From an uncultured Elusimicrobiales bacterium (GTDB taxonomy: Bacteria > Elusimicrobiota > Elusimicrobia > Elusimicrobiales > Elusimicrobiaceae): 64,000 bases of DNA. Shown here in pieces: positions 1-64,000 of the stretch (the stretch's first letter is position 1; every line of letters starts with the position of its first letter). Both the position numbers and the translations under genes were made by a program. The notes under the pieces were generated by a model. The model did no database searches. It saw only the letters and a program-made list of their open reading frames with translations, and was not told the DNA's origin. Location: assembly GCA_944325225.1 (NCBI GenBank), contig CALUZQ010000003.1, forward strand, positions 1 through 64,000, given 5' to 3'.

Positions 1-1
1 C

Positions 2-940
2 GAATATAATTTAGCGGCTCAAGGTACTTATCCGCCGGCTTCCACTTCTAAGGTTATTACGGCGGCAGCGGCGATTGAATATGGAAATTTAGATATCACT
101 CGCAAAATAAATTGCCCCGGCTATTATGATTCCGGTCCGCGTGTTTTCCGGTGTTGGGGCAAACACGGCCCGGTGGACTTGTTTGAAGGAATGAGCCATT
201 CCTGCGATGTGTATTTTTATCAAGTGGCGGCCCAGACGGGTTCGGCCGCGATTGAACGGGTACAGCGGATGTTTATGTTCGGCCGGCAGACCGGTATTGA
301 TTTGCCGGGTGAAAGAGCGGGGAATCTGTATGGTCCCACGCGGCGGGCGCGCAATAAAACTTATTGGTTTATCGGCGATACGCTGAATTTGTCTATCGGG
401 CAGGGGGAACTGTTGGTAACGCCGCTTAAACTGGCGCAGTTTGCCGCCGCGCTGGCCAGCCGCGGCAATGTGTATCGGCCGTATTATGTGGATAAAATTA
501 TCAGCAACCAAACCGGTAAAACCGAAGTGCTGGGGAAAACCGAAATATTGCAAAAAGCCGATTTGAAACCTGAAACTTATGATTTACTCTTTAAAGCCCT
601 CAAATATACGGTAGATAACGGCACTGCCGCCCGGGTGCGCATCAAGGGGTTGGATGTCTATGGGAAAACCGGCACCGCCCAGAACCCGCACGGGGAGGAT
701 CACGGCTGGTTTATGGCTTTTGCCGGGCGGGAAGGGGAGGAACCTTCCATCGCGCTGGCGGTATTTGTGGAGTTTGGCGAGGGAGGCAGCTCGGCTGCCG
801 GGCCTATCGCCCGGGCCATGTTGGAAGCGTATTTCGGGCTGGATAAGCCCACCCCGCAACTGCATGTTCAGCTGCCCGTTCGGACGGAAGAAGATTATGA
901 GGAACTTTTAACTGTTGGAGAAGAAAATGGCCGCATTTAA
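2..940 (+). CDS. mrdA: Penicillin-binding protein 2 (peptidoglycan transpeptidase), C-terminal part
   Basis: The reading frame is open from the window's left edge, so the start and the N-terminal dimerisation region are missing. The visible part is the transpeptidase domain that cross-links peptidoglycan on the periplasmic side during cell elongation. All three active-site motifs are present: the SxxK box STSK at nt 41-52 (preceded by YPPA), the SxN-like triad Ser-Cys-Asp at nt 200-208, and KTGTA from nt 665. SxD rather than SxN in the second box also occurs in PBP2 proteins. The stop overlaps the start of rodA by 14 bp, and pairing with RodA is the classical elongasome gene order, which separates this protein from the division transpeptidase PBP3. 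Identity is secure; only the N-terminus is unseen. Confidence 0.95.
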   Translation, partial: EYNLAAQGTYPPASTSKVITAAAAIEYGNLDITRKINCPGYYDSGPRVFRCWGKHGPVDLFEGMSHSCDVYFYQVAAQTGSAAIERVQRMFMFGRQTGIDLPGERAGNLYGPTRRARNKTYWFIGDTLNLSIGQGELLVTPLKLAQFAAALASRGNVYRPYYVDKIISNQTGKTEVLGKTEILQKADLKPETYDLLFKALKYTVDNGTAARVRIKGLDVYGKTGTAQNPHGEDHGWFMAFAGREGEEPSIALAVFVEFGEGGSSAAGPIARAMLEAYFGLDKPTPQLHVQLPVRTEEDYEELLTVGEENGRI

Positions 941-2270
941 AAAATTTGTCCACCCCTCCGGCCGCAGCCGGCTGGATTATATTTTGTTTGGCGCGATGAT
1001 CGCCCTGGTGGTGTTGGGGGCGCTGTGTATTATGTCGGCCGTGAACAGTTTGTCTTTTTCCAACCCGGTGGTGCGGACGCATTTGGTGGCGCTGCCGATT
1101 GGTGCGCTGGCGTTTTTTGTCGGGTGGAGTTTTAACTATCAAATTTTTGATGAGCAGTGGAAGTTTTTATACGGCTTTATTTTGGCGTTGCTTATTGGCG
1201 TGTTGTTATTTGGTTCTTATCAGCGGGGCTCGCGGTCCTGGTTTGTATTGCCGTTTTTCTCTATGCAGCCGTCTGAAATTTGCCGCGTATGTACGATTTT
1301 GGTGGCGGCGGCTTATTTGGACCGGCGCGGCCGGCGGATTCGGGAAGTATCCAGCTTGTTCGGGCTGGGGGCATTGCTGGTGCCGATTTTCGGGCTGATT
1401 ATGATGCAGCCGGATTTTTCATCCGTGGTGGTTACTTTCCCGGCGTTGCTGATTTTGTTGTTTTGCACGGGGGTCAATGTATTTTATCTGGGGCTGATTG
1501 GTTTGTTTGCCGGGGTAGCCGGGCTGTTTACGGTGGGGTGGACTTATATTTATCTGCACCCGGAACTGATGGACTATTGGCTTGTAAATGCTTTTTATCA
1601 GCTGGCGCACAGCCCGTGGTATATGGCCGGATTTTCCGTATTGGTAATGTTGGGCGGATATGGGTGTTGGTGGTTTTTTAAGCAATTACGCATTTTTTTG
1701 CCGTCGTTTTATTTTGTGATAGCTACGCTGGTGGTGTTGGCCGGATTATTTGGCGGTATCTTTGTGGACCATCAGATGAAACCCCATCAGCGCAAACGCG
1801 TAGAAACCTTTTTGGCGCCCCGTTCTGACCCGCAGGGTGCCGGCTACAATGTGCTCCAGGCGCAAATTGCGATGGGAGCCGGCGGTATTTTGGGAACGGG
1901 GTTGTTTTCGGGCACACAGTCGCGGCTGGGGTTTGTTCCCGAAAAACATACCGATTTTATTTTGGCCGTAGTGGGGGAAGAACTCGGGTTGTGGGGGACT
2001 TTGTTGGTGCTGGGGTTGTATCTGCTGATTTTATGGCGGATTATTGTGGTGGCGTACAGCGCCAGCGACCGGTACGGCTATTTAATTTGTGCCGGGATTT
2101 TTGGAATGTTTTTTACTTATATGCTGGTCAACTTTGGTATGTTGATTGGGATTGTGCCGGTGGCCGGGATTCCGTTGCCGTTTATTTCGTATGGAGGGTC
2201 TAACCTGGTGTCCAGTTTATGGGCGCTGGGGGTGGTGCAATCTGTATATGCACGCCGCATACGGGCATAA
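927..2270 (+). CDS. rodA: RodA, SEDS-family peptidoglycan glycosyltransferase of the elongasome
   Basis: A 447-residue polytopic membrane protein of the SEDS family (RodA/FtsW), the glycan-strand polymerase partnered with PBP2. Sequence support: about ten hydrophobic segments, the loop with PQGAGYNVLQAQIAMGAGG, and the C-terminal GIPLPFISYGGSN signature. A TTG at 915 could extend the frame by four codons, but GGAG at 917-920 sits 6 nt upstream of ATG 927, so 927 is preferred. It overlaps the end of the PBP2 gene, indicating translational coupling. RodA rather than FtsW is chosen because of the PBP2 neighbour and the absence of other division genes nearby. Confidence 0.95.
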   Translation: MAAFKKFVHPSGRSRLDYILFGAMIALVVLGALCIMSAVNSLSFSNPVVRTHLVALPIGALAFFVGWSFNYQIFDEQWKFLYGFILALLIGVLLFGSYQRGSRSWFVLPFFSMQPSEICRVCTILVAAAYLDRRGRRIREVSSLFGLGALLVPIFGLIMMQPDFSSVVVTFPALLILLFCTGVNVFYLGLIGLFAGVAGLFTVGWTYIYLHPELMDYWLVNAFYQLAHSPWYMAGFSVLVMLGGYGCWWFFKQLRIFLPSFYFVIATLVVLAGLFGGIFVDHQMKPHQRKRVETFLAPRSDPQGAGYNVLQAQIAMGAGGILGTGLFSGTQSRLGFVPEKHTDFILAVVGEELGLWGTLLVLGLYLLILWRIIVVAYSASDRYGYLICAGIFGMFFTYMLVNFGMLIGIVPVAGIPLPFISYGGSNLVSSLWALGVVQSVYARRIRA

Positions 2271-2274
2271 AAAG

Positions 2275-2970
2275 ATGATAAACACGCCAAAAATTTATAA
2301 AATGCGTATAGTGTTTAGTGGGCTAGAAAAAAGCCCGCGCGGCACGAATATTTTTAATATCGTAAGGAATATGGTGCTTGGCAGTGGCTTGCCGTTTGAA
2401 CCGGCGAAGGTCAATAAAAACTGGCCCCGGCTGGCGTATGGTCCGGCGGCCGGCTTTGGGCAACGGGCTGAACGCGAGTACTTGGATATTTATTTAACGC
2501 AGCCCGTGCCGGCCGCGCAAGTGCGCGAGCGCCTGCAGCGGGTAAAACCGCAAACGATGGAGCTGCTGAGCGTGGAACGGGTGCCGTATGCGTTGGCGTC
2601 CGTGCAGCACCTGGCGGCGGCCGCCCGGTACCGGGTGGAAGGTGATTTTGCCTTGTACGGGCCGGAAAAACCGCTGGAAGATTTTTTTAATGCCCCCCGC
2701 ATAGAAATCGTGCGCCGGGCAGAAAACGGACTGACGCTTACGGAAAATATCAAGTCGTATGTGCTGGCCGCAAAAAAACTTTCGCCGCGAACTGTGCAGC
2801 TGATGTTGGCGTGTGTGGAAGGAAAATGGCTTAAACCGCAAATTTTTATCGCCGCGTGGCTGGGGTTGGAAATCCCGCTTCAGGACGAATTTTTTACGGT
2901 AGAAGGTTTCTCGTTTATTCGCGAAGGGCTCTTTTGGCAAGACAGCGAAGGAGCGCTTCATTTGATTTAA
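2275..2970 (+). CDS. DUF2344 / TIGR03936-type protein (radical-SAM-linked family)
   Basis: A 231-residue protein starting 4 bp after rodA. The segment beginning MRIVFSG (an alternative start at 2302), with a later EREYLDIYLTQPV, matches the DUF2344 family. This family is known either as a C-terminal extension of, or a gene next to, B12-binding radical SAM proteins, and often precedes RNase E/G. Here no radical SAM gene is adjacent; the next gene is RNase E/G. The C-terminal third (from about residue 160) is less typical. The molecular function of the family is not established, so only family membership is claimed. It probably belongs to the same transcript as rodA and rng. Confidence 0.7.
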   Translation: MINTPKIYKMRIVFSGLEKSPRGTNIFNIVRNMVLGSGLPFEPAKVNKNWPRLAYGPAAGFGQRAEREYLDIYLTQPVPAAQVRERLQRVKPQTMELLSVERVPYALASVQHLAAAARYRVEGDFALYGPEKPLEDFFNAPRIEIVRRAENGLTLTENIKSYVLAAKKLSPRTVQLMLACVEGKWLKPQIFIAAWLGLEIPLQDEFFTVEGFSFIREGLFWQDSEGALHLI

Positions 2971-3007
2971 CTTTAGTTCCCCCTATGGGAAGAGAGGATT
3001 TTTAACT

Positions 3008-4462
3008 ATGAGTAAGAATTTGGAAGGACAGCCCACCGTAGAAGTATTGGTGAATACCTCGTTTGAAGAAACGCGTATCGCTATTTTGGAAGATGACCGC
3101 GTAAACGAGTTGATTTGGGAACGCCGTGGTTCGCTTAATATCGTAGGCAACATTTATAAAGGCGTGGTGGAAAATGTATTGCCCGGCATTTCCAGTGCAT
3201 TTTTAAATATCGGCTATGAGAAGAATGCCTATTTGTATATTTCCGATGTATTGGGCGGCGACAAAAAAAATATAGATAAAGTGCTTCATAAAGGCCAGGA
3301 AGTGATGGTGCAGGTAGTCAAAGACGCCATCAGCACGAAAGGTATGAAGGTAACGATGGATGTTACCCTGCCGGGCCGGTATTTAGTGCTTACGCCGCAT
3401 CAAAGTTTTGTAGGCGTTTCTAAAAACATAGAAGATTCCGAAGCGCGCCATAAATTAAACGAAATTATGCAGGAACTGGCCGCCAAACACCTGGACGGTA
3501 TGGGTTGTATTGTGCGCACGGAAGCCGAAGAAGCTACCAAAGACGAACTGGAACGGGAAGTAAAATACCTGTATCGGCAGTGGCAGTCTATCGTGAAAAA
3601 ATTTGAAGCGTCACGCGCGCCGAAACTGCTGCACGAAGATATGGACGCTGTGTTGCAGGTGGCGCGGGATGTGCTTTCGGAAAACGCCAAAGTTTACTTG
3701 TTGGACAGTAAAAAAGATTACGAACGCGTGTTGGATTTTGTGGAAAAAAATTCACCCGATTTGGCCGACCGCGTCAAGCTTTACAAAGGCAAAACCCCTA
3801 TTTTTGAGGCCTACGACATTGAGTCGGAAATTGACAACCTGCGTAAAACCAAACTGCCTTTGCCCAACGGCGGCAGCATTATTATTCAGGAAGCGGAATC
3901 CCTGTGCGCGATTGATGTGAACACCGGCAAATTTACCGGCAATAAATCGCAGGAAGAAACGGTAACCCAAACCAACATAGAGGCCGCCAACGAAATTGCC
4001 CACCAGCTGCGGCTTCGCAATATCGGGGGGATTATCGTGATTGATTTTATTGATATGCGCAAGGCCTCCAGCCGCCACCGGGTGGTGGAGGCGCTGGCCC
4101 AGGCCGTACACGGCGACCGGGCCAAAATCCGCATTTTGCCCATTACCCGGCTGGGGCTGGTGGAAATGACGCGCGAAAGAAAACGCGCCAGCACGGGCAG
4201 CTTTATCAGCGAAGAATGCCCGCAGTGCCACGGATCGGGGCGGGTTCTTTCGGCCGAAAGTATGCGTATTAAAATTCAGCGGGAAATTTACGATCTGACC
4301 AGCGGCCGCCCTGGCGGCAACTTGCGGGTGGTATTGCACCCGGTGCTGGCGGACGCTATCAAAATGCGGCAGGAAGATATTGAACAAAATATCCACCGCA
4401 CGCTGAAAATTCAGGCCGATCCGCAGCTGGCTTGGGAAGATTATAAAATCGTCTTAGAATAG
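3008..4462 (+). CDS. rng: Ribonuclease E/G family endoribonuclease (RNase G-like)
   Basis: A 484-residue single-strand-specific endoribonuclease for RNA maturation and decay. Domains in order: N-terminal RNase-H-like strand, S1 RNA-binding domain (about residues 38-120, with YKGVVENVLPGISSAFLNIG), then the DNase-I-like catalytic domain with the metal-binding aspartates in IDVNTG (about residue 300) and VIDFIDM (about 345), and the zinc-link CPQCHGSG (about 402-409). The length fits RNase G; the long C-terminal degradosome scaffold of RNase E is absent. A ribosome-binding site (GAGAGG) precedes ATG 3008. It follows the DUF2344 gene by 37 bp. Confidence 0.93.
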   Translation: MSKNLEGQPTVEVLVNTSFEETRIAILEDDRVNELIWERRGSLNIVGNIYKGVVENVLPGISSAFLNIGYEKNAYLYISDVLGGDKKNIDKVLHKGQEVMVQVVKDAISTKGMKVTMDVTLPGRYLVLTPHQSFVGVSKNIEDSEARHKLNEIMQELAAKHLDGMGCIVRTEAEEATKDELEREVKYLYRQWQSIVKKFEASRAPKLLHEDMDAVLQVARDVLSENAKVYLLDSKKDYERVLDFVEKNSPDLADRVKLYKGKTPIFEAYDIESEIDNLRKTKLPLPNGGSIIIQEAESLCAIDVNTGKFTGNKSQEETVTQTNIEAANEIAHQLRLRNIGGIIVIDFIDMRKASSRHRVVEALAQAVHGDRAKIRILPITRLGLVEMTRERKRASTGSFISEECPQCHGSGRVLSAESMRIKIQREIYDLTSGRPGGNLRVVLHPVLADAIKMRQEDIEQNIHRTLKIQADPQLAWEDYKIVLE

Positions 4463-4468
4463 CTTCGT

Positions 4469-4490
4469 GCGTCCGGCTGCGGCCGGACGC
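4469..4490 (+). terminator. Hairpin between rng and the amidase gene
   Basis: GCGTCCGGC (4469-4477) pairs with GCCGGACGC (4482-4490) around a 4-nt loop. It is followed by TTGCTGATTT rather than a clean T-run, so it may be a weak terminator or an mRNA processing/stability hairpin inside the operon. Confidence 0.5.
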
Positions 4491-4504
4491 TTGCTGATTT
4501 GCGT

Positions 4505-6187
4505 ATGAAACATTGGTGCAGGTTTTTCTTATCCGGCTTATTGTGTTTGAGTTTATCCGGCGCGGCGCATGCGCTGGATAAGGTGAATTTTATTTTTTCC
4601 GGGCGGGATAAAGGTTCTGTTGCCGCGCAGGAAATAAACGGCGTAACCTATGTAGATGTACAGAAAACCGCCCGCAAGTTTGGCACAGGCATTGAACTGT
4701 TTGCCCAATCCAAACAAGCTAAAATTTCCACCAAAGGGTTTTATGCCATTTTAACGGCGCCGCTGGCCGAGATTATTGTGAATGCCCAGCCCAAAAATCT
4801 ATCTGCCCCCGTGCGGATTGAAGGGAGCAAAATGATGGTGCCGGTGGAGTTTTTTCTTCTGCCGCAGTTTCAGCAAGCGGTGGATAAATATATTTCTTTT
4901 CACAACGGTACTTTTCATGTAGAGCGGCGTTTTGATTTGGAATTTTCCGGGACGCAAAAAAATCCGCGGGATACGCTGCTTGTTTTTGCTTCCCCAAAGA
5001 AAGTTTCCTACCGGGCGGAACAAACAAATAAACATACTGTGCTGGTAACTTTTCAAGGGGTGGTACTGAAGCGGGATTTGCATTTGCGTACGCGTACGGA
5101 TTTTATCGCGTCTATGGATGTGCGGCAGGGCCGCAACGGGGAAGCCGTTTTAAAAGTGATTTTAGGCAAAAACGCCAACGATTGGAGCATGACGGAAATA
5201 GAAGGGCGAATGTTGGTATTTCGTGCCGGTGCACAGAAAGCGCCCCCGGTATTATCCCCGGCTCCAACGGCTGTGATCAAGCAGGAAGAAGCCCCCAAAC
5301 CGGCGCCGGAAACTGAAATTAAAGGACCTTCGCTGGTGGGCGAGAAACCTTCTGTCCTGTTGAAAGATGACGCTTCCCCGGCCATTACCGCGGCCCCGGC
5401 CAAGCCGACTGTATTGACGGCGGAGAAACCGGCCCCGGCCCCCAAACCGGCTCCAGTCATCAAGTCGGAGCCCGATCCGCTGGCGGTGCGCTCGGCACGC
5501 AAAAAAATGCGGATTATGGTGGATCCCGGTCATGGAGGCAAAGATCCGGGGGCGGTGCGCAGCCGTTACCGGGAAAAGGATTGGAATTTAGATGTGGCCC
5601 AAGAACTGACCCGGCTGCTTAAAAAAGGCGGGTTTGAAGTGCAGATGACGCGGGAAAAAGACACTTTTGTCGCCTTGTCCGAGCGCTCCAAAATGGCGAA
5701 TAAATTTAAAGCCGATTTGTTTGTATCCATTCATACCAACGCTTCCAAGAACCGCAACGCCAACGGCTTTCAGGTGTATTTCCGTTCGGAAAAAGCGACG
5801 GATAAAGAAGCCGCCGAAGTGGCCGCTTTGGAAAACGAAGCCATGCAGTATGAAGAAGTACATTATAATTTTGTAGATGCGTTGCTGCAGTCGTTGGCCA
5901 AGAACGAGTATATCAACGAAAGTTCCAAGCTGGCCGGCTATGTGCGTAATGCCGTGTATAAGCAGCCCGGCATTGGAATTGCGGTTAACCAGAATACCAG
6001 CGTCCGCCAGGCCAACTTTTATGTATTAAAAGGGGTAAACAGCCCGGCTATTTTGGTGGAAATGGGCTACATCAGCAGCAATAAAGACCGGGCCCGGCTG
6101 GCTAACGGCACCGTGCGGGACCGCACCGCCAAAGGCATTTATAACGGCATTGTGAACTATGCCAAAAAAGAGGGTTGGATAGAATAG
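4505..6187 (+). CDS. N-acetylmuramoyl-L-alanine amidase with AMIN domain (AmiC-like), exported
   Basis: A 560-residue exported cell-wall hydrolase that cuts the amide bond between MurNAc and the stem peptide, typically for daughter-cell separation. Order: signal peptide (about residues 1-24, ending AAHA|LD), a region with copper-amine-oxidase-N-like character (INGVTYVDVQKTARKFG), an AMIN-like beta domain (about 150-245), an Ala/Pro/Lys linker (about 248-330), then Amidase_3 (about 335-555). Zinc ligands and catalytic residues are visible: VDPGHGGKDPG (His), FVSIHTNA (His) and ILVEMGYISS (Glu). A TTG at 4499 is in frame, but ATG 4505 gives a better signal peptide. It fits the preceding PBP2/RodA genes functionally. 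Confidence 0.92.
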   Translation: MKHWCRFFLSGLLCLSLSGAAHALDKVNFIFSGRDKGSVAAQEINGVTYVDVQKTARKFGTGIELFAQSKQAKISTKGFYAILTAPLAEIIVNAQPKNLSAPVRIEGSKMMVPVEFFLLPQFQQAVDKYISFHNGTFHVERRFDLEFSGTQKNPRDTLLVFASPKKVSYRAEQTNKHTVLVTFQGVVLKRDLHLRTRTDFIASMDVRQGRNGEAVLKVILGKNANDWSMTEIEGRMLVFRAGAQKAPPVLSPAPTAVIKQEEAPKPAPETEIKGPSLVGEKPSVLLKDDASPAITAAPAKPTVLTAEKPAPAPKPAPVIKSEPDPLAVRSARKKMRIMVDPGHGGKDPGAVRSRYREKDWNLDVAQELTRLLKKGGFEVQMTREKDTFVALSERSKMANKFKADLFVSIHTNASKNRNANGFQVYFRSEKATDKEAAEVAALENEAMQYEEVHYNFVDALLQSLAKNEYINESSKLAGYVRNAVYKQPGIGIAVNQNTSVRQANFYVLKGVNSPAILVEMGYISSNKDRARLANGTVRDRTAKGIYNGIVNYAKKEGWIE

Positions 6188-6201
6188 CCGCCGGTTTAGA
6201 T

Positions 6202-6228
6202 AAAAACCCGCCGCTTGGCGGGTTTTTT
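6202..6228 (+). terminator. Rho-independent terminator after the amidase gene
   Basis: ACCCGCC (6206-6212), loop GCTT, GGCGGGT (6217-6223), followed by a T-run to 6228. An A-run on the left means it could work in both directions. Confidence 0.85.
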
Positions 6229-6252
6229 GTCGGGGCGGGAATGGATAAATGC

Positions 6253-6264
6253 TACAATAAAACG
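6253..6264 (+). promoter_or_regulatory. Extended -10 promoter placing transcription start at the chrA-N start codon
   Basis: TG-C-TACAAT (hexamer 6253-6258) is an extended -10 element. Exactly six bases (6259-6264) separate it from ATG 6265, so the expected transcription start is the start codon itself. No Shine-Dalgarno motif precedes the ATG. TTGTCG at 6227-6232 is 20 bp away, too far for a standard -35; an extended -10 does not require one. Confidence 0.5.
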
Positions 6265-6807
6265 ATGAAAAATTATCTTATTTTATTTTGGATTTTTGCC
6301 AAAATCGGTACTTTTACGCTGGGCGGCGGCTACGCGATGCTGCCGCTGATAGAACGGGAAATTGTGGACAAAAAGGCCTGGCTGGACCGGACCGAATTTT
6401 TGGACTGCGTCGCCGTAGCGCAGGCCGCACCGGGGATTTTGGCAATTAATGTAGCCATTTTGGCGGGGTATAAGATAATGGGGGTTCGGGGCAGTTTGAT
6501 TGGCTCGTTAGGGGCGGCGTTGCCGTCGTTTGTAATTATTTTGCTGATTGCGCTGTTCTTTCGCGGGTATCAGGAGAACCCGGCAGTACAGCGTATTTTT
6601 ATGGGTATTCGCCCGGCGGTGGTGGCGCTGATTGCAGTGCCGGTGTTTCATTTGTCCAAAACGGCGGGGATTAATGGAAAAACCCTATGGATTCCGGCTG
6701 TCTGCGCGGGGCTGGTATGGCTGCTGAAAGTATCGCCGGTGTATATTATTTTAGCCGCGGGGCTGGGCGGTTGGGTGTATGCGCGCCGGAAACGGAGGAC
6801 GCCGTGA
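6265..6807 (+). CDS. Chromate transporter family protein, N-terminal-type half (short-chain CHR)
   Basis: A 180-residue membrane protein of the CHR (ChrA) family, half-size form. The characteristic FTLGGGYAMLPLIERE motif lies near the N-terminus, followed by AQAAPGILAINVAILAGYK and about five to six hydrophobic segments. In short-chain CHR systems two half-size proteins form the transporter, and the second half follows here with a 4-bp GTGA overlap. Homologues export chromate in some bacteria, but in anaerobes the physiological substrate is often unknown, so chromate is not asserted. Start 6265 is chosen because the longer frame runs back through the upstream terminator. Confidence 0.85.
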   Translation: MKNYLILFWIFAKIGTFTLGGGYAMLPLIEREIVDKKAWLDRTEFLDCVAVAQAAPGILAINVAILAGYKIMGVRGSLIGSLGAALPSFVIILLIALFFRGYQENPAVQRIFMGIRPAVVALIAVPVFHLSKTAGINGKTLWIPAVCAGLVWLLKVSPVYIILAAGLGGWVYARRKRRTP

Positions 6808-7328
6808 TTTACTGGAAGCTGTTTGTTACTTTTTTTAAAATCGGGCTGTTTAACTTTGGCGGCGGCTATGCGATGATTTCGTTTATCCAAAACGAAGTGG
6901 TGCATAAACACGCATGGCTGACGACGGCTGAATTTACCGATGTGGTAGCTGTCAGCCAGGTAACGCCGGGCCCGGTAGGAATTAATTTAGCCACTTACAC
7001 GGGCTACACCGCGGCGGACAGTGTATGGGGTGCGGCGGTGGCTACGCTGGCGGTGTGTTTGCCTTCTTTTATTTTGATGTTAGTTGTAAGCAAATATTTT
7101 TTAAAATACCGTCGTTCGGCGGCGGTAGAGGGCGTTTTTACGGGGCTGAGGCCGGCGGTTATTGGGCTGATTGCGGCGGCGGCGTTGGTGCTGTGCAACG
7201 CGGAAAATTTTGTGGATTATAAAAGCATTCTCTTATTTGCGGCCGCTTTTATAGCGGTATGGAAGTACAAAATGGGGCCTATCGCAGTAATAGCCGCGTG
7301 CGGGGCGGCGGGTTTTGTAATGTATTAA
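6804..7328 (+). CDS. Chromate transporter family protein, second half (short-chain CHR)
   Basis: A 174-residue partner of the preceding gene. The family motif recurs (FNFGGGYAMISFIQNE) together with AVSQVTPGPVGINLATYTGY, and roughly five hydrophobic segments follow. The start is GTG 6804: its GTGA overlaps the upstream stop codon, and GGAGG at 6795-6799 is well placed. Longer upstream starts lie inside the first half and are rejected. The two proteins probably act as a heterodimer in the inner membrane. Substrate unknown. Confidence 0.85.
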   Translation: MIYWKLFVTFFKIGLFNFGGGYAMISFIQNEVVHKHAWLTTAEFTDVVAVSQVTPGPVGINLATYTGYTAADSVWGAAVATLAVCLPSFILMLVVSKYFLKYRRSAAVEGVFTGLRPAVIGLIAAAALVLCNAENFVDYKSILLFAAAFIAVWKYKMGPIAVIAACGAAGFVMY

Positions 7329-7358
7329 AAGATAGTTTTAACTAACTTAAACTTTAAG

Positions 7359-7396
7359 ATAAATATCCGTTTTATAGACGGATATTTATTTTTTTA
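7359..7396 (+). terminator. Rho-independent terminator after the CHR pair
   Basis: A perfect 12-bp stem, ATAAATATCCGT (7359-7370) with ACGGATATTTAT (7378-7389), with a 7-nt loop and a following T-run. Confidence 0.85.
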
Positions 7397-7404
7397 AAAA
7401 ACAC

Positions 7405-7433
7405 TTGTTAGTTTAAACTAACTTTTATATAAT
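7405..7433 (+). promoter_or_regulatory. Sigma-70-type promoter overlapped by a 16-bp perfect palindrome (candidate operator)
   Basis: TTGTTA (7405-7410) and TATAAT (7428-7433) are separated by 17 bp. The palindrome GTTAGTTTAAACTAAC occupies 7407-7422, covering part of the -35 and most of the spacer, where a dimeric repressor would block polymerase. A near copy, AGTTTTAACTAAC, lies at 7334-7346. No regulator gene is adjacent, so the binding protein is unknown. Confidence 0.65.
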
Positions 7434-7460
7434 AATCTTATCTAATCAAACGAGGTTTCT

Positions 7461-8228
7461 ATGAAAAAAACAAAATTTTCTTATATGTCGTTTTTTGCGG
7501 TATTTATGCTGGGCATACTGCCACCGGTTTTTGCTCAGCCGTCCGTCAGTCATGCTCCGGTGGAACGCGCTGTATTCCAGGCCGAACAGGACCACCGGTT
7601 GCAAGCTGCCGTTGCGGATTTGGATTTTAGGTGGGAACGGTCAATTTATTTAAGCGATATGATTTCCCGCCGCCGGCCCGGTTTTAAAGAGGTGCGGCTT
7701 GCTGTTCGGCAGAAACAGACGCATTGCCGCGGCGTGCTCGCGGCGGACCGCCGGCGGGTGCTTACGGTGGCTTCGTGTGCAAAAGCGCCCAACGGGTTTT
7801 CCCTTAAAGAAGTACGAATTTCGTTTTCCAACGGAACGAGCGGGACCGCCCGTGCGGACGCAGTGCGAGTAAATGACGGGTTGGCGGAAATAACCGCCGC
7901 CGATTCGTGGGCAAAGGGTTTAAAAGGCGCGCCGGTAGGAACGGTCCCGGCGGGGCAGACGATGGCGGAAGCGTTTGGGGCGGATATATCCGATCGGTTG
8001 CTTCAATTTTTTATTCGTCGGGGGGTTATATCGGCACGGGCCAGCCGCTTAACAGGCGTTAAGAATACGCTGGAAGTGGGAGAACCCTTTTTCTATCAAG
8101 GGAAAGTGGTTGCTTTGGTGAGTCAAGTTCCCGGGCGGCTGCCTGTGTCGCGTTGGGGGAATGTATCGGAAAAACACTTTTTATTGTTGCGCGAACACGC
8201 GTTGAACGGGTTGTTAGCCAACCGATAA
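7461..8228 (+). CDS. Exported trypsin-fold-like protein lacking catalytic residues
   Basis: A 255-residue protein with a signal peptide (about residues 1-26, ending VFAQ). The middle part resembles the chymotrypsin/trypsin fold: a CRG...RRRVLTVASCAKA stretch aligns with the CGGxxI...VLTAAHC segment, including both cysteines of the disulfide, but the catalytic His is Ser. Near the C-terminus GEPFFYQGKVVALVSQ aligns with GDSGGPLxxxGKxVGIVS, but the Gly-Asp-Ser box is missing. It is therefore predicted to be a non-catalytic relative, perhaps a binding or inhibitory protein. The family assignment is by eye and needs a profile search. It is monocistronic, with its own promoter/operator and terminator. 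Confidence 0.5.
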   Translation: MKKTKFSYMSFFAVFMLGILPPVFAQPSVSHAPVERAVFQAEQDHRLQAAVADLDFRWERSIYLSDMISRRRPGFKEVRLAVRQKQTHCRGVLAADRRRVLTVASCAKAPNGFSLKEVRISFSNGTSGTARADAVRVNDGLAEITAADSWAKGLKGAPVGTVPAGQTMAEAFGADISDRLLQFFIRRGVISARASRLTGVKNTLEVGEPFFYQGKVVALVSQVPGRLPVSRWGNVSEKHFLLLREHALNGLLANR

Positions 8229-8272
8229 GTAAACTTCCTCTCCTAAAGCCAGGGACGAGGGGTCTCCTATAA

Positions 8273-8301
8273 ACCGCCGGTATTGGGACCGGCGGTTTTT
8301 T
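8273..8301 (+). terminator. Rho-independent terminator after the trypsin-like gene
   Basis: ACCGCCGGT (8273-8281), loop ATTGGG, ACCGGCGGT (8288-8296), then a T-run. Confidence 0.9.
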
Positions 8302-8495
8302 ATAGATGGTCTTTCTTCCTGACGCCAGAAAAAGGCAAAAAAGAGCGCCGCCCCAACTGCGGCCGGCTCGCCCTTAGCAGGCAATCCCCAACAAGTCGTT
8401 CCCCAGTTGTGTTGGCACCGTAATTAGCGAAACCCGGTTTGAGCCGGAGCTCCGCTGGCTGGAAGGTCCAAACTGCCTGCCCCCGGCAAGGTGCG
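8302..8495. other. Non-coding stretch upstream of the first pilin cassette
   Basis: No credible gene: the short frames on the minus strand start without ribosome-binding sites and have no recognisable composition. One 11-bp string (GCTGGCTGGAA, at 8454) recurs at 47237 in the other repeat-rich gap, hinting that this is decayed material of the same repeat family. Confidence 0.5.
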
Positions 8496-8625
8496 GTAGA
8501 GTGCAACAGTGCAAAACAGTGTGGCCCAAACTAATCGTGTTACCGGGCATAGAGTAGGGAGGGGCGGCTCGCCCCTTGATTTGTTTTTTTTTTTTGATAA
8601 ATTTTGCGTATGAGCAAAACTTATC
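8496..8625 (+). promoter_or_regulatory. Pilin cassette leader, copy A (repeat core, hairpin, T12, start-codon stem-loop)
   Basis: From 8496 on this DNA matches 47891 on. Parts: repeat core 8515-8548; hairpin AGGGGCG (8560-8566), loop GCT, CGCCCCT (8570-8576); T12 at 8584-8595; -35-like TTGATT 8576-8581 and -10-like TAAATT 8598-8603 with a 16-bp spacer; then six bases to ATG 8610. GATAAATTTTGC (8596-8607) can pair with GCAAAACTTATC (8614-8625) with one mismatch, leaving the ATG in the loop. There is no Shine-Dalgarno. The hairpin plus T-run looks like an intrinsic terminator placed about 15 nt before the gene. Confidence 0.6.
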
Positions 8626-9143
8626 AAAAAACATTCCCCGGCGGAAAAAACGCCGGATTTACGCTAATAGAGCTGTTAGTGGTCGTTTTAATTATTGGTA
8701 TCCTGGCGGGAGTTGCTCTGCCCCAGTATGAAAAAGCCGTGGCCCGCAGTCGTATGGCTGAGGAACAATTGTTGTTCCGTTCGTATATGGACGCTCAGCA
8801 ACGCTTCTACCTGGCCAACGGCAGATATACCGCGGATCCGGAAAATTTGGATATTTCGCTGGGGCCGGTTAAAACGGCAGATGATACTGGTTTTTCTACC
8901 GATAAATGGCACTTTTGGATTACGGACGAAGGGGGGGCTCAAGAGCGGCTGAGTATAGTTATAAACTCCAGTCAAATTGTGGCGCTGCCCATTTTAACCT
9001 ATTGGACTCAACGGAAAAAAACCTATTGTGTTTTGGTGGGGGTAAGAAATCTGGATTTGCAGCGTTTTCTTTGCGAAGGATTGGGCGGTACCTATGTGGG
9101 AGCGTGCGGTATGGGCGAAGGCGAATGTTACGAATTAAAATAG
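8610..9143 (+). CDS. Type IV pilin-like protein (cassette-type, copy A)
   Basis: A 177-residue prepilin with a 16-residue leader ending FPGGKNAG, cleaved before FTLIELL, with the conserved Glu at mature position 5 and a hydrophobic helix. The processed protein would be assembled by a type IV pilus or type II secretion-like machine through the inner membrane. After about residue 50 the globular part diverges completely from the other pilins here; it carries four cysteines in its C-terminal 45 residues, suggesting disulfide loops. ATG 8610 is chosen over TTG 8604. The gene stands alone between terminators; no pilus assembly genes are in the window. Confidence 0.85.
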   Translation: MSKTYQKTFPGGKNAGFTLIELLVVVLIIGILAGVALPQYEKAVARSRMAEEQLLFRSYMDAQQRFYLANGRYTADPENLDISLGPVKTADDTGFSTDKWHFWITDEGGAQERLSIVINSSQIVALPILTYWTQRKKTYCVLVGVRNLDLQRFLCEGLGGTYVGACGMGEGECYELK

Positions 9144-9157
9144 GCATTGGTAATTTG

Positions 9158-9189
9158 AAAAACGCCCCGGTTTAAACCGGGGCGTTTTT
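9158..9189 (+). terminator. Bidirectional terminator between pilin A and the YgjP-type gene
   Basis: A 32-bp perfect palindrome: AAAAACGCCCCGG (9158-9170) with its mirror CCGGGGCGTTTTT (9177-9189), A-run on the left and T-run on the right. It serves the convergent genes on both sides. Confidence 0.9.
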
Positions 9190-9207
9190 ATGGGTTCAAA
9201 GATATGT

Positions 9208-9975
9208 TTAACTTTCCGCGGAGCCGGCTTCTGCCGCGGGCTGTTCTTTAGCTGGTTCCTGGCGGTCAGCGGGTGTGTCTGCCGGCGGATTTTGCGTTGC
9301 ATGGTTGGGTGCGGCGTCGGCTGTTTCTTTCCCGGTTTCTTCCGCTTCTTCGTGATAAGCAAGTTCCACTTCCGCGAAAATAGAACCTTTATTTTCGTTT
9401 AGCCAGCGGCGGTGATTTTTGTAATCCGGGCTGAACTGCGCCACTAACTGCCAGTATTCCTGCCCGTGATTCATATGCACCAGATGACAAAGCTCGTGCA
9501 CCATCAAATAATCCTGCACCGCCAGCGGCATTTTCACAATACGGTAAGAATAATTGATGTTTTTCTTGCCTGAACAGCTGGCCCAGCAGGTTTTTTGATC
9601 TTTGATAACGATGTTGTTAAATTCCACGCCGATTTTTTCCGCCCATTCTTTGGTTTTGGCTTTAAGCGTTTCGTTGGCTTTTTCCCGGAGCCAACTGGTT
9701 ACCAGGGCGGACGGATCGGACGATTTGGCTTGCAAATAGATATGAAAAACGGTTCCGTCAAAGGCCACGCCTTCTTCCTGGTCGGGCGTTACATACATGC
9801 GGGCTTCAAACAAGTCGCCGTTATAAAGCACTTTGTTGTCGCCGGGTGCGGAAGCGGTATCTGCGGCCGCTGTTCCCGGTTTGGCGTCCGGCTGGCCGAA
9901 CACTTCCGGCAGCTCTTTTTTGAGCCGTTCTATAAACAGTTTTACATCGCTGATGACGCTTTGGGTATCTGCCAT
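9208..9975 (-). CDS. YgjP/DUF45-type zinc metallopeptidase-domain protein
   Basis: A 255-residue cytoplasmic-looking protein. The metal site is explicit: HELCHLVHMNHGQEYW, that is HExxH followed by a third His, as in YgjP-like (WLM/SprT-related) domains. Before it lies the family segment KTCWASCSGKKNINYSYRI. The last 45 residues are a low-complexity Glu/Pro/Ala tail. ATG 9975 is preferred over the upstream in-frame start at 10035 because a -10 hexamer (TACAAT on the minus strand, 9987-9982) lies exactly six bases before it, implying a leaderless message. Divergent from gcvT. The substrate of this family is unknown. Confidence 0.8.
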   Translation of the reverse strand: MADTQSVISDVKLFIERLKKELPEVFGQPDAKPGTAAADTASAPGDNKVLYNGDLFEARMYVTPDQEEGVAFDGTVFHIYLQAKSSDPSALVTSWLREKANETLKAKTKEWAEKIGVEFNNIVIKDQKTCWASCSGKKNINYSYRIVKMPLAVQDYLMVHELCHLVHMNHGQEYWQLVAQFSPDYKNHRRWLNENKGSIFAEVELAYHEEAEETGKETADAAPNHATQNPPADTPADRQEPAKEQPAAEAGSAES

Positions 9976-9981
9976 ATTTAT

Positions 9982-10013
9982 ATTGTATAAAAAACAGTCA
10001 AATTTTATACAAT
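9982..10013. promoter_or_regulatory. Divergent promoter region with inverted repeat between the YgjP-type gene and gcvT
   Basis: ATTGTATAAAA (9982-9992) and TTTTATACAAT (10003-10013) form an inverted repeat with a 10-bp spacer. Each arm contains a -10-like TATACAAT, one per direction, so the symmetry may simply reflect two face-to-face promoters or may be an operator. Confidence 0.5.
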
Positions 10014-10038
10014 GGTCGTATAGTTTTGGAGGCATTTT

Positions 10039-11121
10039 GTGAACGATACCCCTTTACAAAAAACCCCGCTCTGCGCCGCCTGCGAAAAAGCCGGCGCCAA
10101 GCTGGTGGATTTCCACGGGTGGCTGTTGCCCGTACAGTTTGAAGGCATCATCGCCGAACACAAAGCCGTGCGCGAAGCCGCCGGTATGTTTGATGTGTCC
10201 CACATGGGGCAGATTTTTGTGGAAGGAAAAGACGCTTGGGCTTTTTTACAATACATCAACTGCAATAACATCAAAAACGAGCCCGGCGCCGGAGTCTATT
10301 CCCACATTTTAACCGAAAAAGGCACTATTATAGACGATGCCATTTCTTTCTGTTTAACGCCCGAAAAATTTTTGGTGGTTGTGAATGCGGCCTGCATAGC
10401 GGAAGATTTTGCCTGGTTTGAAAAACAGGCCTCACACTTTGAGGTTGCCGTGCGCAACGAAAGCGCCCAGTGGGGTATGATTGCCGTGCAGGGGCCGAAA
10501 GCGCTGGAACAGGTAACTAAACTGTTGCCGCAAGCCCAGGAATTGGCGCGTTTTCATATTGCCGAGATTTCTTTGTTCGGCGTTGACGGCTATTTGACCC
10601 GCACCGGATATACCGGCGAGGACGGGGTGGAAATTATGCTGCCCAATGCGTATATGGAACCGTTATGGAACGCCCTGCTGGAGCAAGGGGTAAAACCCTG
10701 CGGGCTGGGGGCGCGCGATGTACTGCGGCTGGAAGCGGGATACCTGCTTAACGGGGCCGATGCCGACCAGACCCGCACCCCGTACGAAGCGGCTTGCGGG
10801 TGGGTGGTCAAATTGGCGAAAGAAAATTTTGTAGGGAAAGATGCGCTGACGGCACAGAAAGCACAGGGCGTTCAAGAAAAACTGACCGGCTTTGTGCTTA
10901 AAAGCCCCGGTGTACCGCGGGCGGGCTGTAAGGTGTTTGTCGGCGCGGAAGAAAAAGGCGTACTGACCAGCGGCACCTATTCGCCGCTGTTTAAGGGAAT
11001 CGCCGTTGGCTATTTGGCGGCGGACGCCGCTGTGCCGGGAACGGAAGTGGAAATAGAAATCCACGGCAAGCGGGCCAAGGCCGAAGTGGTCAAAACACCC
11101 TTTTATAAAAACCGGGTTTAA
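10039..11121 (+). CDS. gcvT: Glycine cleavage system T protein (aminomethyltransferase)
   Basis: A 360-residue enzyme that moves the one-carbon unit from the aminomethyl-lipoyl arm of H protein to tetrahydrofolate, releasing ammonia. Family hallmarks: the N-terminal HGWLLPVQFEGI segment, MFDVSHMGQI, and the C-terminal folate-binding beta-barrel with a KSPGVPRAGC...GVLTSGTYSP stretch. Length is typical. The start is GTG 10039 with a strong TTTTGGAGG site at 10023-10031. First gene of a gcvT-H-PA-PB-lplA operon; gcvH follows after 14 bp. The L protein (dihydrolipoamide dehydrogenase) is not in the window. Confidence 0.96.
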   Translation: MNDTPLQKTPLCAACEKAGAKLVDFHGWLLPVQFEGIIAEHKAVREAAGMFDVSHMGQIFVEGKDAWAFLQYINCNNIKNEPGAGVYSHILTEKGTIIDDAISFCLTPEKFLVVVNAACIAEDFAWFEKQASHFEVAVRNESAQWGMIAVQGPKALEQVTKLLPQAQELARFHIAEISLFGVDGYLTRTGYTGEDGVEIMLPNAYMEPLWNALLEQGVKPCGLGARDVLRLEAGYLLNGADADQTRTPYEAACGWVVKLAKENFVGKDALTAQKAQGVQEKLTGFVLKSPGVPRAGCKVFVGAEEKGVLTSGTYSPLFKGIAVGYLAADAAVPGTEVEIEIHGKRAKAEVVKTPFYKNRV

Positions 11122-11135
11122 CCAAGGAGAACTGT

Positions 11136-11516
11136 ATGCATACCGAAGAAAATTGCCGTTTTGCAAAAACACACGAATGGGCTCATATGGAAGGCGACAT
11201 CGCCACCGTGGGCATCAGCAATCACGCGCAGGAAGAAATCAGCGATATTGTATTTGTAGATTTGCCCAAAGTCGGCCAGCAGGTAACGGCGGGGCAGAAT
11301 TGCTGTGTGATTGAATCGGTCAAATCCGCTTCCGAAATTTATGCGCCGGTCAGCGGCGAAGTGGTGGAAGTCAACACCGCTTTGGCCAATGATCCGGCCC
11401 TAGTCAACCGCGAACCGCATGGAAACGGCTGGCTGTTTAAAATCAAAATGACGGCTCCCGCCGAATACGAAAATCTGCTGGATTTGAACGCCTATAAAGT
11501 AACGATTCAAAAATAA
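11136..11516 (+). CDS. gcvH: Glycine cleavage system H protein (lipoyl carrier)
   Basis: A 126-residue lipoyl-domain carrier that shuttles the aminomethyl group between the P, T and L proteins. The lipoylated lysine is in IESVKSASEIYAPVSG; the N-terminal THEWAHMEGDIATVGIS and C-terminal GNGWLFKIK segments are typical. AAGGAG precedes ATG 11136. Lipoylation is probably done by the LplA encoded three genes downstream. Confidence 0.96.
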   Translation: MHTEENCRFAKTHEWAHMEGDIATVGISNHAQEEISDIVFVDLPKVGQQVTAGQNCCVIESVKSASEIYAPVSGEVVEVNTALANDPALVNREPHGNGWLFKIKMTAPAEYENLLDLNAYKVTIQK

Positions 11517-11531
11517 GCGGACCATTTTCCT

Positions 11532-11557
11532 ATCCCCCGCTTCCCGCGGGGGATTTT
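11532..11557 (+). terminator. Hairpin between gcvH and gcvPA (possible attenuator)
   Basis: TCCCCCGC (11533-11540), loop TTCCC, GCGGGGGA (11546-11553), then ATTTTG. The tail is weak, so partial termination or a processing site is more likely than a full stop, which would leave the distal genes under reduced expression. Confidence 0.55.
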
Positions 11558-11575
11558 GACAAGGACTCTTTATTT

Positions 11576-12904
11576 ATGTTTATCCCACACACTTCGCAAG
11601 ACCGCGAGGAAATGCTAAAAAAAATCGGCGTTTCTTCGGTAAAAGAATTACTGGCGCAGATTCCTCAGGATTTATTGTATCCTGCGTTGGATCTGCCCCG
11701 TGCACTGACGGAACAGGAACTCTGCGCCCATATGCGCGAATTGGCGGCCCGCAATAAACCGCTTAAAAATTTTATCGGCGCCGGCATTTACGAACATTTT
11801 ATCCCAGCGGCGGTTCATGCGCTTTCGTCGCGCGGTGAGTTTTTAACGGCTTACACGCCTTACCAGGCCGAAGCCAGCCAAGGCACCCTGCAGACCATTT
11901 ACGAATTTCAAAGCTGTATTTGCTCGTTATTGGAAATGGAAGTGGCTACCGCTTCCCATTACGACGGTGCCACCGCCCTGGCTGAAGCCGTATTGGCCTG
12001 CCTGCGTATTACCGGGCGGAAAGAAGTGTTGATTCCCGCCGCGCTGCACCCGCATTATCAGCAAGTGCTTAACACTTATTTGCGCCATCAGGAAGGGGTG
12101 CGGATTAAACAATCTCCCGCTGGGGCAGACGGTTCTTTGGATTTGGACGCCCTGGCTAAAAATCTCTCTGCCGATACGGCTTGTTTTGTGCTGGCTACTC
12201 CCAACTTTTTTGGCTGTTTGGAAAAAGCGGAATCTATTTCCGCCCTGGTTCATCAAGCCGGTGCCCTTTTGACGGCGCTCGTCCAGCCGATTGCGTTGGG
12301 GATAATGCAGACGCCGGGTTCGTATCAGGCCGATTTTGCCGTCGCCGAAGGCCAGCCGTTGGGAAATGCGATGAATTTTGGCGGGCCTGGACTGGGGATT
12401 ATGGCGGCTAAAAAAATCTATATGCGCCAGCTGCCGGGCCGCATTGTGGGGATTGCCAAAGACAAAAACGGCAAGCGTTCCTTTGTGCTTACCCTGCAGG
12501 CGCGCGAACAGCATATCCGCCGCGAAAAGGCCTCCTCCAACATTTGCTCCAACGAAGCGCTGTGCGCGCTTAACGCTGTGATTTATTTGACGCTCTTGGG
12601 CCCCAAAGGCCTGCAGGAAGTGGCGGAACTGAATGTGGAACGCGCCCATCAATTGGCGGAAATGCTCGGGAAAATTCCCGGGTACCGGGTCAAATTTACT
12701 GCCCCTTTCTTTAATGAATTTGTGCTGGAATGCCCGATCCCTGCCAAGCAAGTCATTAAAAAATTGGCTAAAAAAGGCATCAGCGCCGGATATGCGCTGG
12801 GAGCGGATTTTAAAGGCATGGAAAACTGCCTGCTGGTATGCGCCACGGAAACGAAAACTGCGGCCGATTTGCAGCGTTATGCAGACGCCTTGGGAGGTAT
12901 TTAA
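11576..12904 (+). CDS. gcvPA: Glycine dehydrogenase (decarboxylating), subunit 1 (P protein N-terminal half)
   Basis: A 442-residue subunit of the two-subunit P protein, the PLP-dependent enzyme that decarboxylates glycine. N-terminal FIPHTSQDREEMLKKIGVSS and the NFIGAGIYEHFIPAAVH stretch are diagnostic of GcvPA; the NFGGPGLGIMAAK segment is also conserved. The PLP-binding lysine is on subunit 2. The split P protein is typical of anaerobes and archaea, in contrast with the fused form of enterobacteria. AAGGA precedes ATG 11576. Ends 1 bp before gcvPB. Confidence 0.95.
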   Translation: MFIPHTSQDREEMLKKIGVSSVKELLAQIPQDLLYPALDLPRALTEQELCAHMRELAARNKPLKNFIGAGIYEHFIPAAVHALSSRGEFLTAYTPYQAEASQGTLQTIYEFQSCICSLLEMEVATASHYDGATALAEAVLACLRITGRKEVLIPAALHPHYQQVLNTYLRHQEGVRIKQSPAGADGSLDLDALAKNLSADTACFVLATPNFFGCLEKAESISALVHQAGALLTALVQPIALGIMQTPGSYQADFAVAEGQPLGNAMNFGGPGLGIMAAKKIYMRQLPGRIVGIAKDKNGKRSFVLTLQAREQHIRREKASSNICSNEALCALNAVIYLTLLGPKGLQEVAELNVERAHQLAEMLGKIPGYRVKFTAPFFNEFVLECPIPAKQVIKKLAKKGISAGYALGADFKGMENCLLVCATETKTAADLQRYADALGGI

Positions 12905-12905
12905 T

Positions 12906-14354
12906 ATGGAAACGATTTTAATGCACAATCAGCTTTCCTTGGAGAAATCCCGTCCCGGCCGGCGCGGCGTCCAGTTTGAAGCCGCCCAAAAACCGGCTTC
13001 GGCCTATTTGCCGGAAGGATATTTGCGCAAAACCGCACCGAAGTTGCCGGAACTTTCCGAGTTTGAAACCGTGCGGCATTTTACGAAACTGTCCGAACTG
13101 AACTATTGCCTGGACGGCGAATTTTATCCGCTGGGTTCCTGCACGATGAAGTATAACCCCAAAGCGTACGATGTGTTAAGTGCGTTGGACGGGTTTTCCC
13201 AAATGCACCCGTTTGCTCCCGAAACGGCGGTACAGGGCACGCTGGAAGCGCTGTATCAGTTTCAGGAACTGCTTAAAAAAGTAACCGGGCTGGCCGCGTT
13301 TACTTTACAGCCCGCCGCCGGTGCGCAGGGGGAATTGACGGGTATTTTAACGGCGCGTGCCTATCACGATGCCCGCAAAGATTTTAAACGCACCGAAGTC
13401 ATCGTGCCCGATACCGCCCACGGGACCAACCCGGCCACGGCGCATATGGCGGGATATACGGTAATTAACATCAAATCCGCGGCGGACGGCTGTGTGGATA
13501 AAGAGGCCTTGCAAAGCGCTCTGTCCGATAGAACAGCCGTCGTTATGCTGACGGTACCCAATACGGTGGGGTTGTTTGAAAAAGATATCCGCGAAATTGC
13601 CGATAGGGTACATAAAGCCGGCGCTCTTTTCTATTTGGACGGTGCCAACTTTAACGCCTTGGCGGGAATTGTAAAACCGGCCGATTTAGGGGCGGACTTA
13701 ATGCACTTAAATGTGCACAAAAGTTTTGCCGCGCCGCACGGCGGCGGCGGGCCCGGCGCCGGGCCGGTGGGGGCCGCGGCGCATGTGGCGCCGTTCTTGC
13801 CCAAGCCCCTGGTTACCTATAAAAACGGCAAATATACTTTAACTGGTAAAATGCCCAAAAGTTTGGGCAAGATGAAGGCATTTTACGGCAATATCGCCGT
13901 ATGCCTGCGCGGTTATTGCTATTTGCGGCAGTTTGACGGCCAAACATTTAAAGAGATTGCCGAAAATGCCGTGTTAAACGCCAATTATGTGCGCTGTTGC
14001 TTAAAAGGCAAATTCAACGCGTTTTTTGACGGTATATGCATGCACGAGTGCGTGCTGAGCATCAATCCGTCGGACATGAACGGCGTGCATACCTCGGATA
14101 TCGCCAAGCGGCTGTTAGATTACGGTTTCTATGCGCCGACCATTTACTTCCCGCTGATTGTGCCGGAAGCGATGATGGTGGAACCCACGGAAACGGAAAG
14201 CAAACAAATGCTGGACGCGTTTGTGGCGGTTATGGAAAAAATATACGAGGAAATTAAGGCCAATCCGCAAATCGTCAAGGACGCGCCGCACAGCCAGTGT
14301 GTGGGACGCATTGACGAAGTGTCCGCCGCGCGCGAGCCGAATTTGCGCTGGTAA
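12906..14354 (+). CDS. gcvPB: Glycine dehydrogenase (decarboxylating), subunit 2 (P protein C-terminal half)
   Basis: A 482-residue PLP subunit of the P protein. The cofactor lysine is in LNVHKSFAAPHGGGG; the PLYPLGSCTMKYNPK-type segment appears as FYPLGSCTMKYNPK near residue 75. A longer frame extends upstream to 12633 inside gcvPA, but GGGAGG at 12893-12898 and the near-contact with gcvPA fix the start at ATG 12906. Together with GcvPA it forms the heterotetramer that charges GcvH. Confidence 0.95.
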   Translation: METILMHNQLSLEKSRPGRRGVQFEAAQKPASAYLPEGYLRKTAPKLPELSEFETVRHFTKLSELNYCLDGEFYPLGSCTMKYNPKAYDVLSALDGFSQMHPFAPETAVQGTLEALYQFQELLKKVTGLAAFTLQPAAGAQGELTGILTARAYHDARKDFKRTEVIVPDTAHGTNPATAHMAGYTVINIKSAADGCVDKEALQSALSDRTAVVMLTVPNTVGLFEKDIREIADRVHKAGALFYLDGANFNALAGIVKPADLGADLMHLNVHKSFAAPHGGGGPGAGPVGAAAHVAPFLPKPLVTYKNGKYTLTGKMPKSLGKMKAFYGNIAVCLRGYCYLRQFDGQTFKEIAENAVLNANYVRCCLKGKFNAFFDGICMHECVLSINPSDMNGVHTSDIAKRLLDYGFYAPTIYFPLIVPEAMMVEPTETESKQMLDAFVAVMEKIYEEIKANPQIVKDAPHSQCVGRIDEVSAAREPNLRW

Positions 14355-14358
14355 TTGC

Positions 14359-14397
14359 TTTCCCGCCGGCCGGAATAAAGCTGGCGGGAAAAGCTTT
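14359..14397 (+). terminator. Terminator-like hairpin between gcvPB and lplA
   Basis: TTTCCCGCCGGC (14359-14370) pairs with GCTGGCGGGAAA (14380-14391), allowing G-U pairs, followed by AGCTTTTT. A second hairpin, GGCCTCCG with CGGGGGCC (14407-14430), comes just before lplA. Some read-through to lplA is likely. Confidence 0.6.
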
Positions 14398-14439
14398 TTA
14401 AGATACGGCCTCCGCCTAAAGACGGGGGCCGCTGAAAAT

Positions 14440-15138
14440 ATGGATATTGTATTAACCGCACAGCCGTTAGATGTTTTTGGGCAAATGGCGCTGGACGAGG
14501 CCGTCGTCCGCGCGCGTCCGCACGAGATTACGCTCCGGTTTTACAGCTGGACGCCCGGCCCGGCCGTTACTTTTGGCTATGCCCAATTTATCCGGGAAGT
14601 GCGCCGCACCTTGCAAACCCGCGGCGCGGCCGGGCCGTGCGCCCGGCGGCCAACCGGGGGCGGCTTGGTGTTTCACGGGGCGGATTTAACTTTTTCGCTG
14701 GTATTTCCGTCGCAGGAGCGGCCGTCGGAGATTTATAAAAAATTGCACCGCCAAATCCATATTCAACTGCAGCAGGCAGGTGCTAAAGGACGCGTTTTTA
14801 ATGACTCCTGCCCGGCCGACGCTTATGCGCCCAGCGTGAATCATCGGCCCAATGCCTGTTTTTCTAACCCGGTGGAGAATGATTTATTGTCGGAAACGGG
14901 GCATAAAATTTTGGGCGGAGCCCTGCGGCGTTTTGGAAGCACGGTGCTTTATCAAGGTTCTTTACAGGTGCCGCAGGCACGCGAAAATCCCGCGTATAAG
15001 AAAGCGATTATTGAGGCCGTCCGCACTTGGCTGGCGGCGGACTTGCACCCGCAGGGCGCTTCGGATTTTTTATGGGAGCAGGCGCGTTTGCTCAGAGAAA
15101 ACCAATATATACAGCCCTCGTGGACGGAGAAATTTTAA
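14440..15138 (+). CDS. lplA: Lipoate-protein ligase family protein
   Basis: A 232-residue member of the lipoyl/biotinyl ligase fold. Diagnostic motifs: RRPTGGGLVFHGADLTFS (the RRxTGGG lipoate pocket) and GHKILGGALRRFGSTVLYQG with the catalytic lysine. It attaches lipoate or octanoate to lipoyl domains; the neighbouring gcvH is the obvious target. It lacks the C-terminal accessory domain of E. coli LplA, so it could be an octanoyl/lipoyl transferase or need a separate partner. Longer in-frame starts overlap gcvPB and have no ribosome-binding site. Stop and next start overlap as TAATG. Confidence 0.85.
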   Translation: MDIVLTAQPLDVFGQMALDEAVVRARPHEITLRFYSWTPGPAVTFGYAQFIREVRRTLQTRGAAGPCARRPTGGGLVFHGADLTFSLVFPSQERPSEIYKKLHRQIHIQLQQAGAKGRVFNDSCPADAYAPSVNHRPNACFSNPVENDLLSETGHKILGGALRRFGSTVLYQGSLQVPQARENPAYKKAIIEAVRTWLAADLHPQGASDFLWEQARLLRENQYIQPSWTEKF

Positions 15139-15824
15139 TGCTTCGCTTGCTGAAACTTTGTATTGGGCTGCTGTTGCTGCCTACGGCGGTGTTCACTTTT
15201 GCCGAAACGGCGCGTATTTTGCTGGCCGTGCTGGGGCAGCTGAATGCGGCGGTCAGTTTTGTGGCGGGGGTGGTGGTTTATGCCGGGATTCATTACGGGT
15301 TTTATAATTTTTCGCGACCGTATGTGTTTGCCCACGAGATGACCCACGCCCTGGCGGCTTTGTTGTGCGGGTGTCGGATTAAAGATGTATCCGTCGGGCA
15401 GGACAGCGGCTATGTTAAAATGGACCGCTGTAACGCCCTGGTGGTGCTGGCCCCTTATTTTGTGCCGGCTTATGTAATTGCCGCCACGATGCTTTATTTA
15501 ATAGCGGGGTTGTTTACCGATATTACGCCTTACCGACAGGTGTTTTTATTTGTGATTGGGTTTTGTACGGCCTTTCATTGGATTCAAACTTTTAAAACGC
15601 TGTTTGAGGCCGATCAGCCCGATTTGCATTTAGCTGGCGGAAAGATTTTTTCCGTAGTGATGATTGTGCTGGCGAATTTGTTGGTGCTGGTGTTGGTGTT
15701 AAAAGCGTTGTTCCCGGAAACGGTTTCGTTGGCGGCGGCGGGGAAAAATGTAGCGGCGGGGACCGTCAATGTATGGCGAATTATAGTAAACTATATAGTA
15801 GAGAAGGCCGTAAACGCCGCATAA
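15138..15824 (+). CDS. Membrane metallopeptidase, M50-like (HEMTH motif)
   Basis: A 228-residue membrane protein with about five hydrophobic segments. A zinc-protease motif FAHEMTHALAALLCG lies near residue 65, directly after a hydrophobic segment, as in M50 (site-2-protease-like) proteins. The second M50 motif (NxxPxxxLDG) is not obvious, so the family assignment is partial; peptidase activity is inferred from HExxH only. It starts within the lplA stop codon and ends 1 bp before the AsmA gene, so it belongs to the same transcript. Substrate unknown. Confidence 0.6.
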   Translation: MLRLLKLCIGLLLLPTAVFTFAETARILLAVLGQLNAAVSFVAGVVVYAGIHYGFYNFSRPYVFAHEMTHALAALLCGCRIKDVSVGQDSGYVKMDRCNALVVLAPYFVPAYVIAATMLYLIAGLFTDITPYRQVFLFVIGFCTAFHWIQTFKTLFEADQPDLHLAGGKIFSVVMIVLANLLVLVLVLKALFPETVSLAAAGKNVAAGTVNVWRIIVNYIVEKAVNAA

Positions 15825-15825
15825 A

Positions 15826-18126
15826 ATGAGCAAAAAAAATAAGAAGAAAAGAGGATTCCTCTCCTGGATTTGGTGGTTTTTTAAATCGTGCTTTATATTA
15901 AGTTTACGCACGGTGCTGTTTGCCGTAATGCTCTTGTTGCTGATTGCGGCGGGGCTGTGGCTGCTCTTTTTAAAAACTTTTAATGCCCAGCATATCAGCG
16001 AACTGATTACCGAAGAACTGCAAAAACGCCTGGATCGGCCGGTTATTATTTCTTCGCTGGATTTAAAATTTATCAATACCATTGAACTGAAAGGGTTTTC
16101 CGTATTGGATACGGAAGGCGCACCGGGATATCCCTTGTTATCGGCCGAATCGGTTACGCTGCAGTTTCGGTTATTGCCGCTGTTGGACCAGCAGCTGGTC
16201 ATTGATGAAGTGTCTTTAAATTCGCCGCGTTTTAATATCGTGCGCCAGCCGGACGGCTCTTACAATATGCCGCAAATACGCACGCCGAAGGAAAAATCCG
16301 TCTATACCAGCGAGCTGACCGGCCGAAAGCTGGCTGTTAGCGTGGAGGATTGGTCGGTTCATAACGGGGTGTTTAGTTATAAAGATTTGGGGTCCGGCGT
16401 GTCGCACGCTATTTACGGGCTTAACCTGCATTTTGAGCAGCTGCGGTTTAATGAGCTTTCCCGCTTTAGCTTGGAAATGGTGCTGCGCAATAAGTGGGGG
16501 GATAATATCTCCGATATGGAAATTAAGGGGAACGGGCATGTCAACTTTGCCAATTTCAACTGGACGAATTTTGCCCTGCGCAGTTTGCGTACGCAGGTGT
16601 TTTTATTCCAAAAGCCGGTGGATTTGCTGGTTGATTTGGATAATTTGCGAACGCCTTATTTCAATATCAAAGCCAGTGTGCCGGCATTTGAGAGCAAGGA
16701 CTTGTCGCTGTTTCACGAAAAAGAATTGGGGTTTTCGCTCCCGCAAACTGAAATTTCCGCCCAAGGACAGTTGAATCAGGGCTACCGGCTGCTTAAATTA
16801 AGCAAAGTAACCCTTTCCGCGCTGGACATACAGGCCAGCATGTCGGGGCAGTTGGATTTTACCCAAACGCCCTTTACGGCCAATTTAACGGGGAGTACGA
16901 ATTTCTTTAATCTGGCGGGCAAAAATACCTATTACCCGGCAATCGGCCAGTATAAGCTGACCGGGCAGGCCGCGCTGTCGGCCCAGGTATTGCGCGAAAA
17001 AGGCGCCTTCTCCCTGCCGCTGATGACGGCGCAGGGCAAAGAGGTGTCCGGATTGTTCTATGGCTTTAAGGCCGACGGGATAACCGGCGAATTTCAGGCC
17101 AAACAAAACTTTTCGGATTTGTACGCCCGCACGAGCGCGGGGAAAGTAACGGTCAATAAATCCGTTTTTGATAAACTCAATTTAAGCGCCAGCTGGCGAA
17201 AGGGCAATTTGTATGCTTATATCGCCTCCACCGAGCTCAACAGCGTGCCGTTTAAACTGAGCTTATCGGTCAATAATTTAAAAAGCGCCCGGCGCAAAAT
17301 TCGGACTTCCATTTATTGGAAAGATTTGGACCCGCTGGCTTTTATTGATACGGTAAAGGATTTTGTGGTGGTTATTACGCCGCTTATTAAAAAAGGCGTT
17401 AAATTCAAAGAACCCGTAGAAGGGGACCTGGCCTGGCTGCGCAACTTTAGGGACCGGCTGCCTAAATTTATGCCTAATTTTGCAGGCAATCTGACGGCGG
17501 ATACTTTTTCCACCCAGGTCTTATCCGGCAACCGCTTCAGCGCCGAGTTTGATTTTACCGGCATGACGGCCGGCATGCAGAATTTGTCCGGCCCGCTGGA
17601 AGCACGGCTGGAAGGCGGAATTATTCACCAAATGGAAAAACTGGCCGAAGAACAGCAGGCGCTTAACATTACTTTTCAGCCGTTTATCTTAATGCACCGT
17701 ATGGAACGGGCCGGAAGTTTTAAGGTGGGGCAGGTGCTTAAAGATGTGCCGTTTAACGATATGGCGGTATCGGTAGATTTTACCAAAGGGCGCATGCAAA
17801 TTAATAACGCCTATACCGTAGGACCCACGCTGTCGGCGGCGGTCAGCGGCTGGACCGACTGGGTGAATGAAAATTTTGATATCATTATATGGACGATGTT
17901 TAATAATACCTCGCGCTCGGGGGCATTGGCGGAGAATTTGACGGACGAATCCGGCGATCCCGCACTGGCGTTTCGCGTTTCGTCCTCTATGCTTAAACCC
18001 AAGCTGGAGATGCTTCGCGCCAAAAAAACCGGCCAAACCATTCGCGCCGCTCAAGAGCAGGGGTTAAACACCAGTTTTAAAGCCGCACAGGAATTTATCC
18101 AAGGAGATTTTCATGCCAAGAAATAA
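15826..18126 (+). CDS. AsmA-family protein, inner-membrane anchored
   Basis: A 766-residue protein with a basic N-terminus, one transmembrane helix (about residues 22-48) and a large extracytoplasmic beta-rich body. The opening of the body (EELQKRLDRPVIISSLDLKF... ESVTLQFRLLPLL... IDEVSLNSPRFNI) is the typical AsmA N-domain. AsmA-like proteins are repeating-beta-groove, lipid-transport-type proteins between inner and outer membrane. Its presence supports a diderm envelope. Starts 1 bp after the M50-like gene and overlaps pyrE by 14 bp. Confidence 0.85.
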   Translation: MSKKNKKKRGFLSWIWWFFKSCFILSLRTVLFAVMLLLLIAAGLWLLFLKTFNAQHISELITEELQKRLDRPVIISSLDLKFINTIELKGFSVLDTEGAPGYPLLSAESVTLQFRLLPLLDQQLVIDEVSLNSPRFNIVRQPDGSYNMPQIRTPKEKSVYTSELTGRKLAVSVEDWSVHNGVFSYKDLGSGVSHAIYGLNLHFEQLRFNELSRFSLEMVLRNKWGDNISDMEIKGNGHVNFANFNWTNFALRSLRTQVFLFQKPVDLLVDLDNLRTPYFNIKASVPAFESKDLSLFHEKELGFSLPQTEISAQGQLNQGYRLLKLSKVTLSALDIQASMSGQLDFTQTPFTANLTGSTNFFNLAGKNTYYPAIGQYKLTGQAALSAQVLREKGAFSLPLMTAQGKEVSGLFYGFKADGITGEFQAKQNFSDLYARTSAGKVTVNKSVFDKLNLSASWRKGNLYAYIASTELNSVPFKLSLSVNNLKSARRKIRTSIYWKDLDPLAFIDTVKDFVVVITPLIKKGVKFKEPVEGDLAWLRNFRDRLPKFMPNFAGNLTADTFSTQVLSGNRFSAEFDFTGMTAGMQNLSGPLEARLEGGIIHQMEKLAEEQQALNITFQPFILMHRMERAGSFKVGQVLKDVPFNDMAVSVDFTKGRMQINNAYTVGPTLSAAVSGWTDWVNENFDIIIWTMFNNTSRSGALAENLTDESGDPALAFRVSSSMLKPKLEMLRAKKTGQTIRAAQEQGLNTSFKAAQEFIQGDFHAKK

Positions 18127-18691
18127 TATGGATGTGCTTTGCCTCCTGCAGGAACACGGAGCTATTTTGGAAGGACATTTTGTCATGCCTTCCGGGTTCC
18201 ACAGCCAGACCTATATTCAAACTTCGTTGTTGATGCAGCATCCGCATTTGGCGCAGCGGATAGCGGGGGCGCTGTCGGATAAATTTACCAAGAAAGCCGA
18301 TGTGATTATGGCGCTGACCCCGTCGGACTCGGTGCTGGCGCAGGAAGTCGCCCGCGCCCGCGGAGTACGGGCTATTTTTGCTTCCCGCGGCGACGACGGC
18401 GAAATGCTGTTAAAACACAACTTCACCATTAAAGAAGGGGAGCAAGTGTTAATCGTGGACGATGTGGCCGTTTCCGGCCGCAAAATCAACAAAGCCATTG
18501 AATTGGTGGGCAAACTGGGCGGGAATGTGATTGGCGTCGGCGTTATTGTGGACCGGTCTATGGGCTATCTGCCGCTGGCGGTGCCCCTGCGGGCGCTGCT
18601 GTCGTATCCGATGCAAACTTTTACTGCGAAGGAATGCCCGCTGTGTGCCGCCGGGCTGCCTATTTCCAAATTGGACGAAACCGATAAATAA
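18113..18691 (+). CDS. pyrE: Orotate phosphoribosyltransferase
   Basis: A 192-residue pyrimidine-synthesis enzyme joining orotate and PRPP to give OMP. The PRPP-binding signature is VLIVDDVAVSGRK; the N-terminal GHFVMPSGFHSQTYIQ (substrate loop) and ASRGDDGEMLLKHNF segments are typical of bacterial/archaeal PyrE. AAGGAG lies just upstream inside the AsmA gene. Its place in an envelope-type operon looks like convenience rather than function. Confidence 0.92.
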   Translation: MPRNNMDVLCLLQEHGAILEGHFVMPSGFHSQTYIQTSLLMQHPHLAQRIAGALSDKFTKKADVIMALTPSDSVLAQEVARARGVRAIFASRGDDGEMLLKHNFTIKEGEQVLIVDDVAVSGRKINKAIELVGKLGGNVIGVGVIVDRSMGYLPLAVPLRALLSYPMQTFTAKECPLCAAGLPISKLDETDK

Positions 18692-18706
18692 AAAGGATAG
18701 AACCGT

Positions 18707-19879
18707 ATGATTGAAATTAAACTCAAAGCCAAAGAAGAAAGACGCCTCCAGGCCGGACATTGGTGGGTGTTCTCCAACGAGATTGACGGACTGGATACTT
18801 CCATAGAACCCGGGTCGCTTGTGCGCGTGAAAAGCCACGAAGGCAACCAAGTAGGCATTGGCTTTTTTAATCCGCACAGTTTAATTTCCATACGGCTTTT
18901 GATGAAAGGCGAAGGCGATCTGCCGGAAACTTTTGTTTTTGAAAATATAGACAACGCCTATACTTACCGCAAAGAAATCGGCGTGCGCAAATACGGACGC
19001 ATGTGCTACGGCGAGGCCGATCGTATGCCCGGGCTGGTCATTGACCGCTACGGCGATGTGCTGGTAATAGATGTGCTGACGGCCGGTATGGAAAAATTAA
19101 AGCCCGAAATTACTAAAGCCGTGCAGAAAATTTTCAAGCCCAAAGGAATCTTTTATAAGAACGACAGTTCTTTCCGCGCCTTGGAAGGGCTGAGCAATAC
19201 GCCCGAAATCATTGGAGAAGTGCCCGAAGCGGTGGAAATTGAAGAAAACAAAGTGAAATACCTGGTTCCGCTGCGCGGCGGACAGAAAACCGGTTTTTAC
19301 TTTGACCAACGCGAAAACCGCGAATTTTTAAAACCCTACTTCAAAGAAAAACTGGTGTTGGATTTGTATTCGTATATTGGTTCGTTTGGCATTACTGCAG
19401 CTTTAGCCGGCGCCAGCCAGGTATGGGGGTGCGATTCCTCCGCTGCGGCGGTGGAATGGGCTAAGAAAAATGCCGAATTAAACGGCGTGTCCGATACCGT
19501 GGTGTTTCACCGCGACGATGCCGAACGGTTGCTTTCCGCTATGAAAAAAGGAGAATTGCCCGATCAGCCCGATATGGTTTTGCTGGATCCGCCGGCCTTT
19601 GTCAAAAGCCGCAAGGCCCTGCCGCAGGCCGTGGGGCTGTATGTAAAATTGGTCAAAATGGCCTTGGAAGGACTCAAAGAAGGCGGTTATTTGGCGTTTT
19701 CTACCTGTTCCCATCATATTTCACGGGAACTGTTTGTGGATATTATCCGCCAAGGCGTCAGCAAATCCGGGCGCAAGGCCGTGCTGGTGGAATTGCGCGG
19801 CCAGGCCAAAGACCACCCGGTGCTGATTGGTATGCCGGAAACGGAATACTTGCATTTTGCGCTGATACAGCTTAGATAA
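18707..19879 (+). CDS. rlmI: Class I SAM-dependent rRNA (cytosine-5) methyltransferase, RlmI-like
   Basis: A 390-residue protein with an N-terminal PUA RNA-binding domain (KAKEERRLQAGHWWVFSNEI), a central RlmI-like region and a C-terminal Rossmann methyltransferase. SAM motif: VLDLYSYIGSFGITAALAG; catalytic-region motif: LLDPPAFVKSRK; and FSTCSHHIS near the end. In E. coli RlmI makes m5C1962 of 23S rRNA; close paralogues with other targets exist, so the exact site is inferred. AAAGGAT precedes the start, 15 bp after pyrE. Confidence 0.85.
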   Translation: MIEIKLKAKEERRLQAGHWWVFSNEIDGLDTSIEPGSLVRVKSHEGNQVGIGFFNPHSLISIRLLMKGEGDLPETFVFENIDNAYTYRKEIGVRKYGRMCYGEADRMPGLVIDRYGDVLVIDVLTAGMEKLKPEITKAVQKIFKPKGIFYKNDSSFRALEGLSNTPEIIGEVPEAVEIEENKVKYLVPLRGGQKTGFYFDQRENREFLKPYFKEKLVLDLYSYIGSFGITAALAGASQVWGCDSSAAAVEWAKKNAELNGVSDTVVFHRDDAERLLSAMKKGELPDQPDMVLLDPPAFVKSRKALPQAVGLYVKLVKMALEGLKEGGYLAFSTCSHHISRELFVDIIRQGVSKSGRKAVLVELRGQAKDHPVLIGMPETEYLHFALIQLR

Positions 19880-19907
19880 AGAGTTTGTATAAGAGTTTTT
19901 TATCCCA

Positions 19908-19937
19908 CTCCCCGGATTTACGCCGGGGAGTTTTGTT
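19908..19937 (+). terminator. Rho-independent terminator after rlmI
   Basis: CTCCCCGG (19908-19915), loop ATTTACG, CCGGGGAG (19923-19930), then TTTTGTTT. Confidence 0.9.
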
Positions 19938-20008
19938 TGGGGTTGTCTGATAGAAGAATTTATGTCATAATGGGAGAAAGGCGTATTTTTATCCTCAGGA
20001 GGAAGTTT

Positions 20009-20698
20009 ATGAATAAATTTGTCGGTATCGTTCTAACCCTTGTACTGGCGGTTTCAGCCGGATTTGCCAACCCGGAAAGCAATCCGCGGCAGCAAACATA
20101 TAATCAACTGGTTCAAAAGCGGCAGGAACTTTTGTCTTGGGGGGAAGCACACCCCATGGCACCGCGGTTTGTGGCGGTATTTAAAGAGAAGGAGGCCCGG
20201 CAAATTCGGGAGCGGCTTTATGTGGAATTTCCGGATTTAAGAAAAAAAGAAATCGCCCAATTTAAGCAAGAACTTCGCCGGGAAGTGCAAAAGGCCCAAG
20301 ATATTCCCTACATTACCTTTAATACCCTGCCTGTAGAAAATTTAAAGAAGATTGCGAAAAATAAAAATTTATTGGTGGAATTATTGCGCATGTATCCGGA
20401 TAATGCCATTTATTTGAGCGATTCCTATTTGTTGGGATTGTTTAAAGAAGATGAGTCGCTGGAAGAATTGATGGTGTTTTATTTGCTGTATTTAAAAATG
20501 TACCACGCCAGCCCGGCTTCTTTTAATTTTTCCAAACAACAGCAGCAACGGCTGGAGGAATTGCACCGGGAAGGCAATATGCCGGGATTATACAAGATGT
20601 TGTTTGTCTATTCTTCTTACCGCATGTCCCAGAAGCGGCAGGAACTGGCGCAGAAATATGTTCAAAATTCGTTAGTCAGCGCTTTTTCGTCGCACTAA
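20009..20698 (+). CDS. Exported helical protein of unknown function
   Basis: A 229-residue protein with a clear signal peptide (about residues 1-20, ending AGFA|NP). The mature part is highly charged and probably all-alpha, rich in Gln, Glu, Lys and Arg, with no cysteine and no motif I recognise. AGGAGG at 19998-20003 sets the start at ATG 20009; a longer frame runs back to 19937 inside the intergenic region. Monocistronic, with terminators on both sides. Likely periplasmic; no function assigned. Confidence 0.75.
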   Translation: MNKFVGIVLTLVLAVSAGFANPESNPRQQTYNQLVQKRQELLSWGEAHPMAPRFVAVFKEKEARQIRERLYVEFPDLRKKEIAQFKQELRREVQKAQDIPYITFNTLPVENLKKIAKNKNLLVELLRMYPDNAIYLSDSYLLGLFKEDESLEELMVFYLLYLKMYHASPASFNFSKQQQQRLEELHREGNMPGLYKMLFVYSSYRMSQKRQELAQKYVQNSLVSAFSSH

Positions 20699-20722
20699 TA
20701 AACTGTTGCCGTTTAAAAGAAC

Positions 20723-20751
20723 AGCCCCCGCCGGATAAGGCGGGGGCTTTC
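20723..20751 (+). terminator. Rho-independent terminator after the exported helical protein
   Basis: AGCCCCCGCC (20723-20732), loop GGATAA, GGCGGGGGCT (20739-20748), then TTT. Confidence 0.85.
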
Positions 20752-20766
20752 AAATCCATGAAGAAA

Positions 20767-20838
20767 TGCCGAGGGACAGGATCGAACTGTCGACACCTGG
20801 TTTTTCAGACCAGTGCTCTACCACTGAGCTACCTCGGC
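20767..20838 (-). tRNA. tRNA-Phe (GAA)
   Basis: A 72-nt cloverleaf on the minus strand. The acceptor stem GCCGAGG pairs with CCTCGGC, the discriminator is A, the D arm starts GCTCAG, the anticodon stem is CTGGT/ACCAG with loop CTGAAAA (anticodon GAA), and the T arm is GACAG-TTCGATC-CTGTC. The 3' CCA is not encoded. Confidence 0.95.
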
Positions 20839-20905
20839 ATTACCTAAATATCATACAAAATTTAAAAACCTTCAGCAATAAGCTTTCATTTTTCGTCGGC
20901 AAATT

Positions 20906-21376
20906 TTATAAATCACTGCTTTGTTCAAACCGCCGCGCCAGTTGTTCCAAATGCACCCGGTCCGTTTCATCAAACCGGTTTTTAACGGGGGCGTCTATAT
21001 CCAAAACGCCCCACACCACACCGTTCTTAAAAATAGGGATAACAATTTCACTTTCGGAAGCGCTATCGCAGGCGATATGCCCGGCGAACAGATGCACATC
21101 GGGTACTAGAACGGTTCGTTGTTGGGCGGCCGCCGTCCCGCAGACGCCTTTTCCCCACCCAATGCGTACGCAGGCCGGTTTGCCTTGAAAAGGCCCCAAT
21201 ACAAGTTCCCCGGACTTATAAAGGTAAAAGCCCGCCCAGTTAATTTGAGGGAGCCCCTGATACAGAACCGCCGCCAGATTGGCCATGTTGGCTACCGGGT
21301 CGCGTTCGGCTTCCAGCAGGGCCTGGGCTTGTTGTAATAAAAGCTGATAAAGCCGAGTTTTTGTGGTTGTGGGCAT
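20906..21376 (-). CDS. msrC: Free methionine-(R)-sulfoxide reductase (GAF-domain protein)
   Basis: A 156-residue single GAF domain. The segments INWAGFYLYKSGELVLGPFQ, GKGVCGTAA and HIACDSASESEIVIPIF carry the cysteines used by free-Met-R-SO reductases (fRMsr); VLDIDAPVKNRFDETD is also typical. It repairs oxidised free methionine in the cytoplasm. Start ATG 21376 is preferred to an in-frame TTG at 21394, because an extended -10 (TGCTACAAT on the minus strand, hexamer 21390-21385) would start transcription about two bases before the ATG. Confidence 0.88.
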   Translation of the reverse strand: MPTTTKTRLYQLLLQQAQALLEAERDPVANMANLAAVLYQGLPQINWAGFYLYKSGELVLGPFQGKPACVRIGWGKGVCGTAAAQQRTVLVPDVHLFAGHIACDSASESEIVIPIFKNGVVWGVLDIDAPVKNRFDETDRVHLEQLARRFEQSSDL

Positions 21377-21486
21377 ATATTCGTATTGTAGCAAAAAGCC
21401 AGCTGATTATTGCGCGAACGCCGGCAAAAGACATATACTGTATATATGGGTTTTTCCGGTTAAACCCCCGGACCCACAGGAGAATT

Positions 21487-21693
21487 ATGCCAAGAATTGA
21501 AGTGGACGCCAACAAGTGCAAAGCTTGCTATTTGTGCGTCAACGCGTGCCCGAAGAAATGCTTGGGCAAATCCGACACGATCAGCAAAAAAGGGTATTTC
21601 CCCGCTGAGATGAAACATCCCGAAAATTGCATTGGCTGCGCCATGTGCTACATGATGTGCCCTGATATTGCCATTACGGTAATTAAAGATTAA
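21487..21693 (+). CDS. 2-oxoacid:ferredoxin oxidoreductase, delta (ferredoxin-like) subunit
   Basis: A 68-residue 2x[4Fe-4S] ferredoxin-type subunit with two CxxCxxCxxxCP-type motifs: CKACYLCVNACPKKC and CIGCAMCYMMCP. It passes electrons from the TPP site to free ferredoxin. AGGAG lies before ATG 21487. First gene of a delta-alpha-beta-gamma operon; the alpha subunit follows after 18 bp. Confidence 0.9.
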   Translation: MPRIEVDANKCKACYLCVNACPKKCLGKSDTISKKGYFPAEMKHPENCIGCAMCYMMCPDIAITVIKD

Positions 21694-21711
21694 CGATTTA
21701 AGGATTTAATT

Positions 21712-22875
21712 ATGACCGAAAAAACATTACGAAAAGGCAACGAGGCCTTAGCCGAAGGCGCCATTCGCGCCGGGGCGCGTTTCTTTGCCGGTTATCCGAT
21801 TACTCCGCAAAACGAAGTGCCGGAATATATGTCGGCCTATATGGCCGAAGCCGGCGGCGCTTTCGTACAGGCCGAAAGCGAAGTGGCCGCTATCAATATG
21901 GTGTATGGGGCGGCTTCTACCGGCACCCGCAGTATGACTTCTTCTTCTTCGCCGGGCATTAGCTTAAAGCAGGAAGGCATTACTTATCTGGCCAGCGCCG
22001 ATTTGCCGTGTTTGATTGTAAATGTGATGCGCGGCGGCCCCGGGCTGGGCAGCATTTCGGGTTCCCAGGGAGATTATTTCCAGGCCACCCGCGGCGGCGG
22101 AAACGGCGATTATCATGTGATTGTGTTGGCGCCCAACTCGGTGGAAGAATTGGGCAATTTCCCGAAGCTCGGTTTTGAACTGGCCGAAAAATACCGCATG
22201 CCCTGTATGATTTTGGCCGACGGTATTTTGGGGCAGATGATGGAAAGCATGTCATTTCATTTTGATCCCATTGATCCCAATAAACTGGGCAAGTTTGACT
22301 GGGCGGTGGATATTCATAAAAACGGCCGCAAGAAAAACAATGTGTTCTCGTATAAAGGGGATAATTTAATTGCCGATGTGGTGGAACGCGCCAAACGGTA
22401 TGGGTATATTGAAAAAACCGAAGCCCGCTGGGAAGAACGCGAAGCCGAAAACTGCGATGTATTGCTGGTGGCGTATGGGTTATCGTCCCGGGCGTGTTTG
22501 GAAGCCGTCAATAAAGCCAAGGAAGAAGGGCTGAAAGTGGGGTTATTCCGCCCGATTACGCTGTGGCCTTTCCCGTCTAAACGCTTAGCGGAATTGGCCG
22601 CAAAAGCCAAAGCGGTGCTGTCGGTAGAACAGAGTTTGGGCCAGCTGGTACAGGATATTAAACTGGCTGTAAACGGAAAAACGCCGGTTTACTTAAACGC
22701 CTATCCCGCCGGCGGCCAGCCGGACGGTCATTCCATTCTGACGGCGGTGCATTCCATTTTAAACGGCGGTCGGGAAGGATTGTTTGACTTGCAGGAACAC
22801 GCCGGCGACTTTGCCTATGAATGCAAACGCGATACCTCGCTCGGAATGCAGGGCGACTTGAAGGGAGGCAAATAA
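21712..22875 (+). CDS. 2-oxoacid:ferredoxin oxidoreductase, alpha subunit (VorB/KorA-like)
   Basis: A 387-residue alpha subunit. The start GNEALAEGAIRAGARFFAGYPITPQNEVPEY and the QAESEVAAINMVYGAASTG stretch are diagnostic (motif YPITP). The compact size and the separate ferredoxin subunit fit the four-subunit VOR/KOR type rather than pyruvate oxidoreductase. It oxidatively decarboxylates a 2-oxoacid to acyl-CoA with reduction of ferredoxin; the choice between branched-chain oxoacids and 2-oxoglutarate cannot be made from the sequence by eye. Likely part of amino-acid fermentation. Confidence 0.88.
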   Translation: MTEKTLRKGNEALAEGAIRAGARFFAGYPITPQNEVPEYMSAYMAEAGGAFVQAESEVAAINMVYGAASTGTRSMTSSSSPGISLKQEGITYLASADLPCLIVNVMRGGPGLGSISGSQGDYFQATRGGGNGDYHVIVLAPNSVEELGNFPKLGFELAEKYRMPCMILADGILGQMMESMSFHFDPIDPNKLGKFDWAVDIHKNGRKKNNVFSYKGDNLIADVVERAKRYGYIEKTEARWEEREAENCDVLLVAYGLSSRACLEAVNKAKEEGLKVGLFRPITLWPFPSKRLAELAAKAKAVLSVEQSLGQLVQDIKLAVNGKTPVYLNAYPAGGQPDGHSILTAVHSILNGGREGLFDLQEHAGDFAYECKRDTSLGMQGDLKGGK

Positions 22876-22877
22876 GT

Positions 22878-23620
<743 letters not shown>

Positions 23621-23621
<1 letters not shown>

Positions 23622-24157
23622 TGTATCAAGGTATCAGAATTGCCGGATTCGGCGGACAAGGGGTGATCTCGGCCGGTATTTTGCTGGCTCAGGCCGGCGT
23701 GGAAGATAAGAAAAACGCCAGCTGGCTGCCTTCTTACGGACCGGAAATGCGCGGCGGAACGGCCAACTGTTCGGTGGTAATTTCCGACGGGGAAGTCTAT
23801 ACGCCGATTGTATCCGCCCCGGATACGGTGATCATTATGAACGAACCGTCTTTGCCTAAATTTGAGCCGCTGCTCAAAAAAGGCGGGCTGATGATTATCA
23901 ATAGTTCGCTGATTAATTCCCGTCCCACCCGCACCGATATTACCGTAGTTTGCGTGCCGTGCAATAAAATTGCGGAAGAGCTGGGTATGGACCGTATCGC
24001 CAACTTAGTGGCGTTGGGGGCATTTATCAAGCAAACCGGCGCGGTAACGCTGCAGAGCGTGGAACACGCGATGAAAAAAGTGTATAAACGCGCCAAACCG
24101 GAAATGCTGGAGCTGAATAAAAAAGCCCTGCAGGCCGGGTATGACGCCGTTAAATAA
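23621..24157 (+). CDS. 2-oxoacid:ferredoxin oxidoreductase, gamma subunit
   Basis: A 178-residue gamma subunit with the family opening IRIAGFGGQGVISAGILLAQAG and the SYGPEMRGGTANCSVVIS segment. It completes the delta-alpha-beta-gamma set. Followed by a strong terminator, so the operon ends here. Confidence 0.92.
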
Positions 24158-24172
24158 CTTGTTTTATCAACA

Positions 24173-24206
24173 AAAAAGGAAAGCCAAAACGGCTTTCCTT
24201 TTTTTA
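24173..24206. terminator. Bidirectional terminator between the oxidoreductase operon and the MFS gene
   Basis: AAAAAAGGAAAGCC, a short AAAAC loop, then GGCTTTCCTTTTTT. It serves the two convergent transcripts. Confidence 0.9.
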
Positions 24207-24251
24207 TACATAGCGTGTCCAATAAACCCCGGATAAAATTTTCAAATCGGA

Positions 24252-25463
24252 TCAGGTGTTGGCATGTTCCTGCGGGGTGCGCCGTTCCAGACAGCCGGCC
24301 AGCCAGGCAAAAACGATACCGGGCACCGCGGCCAGACAGCAAAGCAAAACGGCGATTTTGAGCCCCCATAAGTCAGACGCGCGGCCTAGTAGCATGGGGG
24401 ATATTGCATCTCCCAGGGCGTGAATGATAAAAATGTTCACGGCAAACGCCATGGAGTGTACCTGGCTGCGGGTGGACGACACCAAGGCCGCCGCCACCGG
24501 CCCGGTCGGCAAAAACAGAAAAATAATCGCCAGTCCAAAACAGCTTAATGCCAGCCCCGTCTGCCCGGTTTGTACGCCTACCCACGCCGGAATCAACAGC
24601 CCCGCCAGCGCGCCTCCCATTACCCAAAAGTAGGCCTTGGGCGTCCTGGCAAGCAGTTTATCGCCCAGTTTCCCGCCCATATAAGTTCCCAGTGCGCCGC
24701 ATACAATGACCAGAATGCCAAAAATCGTGCCCGCCCGCGCAACATCCATTTCCAAATAACGGTGCAGGTAGGTAGGCATCCAGGCGGATAATCCGCCAAT
24801 AATAAAAGTAATCATCGCGTGGCTGAGGCAAATAAATAAAAACGGTTTATTTTGAAGCAGTCCTTTGTAGTCGGCCCAGCCGGGTCTTTCGGCGGGCGTT
24901 TGGCGGGTGCGGCGTTCATCGGTTAATTGGTTCCAGGCCAGCATGCTTAATATAAGCCCCGGTATGCCCGCCAGCAAAAAAGCCGCCCGCCACCCTCCGT
25001 GAAGCCCAATAAATCCGCCGGCAATATAGCCCAACGCACTGCCCGCCGGCAAGGCCAGTCCAAACAACGCTAAGACGGAGGCGCGTTTTTCCTGGGGGTA
25101 ATTCTCGGCCAGAAACGGCTGGGCAATGGTGGTAAAACCCGCCTCTCCTATGCCGATAAATCCCCGCGTAAAAAGCAAGGAACCGTAATTGCGGGCGGCG
25201 GCGCAGCCCAGGGTGGCCGCGCTCCAGAGAAAAGCGCTGGCGGCAATCCATTTTTGGCGGGCGGAACGATCGGCAAAATAGCCCACCAGCGGGGCGTAGC
25301 ACATATATACCAGCATAAAAACCGAGGCCAGTGTGCCCAGCTGCCAGTCGTTTAAATGCAGGTCTGTCTGCAACAGCGGGAAAACGGCATAAAGCACCTG
25401 TCGGTCTATGTAATTAAACAGGTTCAGCAGAAATAAAATCCAAAATAATTTTTTGACATTCAT
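24252..25463 (-). CDS. MFS transporter, Spinster-like
   Basis: A 403-residue major-facilitator protein with about 12 transmembrane helices. The N-terminal FLLNLFNYIDRQVLYAVFPLLQ and the loop GYFADRSARQKWIA (MFS signature A variant) resemble the Spinster/hexuronate-type branch; FTRGFIGIGEAGFTTIAQPFLAENYP is also characteristic. Substrate cannot be predicted. Monocistronic, convergent with the oxidoreductase operon, divergent from the pilin at 25579. There is only a weak Shine-Dalgarno (CGGA). Confidence 0.85.
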   Translation of the reverse strand: MNVKKLFWILFLLNLFNYIDRQVLYAVFPLLQTDLHLNDWQLGTLASVFMLVYMCYAPLVGYFADRSARQKWIAASAFLWSAATLGCAAARNYGSLLFTRGFIGIGEAGFTTIAQPFLAENYPQEKRASVLALFGLALPAGSALGYIAGGFIGLHGGWRAAFLLAGIPGLILSMLAWNQLTDERRTRQTPAERPGWADYKGLLQNKPFLFICLSHAMITFIIGGLSAWMPTYLHRYLEMDVARAGTIFGILVIVCGALGTYMGGKLGDKLLARTPKAYFWVMGGALAGLLIPAWVGVQTGQTGLALSCFGLAIIFLFLPTGPVAAALVSSTRSQVHSMAFAVNIFIIHALGDAISPMLLGRASDLWGLKIAVLLCCLAAVPGIVFAWLAGCLERRTPQEHANT

Positions 25464-25578
25464 AGAAAATCCGATTCTATTTATTTTATAAAATAAAACC
25501 GCAAAAACCTTGCCTGCCGGCCGTTGTTTCGGCCCGGGGCAAATTTATATAATAAACTATCTCATTTTTGGAGGCATT

Positions 25579-26043
25579 ATGAAAAAGGGTTTTACACTGA
25601 TTGAATTATTAATTGTAATGGTGGTTGTTGGAGTATTGGTAACCATCAGCTTGCCCAAGTACCGTGCGTCTATGGAGCGCGGCCGGGCCATGGAGGCCAT
25701 CACCAATTTGCGGGCGGCCAGCGATATCGTGAATGCGCGGTATGTAATAAATGGGAATTCTTATACGGCAACAGGTGTGGCTACTTCCGCTTCCAACGGT
25801 ACTTTTGTGTCCGGCGATTTTACGAAAGAGCAGTATTTTACGGCGCCCCGTTTAACTTTAACTTCCGGGACGGCCGGTTCGGCGACGGTAACCACTTCCC
25901 GCGATGACAGCAGCTATACGCTAAAAGCGTATAATTCTGGCGGGGATTTGCAGTATATTGAATGCACCGGCGATGCGGAATTGTGCCAAAATATCGGTAT
26001 GGAATTATCGGGCGGGAAATATCTGATGCGGTTTACCGAATAA
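25579..26043 (+). CDS. Type IV pilin-like protein (conventional start)
   Basis: A 154-residue prepilin with a four-residue leader, MKKG|FTLIELLIVMVVVGV, the conserved Glu5, and a C-terminal cysteine pair (IECTGDAELCQ) likely to form the D-region disulfide. Unlike the three cassette-type pilins it has TTTTTGGAGG before ATG 25579 and a TATATAATAA -10 region around 25547, and it lacks the cassette leader. It could be the major pilin or a pseudopilin. No assembly genes are adjacent. Confidence 0.88.
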   Translation: MKKGFTLIELLIVMVVVGVLVTISLPKYRASMERGRAMEAITNLRAASDIVNARYVINGNSYTATGVATSASNGTFVSGDFTKEQYFTAPRLTLTSGTAGSATVTTSRDDSSYTLKAYNSGGDLQYIECTGDAELCQNIGMELSGGKYLMRFTE

Positions 26044-26062
26044 TTAAATCCGTGTGTTTTAA

Positions 26063-26092
26063 AAACCCGCCGATACCGGCGGGTTTTCTTTT
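26063..26092. terminator. Bidirectional terminator between the pilin and trmL
   Basis: AAACCCGCCG (26063-26072), loop ATAC, CGGCGGGTTT (26077-26086), then TCTTTT. Confidence 0.9.
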
Positions 26093-26106
26093 ATCCCCAA
26101 GAGCCG

Positions 26107-26562
26107 TCAGCGGCGGTTTTGGCGCAGGGCTTCAAACAACACAATAGCGGCGGAAGAAGATAAATTCAGCGAACGCACCGGTCCCGGCATGGGAATCGTA
26201 AACAGGCGGTGTTGGTAGCGTTCATAAAAATCCTTAGGAAGCCCGCAGGATTCGGCGCCGAAAATTAAGAAAGCGTCCGGCGGGTAGGCGGCGTCCCAAT
26301 AGGCGGTTTTGCCTTTGGTGGAGAGAAAAAACATTTTTTCTTCCGCTGGTTTTTCCGCTTCCAGAAACAGTTCCCAGGTTTCGTAGCGGCGGTAATCCAG
26401 GTTGGGCCAATAATCCAGCCCGGAACGGCGGATTTCTTTGGAAGAGATTTTAAAACCCAGTTTTCCCACTAGGTGCAGCCGGGTGCCCGTGGCTACGCAC
26501 GAGCGGCCGATGTTGCCGGTATTGAATGGAATTTCCGGGTTTACAAGAACAATGTTCAGCAT
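26107..26562 (-). CDS. trmL: tRNA (cytidine/uridine-34 2'-O)-methyltransferase, SPOUT family
   Basis: A 151-residue knotted SpoU-class methyltransferase. N-terminal IVLVNPEIPFNTGNIGRSCVATG, central FLIFGAESCGLP and C-terminal IPMPGPVRSLNLSSSAAIVLFEALRQ are the three TrmL motifs. It 2'-O-methylates the wobble base of certain leucine tRNAs. Length is typical. Weak AGGA upstream of the start. Confidence 0.93.
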   Translation of the reverse strand: MLNIVLVNPEIPFNTGNIGRSCVATGTRLHLVGKLGFKISSKEIRRSGLDYWPNLDYRRYETWELFLEAEKPAEEKMFFLSTKGKTAYWDAAYPPDAFLIFGAESCGLPKDFYERYQHRLFTIPMPGPVRSLNLSSSAAIVLFEALRQNRR

Positions 26563-26667
26563 AAATTATTTTCCTACATTTACCGCAAACAGCCGGAAAA
26601 ATGTTCGGTCATTTTCCCGGCCGTTGTATCTAAAATGAGTCCTTTCCCGTCAGCCGGGGACGGACCA

Positions 26668-29223
26668 CTACTCTTCCCAGCGGATAAACAGCGGCGTAAG
26701 CACGCTGGGCAGGTCGTTATTAAAAGGCAGAATCCGCAGTGCGTAATCCTGGCGGCCGCTGTTTAGCGGCGACATAGAAACTTCATACAGATACGCATCG
26801 CCGTCTTTGCCGGTGCAGGTCATATCAATAGCGTCCTCTTTGACGATGTCCCCCAGCGTTCCGCGTTGGCCCAAATACAGTTCTACCTGTATTTCTTCCG
26901 GCGCCAGATTGCCCAGCACCACGCGGGCTTTGAAGTTTACTTTATCGCCCATCAGAATCGCCGTTTCGGGCTGCGGCGTGATATCCGTTACGCTCACGCG
27001 GTACCAGTTTTCCGCGATTTTGCGCCGCCAGGCGGCTACCGCTTCGGCTTTGCCGGGTTCGTTTAAAATTAACCCGTAATTGTTGGCCGGTACATAGAAT
27101 TTTTCGTAGTATTCTTTTACCATGCGGTTGGTGTTAAAGACCGGCGCAATATGTTTAATGGATTCTTTCATTAACGACAGCCACGGCTGGGAATACTCGC
27201 TGTTGGCGTCTTTGGCGTAATAGGCCGGGGCGATATCCTGTTCAATGAGGTTATACAGCGCTTCGGATTCTACGGCATCGCGTTCGGCTTCGGTTTTATA
27301 ATTTTCCGCACCGCCGATAGACCAGCCGAAATCACACGGGCCGACTTCGTCCCACCAGCCGTCCAGGATAGACAGCGCCAGCGCGCCGTTTAAAGCCGCT
27401 TTCATACCGCTCGTTCCGCTGGCTTCCATGGGGCGAATCGGGTTATTGAGCCACACATCCACTCCTTGCACCATATAACGGGCGGTGTTCATGTTGTAGT
27501 CTTCCACAAAAACGACTTTGCCTTTAAAGCGCGGGTCATTTTGGGTAAGCCCCACAATCATTTTGATAAATTCTTTACCGGCCGTATCGGCGGGGTGCGC
27601 TTTGCCGGCAAATACAAACTGCACCGGCCGCTGCGGATTATTGACGATTTTATCCAACCGGTTCAAATCCTTAAACAACAGCGTGGCCCGTTTGTAGGTG
27701 GCAAAGCGGCGGGCAAAGCCGATGGTCAGCGTATCGGGGCGGAGCACTTTGCTGGCTTTTTTAACGCTCATTACATCTAAACCCTGGCGGGTCAGTTGGC
27801 GTTTTAAGCGGCCGCGCACCATATCAATCAGTTTATTTTTGCGAATGGTATGCACATTCCAGAGCTCGGCGTCGGGAATGTCGGCAATTTTATCCCATAT
27901 TTTTGCGTCGGACGGATCCACTTCGCCGCGCTGATCGTTATTAAGCAGGTATTTGCGGTATAGTTCGTTGAGTTCGTGCGAAATCCAGGAGGAGCTGTGA
28001 ATACCGTTGGTAATGCTGGTAATCGGCACTTCGCTTATCGGCAGCCCGGGCCAGAGGTTATGCCACATCTCGCGGCTGACTTCCCCGTGCAGTTTGGCAA
28101 CCCCATTGCAGAAAGCCGACAGCCGAAGCGCCACTACCGTCATACAATAAGTGGTAGAATCGGCTTTTTCTTTACCCAGGGCTAAGAATTCGTCCCAGGA
28201 GATTCCCATTTCGCGGGCGTAAAAATCCATATATTTGCGCACGAGCGCCGGGTCAAAATGTTCGTTGCCGGCGATGACGGGCGTATGCGTGGTAAATACC
28301 GAGGTGGCCCATACAATTTCGCGCGCCTGGGCGAACGAGAGGTTCTTTTCCCGCATAATATCAATAATGCGCTGGAACAGCAGAAAAGCGCTGTGCCCTT
28401 CGTTGATGTGATATACCGTGGGATAAATGCCCATCGCATTTAACGCTTTCACGCCGCCAATACCCAGGACTACTTCTTGGCGGATTCGGTTTTCCCGGTC
28501 GCCGCCGTAGAGTTTTTCGGTAATGGCGCGCTGGGCCGGTGTATTTTCCTGCAGGTTGGTATCCAGCAGATACAGCGAGGTCCGCCCCACCGGTACACGC
28601 CAGATGCAGGCCTTAACGGTTTCGGCGCCCAGAGGGATATCCACGGTAATTTCTTTGCCGTCTTTCATAACCCGTTCCACCGGCATATGGGCCCAGTCGT
28701 TATCGGGGTATTCTTCGTTTTGCCAGCCCTCGCGGTTGAGCACCTGCTGTACATAGCCCTGTTTATAAAATAGACCGACGCCGATAATCGGCATCCCCAA
28801 GTCGCTGGCGGATTTGATATGGTCGCCCGCCAGCATACCCAAGCCGCCCGAATAAATGGGCAGCCCTTCGCCGATGCCGTATTCCATAGAGAAGTAGGCC
28901 GTCAGCAAATTGCCGTTTTCGTGGCGGTGTTCGTGATACCAGGTATGTTGGTTATTTTTGTAATTGTAATACGCTTCTTTGACTTGATTTAAATCGCGTA
29001 CGAAATTTTCATCTTTGCTTAATTCTTCAAAGCGTTTCTGCGGTACGCAGCCCAGGAACCATTTGGGGTTTCTTTTGGCGGCCGTCCAGAGCTTGGGATC
29101 CACTTGCACAAACAGCAAAATGGCCTGCCAGTTCCAGGTAAACCACATATCGTTGGCCAACTCTTCTAAAAACTTGATGTTTTCGGGCAGGTTGGGCTGT
29201 ACATTGAAAGAATGAATTTTCAT
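26668..29223 (-). CDS. glgP: Alpha-glucan phosphorylase (GT35)
   Basis: An 851-residue enzyme that releases glucose-1-phosphate from glycogen or maltodextrin. It has the N-terminal DUF3417-type region (LPENIKFLEELANDMWFTWNWQA) typical of the shorter bacterial/archaeal TIGR02094 subgroup, and the PLP lysine in EASGTSGMKAALNG. KGHSAFLL-type and THTPVIAGNEHF segments are also present. ATG 29223 with AAGGGGAC upstream is chosen over an in-frame start at 29292. It indicates glycogen or dextrin use; no other glycogen gene is in the window. Confidence 0.93.
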   Translation of the reverse strand: MKIHSFNVQPNLPENIKFLEELANDMWFTWNWQAILLFVQVDPKLWTAAKRNPKWFLGCVPQKRFEELSKDENFVRDLNQVKEAYYNYKNNQHTWYHEHRHENGNLLTAYFSMEYGIGEGLPIYSGGLGMLAGDHIKSASDLGMPIIGVGLFYKQGYVQQVLNREGWQNEEYPDNDWAHMPVERVMKDGKEITVDIPLGAETVKACIWRVPVGRTSLYLLDTNLQENTPAQRAITEKLYGGDRENRIRQEVVLGIGGVKALNAMGIYPTVYHINEGHSAFLLFQRIIDIMREKNLSFAQAREIVWATSVFTTHTPVIAGNEHFDPALVRKYMDFYAREMGISWDEFLALGKEKADSTTYCMTVVALRLSAFCNGVAKLHGEVSREMWHNLWPGLPISEVPITSITNGIHSSSWISHELNELYRKYLLNNDQRGEVDPSDAKIWDKIADIPDAELWNVHTIRKNKLIDMVRGRLKRQLTRQGLDVMSVKKASKVLRPDTLTIGFARRFATYKRATLLFKDLNRLDKIVNNPQRPVQFVFAGKAHPADTAGKEFIKMIVGLTQNDPRFKGKVVFVEDYNMNTARYMVQGVDVWLNNPIRPMEASGTSGMKAALNGALALSILDGWWDEVGPCDFGWSIGGAENYKTEAERDAVESEALYNLIEQDIAPAYYAKDANSEYSQPWLSLMKESIKHIAPVFNTNRMVKEYYEKFYVPANNYGLILNEPGKAEAVAAWRRKIAENWYRVSVTDITPQPETAILMGDKVNFKARVVLGNLAPEEIQVELYLGQRGTLGDIVKEDAIDMTCTGKDGDAYLYEVSMSPLNSGRQDYALRILPFNNDLPSVLTPLFIRWEE

Positions 29224-29295
29224 AAATTGTCCCCTTGATATGAATATAAGCAGATTATATAAAATTAACGGTTTTATTTCCCTAAAAAGCATAAA

Positions 29296-29324
29296 AAAGC
29301 CGTTCCCGGGCGGGGAACGGCTTT
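29296..29324 (-). terminator. Rho-independent terminator after the DUF1646 gene
   Basis: On the minus strand, AAAGCCGTTCCC pairs with GGGAACGGCTTT, with a trailing T-run reading into 29291 (seen as the A-run on the plus strand). Confidence 0.85.
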
Positions 29325-29339
29325 AGGCGTTTGGAAAAG

Positions 29340-30401
29340 CTACAGGCAAACACTCAAAATAATGAAATACGCAATCATCACGGCCGCGCCCAAGCCAACG
29401 GCGGCTTTGGCCCATTCTTTGCTTTTAATGCCCAGTTTGGAGGCGCAGATGATGTTGGGAATGTTGCCCGGAATCAGCATACCGCCGGAAACAATCAAGC
29501 TCATCAGCAGGAAAGTCAGCGTGCGGGTTTGGATATCGGGCGTTACTTCAATCGCGGCCAGGGTGGCGTTGTCCAGCACGGCGGAAAGCATATTAATCCA
29601 GTACAGCCAGCTGGCGGACAGGTGGGAAATCGTCTGCATAGCCAACGGTTTTAACCCGTCGCCCAAAAATACCAGCGCCATAACGAATAAATAAACTTTG
29701 GCCGCGCGAACGACGATACTTTTTATGGTATGTTCTTCCTGGCCGGCTTCGGCGGGCTTGGGGCCGGGCGCTTTTTGAATGGGGTTATCCCGGATAGCGC
29801 TGGCCAGGCCGGACATAAATAAAATCCCGCCCAGTACAAACCAGCCCAGGTGGTCAATTAAAAAGAAGAAATCCGCATAATGCGGGGCGCCGGATAACTT
29901 GGAAAGGACTACCGTTCCCAACGGTTCGCCAATGGAAGTAAGCACCGCCCCCATACCAATAGAAAAACACGCATAAACCACCAGTTTTACGCGGCCTTTT
30001 CGCTCCAGCGGCAGCATAACAGTTATTTCCGACAAAATAAGCGCCGCGATAATGGCGGTAATCAAACTGGAAGTAATCCCCAGCAAAAAGACGATGGCAA
30101 ACAGCGTCCAGCGCAGCCCTAGTACTTTTACCGCTTTTTGCGTGAGTTTTTGCAGGTGTTTGTTAAATTTGCGGAACAATAAACCCGCCACCAGTACCGC
30201 CAGGGTAATTTTGATAGGGTCCTCCAGCGCCGTTAATACCAAATGTCCGCTCCACACTTGCGATACCGTTACCGCAAATGCACCGCAGAGAAATAAAAAC
30301 GCTTCCAGATTTTCTTCCACTTTATGTACCGTAAGCGGCAGAAATAATACCACTGCAATCAGCAAAGAAAGCAAGGTGGTTTGTACAACGGACAATTCCA
30401 T
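29340..30401 (-). CDS. DUF1646-family membrane transporter-like protein
   Basis: A 353-residue polytopic membrane protein with about 10 hydrophobic segments. It resembles the DUF1646 family, distant relatives of ion (Na+/H+ or citrate) transporters; the ITSSLITAIIAALILSEI, ASIGEPLGT-like (TSIGEPLGTVVLSKL) and IPGNIPNIICASKL segments are characteristic. Transport substrate is not known. GAGG precedes the start. Monocistronic. Confidence 0.7.
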   Translation of the reverse strand: MELSVVQTTLLSLLIAVVLFLPLTVHKVEENLEAFLFLCGAFAVTVSQVWSGHLVLTALEDPIKITLAVLVAGLLFRKFNKHLQKLTQKAVKVLGLRWTLFAIVFLLGITSSLITAIIAALILSEITVMLPLERKGRVKLVVYACFSIGMGAVLTSIGEPLGTVVLSKLSGAPHYADFFFLIDHLGWFVLGGILFMSGLASAIRDNPIQKAPGPKPAEAGQEEHTIKSIVVRAAKVYLFVMALVFLGDGLKPLAMQTISHLSASWLYWINMLSAVLDNATLAAIEVTPDIQTRTLTFLLMSLIVSGGMLIPGNIPNIICASKLGIKSKEWAKAAVGLGAAVMIAYFIILSVCL

Positions 30402-30524
30402 AAAATACCTCGTATTGAAAAAATATATCGGCAGTCTGAACAGATAACATATCTATTATATAAAATTAGCGGAGTGCTTCGGCGGTTCCCTGCATAAAAT
30501 AAATATGGTAAAATAAATACAGAA

Positions 30525-30598
30525 GTCCCGTTCGTCTAGCGGCCCAGGACGCCGCCCTCTCAAGGCGGAGATCACGAGTTCGAATCTCGTACGGGACG
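30525..30598 (+). tRNA. tRNA-Glu (CTC)
   Basis: A 74-nt cloverleaf: acceptor GTCCCGT/ACGGGAC, discriminator G, anticodon stem CCGCC/GGCGG with loop CTCTCAA (anticodon CTC), T arm ACGAG-TTCGAAT-CTCGT. The body closely matches bacterial tRNA-Glu. The 3' CCA is not encoded. A terminator follows. Confidence 0.95.
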
Positions 30599-30612
30599 GT
30601 TTTGTGAATTTT

Positions 30613-30637
30613 ACCCCGCTTTCCAGCGGGGTTTTTT
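30613..30637 (+). terminator. Rho-independent terminator after tRNA-Glu
   Basis: CCCCGCT (30614-30620), loop TTCC, AGCGGGG (30625-30631), T6. Confidence 0.9.
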
Positions 30638-30727
30638 GCGGCTGTTGCCGCGTGATATGGGCCGCGGTAAAATGGTAAAATATAAGTAATTATTCCGTTT
30701 TATCCTCACTTTTAAGGAGCTTTTTAT

Positions 30728-31801
30728 ATGGAAATCGGTATTGTTGGGCTGCCCAATGTGGGCAAATCCACCCTTTTTAATGCGCTGACTTGTGCCGGCG
30801 CGGAAGCCAGCAACTATCCTTTCTGCACGATTGAACCCAATGTGGGGATTGTGCCGATTCCGGATAAGCGGCTGGATAAACTGTTTGATATGTTCAAACC
30901 GCCCAAGAAAACGGCCGCGTTTATTAAATTTGTGGATATTGCCGGTATTGTCAAAGGGGCTAGCCAAGGGGAAGGGCTGGGCAATAAATTTTTAGCCAAT
31001 ATCCGCGAAGTAGATGCCATTATCCATGTGGTGCGCTTGTTTGAGGACGAAAATGTAACCCATGTGATGAATTCCGTAGATCCGCTGCGCGATATTGAAG
31101 TGATTAATACCGAACTGATGCTGGCCGACTTGGAAACCGCTTCCAAAGTGTGCGACCGGCTGGGTTCCAACGCCAAAAGCGGCAAAAAAGACGCCGTGGC
31201 CGCCTGGGAACGCATGAAAACCATCAAAGCCGCATTGGAAAACGGCAAACCGGTCAGCTCGCTGGGATTAGAGCCGGAAGAACTGAAAGATTACCAGTTT
31301 TTAACGGCCAAGCCCGTGTTGTATGTGGGCAATAATTCCGAAAAGCGCAACGCCGAAAATGCCGAAAAAGTGGCAAAATTCGCGGCGGAGAACGGGGCGG
31401 GGTTTGTGGAACTGTCCGTTAAATTTGAAGCCGATATCGCCGAATTTAGCGAAGAAGAAAAAAAGGCGTTCTTGGCCGAAACCGGCAGCGACTATACCGG
31501 GCTTGAAAAGATCGTGCGCGAAGGCATGAAACTCTTGAATTTGTGCACCTATTTTACCGCCGGCGAGGAAGTGGAAGTACGCAGCTGGCTGATTCCCGTG
31601 GGCTGTACGGCGCCGCAGGCGGCGGGCAAAATCCACAGCGACTTTGAAAAAGGATTTATCCGCGCTGATGTCTATACTTTTGACGATCTCGTCCAATACG
31701 GCAGCGAAAAAGCCCTGAAAGAACACGGCTTAATCCGCTCGGAAGGGAAAGATTATATTGTGAAGGACGGCGATGTCTGCCTGTTTAAAGTCAATGCCTA
31801 A
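30728..31801 (+). CDS. ychF: Ribosome-associated GTPase/ATPase YchF (OLA1 family)
   Basis: A 357-residue Obg-related P-loop protein. G1 is GLPNVGKST at residues 6-14; the segments NYPFCTIEPNVGIV and FVDIAGIVKGASQGEGLGNKFLANIRE (switch/G3) and the C-terminal TGS-like domain (SWLIPVGCTAPQAAGKIHSDFEKGFIRA) are all typical. Members bind ribosomes and prefer ATP. AAGGAG before ATG. Overlaps rlmD by 8 bp. Confidence 0.96.
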   Translation: MEIGIVGLPNVGKSTLFNALTCAGAEASNYPFCTIEPNVGIVPIPDKRLDKLFDMFKPPKKTAAFIKFVDIAGIVKGASQGEGLGNKFLANIREVDAIIHVVRLFEDENVTHVMNSVDPLRDIEVINTELMLADLETASKVCDRLGSNAKSGKKDAVAAWERMKTIKAALENGKPVSSLGLEPEELKDYQFLTAKPVLYVGNNSEKRNAENAEKVAKFAAENGAGFVELSVKFEADIAEFSEEEKKAFLAETGSDYTGLEKIVREGMKLLNLCTYFTAGEEVEVRSWLIPVGCTAPQAAGKIHSDFEKGFIRADVYTFDDLVQYGSEKALKEHGLIRSEGKDYIVKDGDVCLFKVNA

Positions 31802-33017
31802 GATTACCTGCAAACATTTTGGTCAATGCGGCGGCTGTGCGCTTTTAAACCTGTCTTACGAAGAACAGGTAGCCCACAAACGCGCCCAACTGCAGCAAAC
31901 CCTAAAAGATTTTTGGACGGGGGATATCCCCGTTACCGTAACGGACGACCCCCACTACTTCCGCAACAAAGTGGAATTGGGCTTTTGCCACCAGGTCAAA
32001 TGGCGCGCCGATTACGATAAAAAGGATCCGGCCAATAAAACCCGGCCGCTGGAATTTGAAAATGCCCTGGGTTTTAAACTCAAAGGCCGCTGGGACCGGG
32101 CCGTGGATATCACCGAGTGCGCCCTTTTTAACGAAAAATTGATTCCCCTTTTGGAGGCCCTGCGCGGGTGGGCCCAGGCCGAAAACCTGGAGTATTACGA
32201 CCAGCGCAAACATACCGGCGTTTTGCGGCACCTGCTGGTGCGCGAAGGCAAAAATACCGGCGAAGAAATCGTGGTGCTGTTTGTAACGGACGATTTTAAC
32301 GAAAAAACTTTTGTGCAGACGGTAGAAAAAGTACTCCCGCAGGCCCATATTATGGCGGCCGTTAACAACGGGCTGGCCGATACCGCCGCGCCTGAATCGC
32401 TGCGGGTGCTGAAAGGCAAAGACCACATTTTTGAAAAAATCATTTTAACCCGGCCGGACGGGCAAACAGAACGGGAAGTATTGTTTAAACTTTCGCCGCA
32501 GGCCTTTTTTCAGACCAATACCCGCACGGCCCAAAAAATGTATTCCCGGGTGCGCGCGGTAGTGAAAAAAATTGCGCCCAAACGCATTTATGACTTGTAC
32601 GGCGGGGCGGGCAGTTTTTCGCTTTCCTGCGCCGATCTGTGCGAGAAAAGCATTTGCGTAGAAAGCGTCGCGCCGGCCGTTTACAACGGTATTGAAAACG
32701 CCAAACTAAATGGCGTAACCAATGTGCAGTTCTTTTGTTCTAAGGTGGAGGATTTCGTCAAACAACAGCCCATTGAACGCCAAAACGCGCTGATTATTCT
32801 GGACCCGCCCCGCGGCGGCATGCACCCCAAGGCCGCCAAAGCGGTGGCCGAGTCGGGCGTGGAAAATATACTGTATATTTCCTGCAACCCCGTTACGCTG
32901 GCGGCGGATTTAAAAATCCTTACGCCCCACTACGAAATTTTGCAGGTGGAAGCTTTTGATTTTTTCCCGCACAGCGAACATATTGAAACTTTTGTCCAAC
33001 TGAAACTACAAAAATAA
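31794..33017 (+). CDS. rlmD: 23S rRNA (uracil-5-)-methyltransferase, RlmD/RumA family
   Basis: A 407-residue RNA m5U methyltransferase. An N-terminal Fe-S cluster site is visible (CKHFGQCGGCALL, with a fourth Cys further on, in ITECALF, at about residue 110); there is no TRAM domain before it. SAM-binding YDLYGGAGSFSLSC, LDPPRGGMHPKA, and the catalytic-cysteine motif YISCNPVTLAADL follow. The exact uridine (m5U1939 versus m5U747 or tRNA U54) is inferred from the family only. ATG 31794 overlaps the end of ychF; a start at 31773 is less likely. Confidence 0.85.
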   Translation: MPKITCKHFGQCGGCALLNLSYEEQVAHKRAQLQQTLKDFWTGDIPVTVTDDPHYFRNKVELGFCHQVKWRADYDKKDPANKTRPLEFENALGFKLKGRWDRAVDITECALFNEKLIPLLEALRGWAQAENLEYYDQRKHTGVLRHLLVREGKNTGEEIVVLFVTDDFNEKTFVQTVEKVLPQAHIMAAVNNGLADTAAPESLRVLKGKDHIFEKIILTRPDGQTEREVLFKLSPQAFFQTNTRTAQKMYSRVRAVVKKIAPKRIYDLYGGAGSFSLSCADLCEKSICVESVAPAVYNGIENAKLNGVTNVQFFCSKVEDFVKQQPIERQNALIILDPPRGGMHPKAAKAVAESGVENILYISCNPVTLAADLKILTPHYEILQVEAFDFFPHSEHIETFVQLKLQK

Positions 33018-33027
33018 GGAGATTCTT

Positions 33028-33306
33028 ATGGAAAAAGCGGGATTTTGGAAATTATGCGCTGCTTATTTGATTGATTTTGTATTTATTTCTGTTGCCGGGC
33101 TTATTTTGGGGGCGATATTGGGCGGTATCATAGGGGCGTTGCTGGCCCTGTTGGGCAAGCCGGAAGCGGTGATTGCCCGTGCCGCTTTTTTAGTAGGTGC
33201 GGGAGTAGGATATTTGCTTAATATCGTATATTTTGCAATTTTTGAATCTGTGATGGGTGCCTCGTTAGGTAAAAAATGGCTGGGCATTCGGGTATCTAAG
33301 GCATAA
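33028..33306 (+). CDS. RDD-family small membrane protein
   Basis: A 92-residue integral membrane protein resembling one RDD domain: FWKLCAAYLIDFVF at the N-terminus (the domain's first Arg is Lys here), a Gly-rich helix, and a C-terminal SLGKKWLGIRVSK as in RDD proteins. Function unknown; the family is sometimes linked to ion transport. AAGGAG before ATG 33028; 10 bp after rlmD and 4 bp before the helicase gene. Confidence 0.75.
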   Translation: MEKAGFWKLCAAYLIDFVFISVAGLILGAILGGIIGALLALLGKPEAVIARAAFLVGAGVGYLLNIVYFAIFESVMGASLGKKWLGIRVSKA

Positions 33307-33310
33307 GAAA

Positions 33311-35794
33311 ATGGATCTGCAAGACGCATTAAAATCATTAAATCCCCAGCAGCTGCAAGCTGTCAATTACGAGGAAGGCCCGTGTTTGATTGTGGCCGGC
33401 GCCGGTACCGGCAAAACCAAAACGCTGACGACCAAAATCGCCAAACTGATTGCCGACGGTTATCACCCGGCCCGCATTCTGGCGGTTACCTTTACCAACA
33501 AGGCCGCCCAGGAAATGCGCGAACGCGTGGAAGCGCTCGTGCCCGGGGCGGGCAGCCGCGTGTGGATTCATACCTTTCACTCGTTTGGCGTGCGTATTTT
33601 GCGGCAGAATGCCCAGGCGTTGGGGCTCTCGCGCGATTTTGCCATTTATGACGATTCCGACCAAAAGAAAGTGGTCAGCTTGATTTTGGAGCAAATGGGG
33701 ATTAAAGACCCTAAAAAAGAAATCAATCAAATCGTCAGTATTATTTCCCGCGCCAAAGACGATATGGTTTCGCCCGAAACGCTGATGCAAAGCGCAACGG
33801 CCAGCGGGCTGGATTTTAAAATCCGAGCGGCCGAGGTCTATCGCCGCTACGAGCAGAAACTCAAGGCGTCCGGTGCGCTGGATTTTGGGGATTTGCTGGT
33901 TAAAACCGTTATTCTGCTGCGCGACCACGAAGAGATCCGCGCTTATTACCAGGATTTTTTCCAGTATATCCTGGTGGACGAATACCAGGACACCAACCAC
34001 ACCCAATACTTAATTACCAAAATGCTGGCCGCCAAACACCGAAAGCTGTGCGTAGTGGGCGACCCGGACCAAAGCATTTATTCCTGGCGCGGAGCCAACA
34101 TTCGCAATATCTTGGAATTTGAAAAGGATTTTCAGGACGCTAAAATTATCACGCTGGAGCAAAATTACCGTTCCACCAAAGCCATTCTGGACGCGTCCAA
34201 CCGGCTGATTACTAAAAATAAAAAGCGCAAAGAGAAAAACCTTTTTACTGATAAATCCCAAGGAGACCCGATTGAAGTGCGCGAGCTGATGAGCGAGGGC
34301 GACGAAGCCCGCTGGGTCAGCCAGAACATCAAAGCCCTGGTGGACGAGGGCGCCAGCTTAAAAGAAGTGGCCGTTTTCTACCGCACCAACGCCCAAAGCC
34401 GCAGTTTTGAAGAATACTTCCGCCGCTATCAAATTCCTTACCGCTTGGTGGGAACGGTGCGTTTCTATGACCGAAAAGAAATTAAAGACATGATGTGCTA
34501 CGCGCGTATTTTGGTTAATCCGTCCGACAATGTCAGCTTGCTTCGTATTATCAACACGCCTGCGCGCGGGTTGGGCAAGGTAGCGCAGGATCGGTTATTG
34601 GAATATGCGGAGCAGAATCATATTTCGCTGTATGATGCATTGGGCAAGGCGGCTTATGTGCCGGGTTTAAGTTCGGCGGCGTGCAAAGCGGCGAAGAACC
34701 TTTGCCAGCTGTTTGAAAGCTGGCGCCGAGATATGCTGCTGACGGAACCGGCGGAGATTTTTCGTAAAATTTTGGCGGAATCCGGATACGAAGACGCCGT
34801 AAAAGCCGAAATGGAAAAGGACCCCGAAGCCGAAAGCCGCAAACAGAACTTGGAAGAATTAATCAGTGCCGTAAAAGGGTATGAAATCCGCTGTTATAAA
34901 GGCGAGAAAGAACCTTCCGTGGCGGACTTTTTGCAGGAGATTTCGCTTTTGTCGGGGGAGGACGATTCCCAGGCCGACGAAAACGGCGCTGTTACCTTGA
35001 TGACGGTGCATCTGGCTAAAGGGCTGGAGTTTAACCATGTTTTTGTAACCGGATTGGAAGAAAACCTGTTTCCGATCGGGCGGGACAACGAGGACGATCT
35101 GGAAGAAGAGCGCCGGCTGTGCTATGTAGCGATGACGCGCGCCCGCGAAAAACTCTTTTTAACTTATGCCCGCACCCGCCGCAAATTCGGCCAGCTGCAG
35201 GACAATTTGCCTTCCCGCTTTTTGTTTGAAAGCGGCCTGCTGGACGAAAGCGAAGTGCAGGAAGCGCGCGCTTCGCAGCCGCGTTATACCGATTACCGCT
35301 CCCGCTACGGCTTATACGGTGCGGGTGCAGGCGGGTCGTATTCCGGCGGTCATTACGGCAGCGGATATGCCCGCGGCAAAAACAATTTCGGCCGCAACCG
35401 ATACGAAACTTTTGAGGGCTACGCCTCCAAGAGCCGTTTTCAAAAACGCTACGATGAGGACGGTTATGAAATTCAAGAGGACGATGATTTGGATTATACC
35501 GCCCCGTCTTACAGAGGTTCGGCGGGGTTGGGGTCCTTGTATGCCAAGCCCTCTGTTTCCGCATCGGCTTCTTCGCGCCCGGCGGGCGCGGCGGGACCGG
35601 CGGACGAACAGCCGGCGGCAACTGCTAAAAGCGGGGAACCCGCCGTGGGCGGACTTGTGAAACACGGCGTATTTGGCCAGGGCAAAATCGTGGCGGTGGC
35701 CGGCTCGGGCGACAGCGCCAAAATCACCGTTCTTTTTGGAAACGGGGTTCGGCGGACATTTATGCTCAAGTTCGCCCCGCTGGAACTGCTGTAA
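33311..35794 (+). CDS. pcrA: ATP-dependent DNA helicase PcrA/UvrD
   Basis: An 827-residue SF1A 3'-5' helicase for nucleotide-excision and mismatch repair and for clearing stalled polymerases. Motifs in order: Q motif (LNPQQLQAV), I (AGAGTGKT, about residue 31-38), Ia (AVTFTNKAAQEMRERV), II (LVDEYQDTN), III (VGDPDQSIYSWRGA), IV (LEQNYRST), V (TVHLAKGLEFNHVFV), VI (YVAMTRAREKLFL). A Tyr/Gly/Arg-rich linker (about 660-740) leads to a C-terminal Tudor-like domain (VKHGVFGQGKIV...) used by PcrA to bind RNA polymerase. The hairpin at 35816-35846 would terminate its transcript. Confidence 0.95.
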   Translation: MDLQDALKSLNPQQLQAVNYEEGPCLIVAGAGTGKTKTLTTKIAKLIADGYHPARILAVTFTNKAAQEMRERVEALVPGAGSRVWIHTFHSFGVRILRQNAQALGLSRDFAIYDDSDQKKVVSLILEQMGIKDPKKEINQIVSIISRAKDDMVSPETLMQSATASGLDFKIRAAEVYRRYEQKLKASGALDFGDLLVKTVILLRDHEEIRAYYQDFFQYILVDEYQDTNHTQYLITKMLAAKHRKLCVVGDPDQSIYSWRGANIRNILEFEKDFQDAKIITLEQNYRSTKAILDASNRLITKNKKRKEKNLFTDKSQGDPIEVRELMSEGDEARWVSQNIKALVDEGASLKEVAVFYRTNAQSRSFEEYFRRYQIPYRLVGTVRFYDRKEIKDMMCYARILVNPSDNVSLLRIINTPARGLGKVAQDRLLEYAEQNHISLYDALGKAAYVPGLSSAACKAAKNLCQLFESWRRDMLLTEPAEIFRKILAESGYEDAVKAEMEKDPEAESRKQNLEELISAVKGYEIRCYKGEKEPSVADFLQEISLLSGEDDSQADENGAVTLMTVHLAKGLEFNHVFVTGLEENLFPIGRDNEDDLEEERRLCYVAMTRAREKLFLTYARTRRKFGQLQDNLPSRFLFESGLLDESEVQEARASQPRYTDYRSRYGLYGAGAGGSYSGGHYGSGYARGKNNFGRNRYETFEGYASKSRFQKRYDEDGYEIQEDDDLDYTAPSYRGSAGLGSLYAKPSVSASASSRPAGAAGPADEQPAATAKSGEPAVGGLVKHGVFGQGKIVAVAGSGDSAKITVLFGNGVRRTFMLKFAPLELL

Positions 35795-35810
35795 ATTCTT
35801 TGTTAAAGTT

Positions 35811-35883
35811 AGTGAAACGAGTCAAGTTAAACGGGCTTGACTCGTTTTTTTTTTTTGATAAATTTTGGCTATGAACAAAACTT
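35811..35883 (+). promoter_or_regulatory. Pilin cassette leader, copy F (terminator of pcrA merged with pilin promoter)
   Basis: AACGAGTCAAG (35816-35826) pairs with CTTGACTCGTT (35836-35846) around TTAAACGGG, and the T-run extends to 35856: a complete intrinsic terminator for pcrA. TTGACT inside its 3' arm (35837-35842) and TAAATT (35859-35864), 16 bp apart, form a promoter-like pair; six bases later is ATG 35871. GATAAATTTTG (35857-35867) can pair with CAAAACTTATC (35875-35885) around the start codon. The loop TTAAACGGG resembles the end of the repeat core found at the other cassettes. Confidence 0.6.
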
Positions 35884-36392
35884 ATCAAAAATCATTCCCC
35901 GGCGATAAAAACGCCGGATTTACGCTCATAGAGCTATTAGTGGTCGTTTTAATTATTGGCATATTGGCGGCGGTGGCGTTGCCGCAGTACCAACGGGTAG
36001 TAAATAAAACACGGTTGATGAACTACTATCAGCTGGCGCAGGGAATGGTAAGGGCCCAGGAAATGTACTATTTGGCGAATGGGAAATATTCCATCCCCGT
36101 GGAAGACCTGGATGTGGATTATGCCAAAGTGTGCGAACTAAATGTAGAACAACATCAAATGGGTTGCCCTTTTGCGTATATTCGCAATATTACCGGGCCT
36201 ACAGCTGTACCGGGGGCCAACCGAATAAAAATTTATTATCACGCACGGGGAATAAAAGGAAATATTACTTCTGGGCGTGATGCGGAGATTAGCTTGTGGC
36301 TGGAACACTCTTCTTATCCCAATAAAGTGGAATGTGAAGGGTTTACGGAGTTGGGAAATTATTTATGTAAATCAATGAATTGGGACTCATAA
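35871..36392 (+). CDS. Type IV pilin-like protein (cassette-type, copy F)
   Basis: A 173-residue prepilin. The leader ends FPGDKNAG, followed by FTLIELLVVVLIIG with Glu5. The first about 45 codons are nearly identical in DNA to pilins A and E; the rest is unrelated apart from a YYLANGKYSIP segment shared in style (Y-LANG-Y) with the others. Four cysteines, two of them near the C-terminus. No Shine-Dalgarno; ATG 35871 preferred to TTG 35865. Confidence 0.85.
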   Translation: MNKTYQKSFPGDKNAGFTLIELLVVVLIIGILAAVALPQYQRVVNKTRLMNYYQLAQGMVRAQEMYYLANGKYSIPVEDLDVDYAKVCELNVEQHQMGCPFAYIRNITGPTAVPGANRIKIYYHARGIKGNITSGRDAEISLWLEHSSYPNKVECEGFTELGNYLCKSMNWDS

Positions 36393-36422
36393 AAAAGCCC
36401 CGGCATAAAGCCGGGGTTTTTG
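36392..36422. terminator. Bidirectional terminator between pilin F and the dispanin-like gene
   Basis: CCCCGGC (36398-36404), loop ATAAA, GCCGGGG (36410-36416), T-run right and A-run left. Confidence 0.9.
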
Positions 36423-36433
36423 TACGGGTAAAA

Positions 36434-36865
36434 TTACGCGGTAGCCAACATGGCTGTTAACAGCGCCAGAATGGTTCCGCCAAAAAAGATTACCAGAATC
36501 AGCGGGATAATCGCAATCAAAATGGTCAGCCAGCCGCAAAATCCGGCCCACCAGGCCACGCGCCGGGCTTCTTCCAGCCGGTCGTCGCGGGCCCAATCCT
36601 GTGCCCGCAAGGATAAAATAAGCGCGGCCAAAGCAATCGGTATGGTAAAAAATCCCGTGAAGCACGATAAAATAACGGCAATAATAGACAGCGTAAAATG
36701 GCTGTTGATATATTCCCCGCCGTTTAAGTTGTTGCGGTAATCGTCCCTCTTTTGGTTTTGAGTCGGTTCTTGGTGTTTGATTTCTTCCGTCATATAACCC
36801 CCTGCCGCAGCCATCGGATCCGCGGGCGTTGAGAACGCCGGCGGAGTATAGCCAAACGGCCCCAT
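36434..36865 (-). CDS. CD225/dispanin-like two-helix membrane protein
   Basis: A 143-residue protein (119 if it starts at ATG 36793). Two hydrophobic segments flank a polar loop (LRAQDWARDDRLEEARRVAWWAG), the layout of CD225/dispanin proteins, where the loop reads like AGDxxGAxxAS. Function in bacteria unknown. Start is ambiguous: ATG 36865 has no Shine-Dalgarno and sits directly under a TATAAT, whereas ATG 36793 is preceded by AGGGGG; the latter may be the true start. Confidence 0.6.
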   Translation of the reverse strand: MGPFGYTPPAFSTPADPMAAAGGYMTEEIKHQEPTQNQKRDDYRNNLNGGEYINSHFTLSIIAVILSCFTGFFTIPIALAALILSLRAQDWARDDRLEEARRVAWWAGFCGWLTILIAIIPLILVIFFGGTILALLTAMLATA

Positions 36866-36902
36866 TATTATATAAAATATACTTTCAAAGGGAGTATTTT
36901 AT

Positions 36903-37184
36903 ATGGAAATAACTAAAAAAGATGTGGAACTTGCCGCTAAACTGGCCAAGATGCGCGTCAGCGAAGAGGAAGTATCCATTTACCAAGCCCAGTTGGAAGC
37001 CCTCTTTAAATGGGTGGCGGAACTGGCTGCCGTAAATACAGATTCCGTGAAATTAACGAATGTAAACCATTGTGCGCATATCCGCCCGGACGAGCCCTTT
37101 TCCGACCTGTCCCGCGCGGCCAAACTGCGCGGCGCATTTGATGAAGAACAGGCCGGCTGCGCCAAGGTAAAAAAGGTGTTGTAA
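36903..37184 (+). CDS. gatC: Asp/Glu-tRNA amidotransferase subunit C
   Basis: A 93-residue GatC that stabilises the GatA-GatB amidotransferase. Typical ITKKDVELAAKLAKMRVSEEE start and a RPDEP segment near residue 63. AAGGGAG precedes ATG. Followed 1 bp later by gatA; gatB is not in the window. Confidence 0.93.
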   Translation: MEITKKDVELAAKLAKMRVSEEEVSIYQAQLEALFKWVAELAAVNTDSVKLTNVNHCAHIRPDEPFSDLSRAAKLRGAFDEEQAGCAKVKKVL

Positions 37185-37185
37185 G

Positions 37186-38601
37186 ATGATGACTGCTTTA
37201 GAAATTGTAAAAGCCGTTTCGGCCGGCGAAAAAACCGCCGAACAAATAACGCGCGATTCTCTGGCTAAAATCGCCGAGCTGAACCCTTCCATAAACGCTT
37301 TTGTAGAAGTTTTTGAGCAGGACGCGCTGTCCCGCGCCAAAGAAATAGACGCCAAACGCGCCCGCGGCGAAAAACTGGGGCCGTTGGCCGGCGTACCGGT
37401 GGCTATTAAGGACAATATCCTCTATAAAGGCCACAAAGCCACCTGCTGTTCCAAAATGCTGGAAAATTATGTCGCTTCTTATACTTCTACGGTAGTGGAA
37501 CGGTTGTTGGCGGCCGATGCGGTAATTATCGGACGGACCAATATGGACGAGTTCGCCATGGGTAGCACCAACCAAACTTCGGTGTATGGGCCGGTAAAGA
37601 ACCCCATTGATTTGACCTGCGTTCCGGGCGGCTCTTCCGGCGGCAGTGCCGCGGCCGTGTCGGCGGGCATGGTGCCGGTTGCCCTGGGGACGGATACGGG
37701 CGGTTCGGTGCGTCAGCCGGCCGGATTTTGCGGCGTGGTGGGCATTAAACCCGGCTATGGACGCATTTCCCGCTATGGCGTGATTGCGTTTGCTTCCAGC
37801 GCCGATCAAGTAGGTATTTTATCTGCCACCGTGGCGGATTCCGCTCAAGTGCTGGAAGTGATCTCCGGCAAAGATGTGCACGATTCCACTTCGCTGGAAG
37901 CGCCGGTGCCGGCGTATAACGCCCAGTTTACAAACGGGCTGGAAGGTATGAAAGTGGGACTTCCAAAAGGATTTTTAGACGGACTGGGAGAGGATATTAA
38001 AGAAAAAATAACCCAGGCGGCGGATCGGTTAAAAGAATTGGGCGCGGAATTGGTGGAAGTAGAGGTTCCGTTTGCCAAATATGCGGCCCCCTGCTATTAC
38101 ATTATTACCAGCGCGGAAGCCAGTTCCAACCTGGGCCGCTACGATGGAATCCGTTACGGATATGCCGATAACGAAGCCAAAGATTTAAACGCCTATTACG
38201 AGGGTTCCCGCGCGCCGTTTGGGCTGGAAGTAAAGAAACGCTTGATTATCGGCACCTACGCGCTGACTTCAGAACGCTACGAAGAATGCTTTTTAAAAGC
38301 GATGAAAGTGCGCGAACTAATCCGCGAAGATTTCAAAAAAGCGTTTGAAAAAGTAGATGTGCTGTTAACGCCTACTTCTCCTACGACCGCTTTTAAACTG
38401 GGCCAGCACGACGAAGATCCCTTGGCTCTGTATCTGGCGGATCTGTACACCTGCCAGGGTAACATTGGCGGCTTGGCGGGAATCAGCGTGCCGTTTGGCA
38501 AAGATGCCAAAGGTCTGCCGATTGGCGTACAGTTTTACGGGCCGATTTTGAAAGAGGAAAAAATCCTCAATGCGGCTTATAACTTAGAGAAAAGCATATG
38601 A
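37186..38601 (+). CDS. gatA: Asp/Glu-tRNA amidotransferase subunit A (glutaminase)
   Basis: A 471-residue amidase-signature enzyme that releases ammonia from glutamine to amidate misacylated Glu-tRNA-Gln or Asp-tRNA-Asn. The Ser-cisSer-Lys triad is seen in GVPVAIKDNI (Lys), PGGSSGGSAAAV (cis-Ser) and GTDTGGSVRQPAG (Ser nucleophile). Overlaps the Nudix gene by 4 bp (ATGA). Confidence 0.96.
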   Translation: MMTALEIVKAVSAGEKTAEQITRDSLAKIAELNPSINAFVEVFEQDALSRAKEIDAKRARGEKLGPLAGVPVAIKDNILYKGHKATCCSKMLENYVASYTSTVVERLLAADAVIIGRTNMDEFAMGSTNQTSVYGPVKNPIDLTCVPGGSSGGSAAAVSAGMVPVALGTDTGGSVRQPAGFCGVVGIKPGYGRISRYGVIAFASSADQVGILSATVADSAQVLEVISGKDVHDSTSLEAPVPAYNAQFTNGLEGMKVGLPKGFLDGLGEDIKEKITQAADRLKELGAELVEVEVPFAKYAAPCYYIITSAEASSNLGRYDGIRYGYADNEAKDLNAYYEGSRAPFGLEVKKRLIIGTYALTSERYEECFLKAMKVRELIREDFKKAFEKVDVLLTPTSPTTAFKLGQHDEDPLALYLADLYTCQGNIGGLAGISVPFGKDAKGLPIGVQFYGPILKEEKILNAAYNLEKSI

Positions 38602-39047
38602 TCGTTTCCGAATTTTCGTGCGGCGGCGTGATTTTGGACGGGCGGAAAGTATTGCTCGTGCAAGTCAAAAATATGAAGGGGAAAAAGATTTGGACTTTCC
38701 CCAAAGGCCATATTGAACCCGGGGAAACACCCCGGCAGGCCGCCCTGCGCGAAGTGCTGGAAGAAACCGGTTATAAAGCCGTTATCGTCCGGCCGATGAT
38801 TCGGGTTAAGTATGCTTTTACTTTTCAAGGCAATTATGTCAAAAAGATGGTTCAGTGGTATTTAATGAAGAAACTGGGCCGGATTGGAAAACACGACGCT
38901 TCTGAAATTCTGGCCATTCGCTGGGTATCACTTACCAAGGCGCGCGAGTTGGTGCAGTACCCCAGTGATATTCGGCTGGTGGATATGTTGCTGGCTTCGC
39001 TGCATATAGAGCCCGCGGAAGAGCCCGAAACCGAAATGCCGGAATAA
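38598..39047 (+). CDS. Nudix hydrolase
   Basis: A 149-residue Nudix protein. The full box GHIEPGETPRQAALREVLEE-TG is present at about residues 35-57, with preceding KIWTFPKG. This resembles the diadenosine-polyphosphate/MutT-like small hydrolases with FPKGH; the true substrate is not predictable. Translationally coupled to gatA. Ends with a Glu/Pro-rich tail. Confidence 0.85.
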   Translation: MIVSEFSCGGVILDGRKVLLVQVKNMKGKKIWTFPKGHIEPGETPRQAALREVLEETGYKAVIVRPMIRVKYAFTFQGNYVKKMVQWYLMKKLGRIGKHDASEILAIRWVSLTKARELVQYPSDIRLVDMLLASLHIEPAEEPETEMPE

Positions 39048-39070
39048 GTTTTTCTGCAGGAATCAAAGTA

Positions 39071-39098
39071 AAAACCGGAACGAAACTGTTCCGGTTTT
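39071..39098. terminator. Terminator after the Nudix gene
   Basis: AAAACCGGAAC (39071-39081), loop GAAACT, GTTCCGGTTTT (39088-39098). Confidence 0.85.
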
Positions 39099-39230
39099 GT
39101 TATGTGTTAAAACCACCGGGCGGGGCGGGGATATTTATTGGCGGCAGAATGAAAGGAGAATGCTTGTTGTTTACTTGGAATATCCGAAATGTATAACCGT
39201 ATGAAAGATTTTAAGAGAAATAATCCAATA

Positions 39231-39258
39231 AAAACCCCGCCTTTTGGGCGGGGTTTTT
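39231..39258. terminator. Terminator after the peptide transporter gene (bidirectional shape)
   Basis: CCCCGCC (39235-39241), loop TTTTG, GGCGGGG (39247-39253), flanked by A and T runs; it lies just beyond the minus-strand transporter's stop. Confidence 0.85.
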
Positions 39259-39274
39259 TGCGGTACTTAAAAGC

Positions 39275-40588
39275 TTATTGGATACCGTTCATCCACTTGA
39301 TAACGAACTTCTTAATGGACAGCAAAATCAGCCCTCCGCACACCGGCATTACAACCAGCCAGGTAAAGAACTGAATGTTGCTGATGTGTCCAAAATAACC
39401 GGAGTAGAAGCCGGCGGTAAAGTTCGCCAACGCGTTGGCCAGGAACCAGGTTCCCATTAGCAGAGACGCAAAGCGCAAAGGCGCCAATTTGGTTACTAAG
39501 GACAGCCCCACCGGGGACAAGCACAGCTCGCCCATCGTGTGGAACATATACGCAAATACCAACCAGAAAATGCCTACTTTCGCGCCGGTGGTTTGCAATA
39601 CATAGGAAGCCGCTACCAGGATTAAGAATCCAAACGCCAGCGACATAAACGCCCATACAAATTTAGCCGGAGTAGAGGGTTCCATCCCCTTTTTAGCCAA
39701 CTTCAGCCACAGTTTGGAAAACAGCGGCGCAAACAAGATGATGAACATCGGGTTCACGCTCTGGAACCAAGAGGTGGGCATTTCCCAACCGAAGATGAAG
39801 CGGTCGGTAAATTTTTCGGCGAAAATCGTTAACGAAGCGCCCGCCTGTTCAAACGCGGACCAGAAGAAAATGCTGAAAAACGCCATAATGAAAATAACTA
39901 CGATGCGCTGTTTTTCTTCGGTGGTTAACGGCGTATTGGGGTGTTCCAATTTTTCTTCTTTGGTCAGTTTTTTGGGTTTTTTACCTTGGCCTTGCAGATA
40001 TTTATCTTTCGCCCAGATAAAAATAGAAAGCCCAAAAATCATACCGATACCGGCCGCGGCAAAGCCCCAGCTAAAACCTACTTTTTCCGCCAGCGTGCCC
40101 GCTACAAAGTTGCAGATAAACGCTCCCAGGTTAATACCCATATAAAAAATGGTAAACCCGGCATCGCGGCGCGGATCGTTGGTTTCATACAGTTCGCCCA
40201 CGATGGTGGAAATATTCGGTTTAAAAAGGCCGTTGCCCAGCACTAAAAGGAATAAACCCGCATACAGGAAGGACAGCGTCGGGTTAGAGGCAATAGCAAA
40301 CTGGCCCAAGGCAATTAAGATGCCGCCTACAATAATGGCGCGTCTTTGGCCCCAAAAGCGGTCGGCAATATAGCCGCCCAACAGCGGGCTGAGGTAAATA
40401 AGACTGGTTACTGCGCCATAAATTTTGCTGGCGTGAGATTCCGAAAACTGCATGACTTTAATCAAATACAGCACGAGAATACCGCGCATGGCGTAGTAGC
40501 TGAAGCGTTCCCACATTTCGGTCAAAAATAACACATACAGACCAGCGGGCTGCTTTTCGGTTTTAACGGTTGCTACTTCTGATGTCAT
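39275..40588 (-). CDS. POT-family proton-coupled oligopeptide transporter
   Basis: A 437-residue peptide:H+ symporter (PTR2/POT branch of MFS) importing di- and tripeptides. The proton-coupling ExxERFxYY motif appears as TEMWERFSYYAMRGILVLYL, and the second family signature as GAFICNFVAGTLAEKVGFSWGF-like sequence after FTIFYMGINL. About 12-14 membrane helices. AAGGAG before the start. It fits a peptide-fermenting life style together with the glycine cleavage and 2-oxoacid oxidoreductase operons. Confidence 0.92.
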   Translation of the reverse strand: MTSEVATVKTEKQPAGLYVLFLTEMWERFSYYAMRGILVLYLIKVMQFSESHASKIYGAVTSLIYLSPLLGGYIADRFWGQRRAIIVGGILIALGQFAIASNPTLSFLYAGLFLLVLGNGLFKPNISTIVGELYETNDPRRDAGFTIFYMGINLGAFICNFVAGTLAEKVGFSWGFAAAGIGMIFGLSIFIWAKDKYLQGQGKKPKKLTKEEKLEHPNTPLTTEEKQRIVVIFIMAFFSIFFWSAFEQAGASLTIFAEKFTDRFIFGWEMPTSWFQSVNPMFIILFAPLFSKLWLKLAKKGMEPSTPAKFVWAFMSLAFGFLILVAASYVLQTTGAKVGIFWLVFAYMFHTMGELCLSPVGLSLVTKLAPLRFASLLMGTWFLANALANFTAGFYSGYFGHISNIQFFTWLVVMPVCGGLILLSIKKFVIKWMNGIQ

Positions 40589-40658
40589 TGATTTCTCCTT
40601 GCATTTTCAACAGGGTACTCTATATTGTACAAAAATATGGCAGTAACGAGGGGAAAAA

Positions 40659-40964
40659 TCAAAATCCGCCGCCCAGCATCAGCTGGGCCGCTTCTTGCAC
40701 AAGCAAAAAGGAGTGATAGCAAAGGACTGCAAAATAAACGCCAACCGCCGCCAGCAGGACGGTGTAAATCCACTTGGCGGCCGTGCCGATGGTTTTGGAA
40801 AGCCACACAAACGGCAGGGCAAAAGGCCCCAGTACAAAAGCCATCAGAATAATCCCCGTGTGGGAAAACAAAAAGCCCGTGCCCGGTTTTAAACTCCGGC
40901 CGCAGTGGCGGCAGAAATTATCCGTTTCGTCTATGGGATTAGAACAGCGTGGGCAGGGGTTCAT
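40659..40964 (-). CDS. Zinc-ribbon membrane protein of unknown function
   Basis: A 101-residue protein with an N-terminal zinc ribbon (CPRCSNPIDETDNFCRHCGRS, two CxxC pairs) and two hydrophobic segments. Its start overlaps the rel stop by 4 bp (ATGA), so it is the last gene of the oxidoreductase-lpxB-rel transcript. Function unknown. Confidence 0.7.
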   Translation of the reverse strand: MNPCPRCSNPIDETDNFCRHCGRSLKPGTGFLFSHTGIILMAFVLGPFALPFVWLSKTIGTAAKWIYTVLLAAVGVYFAVLCYHSFLLVQEAAQLMLGGGF

Positions 40965-42415
40965 AACTCCACCCCTTTGCTGCGCAAATAACGCTTGATA
41001 TGGCTGCGCGCCCCGGCTGTTTTGGCAAATTCCAGCCAGTCGCGTTTGGGGGCGCCGTTTTTACGGGTGATAATTTCGCACACATCGCCTGTTTTAAAGG
41101 CATAATCCATACGCACCATGCGGTTATTTACTTTGGCCCCTACATAATGATCCCCGATATCGGTATGAATGGCATAGGCAAAATCAATGGGGGTGGAACC
41201 CTCCGGCAGGGATTTTACATCTGCCCGCGGCGTAAATACGAAAATCTGCTGCAGGTTGACATCGGTTTTAAATCCTTCCAGAAATTCGCGCGGGGCGGTC
41301 AAGTCCTGCTGCCATTCAATCCAGCGGCGGATCCAGTTTATTTTTTCGTCAAAATTTTTATCCTGCTTAACATTGCCCATTTTATAGCGCCAGTGTGCGG
41401 CGATACCATATTCACAGGTGCGGTGCATATCTTCGGTGCGGATTTGAATTTCAATAATGTCGCCCGTGGGGGAGAGTACCGTGGTGTGGATACTTTGATA
41501 CATATTGGCTTTCGGGGTAGCGATATAGTCGGTAAAAGTGCCGGCAATGGGTTTAAATACGCTGTGCACCAGCCCCAAGGCCCGGTAACAGTCCTGCAGT
41601 GTTTTGGTAATAATGCGCACGCCCAGTGAATCCTGTATTTCGGCAAAAGTGCAGTTGTGTTTTTGCATTTTGCGGTAAATGGAATAATAATTTTTAGCGC
41701 GGGCCAGAATGCGAAATTGCATATTTTCCGCCTGCAGGGCCGGTTCCAGCTGCTTTTTGAAAGCGTCCAGCGCGGCCTGCCGGTCCGCGGTGCGGGCTTC
41801 CACCTGGCTTTTGATGCTGGCGTATTCCTGCGGGTGCAGGTATTTAAAAGAGAGGTCTTCCAGGTCCGTCTTAATCGTAAACATACCCAGCCGCTGGGCC
41901 AGCGGGGCGTAGAGCGAAATAGTTTCGTAGGCCTTGAATTTTTGGCGGTCGGGCGGCATGACATCCATGGTGCGCATATTGTGGGTGCGGTCGGCCAGTT
42001 TAATTAAAATCACGCGCACATCTTCAGCTACGGCAATGAGCATTTTGCGCCAGTTTTCTACGGTTTCTTCGTCCGTAGAAGAAAATTTCAAGTCGCTGAT
42101 TTTGGTTACGCCCTGTACCATGTGGGCGATTTCTTTATTAAATTCCCGTTTCAAATCGTCCAGCGTTACGGGAGTATCCTCTACCGTATCGTGCAAGAGG
42201 CCGGCGCAGATGGTATCGGCGTCTAGGTTAAAGTCCATTAAGATATTGGCCACATGCCGGCAGTGGGTGAAATAGGGTTCGCCGCTTTCGCGCTTTTGGC
42301 CTTCGTGGGCTTTTTCGGCAAAATGATAGGCCTTCTCAATCAGCGTGGTGTCTTGATTGGGATTGTATTCTTTAAATTTGTGCAGCAAAAACGGCAAATC
42401 CGGTGCGTCCGCCAT
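40961..42415 (-). CDS. rel: Short RelA/SpoT homologue: HD, synthetase and TGS domains, no ACT domain
   Basis: A 484-residue (p)ppGpp enzyme. HD hydrolase motifs: THCRHVANIL and LLHDTVEDT; synthetase motifs: YYSIYRKMQKHN, DSLGVRIITKTLQDCYRALG and TPKANMYQSIHTTV; TGS domain with VFTPRADVKSLPEGSTPIDFAYAIHTDIGDHYVGAKVN. The usual full-length enzyme is over 700 residues; here the C-terminal helical, zinc-finger and ACT regions that mediate ribosome sensing and autoregulation are missing. The last 40 residues run cleanly to a stop, and the next gene starts with a 4-bp overlap, so this is not an obvious frameshift. Starts 4 bp after the lpxB stop. Confidence 0.9.
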   Translation of the reverse strand: MADAPDLPFLLHKFKEYNPNQDTTLIEKAYHFAEKAHEGQKRESGEPYFTHCRHVANILMDFNLDADTICAGLLHDTVEDTPVTLDDLKREFNKEIAHMVQGVTKISDLKFSSTDEETVENWRKMLIAVAEDVRVILIKLADRTHNMRTMDVMPPDRQKFKAYETISLYAPLAQRLGMFTIKTDLEDLSFKYLHPQEYASIKSQVEARTADRQAALDAFKKQLEPALQAENMQFRILARAKNYYSIYRKMQKHNCTFAEIQDSLGVRIITKTLQDCYRALGLVHSVFKPIAGTFTDYIATPKANMYQSIHTTVLSPTGDIIEIQIRTEDMHRTCEYGIAAHWRYKMGNVKQDKNFDEKINWIRRWIEWQQDLTAPREFLEGFKTDVNLQQIFVFTPRADVKSLPEGSTPIDFAYAIHTDIGDHYVGAKVNNRMVRMDYAFKTGDVCEIITRKNGAPKRDWLEFAKTAGARSHIKRYLRSKGVEL

Positions 42416-42419
42416 AAAG

Positions 42420-43574
42420 TTACTCGTGCTTTAAATCATTTAAAATTTCCGCTGCCGCCCGTTTGGCTACGCCGGGTTTTCCCAACGAATCGCGCAGTCT
42501 TAACAATTCCTCGCGCATTTGGGACAGTTTGGCCGGATTTTGGAACATAGCCATCGTTTCGGCCGCCAGCGTGCGCGGGGTGGCATCATACTGGATTAAC
42601 TCTTTGACCAGCGGTTTTTTCGCCAGCAGGTTTACCAGGGAAATATAGGGCACTTTAATCACCATTTTGGCAATTTGATAGGTCGGCCAAAACAGCTTAT
42701 AGGCCACCACCATCGGAAGGCCCAGCAGGGCGTTTTCCAGGGTGGCGGTGCCGGAACAGGCCAACAGAAAATCCATCTGCGAGCGGAGCTCGTAGTGTTG
42801 GTCTTTTACTAAATGGAAATTGGCGTGGGGCTTTTCACCGATGAGGTTCAGGAATACTTGTTCGTCGGCGTCGGGCAGCAGGAACATATAGGCCTGGGTA
42901 TTGGGAAATTCTTTAAGCACTTGTTTAAACGCCTGGTAGAAAACCGGGGTCAGCCGTTTGATTTCGCCCATGCGGCTGCCGGGAAGTATGCCCAATTTCC
43001 ATGCGTGCTGTTTGGTATCGGTAATTTGATAGTTTTTGTCCAGTGGGGCGGGCATTTGGTCCAGCAGCGGGTTCCCTAAGAATACCGTATTTCCGCCAAA
43101 TTTTTTATGAAATTCCGGTTCAAACGGATAAATGGTAAACATTTTTTTAGTCAGTTCCGCCAGGCGTTTGGCGCGGTATTGGCGGCTGGCCCATACTTGC
43201 GGCGTTACATAATAATAGGCCGGAATGCGGCGGTGCTTGGCCATGCCTAAAATCTGATGATTAAACCCGTAAAAATCCACTACGATTAAAGCCACCGGAT
43301 TTTGCGTTTCCATATAATCGCGGATTTGGTTCATTAGCTGAATCCATAGCGGCATTTTCTTTAAAGGTTCCACAAATCCGCTGGCGCCTTTGCTGGCTAA
43401 GTCATACAGAAAAACATCGCTGACGGCCTGCATTTGTTTGCCGCCCACGGAAGTAATGCGCACCTCGGGATCGGCCTCTTTTAAAGCGCGAATCAGCCCG
43501 GCGGCGTGGATATCCCCGGATACATCGCCGGCGACGAGCAAAATGTTTTTGGTAATGGGCGTAATGGTGGACAT
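42420..43574 (-). CDS. lpxB: Lipid-A-disaccharide synthase
   Basis: A 384-residue GT19 enzyme that joins UDP-2,3-diacylglucosamine and lipid X. N-terminal ILLVAGDVSGDIHAAGL, VVDFYGFNHQILGMAKHR, YYVTPQVWASRQYRAKRL and LLACSGTATLENALLGLPMVVAYK are all diagnostic. It shows that the organism makes lipid A. It overlaps the upstream oxidoreductase as TAATG. Confidence 0.95.
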   Translation of the reverse strand: MSTITPITKNILLVAGDVSGDIHAAGLIRALKEADPEVRITSVGGKQMQAVSDVFLYDLASKGASGFVEPLKKMPLWIQLMNQIRDYMETQNPVALIVVDFYGFNHQILGMAKHRRIPAYYYVTPQVWASRQYRAKRLAELTKKMFTIYPFEPEFHKKFGGNTVFLGNPLLDQMPAPLDKNYQITDTKQHAWKLGILPGSRMGEIKRLTPVFYQAFKQVLKEFPNTQAYMFLLPDADEQVFLNLIGEKPHANFHLVKDQHYELRSQMDFLLACSGTATLENALLGLPMVVAYKLFWPTYQIAKMVIKVPYISLVNLLAKKPLVKELIQYDATPRTLAAETMAMFQNPAKLSQMREELLRLRDSLGKPGVAKRAAAEILNDLKHE

Positions 43575-44638
43575 TATTTATCATCTCCTTTCAAATGTCC
43601 CAGGGTTTCGTCCAGCACGGCCTGGGCCGCGCGGGCGACGGTACCGATGGCCTGCAGCGGTTTTGGCGTATGCAGGTGCCCTGTTTTGGGAATATCAAAA
43701 CGGTTCATTTTTTCGCAAATTTGCAGGGCCAGGTCCAGCGCTTTGGTGCCTTTTTCGCCGCTGGGGGCAGGTGTTTTGGCGGTTTTGATGCAGTCAATAA
43801 AGTGTAGAATTTCGGCCGTGATGGGCAGTTGTTTTTCCACTTTGGGATAAGTAACCGTCAAGTCGTTCATATTTTCAATGACGGGTTTTTCTTTGCGGTA
43901 AGTTTTTACCCGCGCATTCATAAAATCCACCGATACATACCCGCTGGGCTGGAATAAATGCATATAGCGGGCGCGCTCAAAGCTGGCGCGGCTGGCGGTA
44001 ACATCGGCCACGGTGCCGTTGGCAAAACGGAGCCGTACATTGGCGATATCTTCGTGGGGGGAGAATACGCTGAGCCCCACGGCGTCTATGGAAACGACTT
44101 CGCTGGGTACGAGGGTGTAAAGTAAATCAATATCGTGAATCATCAAATCCAGCACGACGCTGATGTTGGCCATGCGTCCGTCGTAAGGGCCTTGGCGGTT
44201 GATGGTAATAAAACGGGGATCCTGAATATATTTGACCGCTTCTACAACAGCGGGATTGAAGCGTTCTACATGGCCCACCTGCAATACTAACCCGTGGCGC
44301 TTGGCACATTGGATTAAGTCGCGCGCTTCCTGCATGGTAACGGCAATCGGTTTTTCCACCAGCGTATGCACGCCGCGTTCCAGGCAGTACATACCGATTT
44401 TATGGTGCAGCTGTGTGGGGGCCGCTACGATCACGGCCTCTACTTGCCCGACGAGTTCTTCCGGTTTGGAATAAGGGGTGCAGTTGTGCTCCCAAGCCAG
44501 TTTTTGAGCCCGCATCAGGTCCGGGTCGCACACGCCTACCAGCGAAACACCCGGCATTTTAGCCAGCGTACGGGTGTGAAAAGTGCCAATTTTGCCGGCG
44601 CCGATAACGCCGAATTTAATGGGTTTTTCTTGAGCCAT
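43574..44638 (-). CDS. Gfo/Idh/MocA-family oxidoreductase
   Basis: A 354-residue NAD(P)-dependent oxidoreductase with the Rossmann motif GVIGAGKIGTFHTRTL and the EKPIAVTMQEA segment (catalytic lysine of EKP). Translational coupling with lpxB suggests a sugar-nucleotide role in lipid A, for example UDP-GlcNAc 3-dehydrogenation as in GnnA; no aminotransferase partner is seen here, so this is only a suggestion. GGAGAGG before the start and a TATAAT further upstream. Confidence 0.8.
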   Translation of the reverse strand: MAQEKPIKFGVIGAGKIGTFHTRTLAKMPGVSLVGVCDPDLMRAQKLAWEHNCTPYSKPEELVGQVEAVIVAAPTQLHHKIGMYCLERGVHTLVEKPIAVTMQEARDLIQCAKRHGLVLQVGHVERFNPAVVEAVKYIQDPRFITINRQGPYDGRMANISVVLDLMIHDIDLLYTLVPSEVVSIDAVGLSVFSPHEDIANVRLRFANGTVADVTASRASFERARYMHLFQPSGYVSVDFMNARVKTYRKEKPVIENMNDLTVTYPKVEKQLPITAEILHFIDCIKTAKTPAPSGEKGTKALDLALQICEKMNRFDIPKTGHLHTPKPLQAIGTVARAAQAVLDETLGHLKGDDK

Positions 44639-44716
44639 AAAATCCTCTCCGTTTTATTTATTATACCTTAATGTTTCCCCGTATTGGGCAAAAATCCTTA
44701 CGCGTCCGTAAAATCG

Positions 44717-44752
44717 TTGACAGGTTTTTTAAGATTGGTATAATGTTTACAT
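44717..44752 (+). promoter_or_regulatory. ndk promoter with transcription start at or next to the ATG
   Basis: TTGACA (44717-44722), 16-bp spacer, TATAAT (44739-44744): the best promoter in the window. Only eight bases separate the -10 from ATG 44753, so the message would have a 0-2 nt leader, with no room for a Shine-Dalgarno. Confidence 0.7.
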
Positions 44753-45211
44753 ATGAGATATATGGAAAGAACCCTTGTTCTGATTAAACCTGATGCTATT
44801 GAAAAACGCATCAGCGGTCTTATTTTGGACCGGTTGGATCACCTCGGCCTGCAAATGACCGGGGCCAAAGTGGTTTCGCTGACGGAAGAGTTGGCGCGTG
44901 CACACTATAAAAATTTGGAAGGAAAACCCTTCCTGGAAGAAGTCATCCAGTATATGATGGGTGAATTTAACAATGTGCCCAACCACAAAATTTATGCGTT
45001 CGTATTTCAGGGCGAAAACGCCATCGCCAAAGTGCGCCAGGAAATCGGCAGCACCAACCCCGAAAAAGCCGCTCCGTGGACGATCCGCGGCAGCTTTGGC
45101 CGGTTTATCGGCGATGTTATGCAAAACTGCGTTCACGCGTCCGGTTCGCCGGAAGATGCGGAAAAGGAAATTGCGCTCTGGTTTAAGCCCGAAGAGGTTC
45201 TGGACCGCTAA
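44753..45211 (+). CDS. ndk: Nucleoside-diphosphate kinase
   Basis: A 152-residue NDK that equilibrates NDP and NTP pools. The active-site histidine is in NCVHASGSPEDAEKEI; RTLVLIKPDAIEKR at the N-terminus and the GSTNPEKAAPWTIRG segment are family hallmarks. Start may be ATG 44753 or the second ATG at 44762 (MERT); the promoter position favours the first as a leaderless start. Followed 1 bp later by a hydrolase-like gene. Confidence 0.94.
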   Translation: MRYMERTLVLIKPDAIEKRISGLILDRLDHLGLQMTGAKVVSLTEELARAHYKNLEGKPFLEEVIQYMMGEFNNVPNHKIYAFVFQGENAIAKVRQEIGSTNPEKAAPWTIRGSFGRFIGDVMQNCVHASGSPEDAEKEIALWFKPEEVLDR

Positions 45212-45212
45212 C

Positions 45213-46085
45213 ATGTTAGGCCGTTTATTAAAAATTGCCGCGCCGCTGTGGGTGGTGGCCGGTTTGGCTTTTCCTGCTTTGGGCGCGGATTCACAAGAAC
45301 AATCCGTTACGCTTTCCACGCAAGACGGCTGGGAGCTGGCGGCGCTGTATCTTCCGGCGCAGGAAGGGAAAAAGACGGTTCTGCTGCTGCACGACTTGGG
45401 AAAAAACAAAGAGGCATTTGCCTCTTTTAAGAAGGACCTTTCCCAAGAAGGATTCGGCTATTTGGCGTTGGATTTGCGCGGCCACGGGCAGAGTATCGGC
45501 CAGGGCGAAGCATACAGTTTTGCCAAAGAAGGCGTAGATAACGAATACAATAAAATGACGCGCGATGTGGAAGCGGCCGTTGCTTTTTTGGATAAAAACG
45601 GCGTTTCTGCCGCGGATATAGCCGTGCTGGGGGCCGGTTTAGGCGCCAATGTGGCGGCGAAAAGTATGAGTTTCTCGCCGGATATAGGCGCGCTGGCGCT
45701 TATCAGCCCGACGACCAATAACAAAGATGTGCTGTCCATTCCGGCTATGCGCTTATACAAGGGAGATATTTTAATTGCGGCCGGCGCAGCCGATAAAAAA
45801 AGTTTTTTGGAAGCCAGTGTGATACGAAATGTGGCGTTTCTAACGGCGGGAGAGGGGAAAGTTACCTTTCTTACGGCGTATGATTTAACCTCGCATGAAA
45901 TGCTGGATAAATACCTGCGGCCGGCTTTGATTCAATGGCTTAAAACGCCGCACAAACCCGAAGTACTGCCGGATCTGCCGCCGGTTGCGTTGGAACCCGA
46001 AACCAATTTGCAGGCAGTGGCTCCTTCCGGTACGGAAGAAGCGTTAGTTCCCTCGGTGTTGGGCGTACAGGAAGGAATGTTTTAA
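45213..46085 (+). CDS. Exported alpha/beta-hydrolase-like protein with Gly in place of the catalytic Ser
   Basis: A 290-residue protein with a signal peptide (about residues 1-24, ending ALGAD). The fold is recognisable: VLLLHDLGKNKEAF (oxyanion strand-loop), LALDLRGHGQS, then the nucleophile elbow AVLGAGLGANVAAKS, where family members such as dienelactone-hydrolase-like proteins have GxSxGAN. Here the serine codon is GGT (Gly). A late His (LTSHEMLD) remains. It is thus predicted inactive as a hydrolase. The Pro/Glu-rich C-terminal tail (about 250-290) is probably disordered. 1 bp after ndk. Confidence 0.7.
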   Translation: MLGRLLKIAAPLWVVAGLAFPALGADSQEQSVTLSTQDGWELAALYLPAQEGKKTVLLLHDLGKNKEAFASFKKDLSQEGFGYLALDLRGHGQSIGQGEAYSFAKEGVDNEYNKMTRDVEAAVAFLDKNGVSAADIAVLGAGLGANVAAKSMSFSPDIGALALISPTTNNKDVLSIPAMRLYKGDILIAAGAADKKSFLEASVIRNVAFLTAGEGKVTFLTAYDLTSHEMLDKYLRPALIQWLKTPHKPEVLPDLPPVALEPETNLQAVAPSGTEEALVPSVLGVQEGMF

Positions 46086-46103
46086 TTTTATCGGAGAATG
46101 CGT

Positions 46104-47051
46104 ATGAAACCCGCCCGTATTGTTTTTCCCGGTTTTTGGTTTGGAGAAAGCAGCTTGCAGGAAGCCGAAGAATGGGCGCGCCGCGGCGTAGGCGGGTTTT
46201 GTGTGTACGGCGGGACGGCCCAGCAAACCCTGGATTTTACCCGCCGCATGAGTGAGGTTTCGCCGTACGGGCGGTTGTTGTTTTGTGCCGATATCAACGA
46301 AGATTTAAGCGAAATCATTCCCGATGCGCCGCTTCTTCCGGCCAATGACGCTTTACAGCATTTTTCCAACCCGCAGGACGGCGCCTACCGCAAAGGCAAT
46401 TTGATTGCCCGTATGGCGCGCAGCATGGGGCTGGATTGGGTGCTTTGCCCGGTGGTGGATTTGGGGTATGCGCCGCCGGCGTTTTCCGATGTGCCGCTGA
46501 CGGTTACCCATTTGGCCGGGGATTTTATTGCCGGGCTTTCTAACGGGGGCGCGTTAAACTGCATTAAGTATTTCCCCGGGGTTTCCGGAGCACTTAAAAC
46601 ACTGGCCCAAATGGAAGATGCGGAATTCGTGCCGTATAAGCATATTTTCCGCCGGGCCGATGCCATTATGCCTTCCGATATGATTTTCCCGAATATAGAT
46701 AATGATAACCAGGCCATGCTTTCGGACCGGGTAATCAAAGGTCTGCTTAAAAAACGCTTAAATTACAAAGGGTGTGTGGTCAGCTTTCCGTTGTTCAAAG
46801 GGCGTTTGCGCTACGAGGACGCCAGCGCAATCAAAATGCTGCACTGCGGGGTGGAGAATATCCTGGCGCCCAAGGACGCGACTGCCGTAATTGATGCCGT
46901 AGAACGAGAAGCCGATAAAGGGTTTTTGATGGACGAGATTATCCATTCCGTGTCCAACCATGAAATGTTTATCAGCAAAGTATATGTCGGGCCGGAACCG
47001 ATGGAAATTAAAGAGGCATTTGAGATGGCTAAGTCTTTTTGTAAAAAATAA
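46104..47051 (+). CDS. Glycoside hydrolase family 3-like protein lacking the catalytic Asp
   Basis: A 315-residue single-domain GH3-like (NagZ-like) protein without signal peptide. Alignable blocks: GVGGFCVYGG (usual G-x-GGxxLF), CPVVDLGY (P-x-xD), CIKYFPGVSGA in place of KHFPGHG, IMPSDMIFPNID in place of VMxAHxxxPxxD. The strand that normally carries the nucleophile (FSDDL) reads VVSFPLF, so the Asp is gone, and the general-acid His loop is also absent. Probably non-catalytic, perhaps a muropeptide or sugar binder. ATG 46104 is preferred over 46098 from the position of GGAG (46093-46096). Confidence 0.65.
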   Translation: MKPARIVFPGFWFGESSLQEAEEWARRGVGGFCVYGGTAQQTLDFTRRMSEVSPYGRLLFCADINEDLSEIIPDAPLLPANDALQHFSNPQDGAYRKGNLIARMARSMGLDWVLCPVVDLGYAPPAFSDVPLTVTHLAGDFIAGLSNGGALNCIKYFPGVSGALKTLAQMEDAEFVPYKHIFRRADAIMPSDMIFPNIDNDNQAMLSDRVIKGLLKKRLNYKGCVVSFPLFKGRLRYEDASAIKMLHCGVENILAPKDATAVIDAVEREADKGFLMDEIIHSVSNHEMFISKVYVGPEPMEIKEAFEMAKSFCKK

Positions 47052-47073
47052 CTAATTAACCCAGTGAATTTGA

Positions 47074-47099
47074 AAGCCGCCTTTGGGGCGGCTTTTTTA
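47074..47099 (+). terminator. Rho-independent terminator after the GH3-like gene
   Basis: AAGCCGCC (47074-47081), loop TTTGG, GGCGGCTT (47087-47094), T-run. Confidence 0.9.
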
Positions 47100-47173
47100 T
47101 GGGATTTTGTTTGTCCAATGAATCATTTATCCTGGGTCGTGCGGAATTGGTTTGATAGAACGCGGCTGTGCGC

Positions 47174-47237
47174 AACCAGTGCGGCTTAAACGAGTCGCGC
47201 TAACGGGACTAGCGTGGAGAGGCCAAGCTTTGCCCCG
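47174..47237 (+). repeat. Pilin-cassette repeat core, copy B
   Basis: Core shares GCGGCTTAAA and CTAACGGG with the consensus (TGTGGC, TAATCG, TTAACGGG spaced over about 34 bp), followed by GAGGCCAAGCTTTGCCCC, a partial hairpin. Confidence 0.65.
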
Positions 47238-47316
47238 CTGGCTGGAATTGGGAGCCCCGGCTCGGGGTGTACTTTTTCCGACGGGAAAAAGTATAAAAAG
47301 AAAGCAACCTTGCGGG

Positions 47317-47384
47317 AATAGTGTGGCTTAAATAATCGTATTAACGGGTCTGGAGTAGGGGCGGCCAAGCTTTGGCCCCCCAGG
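47317..47384 (+). repeat. Pilin-cassette repeat core, copy C
   Basis: GTGTGGCTTAAATAATCG then TATTAACGGG, followed by GGGGCGGCCAAGC and TTTGGCCCCCC, a strong hairpin with GCCAA/TTGGC arms. Closest to the consensus of the non-pilin copies. Confidence 0.7.
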
Positions 47385-47413
47385 GTCCTATAAAAAGCAG
47401 GTTATGGCGGGAA

Positions 47414-47680
47414 ATTTTATAACTCGCGCGGGGCTCCCGCGCTCAAACAATAAAATTTCTGCTCCGACAAAACCGCTTTTTATAAACAGGACAAAGGGGC
47501 GGTTCAACAGCAACAAGCACAGCAACAGCGAAGCGGAGACGGCTATCCTTAGTAACAACAAAGCGGAAAACAGCTTTTTCTTTTATGGTTGTTTATGGGC
47601 CCTTTAACCCGTCTATAAAATACGCTTTCGGACGAACAGGTATTTTATTGTTTGAGCGCCTGGGGCGCGAGTTATAAAAT
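47414..47680. repeat. Long inverted-repeat pair
   Basis: ATTTTATAACTCGC (47414-47427) and GCGCTCAAACAATAAAAT (47439-47456) recur in reverse complement at 47667-47680 and 47642-47659. The two elements (43 and 39 bp) face each other across 185 bp. Each has a G+C-rich centre; the left one holds a perfect GCGCGGG-GCT-CCCGCGC stem-loop. Confidence 0.75.
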
Positions 47681-47706
47681 ACCCGTCCGAAAGGTGTATT
47701 TTATGG
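47612..47706. repeat. Large imperfect hairpin (about 95 bp)
   Basis: Left arm TATAAAATACGCTTTCGGAC then GGTATTTTAT; right arm ATAAAATACC then GTCCGAAAGG then GTATTTTAT; the apex is GCGCC-TGG-GGCGC. Both arms contain TATAAAATAC-type strings. It is symmetric enough to act in either direction or to form a cruciform. Confidence 0.7.
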
Positions 47707-47782
47707 GTTGCTGGGCCCCCATTTTTTGGTACTTTTTTGTGGCCAAAAAAGTACATAAACCGGGTAAGCGCGGTTGTATGGC

Positions 47783-47866
47783 AACAGTGTGGCTTAAAGA
47801 AATCGCATTAACGGGCAACGGATATCCGCCCCCTGGAAGGGGTTTTGTGGCCAAAAAAGTACATAA
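47783..47866 (+). repeat. Pilin-cassette repeat core, copy D, with 24-bp direct repeat
   Basis: AGTGTGGCTTAAAGAAATCG then CATTAACGGG, followed by CCCCCTGGAAGGGG. It is followed at 47843-47866 by TTTTGTGGCC and AAAAAAGTACATAA, identical to 47735-47758. Confidence 0.7.
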
Positions 47867-47890
47867 GCAAAGTGTTTTAAGAAATTTTTA

Positions 47891-48020
47891 GTAGAGTGCG
47901 ACATTACATAAACAATGTGGCCAAAACTAATCGTATGAACGGGCATAGAGTCGGGAGGGGCGGCTCGCCCCTTGACTCGTTTTTTTTTTTGATAAATTTT
48001 GCGTATGAGCAAAAATTATC
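47891..48020 (+). promoter_or_regulatory. Pilin cassette leader, copy E (repeat core, hairpin, T11, start-codon stem-loop)
   Basis: Homologous to 8496-8625. Repeat core 47911-47944; outer stem GAGTC (47948-47952) with GACTC (47974-47978) enclosing AGGGGCG (47956-47962), GCT, CGCCCCT (47966-47972); T11 at 47980-47990. TTGACT (47972-47977) and TAAATT (47993-47998) are 15 bp apart, with six bases to ATG 48005. GATAAATTTTGC (47991-48002) can pair with GCAAAAATTATC (48009-48020), one mismatch, around the ATG. No Shine-Dalgarno. Confidence 0.6.
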
Positions 48021-48511
48021 AAAAAACATTCCCCGGCGAAAAAAACGCCGGATTTACGCTAATAGAGCTATTAGTGGTGGTTTTAATTATTGGCATACTG
48101 GCTGCAGTTGCCTTGCCGCAGTATGAAAAAGCGGTAGAGAAAAGCCGCGCGACTCAAGCGATTATCTATTTGGATACTTGGGTAAAAGCCCAACAACTTT
48201 ATTATTTGAGCAATGGATCATATTCTAATACTGGTAATGTCATGACAGATATGGGAATAGAAGAACCTAAGTATGATTCAAGTGTATGGGTCCTGTATGG
48301 CTTTTGGCATGCGGGAAAGCATTATCGACAATTACAAAGAAGGAGTTCGTATTATTATATATTAAGAGTCTATTTGACACCAAAAGGCGTGCTGCGTGTT
48401 TGCTTTGGAAATGAGAAATGGTGCAAGGCCATCAATAGCGGAGCGGGGGATTGTACACCCGGGGGATCGGTGAATGATCCCGTTTGGTGTTATGCAGCAG
48501 AGGAATTCTAA
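48005..48511 (+). CDS. Type IV pilin-like protein (cassette-type, copy E)
   Basis: A 168-residue prepilin whose leader ends FPGEKNAG before FTLIELLVVVLIIG (Glu5 present). Codons 1-45 match pilins A and F almost base for base; after ALPQYEKAVEKSRA the protein is unique. The C-terminal 45 residues have four cysteines (VCFGNEKWC, GDC, WCY). ATG 48005 preferred to TTG 47999. Followed by a bidirectional terminator. Confidence 0.85.
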   Translation: MSKNYQKTFPGEKNAGFTLIELLVVVLIIGILAAVALPQYEKAVEKSRATQAIIYLDTWVKAQQLYYLSNGSYSNTGNVMTDMGIEEPKYDSSVWVLYGFWHAGKHYRQLQRRSSYYYILRVYLTPKGVLRVCFGNEKWCKAINSGAGDCTPGGSVNDPVWCYAAEEF

Positions 48512-48515
48512 TCTA

Positions 48516-48545
48516 AAAACCCCGGGGATTTATTCCCGGGGTTTT
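48516..48545. terminator. Bidirectional terminator between pilin E and deoB
   Basis: AAAACCCCGGG (48516-48526) with CCCGGGGTTTT (48535-48545), 8-nt loop. Confidence 0.88.
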
Positions 48546-48547
48546 CG

Positions 48548-49756
48548 TTATTCGTGCAAGAAGCTTTTGCCGAATTTTAGCGGCGGCAGGTTGAAGTAAT
48601 CCGCAATCGTCTGCCCTAAATCGGCATAACTGCTGCGCCCGCCGATAAACTGCGGCTTTACGCCCGGGCCGAACATAATAACCGGCACCTGTTCGCGGGT
48701 GTGGTCGGTTCCTTTGTAAGTAGGGTCGCAGCCGTGGTCGGCCGTGATAAAGGCCAGGTCGCCCGGCTTCATTTGGGCGGCCAGTTCGGGCAGGCGGGAG
48801 TCAAAGTATTCCAGTCCCTGGGCGTAGCCGGCGGTATCGCGGCGGTGCCCCCAGGTCATATCAAAATCCACAAAGTTGGTAAACACCAAGCTGAAATCCG
48901 GCGCGGCGGCGGCTTCGGCCAAGGTGGCGTTCCACAATTCTTCCAGCCCCGACGCTTTGACCGCTTTGGTAATGCCTTGCTTGGCGAAAATATCCGATAT
49001 CTTCCCGACGGAAATTACTTCCCCGCCCGCGTTTTTTATTTCGTCCAACACCGTAATCATCGGCGGTTTGACGGAATAATCGTGGCGGTTTTTGGTGCGT
49101 TTAAATTCGCCTTTTTGCTCCCCCTCAAACGGGCGGGCAATCACGCGGGCGATGTTATACGGCGCCACCAATTTAAAGGCAATTTCACACACTTGATACA
49201 GCCGTTCCAGCCCAAAGTGTTTCTCGTGGGCGGCGATTTGAAATACGCTGTCGGCCGAAGTGTAACAAATGGGTTTGCCGGTTTTAATATGTTCTTCACC
49301 CAATTCTTCAATAATGGCCGTGCCGGACGCGGCCTTGTTGCCCAAAATGCCGGGCAGGCCCGCCTCGGTGCAGAGTTTTTCAACCAGTTCCGGCGGGAAA
49401 GAAGGATAATCCGGTTTAAAGTATCCCCATTCAAATTCCACCGGCGCGCCGGCCATTTCCCAGTGGCCGGAAGAAGTGTCCTTGCCTTTGCTGATTTCCC
49501 GCATAAAACCGTATTTGGAAGGGAGCTGGACGCGGGGGGCGTCTTGCGGCCCGGCCGGGGGCATTTCTCCGCAGGAGGCCTCGGCCGCTTTTAATAAACC
49601 CAGGGCTGCCAGATTGGGGATTTTCAGCCCGCCGCGCGCGGCGGCAATATGCCCCAGCGTGTTGGCTCCGCTGTCACCAAAGCGGGCGGCGTCTTGGGCG
49701 CCTCCCAGTCCGAAAGAATCCATCATCAAAATTACGGCGCGTCCTTTATTAGTCAT
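48548..49756 (-). CDS. deoB: Phosphopentomutase
   Basis: A 402-residue alkaline-phosphatase-superfamily mutase interconverting ribose-1-P and ribose-5-P (and the deoxy forms) in nucleoside salvage. N-terminal metal-site [13 protein letters not shown], the Thr-phosphorylation region [22 protein letters not shown], and the C-terminal [17 protein letters not shown] metal ligands are all present. AGGAGG before the start. Confidence 0.95.
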
Positions 49757-49869
49757 AGGGTCCTCCTGCTTTTCTTTTATTATACCCCAAAATGCGGGCG
49801 GCGTCTAATGCGTTTGAGGCGCGTAAAAAGGGGGCCAAAATGCTATAGTATATAACCAAAGGGGGAATT

Positions 49870-50397
49870 ATGAAACAAGCGTATATCAATATGAGGAATT
49901 TTTGGCTGGATGTCAAAAATCTGGAAAACCGAAAAGGCGTGATTGAAATCGGGCCGGATCAAATTTCCGTGGCCGGTATTGAAATGGCCATGTTGGACGG
50001 CACCGAAGTAAAACATTTATTCCTGGCTACTAACTCGCTGGGGGACAGCAGTTTGTATTTTGAAAACAACAGCAAAAGCGGTTTAGGCGGCGTAATCGGC
50101 GGGCACGGCCACGAAGCCCTGCAGGAAGCGGCCGCCCGCATGCTGGCGCACGCCAGCAAACTGACGGCTCAAATGACGGCTGTGCCGGCCGGCGGAGAAT
50201 TGCCGCCGCCTTCCGCGCCCGACCGGGTGCGGCTGTTTGCCGTTTCCAAAGAAAAACTTTTCTATACGGAGCTGCCGGAGGTGGATTTGCGTAATCCGGA
50301 AAATGATTTTTATCCGTTCTTTGCCTACTCCCAGCAGACGCTGGGGCTGTTCCGCCAACAGCAAACGGACGCTTCAGCCGGGACGGCTCATTCCTAG
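49870..50397 (+). CDS. Protein of unknown function
   Basis: A 175-residue protein without signal peptide or membrane segment. I recognise no family. The first half (EIGPDQISVAGIEMAMLDG... HLFLATNSLGDSSLYFEN) looks like a beta-rich domain. A Gly/His string (GLGGVIGGHGHEALQEAA) follows, then a helical part, a Pro-rich hinge (ELPPPSAPDR), and a short C-terminal domain. AAAGGGGG precedes ATG 49870 and TATAGTATA lies about 20 bp upstream, so expression is plausible. A terminator follows. Confidence 0.7.
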   Translation: MKQAYINMRNFWLDVKNLENRKGVIEIGPDQISVAGIEMAMLDGTEVKHLFLATNSLGDSSLYFENNSKSGLGGVIGGHGHEALQEAAARMLAHASKLTAQMTAVPAGGELPPPSAPDRVRLFAVSKEKLFYTELPEVDLRNPENDFYPFFAYSQQTLGLFRQQQTDASAGTAHS

Positions 50398-50438
50398 TGC
50401 CGGCTGGAAGCCGCCGCTTTCAGTGGTTTAGTGTTACG

Positions 50439-50468
50439 AAAACCCCCGGCCGCTCGGCCGGGGGTTTT
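50439..50468. terminator. Bidirectional terminator between the unknown gene and the glycosyltransferase
   Basis: AAAACCCCCGGC with GCCGGGGGTTTT around CGCTCG. Confidence 0.9.
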
Positions 50469-50474
50469 AAAGCG

Positions 50475-51407
50475 TTAATCACAGTTTATTTTTTCTGCTA
50501 TGAAATAAAGCGGCCGCTGTTTAACTTCTATAAAAATTCGTCCCAAATACTCGCCTAAAACACCCAGTGAAATGAGTTGTACCCCGCTGAAAAACAGAAT
50601 GGTTACCATCAGCGAAGCATAGCCGCTGACGGGATTGCCGTAAACCATTTTCTGCACCGCCACCCATACCGCGTATAGAAAGGCAAAGCCGGACACGGCA
50701 AAACCAAAATAAGTCCACAGCCGCAGGGGTATGGTGCTGGAAGCCGTCAGCCCTTCCAAGGCAAAATTCCACAGCTGCCAGTAGTTCCACTTGGTTTTGC
50801 CCGCCCGGCGCGGCTGGCGGGTAAACGGTACGGGCGCCGTGCGAAATCCAACCCAATTAAAAAGCCCTTTCATAAACCGTTCCCGTTCCGGCAGTGCCAG
50901 CACCGCTTGTATGGCCCGGCGGTTTAACAGCCGGCAGTCCCCGGCGTTTTCGGGCATTGGGCGGGATGCTATAACATTGTAAAACTTATAAAAACACCGG
51001 GCCGTAAATCGTTTTAAAAAGGAATCCTGGCGGCGGTTTTGCCGCTGACCATAGACAATGTCATACCCTTCGCGGTATTTTTCCAAAAAAGCGGGAATGA
51101 GGGAAGGCGGGTCCTGCAGGTCGGCGTCTAGGATAATAACGGCATCTGCGCGGGCGGCTTCGGCCAGCCCGGCGGTTAAAGCGGCTTCTTTGCCAAAATT
51201 GCGTGAAAGGGATATCACTTTTACCGCCGGATTTCCCTGCGCCAGCTGTTTGAGCCAGCCCAAGGTGCCGTCCGTACTGCCGTCATTTACAAATATATAT
51301 TCAAATTGTTCCTGCGGTAGTTTACGCAAAACGGCCTGCGTTTCTTCCCATAAAAAAGGAAGCGCTTCCTGTTCGTTATAGACGGCTAGGAGCAAGGCGA
51401 TTTTCAT
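50475..51407 (-). CDS. Family 2 glycosyltransferase with two C-terminal membrane helices (GtrB/DPM-like)
   Basis: A 310-residue membrane-associated enzyme that probably transfers a sugar from a nucleotide to undecaprenyl phosphate. GT-A motifs: LLAVYNEQEALP, FVNDGSTDGT, SLSRNFGKEAALTAGL, and the DXD-like ILDADLQDPP. Two hydrophobic helices near residues 230-290 are typical of GtrB. Supply of a lipid-linked sugar for surface glycan is the likely role. ATG 51407 is used; TATAAT on the minus strand (51423-51418) lies ten bases upstream, so the leader is about 4 nt and there is no Shine-Dalgarno. The TTG at 51416 would lie upstream of the predicted transcript. Confidence 0.85.
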   Translation of the reverse strand: MKIALLLAVYNEQEALPFLWEETQAVLRKLPQEQFEYIFVNDGSTDGTLGWLKQLAQGNPAVKVISLSRNFGKEAALTAGLAEAARADAVIILDADLQDPPSLIPAFLEKYREGYDIVYGQRQNRRQDSFLKRFTARCFYKFYNVIASRPMPENAGDCRLLNRRAIQAVLALPERERFMKGLFNWVGFRTAPVPFTRQPRRAGKTKWNYWQLWNFALEGLTASSTIPLRLWTYFGFAVSGFAFLYAVWVAVQKMVYGNPVSGYASLMVTILFFSGVQLISLGVLGEYLGRIFIEVKQRPLYFIAEKINCD

Positions 51408-51487
51408 AGTATTCAAAATTATATTATTTTCTGCTTGTTTTGGGTATCCTGCCTGCCCGGCGGCAAAATGTCTCCCGCACGCTTTCG

Positions 51488-51520
51488 CGTTTTTTCGGTT
51501 TTGCAGAAAACCGAAAAACG
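51488..51520. other. Strong hairpin between divergent genes
   Basis: CGTTTTTTCGGTTTT (51488-51502) faces AAAACCGAAAAACG (51507-51520). It lies in a 229-bp gap between divergent genes where no terminator is needed, so its role is unclear; it could insulate antisense transcription. Confidence 0.6.
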
Positions 51521-51560
51521 GCTGCCGGCTTGGGCCTAGTTCCAGACGGCAGAAAACCGC

Positions 51561-51588
51561 TTGGCTTTTGGCGGATAAATGCTATAAT
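51561..51588 (+). promoter_or_regulatory. Promoter of the EAL/GGDEF gene
   Basis: TTGGCT (51561-51566), 16 bp, TATAAT (51583-51588). The 49-bp space to ATG 51637 includes GGGAGGG as ribosome-binding site. Confidence 0.65.
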
Positions 51589-51636
51589 AATTACGCGGCG
51601 GGGCCCCCGTCCGGGTGCACGCCGGGAGGGTATTTT

Positions 51637-53856
51637 ATGCAGCGTATTTCGTTCCGCCTGTTTATTGGTTTTTTTATGCTTGCGGCCGCTATTATTGCCG
51701 CCGGCGTGGGATTGTACTGGAAACAGGTAAGCGATATCCTGCAGCGAGATGTAAAAACCCATGTCGCCGCCGCCAGCGAAGAAGCCGCCGCCGATTTCAA
51801 CCGGCTGATTCAAAACGACCAGCAAATTTTAGAGTCCATCGCAATTACGGTGGAAGATACCTACCCTTGGACCGATTCCGCCCAACTGACCGAATTTTTA
51901 CAGCGCCAAACCCGCCACAACTATTTTAAACTGCTCGGTGTAATTACCGCGGACGGAGCCGTCTATTTGTCGTCCGACCGTTCGTTTAACCCTGTGTTTG
52001 TGGCCGATGTAATGGCCCGCACGCAGGAAACGGGGCATTATTTGTCCGTCCGCCAGCCGGATCCGGCCGACGGGAAAGATGTATTGGTGCAATCCGTGGC
52101 GTTAACCCGCCAAGGCCGCCCGGTGGGGGCGTTGTTCGCCCTGCAGGACCCGCAGCGCTACCGGCCGCTTTTGGCGCTGTCGGCCATGGGGAACCGGGGA
52201 TATTCGCTGATTATAGAGCGGAGCGGAGCCCCGGTGTTGGGGTACCGCCATCCGGATTTTTCCAATGTGTTTGAAGAATTGGCCGCCGTGGAGTTTGACG
52301 GGAAAATGACGCCTTACTCGCTGCGGGAAGAGGTGGCCCAAGGAAAACACTTTATGGTGGGCTTTCGCGGCAAAAGCGGGCATCGGTTTTTGCATTTCAT
52401 TCCGCTGAAAATAAACGGCTGGTATATGCTTTCGGCCCTGCCAACGACTTATGTAGAAAACCAGGCCCAGCATTTAACCGGGCTGTCGCTGATTTTATTC
52501 CTGTCGGTTTTTGTGATTTTCTGTGCGCTCATTTTCTACATTCTGCATATGCGCGCCTACAGCAACCGCCAACTTTTTACAACGGCGTTTGTGGACCAGC
52601 TGACCGGGGCGGATAATTTTAACCGCATGTGTGAACAATTTTCTTCCAAATTGGCCGGGCTCAAAGGGCAGGCCGCGCTGATTATTTTTGATATCAATAA
52701 ATTTAAAGTGATTAACGATTTGCACGGATACGAACGCGGCAACCAGGTGTTGCAGCGGGTGGCCCGCGTCCTGCGGGAAAATGTCGCCCCGGAAGAATGT
52801 TTCTGCCGTTCCACGGCGGATAATTTTATCCTGCTTCTTAAATATACTGACAGAAAGTCTTTCCGCGCGCGTTTAAAAGCGCTTACGACTCAGCTGCGCC
52901 GGGACTGCACGGTGGAAGATTCCTGCCTGATGATTGATGTGGCCTTTGGAATTTACGAAGTCAAGGAAAATATCCCTTTCTATATTATGCTGGACCGCGC
53001 CCATTTGGCTTTGGAGAACGCCAAGAAAATGTCCTTTGACAAATGCCAGTTTTATGATGAATCCGACCGAAAACGCATCGTGGCTGAGAAACAGATAGAA
53101 AATACCATGGAGGCCGCCCTGGACCATGGCGATTTTGCCGTTTATCTGCAGCCCAAATGTAAATTTTCAGACGGTCAAATGCGCGGGGCCGAAGCCCTGG
53201 TGCGCTGGAACCGGCTGGAACAGGGGCTTGTAAAGCCGGACGATTTTATTCCAATTTTTGAGAAAAACGGGTTTATCCTGCGGCTGGATATGTTTATCCT
53301 GGAAGAAGTGGTGCGGCTGCTGGCCGCTTGGAAGGTAAAGGGCTACCAGCAGGTTCCGATTGCCGTCAATTTTTCGCGCCTGCACTTAAACGATACCCGC
53401 TATATTCCTCAAATGCTGCGCGTGGTGGATAAATACGATGTACCGCACCATATGATTGAAGTGGAATTGACGGAAAGCGTCATTTTTAATAACTTGGACC
53501 GGGCCCAAAATGTCATCAACCGGCTGCACCGGCTGGGTTTTTCGGTGGCGATGGACGATTTCGGCTCCGGTTATTCTTCCTTAAATGTATTAAAGAGTTT
53601 GCAGTTTGACAGCATTAAACTGGATAAAGAATTTTTAAGCGGGTTTGAAAATAATCCCCATGCCCATAAAGTGATTGAGGGGGCCGTTTCTATGATTAAA
53701 TCGCTGGGAATTGAAGTGGTGGCCGAAGGGGTGGAAACGCAGGAACAAGCCGATTTCCTGCGCCATACCGGCTGCGATCTGGCCCAGGGCTATTTCTTCT
53801 CGCGTCCGCTGCCGGCGGTGCGGTTTGAGGAACTTCTTCACAAATCGGCGGAATAA
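51637..53856 (+). CDS. Membrane c-di-GMP phosphodiesterase: sensor domain, degenerate GGDEF, intact EAL
   Basis: A 739-residue protein. Order: transmembrane helix (about 8-30), a periplasmic dCache-like sensor region (about 35-280), second helix (about 288-310), a GGDEF domain (about 330-480), and an EAL domain (about 490-735). The GGDEF signature is replaced by TADNF (in RSTADNFILLL), so cyclase activity is unlikely. The EAL domain keeps AEALVRW, ELTES, MDDFGSGYSSLN, KLDKEF and AEGVET, consistent with an active phosphodiesterase. It links an outside signal to c-di-GMP breakdown, which often controls pili and surface behaviour. A frame extension to 51568 is rejected because GGGAGGG sets the start. 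Confidence 0.9.
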   Translation: MQRISFRLFIGFFMLAAAIIAAGVGLYWKQVSDILQRDVKTHVAAASEEAAADFNRLIQNDQQILESIAITVEDTYPWTDSAQLTEFLQRQTRHNYFKLLGVITADGAVYLSSDRSFNPVFVADVMARTQETGHYLSVRQPDPADGKDVLVQSVALTRQGRPVGALFALQDPQRYRPLLALSAMGNRGYSLIIERSGAPVLGYRHPDFSNVFEELAAVEFDGKMTPYSLREEVAQGKHFMVGFRGKSGHRFLHFIPLKINGWYMLSALPTTYVENQAQHLTGLSLILFLSVFVIFCALIFYILHMRAYSNRQLFTTAFVDQLTGADNFNRMCEQFSSKLAGLKGQAALIIFDINKFKVINDLHGYERGNQVLQRVARVLRENVAPEECFCRSTADNFILLLKYTDRKSFRARLKALTTQLRRDCTVEDSCLMIDVAFGIYEVKENIPFYIMLDRAHLALENAKKMSFDKCQFYDESDRKRIVAEKQIENTMEAALDHGDFAVYLQPKCKFSDGQMRGAEALVRWNRLEQGLVKPDDFIPIFEKNGFILRLDMFILEEVVRLLAAWKVKGYQQVPIAVNFSRLHLNDTRYIPQMLRVVDKYDVPHHMIEVELTESVIFNNLDRAQNVINRLHRLGFSVAMDDFGSGYSSLNVLKSLQFDSIKLDKEFLSGFENNPHAHKVIEGAVSMIKSLGIEVVAEGVETQEQADFLRHTGCDLAQGYFFSRPLPAVRFEELLHKSAE

Positions 53857-54006
53857 TCCCATTTCTCTTAATTCTTTGCCGGCCCGGTGGCGGAGCGGGT
53901 TTTGGCCTGTGCCGCGTTCGTCCGCGGGAGAAAAAGCATACCGGCCAAGCCGTCCAAATATGGTAAAATCTACAGATATAAAACTGATTTTGGAGGACCC
54001 GCTGTT

Positions 54007-55266
54007 ATGAAGCATACTATTTGGATTGTAGATGTTACCAACCGGGACGGCGTGCAAACTTCCCGCTTGGGTTTATCCAAGCTGCAAAAAACCATGCTGA
54101 ATGTTTATCTCAATGAGTTGGGGGTTGCTTTTTCTGAATTTGGATTCCCGACTACCAACCACGAAACCAATTATTTAAATGCCAATTTGGAATTGGTCAA
54201 ACAAGGCGTTATTACCAAAACCCGTTTAAGCGGCTGGCTGCGCGCTGTGGAAGAAGATGTAAACCTGGCTTATAAAAATGTGCCGGGGCTTGCGTATTGC
54301 AATTTGTCTATGTCCACCTCCGATCAGATGCTCGCCGGTAAATTCGGCGGCAAGTTTGACCGGAAAGATATTTTAAACAAAGCCGTGCGCGCCGTTCGGC
54401 TGGCCAAAGAAAAAGGCGCCTTGGGCGTGGGGGTAAACGCCGAGGATGCTTCCCGCACGGATTTGGACTTTTTAATTGAATTTGCCGGTGCCGCCAAAGA
54501 AGCCGGCGCGGTGCGTTTTCGCTATTGCGATACGCTGGGCTATGATTCCCCCGATGTAATTTATGAGCGTATCCGCAAAATTGCCGAAGCCACCCATATT
54601 GATATTGAATTGCACTGCCATAACGATTTGGGTATGGCAGTAGCTAACTCCGTCATGGGGGCCAAGGGCGCTGTGGACGGCGGTTCCGAAGCTTTTATCA
54701 ACACCACCGTAAACGGCTTGGGCGAACGCGCCGGGAATGCGGATTTGGTTTCCTGCCTGCTGGCTATTGTGCACGGCAGCGGTATGAAGGATTATAAGTT
54801 AAATCCCAATATCCGTTTAAATAAAGCGTGGCAGCTGGCGAAGTACGCCTCGTATGCTTTTGGCGTACCGATACCGATTAACCAGCCGGCCGTAGGGGCG
54901 AACGCTTTTGCCCACGAATCGGGCATTCATGCCGACGGCGCTTTAAAGGCCCGCCGCAATTATGAACTTTACGATTTTGAAGAACTGGGCCGCGGCGAGC
55001 CGGAAGTGATTGAAACCGGCCGCGTCATTACCACCGGCGAATACGGCGGCATTAAAGGGTTCCGCAATGTGTATGAAAAGCTGGAACTGGAATTTAAGAA
55101 CGATGCCCACGCCCGCGAAATTTTAGAGCTGGTCCGCTACGCCAATGTGCATAACCAACTGCCGTTGGTGGAAAGCGAACTGCGCTTTATTTACCACCAT
55201 CCGGACATTGCCGCCAAGGTGATGACCATTACCCCGCACTACTTGGGAGAAGAAAAGAATGCTTAA
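54007..55266 (+). CDS. Homocitrate/isopropylmalate synthase-family protein; probable Re-citrate synthase
   Basis: A 419-residue DRE-TIM metallolyase. The DRE motif reads IVDVTNRDGVQTSRLGLSKLQ, and the metal-binding HxH is in ELHCHNDLGMAVANS; NGLGERAGNADLV follows. The family condenses acetyl-CoA with a 2-oxoacid. The N-terminal wording, the lack of the C-terminal LeuA regulatory domain, and especially the isocitrate-type dehydrogenase encoded three genes on suggest Re-citrate synthase (oxaloacetate as acceptor) rather than homocitrate or isopropylmalate synthase; this is an inference. TTTTGGAGGA precedes ATG 54007. Overlaps the next gene by 8 bp. Confidence 0.75.
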   Translation: MKHTIWIVDVTNRDGVQTSRLGLSKLQKTMLNVYLNELGVAFSEFGFPTTNHETNYLNANLELVKQGVITKTRLSGWLRAVEEDVNLAYKNVPGLAYCNLSMSTSDQMLAGKFGGKFDRKDILNKAVRAVRLAKEKGALGVGVNAEDASRTDLDFLIEFAGAAKEAGAVRFRYCDTLGYDSPDVIYERIRKIAEATHIDIELHCHNDLGMAVANSVMGAKGAVDGGSEAFINTTVNGLGERAGNADLVSCLLAIVHGSGMKDYKLNPNIRLNKAWQLAKYASYAFGVPIPINQPAVGANAFAHESGIHADGALKARRNYELYDFEELGRGEPEVIETGRVITTGEYGGIKGFRNVYEKLELEFKNDAHAREILELVRYANVHNQLPLVESELRFIYHHPDIAAKVMTITPHYLGEEKNA

Positions 55267-56512
55267 ACAAACACTTGCGGAAAAAATCATTTCCGCCCAT
55301 ACCCCCGCGCCGGTGCGCGCGGGCGACTTCGTAGTGGCCGATGTAGATGTTACCGCCGTGCAGGACGGCACCGGCCCGCTGACCGTGGCCGAATTGGAAA
55401 AAGCCGGTTTTACCACGGTAAAAAATCCGGCCCGTACCATTTTATTTATTGATCATGCCGCCCCCAGCCCGCGCAAGGAATTATCCAATACGCACCTGGT
55501 CCTGCGTGAATTTGCCAAAAAAACGGGAGCGGTGCTTTCCGAAATCGGCGAGGGCGTCTGCCACCAGCTGTTGGTGGAAAAATATGTCAATCCCGGTGAA
55601 ATTTTAATCGGGGCCGATTCGCATACCTGCACTTCCGGCGCCTTGGGCGCTTTTGCAACCGGTATGGGCTCTACCGATGTGGCCGTGGGTATGGCGATAG
55701 GCAAAACCTGGCTGAAAGTACCGGCGACTTTTAAAATAGAAGTAACGGGCAAATTCCAGCCCGGCGTAGGAGCCAAAGATTTGATTTTGCACCTAATTGG
55801 TTTAATCGGTGCCGACGGCGCCACTTATAAGGCGTTGGAATTTTGCGGCGAAACGATTGAAAATATGGAAATGGCGGACCGGTTTACCCTGTCTAATATG
55901 GCGGTGGAAGCGGGGGCCAAAGCCGGGCTGATTGCGCCCGATGAAAAAACCAAAAAATACCTGCAGGAACACGGCCGCGGCGATCAATTTAAAGTTATTC
56001 GCCCGGACGAAGGCGCCGTGTATGAGCGGATTATCCAAATAGACGCGTCTAAACTGGAACCGACGGTTTCCTGCCCGCACACGGTGGATAATGTCAAAAA
56101 AGCCAAAGAACTGGCCGAAGTAAAAGTAAATCAAATTTACATCGGTACCTGTACGAACGGACGCATAGAGGATTTGCGCGCCGCCGCCGGAATTTTAAAA
56201 GGTAAAAAAGTGGCCGACGGCGTGCGGCTGTTTATTACGCCTGCGTCCCGCGATGTGATGCTGCAGGCCTTAAAAGAAGGACTGATTGAAATTTTTGTGC
56301 AAAGCGGTGCGTCGGTGCAAACGCCGGGCTGCGGCCCGTGCGTGGGCGTGCACGGCGGTATTTTGGGCGACGGAGAAGTTTGCCTCTCTACCCAAAACCG
56401 CAATTTCCAGGGACGCATGGGCAATACGAAAGGTTTTATTTACCTGTGCAGCCCCGCCGTGGCGGCCGCCAGCGCGCTGACCGGACACATTACCGACCCG
56501 AGGGAGATTTAA
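55259..56512 (+). CDS. Aconitase/isopropylmalate isomerase family, large subunit
   Basis: A 417-residue [4Fe-4S] hydro-lyase large subunit. Cluster cysteines are visible in DSHTCTSGALGAFATGMGS, GTCTNGRIEDLRAAAGIL and TPGCGPCVGVHGG. The split large/small form is used by LeuCD, homoaconitase and some aconitases. In this operon the likeliest step is citrate to isocitrate, inferred from the neighbours rather than from specificity residues. ATG 55259 overlaps the synthase gene. Confidence 0.85.
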   Translation: MLKQTLAEKIISAHTPAPVRAGDFVVADVDVTAVQDGTGPLTVAELEKAGFTTVKNPARTILFIDHAAPSPRKELSNTHLVLREFAKKTGAVLSEIGEGVCHQLLVEKYVNPGEILIGADSHTCTSGALGAFATGMGSTDVAVGMAIGKTWLKVPATFKIEVTGKFQPGVGAKDLILHLIGLIGADGATYKALEFCGETIENMEMADRFTLSNMAVEAGAKAGLIAPDEKTKKYLQEHGRGDQFKVIRPDEGAVYERIIQIDASKLEPTVSCPHTVDNVKKAKELAEVKVNQIYIGTCTNGRIEDLRAAAGILKGKKVADGVRLFITPASRDVMLQALKEGLIEIFVQSGASVQTPGCGPCVGVHGGILGDGEVCLSTQNRNFQGRMGNTKGFIYLCSPAVAAASALTGHITDPREI

Positions 56513-56513
56513 G

Positions 56514-57014
56514 ATGGAACTGAAAGGAAAAGCTTGGAAATTTGGCGATGATATCAGCACGGACCATATTGCTCCGGGCCGTTTGTTTCACTTGCGCAGC
56601 AACCTGCCGGAAATGGCTAAACATGTGCTGGAAGATGCAGACCCGTCTTTTGCGTCTTCTATGCAAAAAGGGGATTTTGTCGTAGCCGGGAAAAACTTTG
56701 GGTTGGGTTCTTCGCGCGAGCACGCGCCCACCATTATTAAATTGGCGGGGGTCAATGCGGTGCTGGCTAAAAGTTTTGCGCGCATTTTCTTCCGCAACGC
56801 CATTAATATCGGGCTGTTGTTGGTGGAATGTGATACCGATAAAATTAACGCCGGCGACGAACTGGCCGTAGATGTGAAAGCCGGCGTAGTGCATAACCTG
56901 ACGCAAAAAACCGATATTCCCGTTACGCCGCTGCCGGAAGTGATGATTAAAATTCTCAACGAAGGCGGCTTGATGGCGCATATTAAAAAACACGGCGGGT
57001 TTGATTTGGTATGA
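56514..57014 (+). CDS. Aconitase/isopropylmalate isomerase family, small subunit
   Basis: A 166-residue swivel domain partner. KFGDDISTDHIAPGRL at the start and NFGLGSSREHAPTIIKLAGV, SFARIFFRNAINIGL are family hallmarks. It closes the active site of the large subunit encoded 1 bp upstream. Overlaps the dehydrogenase gene by 4 bp (ATGA). Confidence 0.88.
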   Translation: MELKGKAWKFGDDISTDHIAPGRLFHLRSNLPEMAKHVLEDADPSFASSMQKGDFVVAGKNFGLGSSREHAPTIIKLAGVNAVLAKSFARIFFRNAINIGLLLVECDTDKINAGDELAVDVKAGVVHNLTQKTDIPVTPLPEVMIKILNEGGLMAHIKKHGGFDLV

Positions 57015-58015
57015 CAAAAATCTATACGGCTACGCTGATTCCCGGCGACGGGATCGGCCCCGAAATTACCCGTGCGGTAACTTCCATTATTGAAGCGGCC
57101 GGCGTGAAAATGAATTGGGAAGAACAATCCGCCGGCGCCGCCGTGCTGGAAAAAGAAGGGACTGTTCTGCCGCAGCGCGTATTGGACAGTATTGCCAAAA
57201 ACGGCGTTGCGCTCAAGGGTCCGATTACTACGCCTATCGGGAAAGGATTTCGCAGTGTGAATGTGGCGCTTCGCAAAGAGCTGGATTTGTACGCCTGTGT
57301 GCGCCCGGCCAAAACGCTGCCCGGCGTAAAAAGCCGCTACAGCGGCGTGGATTTAGTCATTGTGCGCGAAAATACCGAAGATCTGTATGCCGGAATTGAA
57401 CGCAAAATTGACGAAGATACCGCCGAATCCATTAAACGCATTACGCGCGGCGCTTCGGAACGGATTGCCCGGTATGCTTTTGAGTATGCGGTTAAAAACA
57501 ACCGCCGCAAAGTAACGGCGGTCAGCAAGGCCAACATTTGCAAATTTTCGGACGGTCTGTTTTTAGAAGCCGTGCGCGCCGTGGCGCAGGAATATCCGCA
57601 AATTGCCTATGACGAAGTACTGGTGGATAACCTGTGCATGCAGTTGGTGATCAATCCGGAAATTTACGATGTGTTGGTATTGCCCAATTTGTATGGGGAT
57701 ATCGTATCGGACCTGGCGGCCGGGCTGACCGGCGGACTGGGCGTGGCGCCGGGAGCGAACATTGGTACCCATGCCGCCGTATTTGAAGCCGTCCACGGCA
57801 GCAGCCCGGCTTTGGCCGGGCAGCATAAAGCCAATCCTACGGCCTTATTGTTAAGCGCGTGCCTGATGCTTCGCCATCTGGGCGAAACGGACGGCGCTCA
57901 GCGAATTGAAAACGCCTTAACGGCTGTTTTAAAAGAAGGAAAGACCCTTACTTTTGACTTGGGCGGAACGGCTACGACCGAAGCATTTGCCCAGGCCATT
58001 ATCGCTAAACTATAA
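57011..58015 (+). CDS. NAD(P)-dependent isocitrate dehydrogenase (beta-decarboxylating family)
   Basis: A 334-residue beta-decarboxylating dehydrogenase. LIPGDGIGPEI opens it; VIVRENTEDLYAGIE and YGDIVSDLAAGLTGG are shared by the family. The substrate-reading helix is RSVNVALRKELDLYACVRP: the Ser and Asn pair is the isocitrate signature (compare SLNVALR in E. coli Icd), whereas isopropylmalate dehydrogenase has Leu-rich residues there. Product would be 2-oxoglutarate, feeding glutamate synthesis. The coenzyme is probably NAD from the short IDH3-like architecture, but not proven. Last gene of the operon. Confidence 0.85.
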   Translation: MTKIYTATLIPGDGIGPEITRAVTSIIEAAGVKMNWEEQSAGAAVLEKEGTVLPQRVLDSIAKNGVALKGPITTPIGKGFRSVNVALRKELDLYACVRPAKTLPGVKSRYSGVDLVIVRENTEDLYAGIERKIDEDTAESIKRITRGASERIARYAFEYAVKNNRRKVTAVSKANICKFSDGLFLEAVRAVAQEYPQIAYDEVLVDNLCMQLVINPEIYDVLVLPNLYGDIVSDLAAGLTGGLGVAPGANIGTHAAVFEAVHGSSPALAGQHKANPTALLLSACLMLRHLGETDGAQRIENALTAVLKEGKTLTFDLGGTATTEAFAQAIIAKL

Positions 58016-58031
58016 GAAGTTTCTAATAGCT

Positions 58032-58068
58032 AAAAAATCCTCCGCTGTAATAAGCGGAGGATTTTTTT
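58032..58068. terminator. Bidirectional terminator after the citrate-to-oxoglutarate operon
   Basis: AAAAAATCCTCCGCT (58032-58046), 6-nt loop, AGCGGAGGATTTTTT (58053-58067). It serves both convergent genes. Confidence 0.92.
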
Positions 58069-58079
58069 GGCGGTTTCGT

Positions 58080-59174
58080 TTAGAACGATAATTTTTCTAT
58101 CTGTTCCAGTTCCTTATCCAGCGGCAGTACCTGGGCTTTTACCGCGGAGAAGTCTATTTGGCTTAAATCCACCTCGCGGATTTGGCTGTTGTACATCGTG
58201 CGGTAATAAAAAGCGGGCTGGGTCATATTGGTTACGCTGGTCCACTGCGTGGCGCTGGGCAGATCCGGCATCGTTTGACCGGCGGCAAATTCCACACCGA
58301 TTGGGATATCAAAATTATTTAAAATATGGAACGCCTGCAGCACGCCTTCCCGTGCCGTTTTAACCGCCGGAGCCGTGTGTAAATAGAAGAAGGCCCGCAC
58401 AAAACGCGAAGGCGGGGTAATATCGCCCGGCAGTCCCCACATGCCCGCGCCGGCCCCAAAGGCGGCCAGGACCGTTTTGCCGTATTCGGTGGGTTTTACA
58501 TCGCCCGGCTGCAGGTGAACATAGTTCTTTAGATTTGTTACCTGCCACGGGAAAGAAGGCGAGTTGGTTAATACACCGGCGGTGTTTTCGTAAATATGCC
58601 GCTGGCCGTTATTTTCAATTTCCAGCACAATGCTTCGGCCCGTAGCGTCGGCAATGCGCCAATGCCCGGTGGAGGCCTCCGTTTGCCCTTTTTGGGGCGG
58701 GTAAATGGTAACGATGTCTATCTTTTTAAGCCCCTGGATTACCTCTTCCACGGTGGCAAAGTTGGTCAACATCCAGCGTACCAGTTCTACATCCGCCACG
58801 GATTTTTTGGTCCGTTTGGGATTAAACGGCGCTAAACTGCCATAGCCGGAAAAATAGAAAATACCGGCGGCCAAACCCTTTTCATTCACGCCTTCGCCGA
58901 TGAACGGATCTTTTACCACGCTGATTCCTACCGCGCCGTATTTATTCGTCCACGAAAGACCGTTTGGCCCTTGCGGAGTCAGCGCGGTGTTTTTTTGACC
59001 GCGGGGCAAAATAACTAATTGGCTGTTTAACGAAAAACTGCCCCATTCTATGGTGCGGGCTTGCAGCCGGGCGCCGTCCTGCGTGCGGAAAGAAATTCCT
59101 GTGCAGGCCTGCGCCTCAATGACCGGAAATCCGGTTAAAAGCAAAGACAATACTGCCGCTAAAAGTTTTTTCAT
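58080..59174 (-). CDS. Choloylglycine hydrolase / penicillin V acylase family enzyme, exported
   Basis: A 364-residue Ntn-hydrolase. The signal peptide ends ...VIEAQA and the mature protein begins with the nucleophile Cys (CTGISF), as expected for periplasmic Gram-negative members. Other active-site-type positions: ARTIEWG (Arg kept, Glu where most have Asp), LTNSPSFPWQ (Asn) and SRFVRAFF (Arg). The family covers bile-salt hydrolases, penicillin V acylases and N-acyl-homoserine-lactone acylases; the substrate cannot be told from sequence alone. ATG 59174 with GGAGG upstream; a longer frame to 59270 is rejected. Confidence 0.88.
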   Translation of the reverse strand: MKKLLAAVLSLLLTGFPVIEAQACTGISFRTQDGARLQARTIEWGSFSLNSQLVILPRGQKNTALTPQGPNGLSWTNKYGAVGISVVKDPFIGEGVNEKGLAAGIFYFSGYGSLAPFNPKRTKKSVADVELVRWMLTNFATVEEVIQGLKKIDIVTIYPPQKGQTEASTGHWRIADATGRSIVLEIENNGQRHIYENTAGVLTNSPSFPWQVTNLKNYVHLQPGDVKPTEYGKTVLAAFGAGAGMWGLPGDITPPSRFVRAFFYLHTAPAVKTAREGVLQAFHILNNFDIPIGVEFAAGQTMPDLPSATQWTSVTNMTQPAFYYRTMYNSQIREVDLSQIDFSAVKAQVLPLDKELEQIEKLSF

Positions 59175-59338
59175 GTATCCTCCTTTTCTCATTATAAAAA
59201 AGAAAACGCCTGCCACAAGGGATAAATTTGTATTAGAAGTAGGCCCGGGCCTAAATAAAATTGGGTCCAACGGCCCTTTGAAAAAAGGGAAAATAATCCG
59301 ATAATATAAGTAAAGGATTTTTTAAAGAGAGGCATTTT

Positions 59339-60487
59339 ATGAGAATAGCAGTTCTTCTGATTTTCTGTTTGGCGAGCGTTTGGCTGCAGGCGCAGCCCCT
59401 GGTAAAGGGAACGCAGGCGTTGGTAAAGCAGGCCGCCGGCAGCGGTGCGGAAAAATCTATCCAAAAAAGCGGCAGTATTTTAGATGAATTAGACCGGCTT
59501 TACACCTCCGGCGAACAAATGAAAGTACAAGCCCTTTGGAAACAACGGGTAGAAGCGGCGCGGGTTCGCCAGCACCGGGCCGCCGAATGGGAATCTCAAC
59601 GCGGCGTGCCGGAACGAATGCGGATTTTGCGCAGCTATATCCGCCCCACGGAACCGCAGCAGCTGCCCCGGTTGGCGCACCCGTTTACCGGGCAGGAATT
59701 TGCTTTTTCCCGTCAATATCAAACGGTTATGGCGGAATTTTCGGAACTTCGCAAAAATTTTGAAGTCTATACTTTTTTCTCGGTTTCGCCGGTGCAATTT
59801 CCCGATGAGAAAAAACGCGTGATTGGTACGGAATGGCACGGGTTATTGATTAAACTGCAGAAATTGCAACAGGTATATCCGAACGATAAACCGTTAAATG
59901 CCGCTTTGGAGTATGTGCAGTTTGCTTTGGGTGAAATCAACCCCATGATGAAAGGCGCTTTTGCCAAACCCCAGCCGCGGACCGGACGGCGCTTTCAAAA
60001 AGAGGAATTCGTTTTTGATGAGATGTGGTTCTCCCAAATCAGCCGTATGGCCTGGCCGCCCCGGAAAGCGGAACTGCCGGAAAACTTAAATGTGATTGTG
60101 GTGAACGACGACCCGACGGTGTTTCATCACTATTCTTTGTGGAAGAGCCAGGGATTATTTAAAAATTGGAATTTTACTTTCTATGATACGGCGGAAGCCG
60201 CGGTCAAGGAAATCGCCGCTGATAAAAAGTACCAGTTGTTAATTACGGACTGGACCGTCGCCAACAGCAGTGTGCTGGAAAGCGTGCGCCAACTGCGCGC
60301 GGGCGGGCATACGATTCCGGTTATTGTGTGCAGTTCTTATACGGCGGACCAGATCAATGCCCAACAGATGTTCAACCAGGGTTTTGACGGATTTGTATCC
60401 TGGGCGTCCGTATCGGCTTCGGGGCCGGAATACTTAACCGAACGCTTAAAACAGTATTTCTTCTACAAAGATTACTATAAATGGTAA
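59339..60487 (+). CDS. Exported protein with C-terminal receiver-like domain
   Basis: A 382-residue protein with a signal peptide (about residues 1-19, ending LQAQP). The middle part (about 30-235) is helical and charged, with no family I recognise. The last 120 residues look like a response-regulator receiver: VIVVNDDPTVF (acidic pair), LLITDWTVANSS (position of the phospho-Asp), IPVIVCSSYT (Ser/Thr) and GFDGFVSW, where the invariant Lys is lost. Receivers are normally cytoplasmic, so a secreted copy is odd. GAGAGG precedes ATG 59339. Monocistronic with a strong terminator. Confidence 0.65.
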   Translation: MRIAVLLIFCLASVWLQAQPLVKGTQALVKQAAGSGAEKSIQKSGSILDELDRLYTSGEQMKVQALWKQRVEAARVRQHRAAEWESQRGVPERMRILRSYIRPTEPQQLPRLAHPFTGQEFAFSRQYQTVMAEFSELRKNFEVYTFFSVSPVQFPDEKKRVIGTEWHGLLIKLQKLQQVYPNDKPLNAALEYVQFALGEINPMMKGAFAKPQPRTGRRFQKEEFVFDEMWFSQISRMAWPPRKAELPENLNVIVVNDDPTVFHHYSLWKSQGLFKNWNFTFYDTAEAAVKEIAADKKYQLLITDWTVANSSVLESVRQLRAGGHTIPVIVCSSYTADQINAQQMFNQGFDGFVSWASVSASGPEYLTERLKQYFFYKDYYKW

Positions 60488-60506
60488 GCCCTTTTTGTCG
60501 TGGGTT

Positions 60507-60545
60507 AAAAAATACAGTTTGCATATTGCAAACTGTATTTTTTAT
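60507..60545. terminator. Bidirectional terminator (17-bp perfect stem)
   Basis: AAAAAATACAGTTTGCA (60507-60523), loop TAT, TGCAAACTGTATTTTTT (60527-60543). Confidence 0.92.
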
Positions 60546-60614
60546 TCCTAAATGGCGGGTTTTTGCGAAGGGTACGCAAACCCGGGGCCGCTTTCGGACA
60601 GGGAATCAGTCCTG

Positions 60615-61682
60615 CTAGCGCAGCTGTTGGGCCAGCTGTACATGCCCCTGTTCCTGGGCCAGTTCAAAGGGATATTTTCCGTCGGCATTTTGCAGGTGTT
60701 TGGCCTTTGGATTGGCTTGCATAATTACAGCGGCTATTTCGTCCCACCCGTTCCAAGCGGCAATATGCAGGGGCGTGTTGCCTTTGGCGGCCGAAACGGC
60801 TTGGGTTAAGTGCGGGTTTGCAGCAAGCATTTGTTGTAGGGCGGGTGTATCTTGGGCCAGGAGCCGCTCAAAGAAAGCGGCTGGCTGTGCGGCCAAATCC
60901 GCTGGGCGGGAAGAAGCCGCCGCGGACTCTTGGCGGGCTGGCTCATTTGCCGGGGCCGCAGGGCTGGGAAACGGCTTTGGGTAATTTTCATTATAAACGG
61001 CAAAGCAATAAGTCATTACTATCCACCCTGTCATAAACACCAACAGCGACAGTGAGGATACCCATCCCGGCAACGGGGCCGACCCCGGCAGGGAAAGCAC
61101 CAGGGAAATGATTAAATAGCCCGCCATATATACAATCATCGCTATCCAGAAAGCAATTTCCTTTCCCCGGTGCCGTGATATCCGGGAAAAGGCCTGTTTG
61201 AGGGAGCATTTTTCCAATACGGCTACCATTATGGGGAAGAAAAGCAACCATAACAGGACATTTAACAGCCGCCAAAAAAAGGTAAAACAAAGACCAAAAT
61301 ACACCCAACAAAAACTGCTTACAGGGAAAAGCGTGTCCCGCCAGGAGAGAATGGTTTGGGCTGGCATTTGCATACTAAGCCCATAGGCCAACACCCAGCC
61401 GCTCCATAGCAAAATCCATATCAAAAGCGGTTTGATACTCTGCCGGTCCAGCCGCGTTCCGGAAGCCCAATAAACCGTCAGTCCCAATCCAGCCGGAACC
61501 CATATTTTAGCCAACCATATTTCGGCCAGTATCAATAACCCAATTAAGGAGCGGCTTATTCCCATTTTTAAAGCAATCCAGCCCGTCCAGTTAGGCAGAT
61601 AGGTTAAGAAAAGGGCGCTTAATAATAGAAAAACGATTTTCCATTGATCGCGGCTTAAAGCCGCACCAACTTGGCGAAGCAT
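60615..61682 (-). CDS. Polytopic membrane protein with C-terminal ankyrin repeats
   Basis: A 355-residue protein. The first about 230 residues contain some six hydrophobic segments (no family recognised), followed by a Pro/Ala/Glu linker (about 237-270) and two to three ankyrin units (NTPLHIAAWNGWDEIAAVIMQ, then ADGKYPFELAQEQGHVQLAQQL) at the C-terminus. The ankyrin part would be a protein-binding platform. The gene is divergent from the large ankyrin gene at 61816, suggesting a functional link. Function unknown. Confidence 0.7.
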   Translation of the reverse strand: MLRQVGAALSRDQWKIVFLLLSALFLTYLPNWTGWIALKMGISRSLIGLLILAEIWLAKIWVPAGLGLTVYWASGTRLDRQSIKPLLIWILLWSGWVLAYGLSMQMPAQTILSWRDTLFPVSSFCWVYFGLCFTFFWRLLNVLLWLLFFPIMVAVLEKCSLKQAFSRISRHRGKEIAFWIAMIVYMAGYLIISLVLSLPGSAPLPGWVSSLSLLVFMTGWIVMTYCFAVYNENYPKPFPSPAAPANEPARQESAAASSRPADLAAQPAAFFERLLAQDTPALQQMLAANPHLTQAVSAAKGNTPLHIAAWNGWDEIAAVIMQANPKAKHLQNADGKYPFELAQEQGHVQLAQQLR

Positions 61683-61738
61683 AAGGCCTCCAATCCGGTA
61701 AATTTTTACCAGTATATCATTTTTTTACCTAGATATCG

Positions 61739-61800
61739 TATAATAAAAACATCTGTTTTTCGGGCAAAGCCAGAAGCCCGCGGCCAGTTGTCGGGCCGCT
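61739..61800 (+). promoter_or_regulatory. Promoter -10 and structured leader of the ankyrin gene
   Basis: TATAAT at 61739-61744. The roughly 70-nt leader can form CGGGC-...-GCCCG (61761-61780) or GCGGCC-AGTTGTCG-GGCCGC (61779-61798). They share bases 61779-61780, so they could compete. AGGAG follows at 61805-61809. Confidence 0.45.
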
Positions 61801-61815
61801 AACCAGGAGAAAAAA

Positions 61816-64000
61816 ATGAAAAAAATAATTTTTCCGTTAGTCGTTTTAGTAGCCGGTATTTTTTTAATTATCCATTTATCTCCGAAAACTTCCCCAGTGG
61901 AGCCGGGTCTTGCCGCTCAGCTTAATTTGGATACCATGAGCCCGGCCGAGGTAGAAAAGTTTATCAAAGAGGAAATGTTTGATGTAAACGAAGTAGATGA
62001 AAGAGGAAAATCCTTTTTTGTCAGAGCGGTTCGTCAGGTATCCAATCCGGAGATGATAGAAGTGCTGATCCGGCAGGGCGGGAAAGTAAATCAAAAGGAA
62101 GCAGATGGGGATTTCCCGCTGTATGCGGCGTTGTCTAATTCCAATCCGCAAGTGGCGGAGGTCTTGCTGAAGCACGGCGCCCAAGTGAATCAGATGGTTG
62201 GCGGCGAAACCTTGTTAATGCGGGCTATTTTGCTGGGGGCTGATGACAAAATTGAATCGCTTTTGAACCACGGCGCCGATGTAAATGCCCGCAACAAAGA
62301 CCGCAGCACCCCGCTGATGTATGCGGCGCAGTATAATCAAAATCCTCAAATGGTTGATTTACTGATTGAACGGGGGGCCAGCATCAGTGCGATGAATAAA
62401 AACAATGTCACGGCTTTAATGTTGGCCGCATTTGGGAATTCCAATCCGCAGGTTATTCGCACCCTGGTCAAACACGGGGCTCAGGTAAACGCACGGGACA
62501 AACAGGGCGATACGCCGTTAAGTTATGCGGCGCGTTCTCTTTTCCCGGAAAATGCAGGCGTGTTAATAGAACTGGGGGCTAAAGTGAATGTCCAAAACCA
62601 GTTGGGCTATACGCCTTTGATGGAAGCCGCGGCGTTTGGCAAAGAACCGGAAACGATTGACACTTTAATCAAACACGGCGCCCAAGTAAATGCCAAAGAT
62701 AAAAACGGGCAGACGGCCCTCATGTGGGCCGCGGGGGATAATTCCAATCCGCAAATTATCCAGCGGCTGCTGGCGGCGGGGGCCAACATAAACGCCAAAG
62801 ACAACCGCGGCCGAACCGCCCTCATGCGGGCTATGCTGTTGGGAAATAATGCCCAGGTGGTCAAACTGCTTTTGGACCAGGGCGCCGATGTGAATGCAAA
62901 AGACGCTTCCGGAAGCACCCCCTTTATGGCCTTGCTCTCCAAAAAAGATCTCTTGGACCAGCAGAATCAATCGGAACTGGTCGCGCTGTTTTTGAAAAAA
63001 GGCGCCAATTTAAATGCCGCCGAGCAGGACGGATATACCCCGCTGCTGCATGCCCTTTCTATTGATGCAAGTCCCGCTGTTATAGAGCAGTTGTTGGCGG
63101 CAGGCGCCCAAGTAAATGTGAAAGAGAAACAAGGCATCACCCCGCTGATGCTGGCGGCGGTTCGTTCGTCGGATCCTGCCGTGTTGAAATTGTTGCTGGA
63201 CCACGGGGCGGATATCCATGCCCGAAGTAATAGCGGGAAAACCGCTCTTATGCAGGCCGCCGCAAATAATACCCGGGCAGATATCGCCGCTTTTTTAATT
63301 CAAAACGGGGCTTCCATCAATGCGCAGGATGACGGAGGCGTTACCCCGTTGATGTGGGCTGTTAAATTTAAATTTAATCCGGAAGTATTTTCCTTGTTGC
63401 TAAACAGCGGGGCGGATATTCAGATCAAAGATAAACGGGGCCGGACCGTTTTGATGACTGTATTGGAAGAAAATCCGAATCCGGACTTGGTGGAGCTGTT
63501 AATTCAGAAAGGGGCTTTGATAAATGATTCCGATCGGGACGGAGTAACCCCGTTAATGTTGGCCACTTATAAAAAGGTGGATTCAAAAATTTTCAAACGC
63601 TTAATTCAGGGCGGGGCGCAGATAAATGCCCAGGATGCAAAGGGACAAACCCCCTTAATGTGGGTCGCTTTAAGGAATGGCGATACGGAAAAAGCCCTTT
63701 TGCTTATTCAAAACGGGGCGGTGATAGACCAACCGGATCAAGCCGGCATTACCCCGCTAATGCGCGCCGCCGGGAAAAGTGCCAACTTGGTGCAGCTGCT
63801 GTTTAAATCCGGCGCTTCCGTAACGGCTAAAGACAAAGCCGGCCGCACCCCCTTAATGTGGGCCGCTCAGAACCAGGCCGACTCAAACGATTTAAACCAG
63901 CTGATTGATTATGGGGCGGATCTGAATGCGCAGGATAATCAAGGGCGTACTCCGTTGATGTATGCCGGTCGTTTTAATAAAGAACCAAAAGTGATTGCCG
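61816..64000 (+). CDS. Long ankyrin-repeat protein with N-terminal membrane/export signal (partial at the right edge)
   Basis: The frame is open from ATG 61816 to the end of the window (728 codons) and has no stop, so the protein is longer. AGGAG precedes the ATG. Residues 1-22 (MKKIIFPLVVLVAGIFLIIH) are a signal peptide or membrane anchor. From about residue 60 there are about 20 tandem ankyrin units of 33-36 residues, each with a TPLM-x-AA-type turn (STPLMYAAQ, VTALMLAAF, QTALMWAAG, RTPLMWAAQ) and a GAxxNAxD loop. It is probably an extracytoplasmic or envelope-anchored binding scaffold. DNA-level repetition of the units (for example cccgctgatg strings) allows copy-number change by recombination. 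Confidence 0.88.
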   Translation, partial: MKKIIFPLVVLVAGIFLIIHLSPKTSPVEPGLAAQLNLDTMSPAEVEKFIKEEMFDVNEVDERGKSFFVRAVRQVSNPEMIEVLIRQGGKVNQKEADGDFPLYAALSNSNPQVAEVLLKHGAQVNQMVGGETLLMRAILLGADDKIESLLNHGADVNARNKDRSTPLMYAAQYNQNPQMVDLLIERGASISAMNKNNVTALMLAAFGNSNPQVIRTLVKHGAQVNARDKQGDTPLSYAARSLFPENAGVLIELGAKVNVQNQLGYTPLMEAAAFGKEPETIDTLIKHGAQVNAKDKNGQTALMWAAGDNSNPQIIQRLLAAGANINAKDNRGRTALMRAMLLGNNAQVVKLLLDQGADVNAKDASGSTPFMALLSKKDLLDQQNQSELVALFLKKGANLNAAEQDGYTPLLHALSIDASPAVIEQLLAAGAQVNVKEKQGITPLMLAAVRSSDPAVLKLLLDHGADIHARSNSGKTALMQAAANNTRADIAAFLIQNGASINAQDDGGVTPLMWAVKFKFNPEVFSLLLNSGADIQIKDKRGRTVLMTVLEENPNPDLVELLIQKGALINDSDRDGVTPLMLATYKKVDSKIFKRLIQGGAQINAQDAKGQTPLMWVALRNGDTEKALLLIQNGAVIDQPDQAGITPLMRAAGKSANLVQLLFKSGASVTAKDKAGRTPLMWAAQNQADSNDLNQLIDYGADLNAQDNQGRTPLMYAGRFNKEPKVIA

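Follow-up and report, generated by a model that had tools for sequence, protein, structure and literature searches.

The 382-aa ORF at 59,339–60,487 (+) of the window, the whole 64,000-nucleotide stretch of uncultured Elusimicrobiales DNA analysed here, encodes a protein in which a predicted signal peptide is joined, by way of a helical middle region, to a C-terminal receiver-like domain with a degenerate active site. The exported pseudo-receiver is a family trait and is not peculiar to the window gene: a search for homologues in Elusimicrobiota, proposed in an earlier sequence-only reading of this DNA, found a conserved family from which 120 members were collected. On sequence comparison and structure prediction, receiver ancestry and export of the window protein are both judged highly probable. 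Because the export signal and the degraded receiver are conserved as a family in one Elusimicrobiota group, these findings suggest that a receiver domain has been given a new job outside the cytoplasm. The reading that we favour, with somewhat less than even confidence, is an exported pseudo-receiver that has a metal-locked site, lacks a phosphoryl switch and serves for docking or anchoring, the metal and the partner both being conjectural.

The gene is preceded by a promoter-like TTGAAA-16-GATAAT arrangement (59,278–59,305, +), which is a 10/12 consensus match only and one of six found in the region against 1.5 expected in shuffled sequence, and by a Shine-Dalgarno-like AAAGAGAGG (59,324–59,332, +), read from the sequence directly upstream of the ATG. 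A terminator scan called a single site, within the gene at 59,339–60,487 itself; past the stop codon, at approximately 60,508–60,543, a long A+T-rich inverted repeat uncalled by the scan looks terminator-like by eye. The flanks are a gene of the choloylglycine hydrolase family and an ankyrin-type region, with an isopropylmalate-dehydrogenase-type gene upstream. The hydrolase-family enzyme (58,080–59,270, −) is encoded divergently from the window gene and has an apparent signal peptide of its own, and the ankyrin-repeat protein (61,816–63,999), of at least 728 aa, has an N-terminal hydrophobic stretch and runs off the window.

The sole Pfam domain of the window protein is Response_reg, matched at residues 252–354 with an E value of 1.9e-6 when the full protein is the query; the N-terminal 251 residues alone gave no Pfam match. 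The score lies slightly above the Pfam cut-off of 30.2 bits in the genome-wide search (30.6 bits) and slightly below it for the C-terminal part alone (29.8 bits, E 7.3e-7). Searches of NCBIfam gave weak receiver matches only, and PADLOC a single match at E 0.065 that was taken as chance. AlphaFold2, run on the whole protein with 20 relatives (mean pLDDT 78, pTM 0.53), predicted a complete (beta-alpha)5 receiver order for residues 251–380. The pLDDT was 83–93 in 11 of the 13 ten-residue blocks of this region, the least certain parts of the modelled domain being the acceptor-loop block 301–310 (pLDDT 70) and the Lys-position block 351–360 (pLDDT 72). Foldseek searches of the PDB returned 58 chains at E 0.001 or better, nearly all of them receivers among the matches listed, and VIA-align 2 aligned the model to CheY (1e6l, the D13A mutant) with a Z score of 14.3 and an rmsd of 2.5 over 125 residues. 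From the Pfam match, the model and these two comparisons the pseudo-receiver domain is placed at residues 249–382 (60,083–60,484, +), and its predicted model has the (beta-alpha)5 fold of receiver domains (PF00072). The claim of the sequence-only reading that a signal peptide is joined to a receiver-like domain is confirmed by the Response_reg match, by the model and its CheY alignment, and by the n-h-c pattern that the N termini of the family display in sequence; structure prediction of the C-terminal domain, on which that claim might have foundered, gave a receiver-like result.

That reading had also found no recognizable relative for the helical middle region. This stands with respect to known folds: modelled alone by AlphaFold2 (residues 89–246, pLDDT 78, pTM 0.72), the region is predicted to contain a three-helix bundle at residues 117–200 (59,687–59,938, +), for which comparison with PDB folds was uninformative, the best Foldseek E value being 0.65 and the best VIA Z score 7.6, equal to assorted helical bundles. 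It does not stand with respect to the family, whose members share the predicted bundle as a family-specific feature. An HPt-like identity was rejected, as the bundle has three long helices and no column within the last 260 residues, a range that takes in the bundle, has His in more than 36 of the 120 members. Since no informative structural match emerged, any role for the bundle is a guess. A conserved linker motif, RTGRRFQKEEFVF, with the family form RxDRxYxxxEFFL, occupies residues 214–226 (59,978–60,016, +), and a C-terminal aromatic motif with the family form NYFYYRxLxGWxR lies in helix 5 (60,449–60,484, +), the window protein ending at W382.

Searches with the window protein recovered two tandem paralogues from its own genome and, in a first sample of 61 genomes, matches in 20, every one of them from the same genus, with no match in the 24 genomes of another family in that sample. 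This genus, which we take to be Avelusimicrobium or one near it, is presumably gut-living. With a 46-member profile (A1), 43 of 66 genus genomes have a member, at a best E value of 2e-52 or lower; the other 23 have best values of 6e-4 to 1e-8, and a match of that strength in the window's own genome is a cytosolic receiver. Across a phylum sample of 294 genomes, with at most six candidates scored per genome, matches of 1e-12 or better outside the genus came from five genomes. Two of the five matches are signal-peptide-bearing giants from another genus within the family; the remaining three resemble, on sequence, one ordinary hybrid kinase and two ordinary receivers. No match was found in a plasmid collection queried with the window protein only, or in a phage collection queried with one relative only. 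Each of the 120 members is a distinct ORF, no shorter than 150 aa, that matched at E < 1e-15 in chosen loci, matches outside those loci not being counted; one of them (L162) is cut off before the last alignment columns.

Aligned in CheY register, the window protein has N256, D257, D304, S332 and W355 at the five active-site positions. The sequence-only reading had placed an acidic "DD pair" one residue out of register: the pair is N256-D257 (60,104–60,109, +), to which D258 does not belong. At its first site 107 of the 120 members have Asn and none an acid, and its second site is Asp in every one. The receiver-order Asp and Ser/Thr named in that reading do fall into place, as D304 at the phospho-acceptor position (60,248–60,250, +; Asp in 120/120) and S332 (60,332–60,334, +; Ser/Thr in 115/120, with Ser 94, Thr 21 and Ala 5). 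Its observation that the invariant Lys is missing likewise extends to the family: W355 (60,401–60,403, +) occupies the Lys position, and 119 of 120 members lack Lys there. Lys is found at 356, 357 and 358 in 1, 4 and 5 of 120 members, respectively, where the alignment is unsure. The sole member with Lys still at the Lys position is L036:7281–8444 (−). By eye, none of the five active-site residues is missing from any of the seven cytosolic receivers encoded in the window's own genome. Normal two-component function as a phosphorylatable receiver was rejected on N256 and W355, with acid at 256 in 0/120 and Lys at 355 in 1/120, and an acceptor Asp in 120/120 separates the family from aspartate-less receivers (ALRs). 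Recognized as a receiver and devoid of the first acid and the Lys, the domain is classed as a pseudo-receiver (PsR).

Identity to the window protein drops to 17–30% among 46 members, with one exception at 61%, and both copy number and presence vary. This much would be expected of a structural relic, in which the receiver fold serves as a stable exported scaffold, the Asp residues are kept for folding alone, and the arrays encode lineage-specific surface proteins devoid of metal or docking chemistry. Two observations speak against it. D257, D304 and R320 are invariant across all 120 members while most other columns drift (G348 and D350 are conserved in 119, the remaining row being cut off), although gathering members with a family profile favours rows that keep the profile's conserved residues. 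In addition, the receiver domain is under purifying selection: dN/dS calculated by NG86 for the twelve closest pairs was 0.08–0.20 over the whole gene and, over the last 133 codons, 0.03–0.18 in 11 pairs and 0 in the twelfth, with dS above 1 in several pairs. The window gene gave 0.12–0.18 against its three nearest relatives, with dS saturated and above 1 in every pair. We regard a relic of this sort as unlikely, and the metal-locked docking module remains the reading carried forward. In a tree of the 120 family receivers and ten cytosolic receivers, the ten fall on one side of a branch (100/90) and the two other-genus giants lie between, the 142 columns and long branches of this tree limiting what can be read from it about descent.

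Many family genes occupy one genomic site. At 25 loci, the window excluded, one to five co-directional family genes lie beside a gene encoding a DUF1646 membrane protein or a gene of an [FeFe]-hydrogenase operon, the latter encoding a [2Fe-2S] thioredoxin-like subunit; both neighbours, identified with Pfam, are present at 21 of the 25. At least 57 of the 120 members sit at such loci, and others may lie beyond the stretches fetched. When 17 other genomes were asked for the hydrogenase gene, 16 had it, and in 15 of these the site is empty, with a DUF1646-like gene directly before the hydrogenase gene and no family gene between; in the sixteenth, the DUF1646 gene was outside the range. Depending on the species, the DUF1646-to-hydrogenase site (e.g., L036:5387–10996) contains either no family gene or between one and five divergent ones. 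The closest relatives of the window gene (56–61% identical; tree group 100/100) are the family copies adjoining DUF1646 in three array loci, and because the window gene itself lies elsewhere it looks, from these sequences, like a relocated copy. An array member in G002 (L033:4568–5764) is split into ORFs of 116 and 270 aa and is apparently a decaying copy.

The bundle and receiver also occur as a module on very large exported proteins. The module ends seven giants of the genus, 1,819–2,168 aa in length (one truncated at the start by the end of its contig), and is close to the C terminus in two giants from the sister genus, of 2,351 and 2,357 aa. The N-terminal 1,800 residues of the giants match three further giants, from G001, G086 and G034, over essentially their full length at 42–54% identity, and proteins from G025 and G023 match the giants over the last 320–500 residues only. 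Aligned with four of the seven genus giants, all five of these module-less relatives stop at the module edge, and downstream of them no module remnant was found save one 48-residue match at E 0.036. Because the five relatives end at its edge and no clear remnant follows, the module appears, judging by these alignments, to be gained or lost as a unit. A PDB profile search with five giants recovered the receiver part (E 2.7e-4) and two weak matches. In L043 and the giants aligned with it, the strings NGHGY...HSCQTG (~980–1045) and HGG...NGCFSG (~1550–1610), which have no Pfam match, resemble what we take to be the His/Cys motifs of caspase-fold peptidases. The 2,351-aa exported giant of the other genus (L100:9113–16165, −) contains two Trypsin_2 stretches ahead of its receiver module.

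The placement of the module at the C terminus of all seven genus giants, and near it in the two sister-genus giants, is also what would be seen if the bundle and receiver together formed a C-terminal sorting signal for a secretion or anchoring machine, in the manner of the C-terminal domains (CTDs) of type IX cargo. A W-x-x sequence ends the chain in 91 of 120 members, the cargo ranges from almost none to about 1,800 residues, and the genome has two secretins, all of which accord with sorting. Most members, however, carry little cargo beyond the module, and orthologues of the giants exist without it. Por_Secre_tail (PF18962), the one type IX family covered, had no match in the genome, which at most weakens the idea, as no control genome reached the cut-off either. 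A sorting function is considered improbable.

The acceptor Asp, the second metal Asp and the Ser/Thr that the family keeps would equally serve an extracytoplasmic sensor that is still phosphorylated, whether by a small phosphodonor such as acetyl phosphate or by an exported kinase, and a passage of PMC12632262 states that the reactions need not be abolished by substitutions at DD, T or K. Such a sensor would nonetheless have to operate with the Lys absent in 119 members and the first acid in all 120, with Tyr or Phe at the aromatic switch position 352 in only 58, and with no conserved His as a within-protein partner in the last 260 residues of the 120 members (a range that does not take in residues 19–122). 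It is quite improbable as an account of the family. The retention of Ser/Thr in 115 of 120 members exceeds the need of a pure metal site, and weak phosphorylation is possible on this sequence pattern.

Export is predicted from sequence alone by a strict signal-peptide rule requiring a basic n-region, a hydrophobic core without acid and a small-x-small cleavage pattern, which 109 of 120 members pass versus 2 of 89 cytosolic controls. The controls are homologues of three hydrogenase subunits and of a protein that we take to be serine-dehydratase-like, and both that pass appear by eye to be ORFs extended upstream of the true start. This rule is our own, tightened after looser versions (114 and 112 of 120) that carry little weight, having also passed 92 of 181 neighbouring ORFs. 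Among the 11 failures, three have a signal peptide by eye, four start near a contig end and four (L022, L033, L115 and L116) either lack an explanation or have a start that is broken or misplaced. In the window protein the predicted signal peptide comprises residues 1–18 (59,339–59,392, +), with a likely cleavage at LQA↓QP suggested by the family pattern, since the cleavage region ends Ala↓Gln in most members. A lipobox-like string occurs in 8 of 120 members, the window protein not among them. The possibility of a cytoplasmic response regulator was rejected on the 109 of 120 members that pass the rule, whereas all seven cytosolic receivers of the window's own genome begin, by eye, with the receiver. 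Across the family the N terminus is predicted to behave as a signal peptide and not as the cytoplasmic helix that the sequence-only reading had named as its alternative. Signal anchors look similar and topology here is a prediction, yet an uncleaved anchor or an unexported protein, with its receiver in the cytoplasm beside a normal kinase, is very improbable given that Arg/Lys before the hydrophobic stretch predicts an N-in, C-out orientation, that the Ala↓Gln pattern is common to most members and that the active site has degenerated at positions on which phosphoryl chemistry depends.

For the exported pseudo-receiver with a metal-locked site, the following mechanism can be proposed. A Sec-type signal peptide, supported by sequence and prediction, would take the bundle and the receiver fold out of the cytoplasm, where neither ATP nor a histidine kinase is expected and switching by phosphorylation would have been abandoned. 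D257, presumably a direct metal ligand, and D304 are kept, and the first-site acid and the Lys are lost together. With one carboxylate and the Lys both gone, a single divalent ion would face two carboxylates, and the site may be permanently filled with Mg2+ or Ca2+ and held in one fixed conformation. The conserved C-terminal aromatic helix and the bundle may then form a docking surface that would tether the protein, or the giants bearing the module, to a periplasmic or cell-surface partner, and tandem copies could supply differing versions of that surface. The export signal, the fold, the residue pattern, the all-or-none occurrence of the module and purifying selection are the supported steps of this scheme; we infer the metal occupancy, the docking role and the final location. 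Reuse as a binding module, which the sequence-only reading had put forward, accords with the observed pattern, in which the metal-site Asp residues are kept, the Lys and first acid are lost, and the module is present on some giants and absent from their orthologues, the partner and the binding itself being inferred; taken as a whole, that interpretation is partly supported. A more specific history, in which a receiver was recruited once in an Elusimicrobiaceae-like lineage as an extracytoplasmic, metal-locked, C-terminal docking module, then duplicated in arrays and present or absent on giants, is plausible at a still lower level of confidence.

Few known domains are as abundant as the receiver domain, which is treated as intracellular. 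If the proposal is true, an extracytoplasmic adaptor has been made from one of the commonest intracellular switches. An invariant Asp pair without the Lys would show which part of the active site is worth keeping where phosphorylation is unexpected, and in this family metal binding could be investigated independently of phosphoryl switching. Normal receivers encoded in the same genomes can serve as controls, and natural giants that have or lack the module allow a direct test of what it contributes.

Several known systems resemble the family in part. Like HPt/DHp domains, it has a helical bundle beside a receiver; unlike them, it has no conserved His in the last 260 residues, and its three long helices have no informative match. 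Type IX secretion CTDs are C-terminal sorting signals of cargo with a fold distinct from the receiver. The family module resembles them as a C-terminal module on exported proteins of varied size, and differs in having the receiver fold instead of the CTD fold and in that giant relatives also exist without it. With CheY and other true receivers the family shares the fold, the acceptor Asp, the second metal Asp and the Ser/Thr, and differs in having neither the Lys nor the first acid and in being exported by prediction. PsRs are already known, and an exported PsR is apparently unreported in the literature searched, a body that excludes most subscription journals and in which no paper on exported receiver domains was found. 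The words periplasm, extracellular, secret- and signal peptide are absent from the main text of PMC12632262, and its sections 3, 4, 7 and 19 describe no PsR with an export signal. As defined there (Bourret et al. 2025, PMC12632262), a PsR is a recognized receiver without any one of five active-site residues; according to the passages on the acidic pair, the first site lacks an acid in about 20% of PsRs and the second in about 80%, and the metal is bound directly by the second acid and through water by the first. With its predicted (beta-alpha)5 fold and without the first acid and Lys, the family fits this definition. It is unlike other PsR domains in sitting behind a signal peptide and in keeping the second acid in 120 of 120 members and the first in none, which, set against the figures in those passages (PMC12632262), is the mirror image of the usual PsR.
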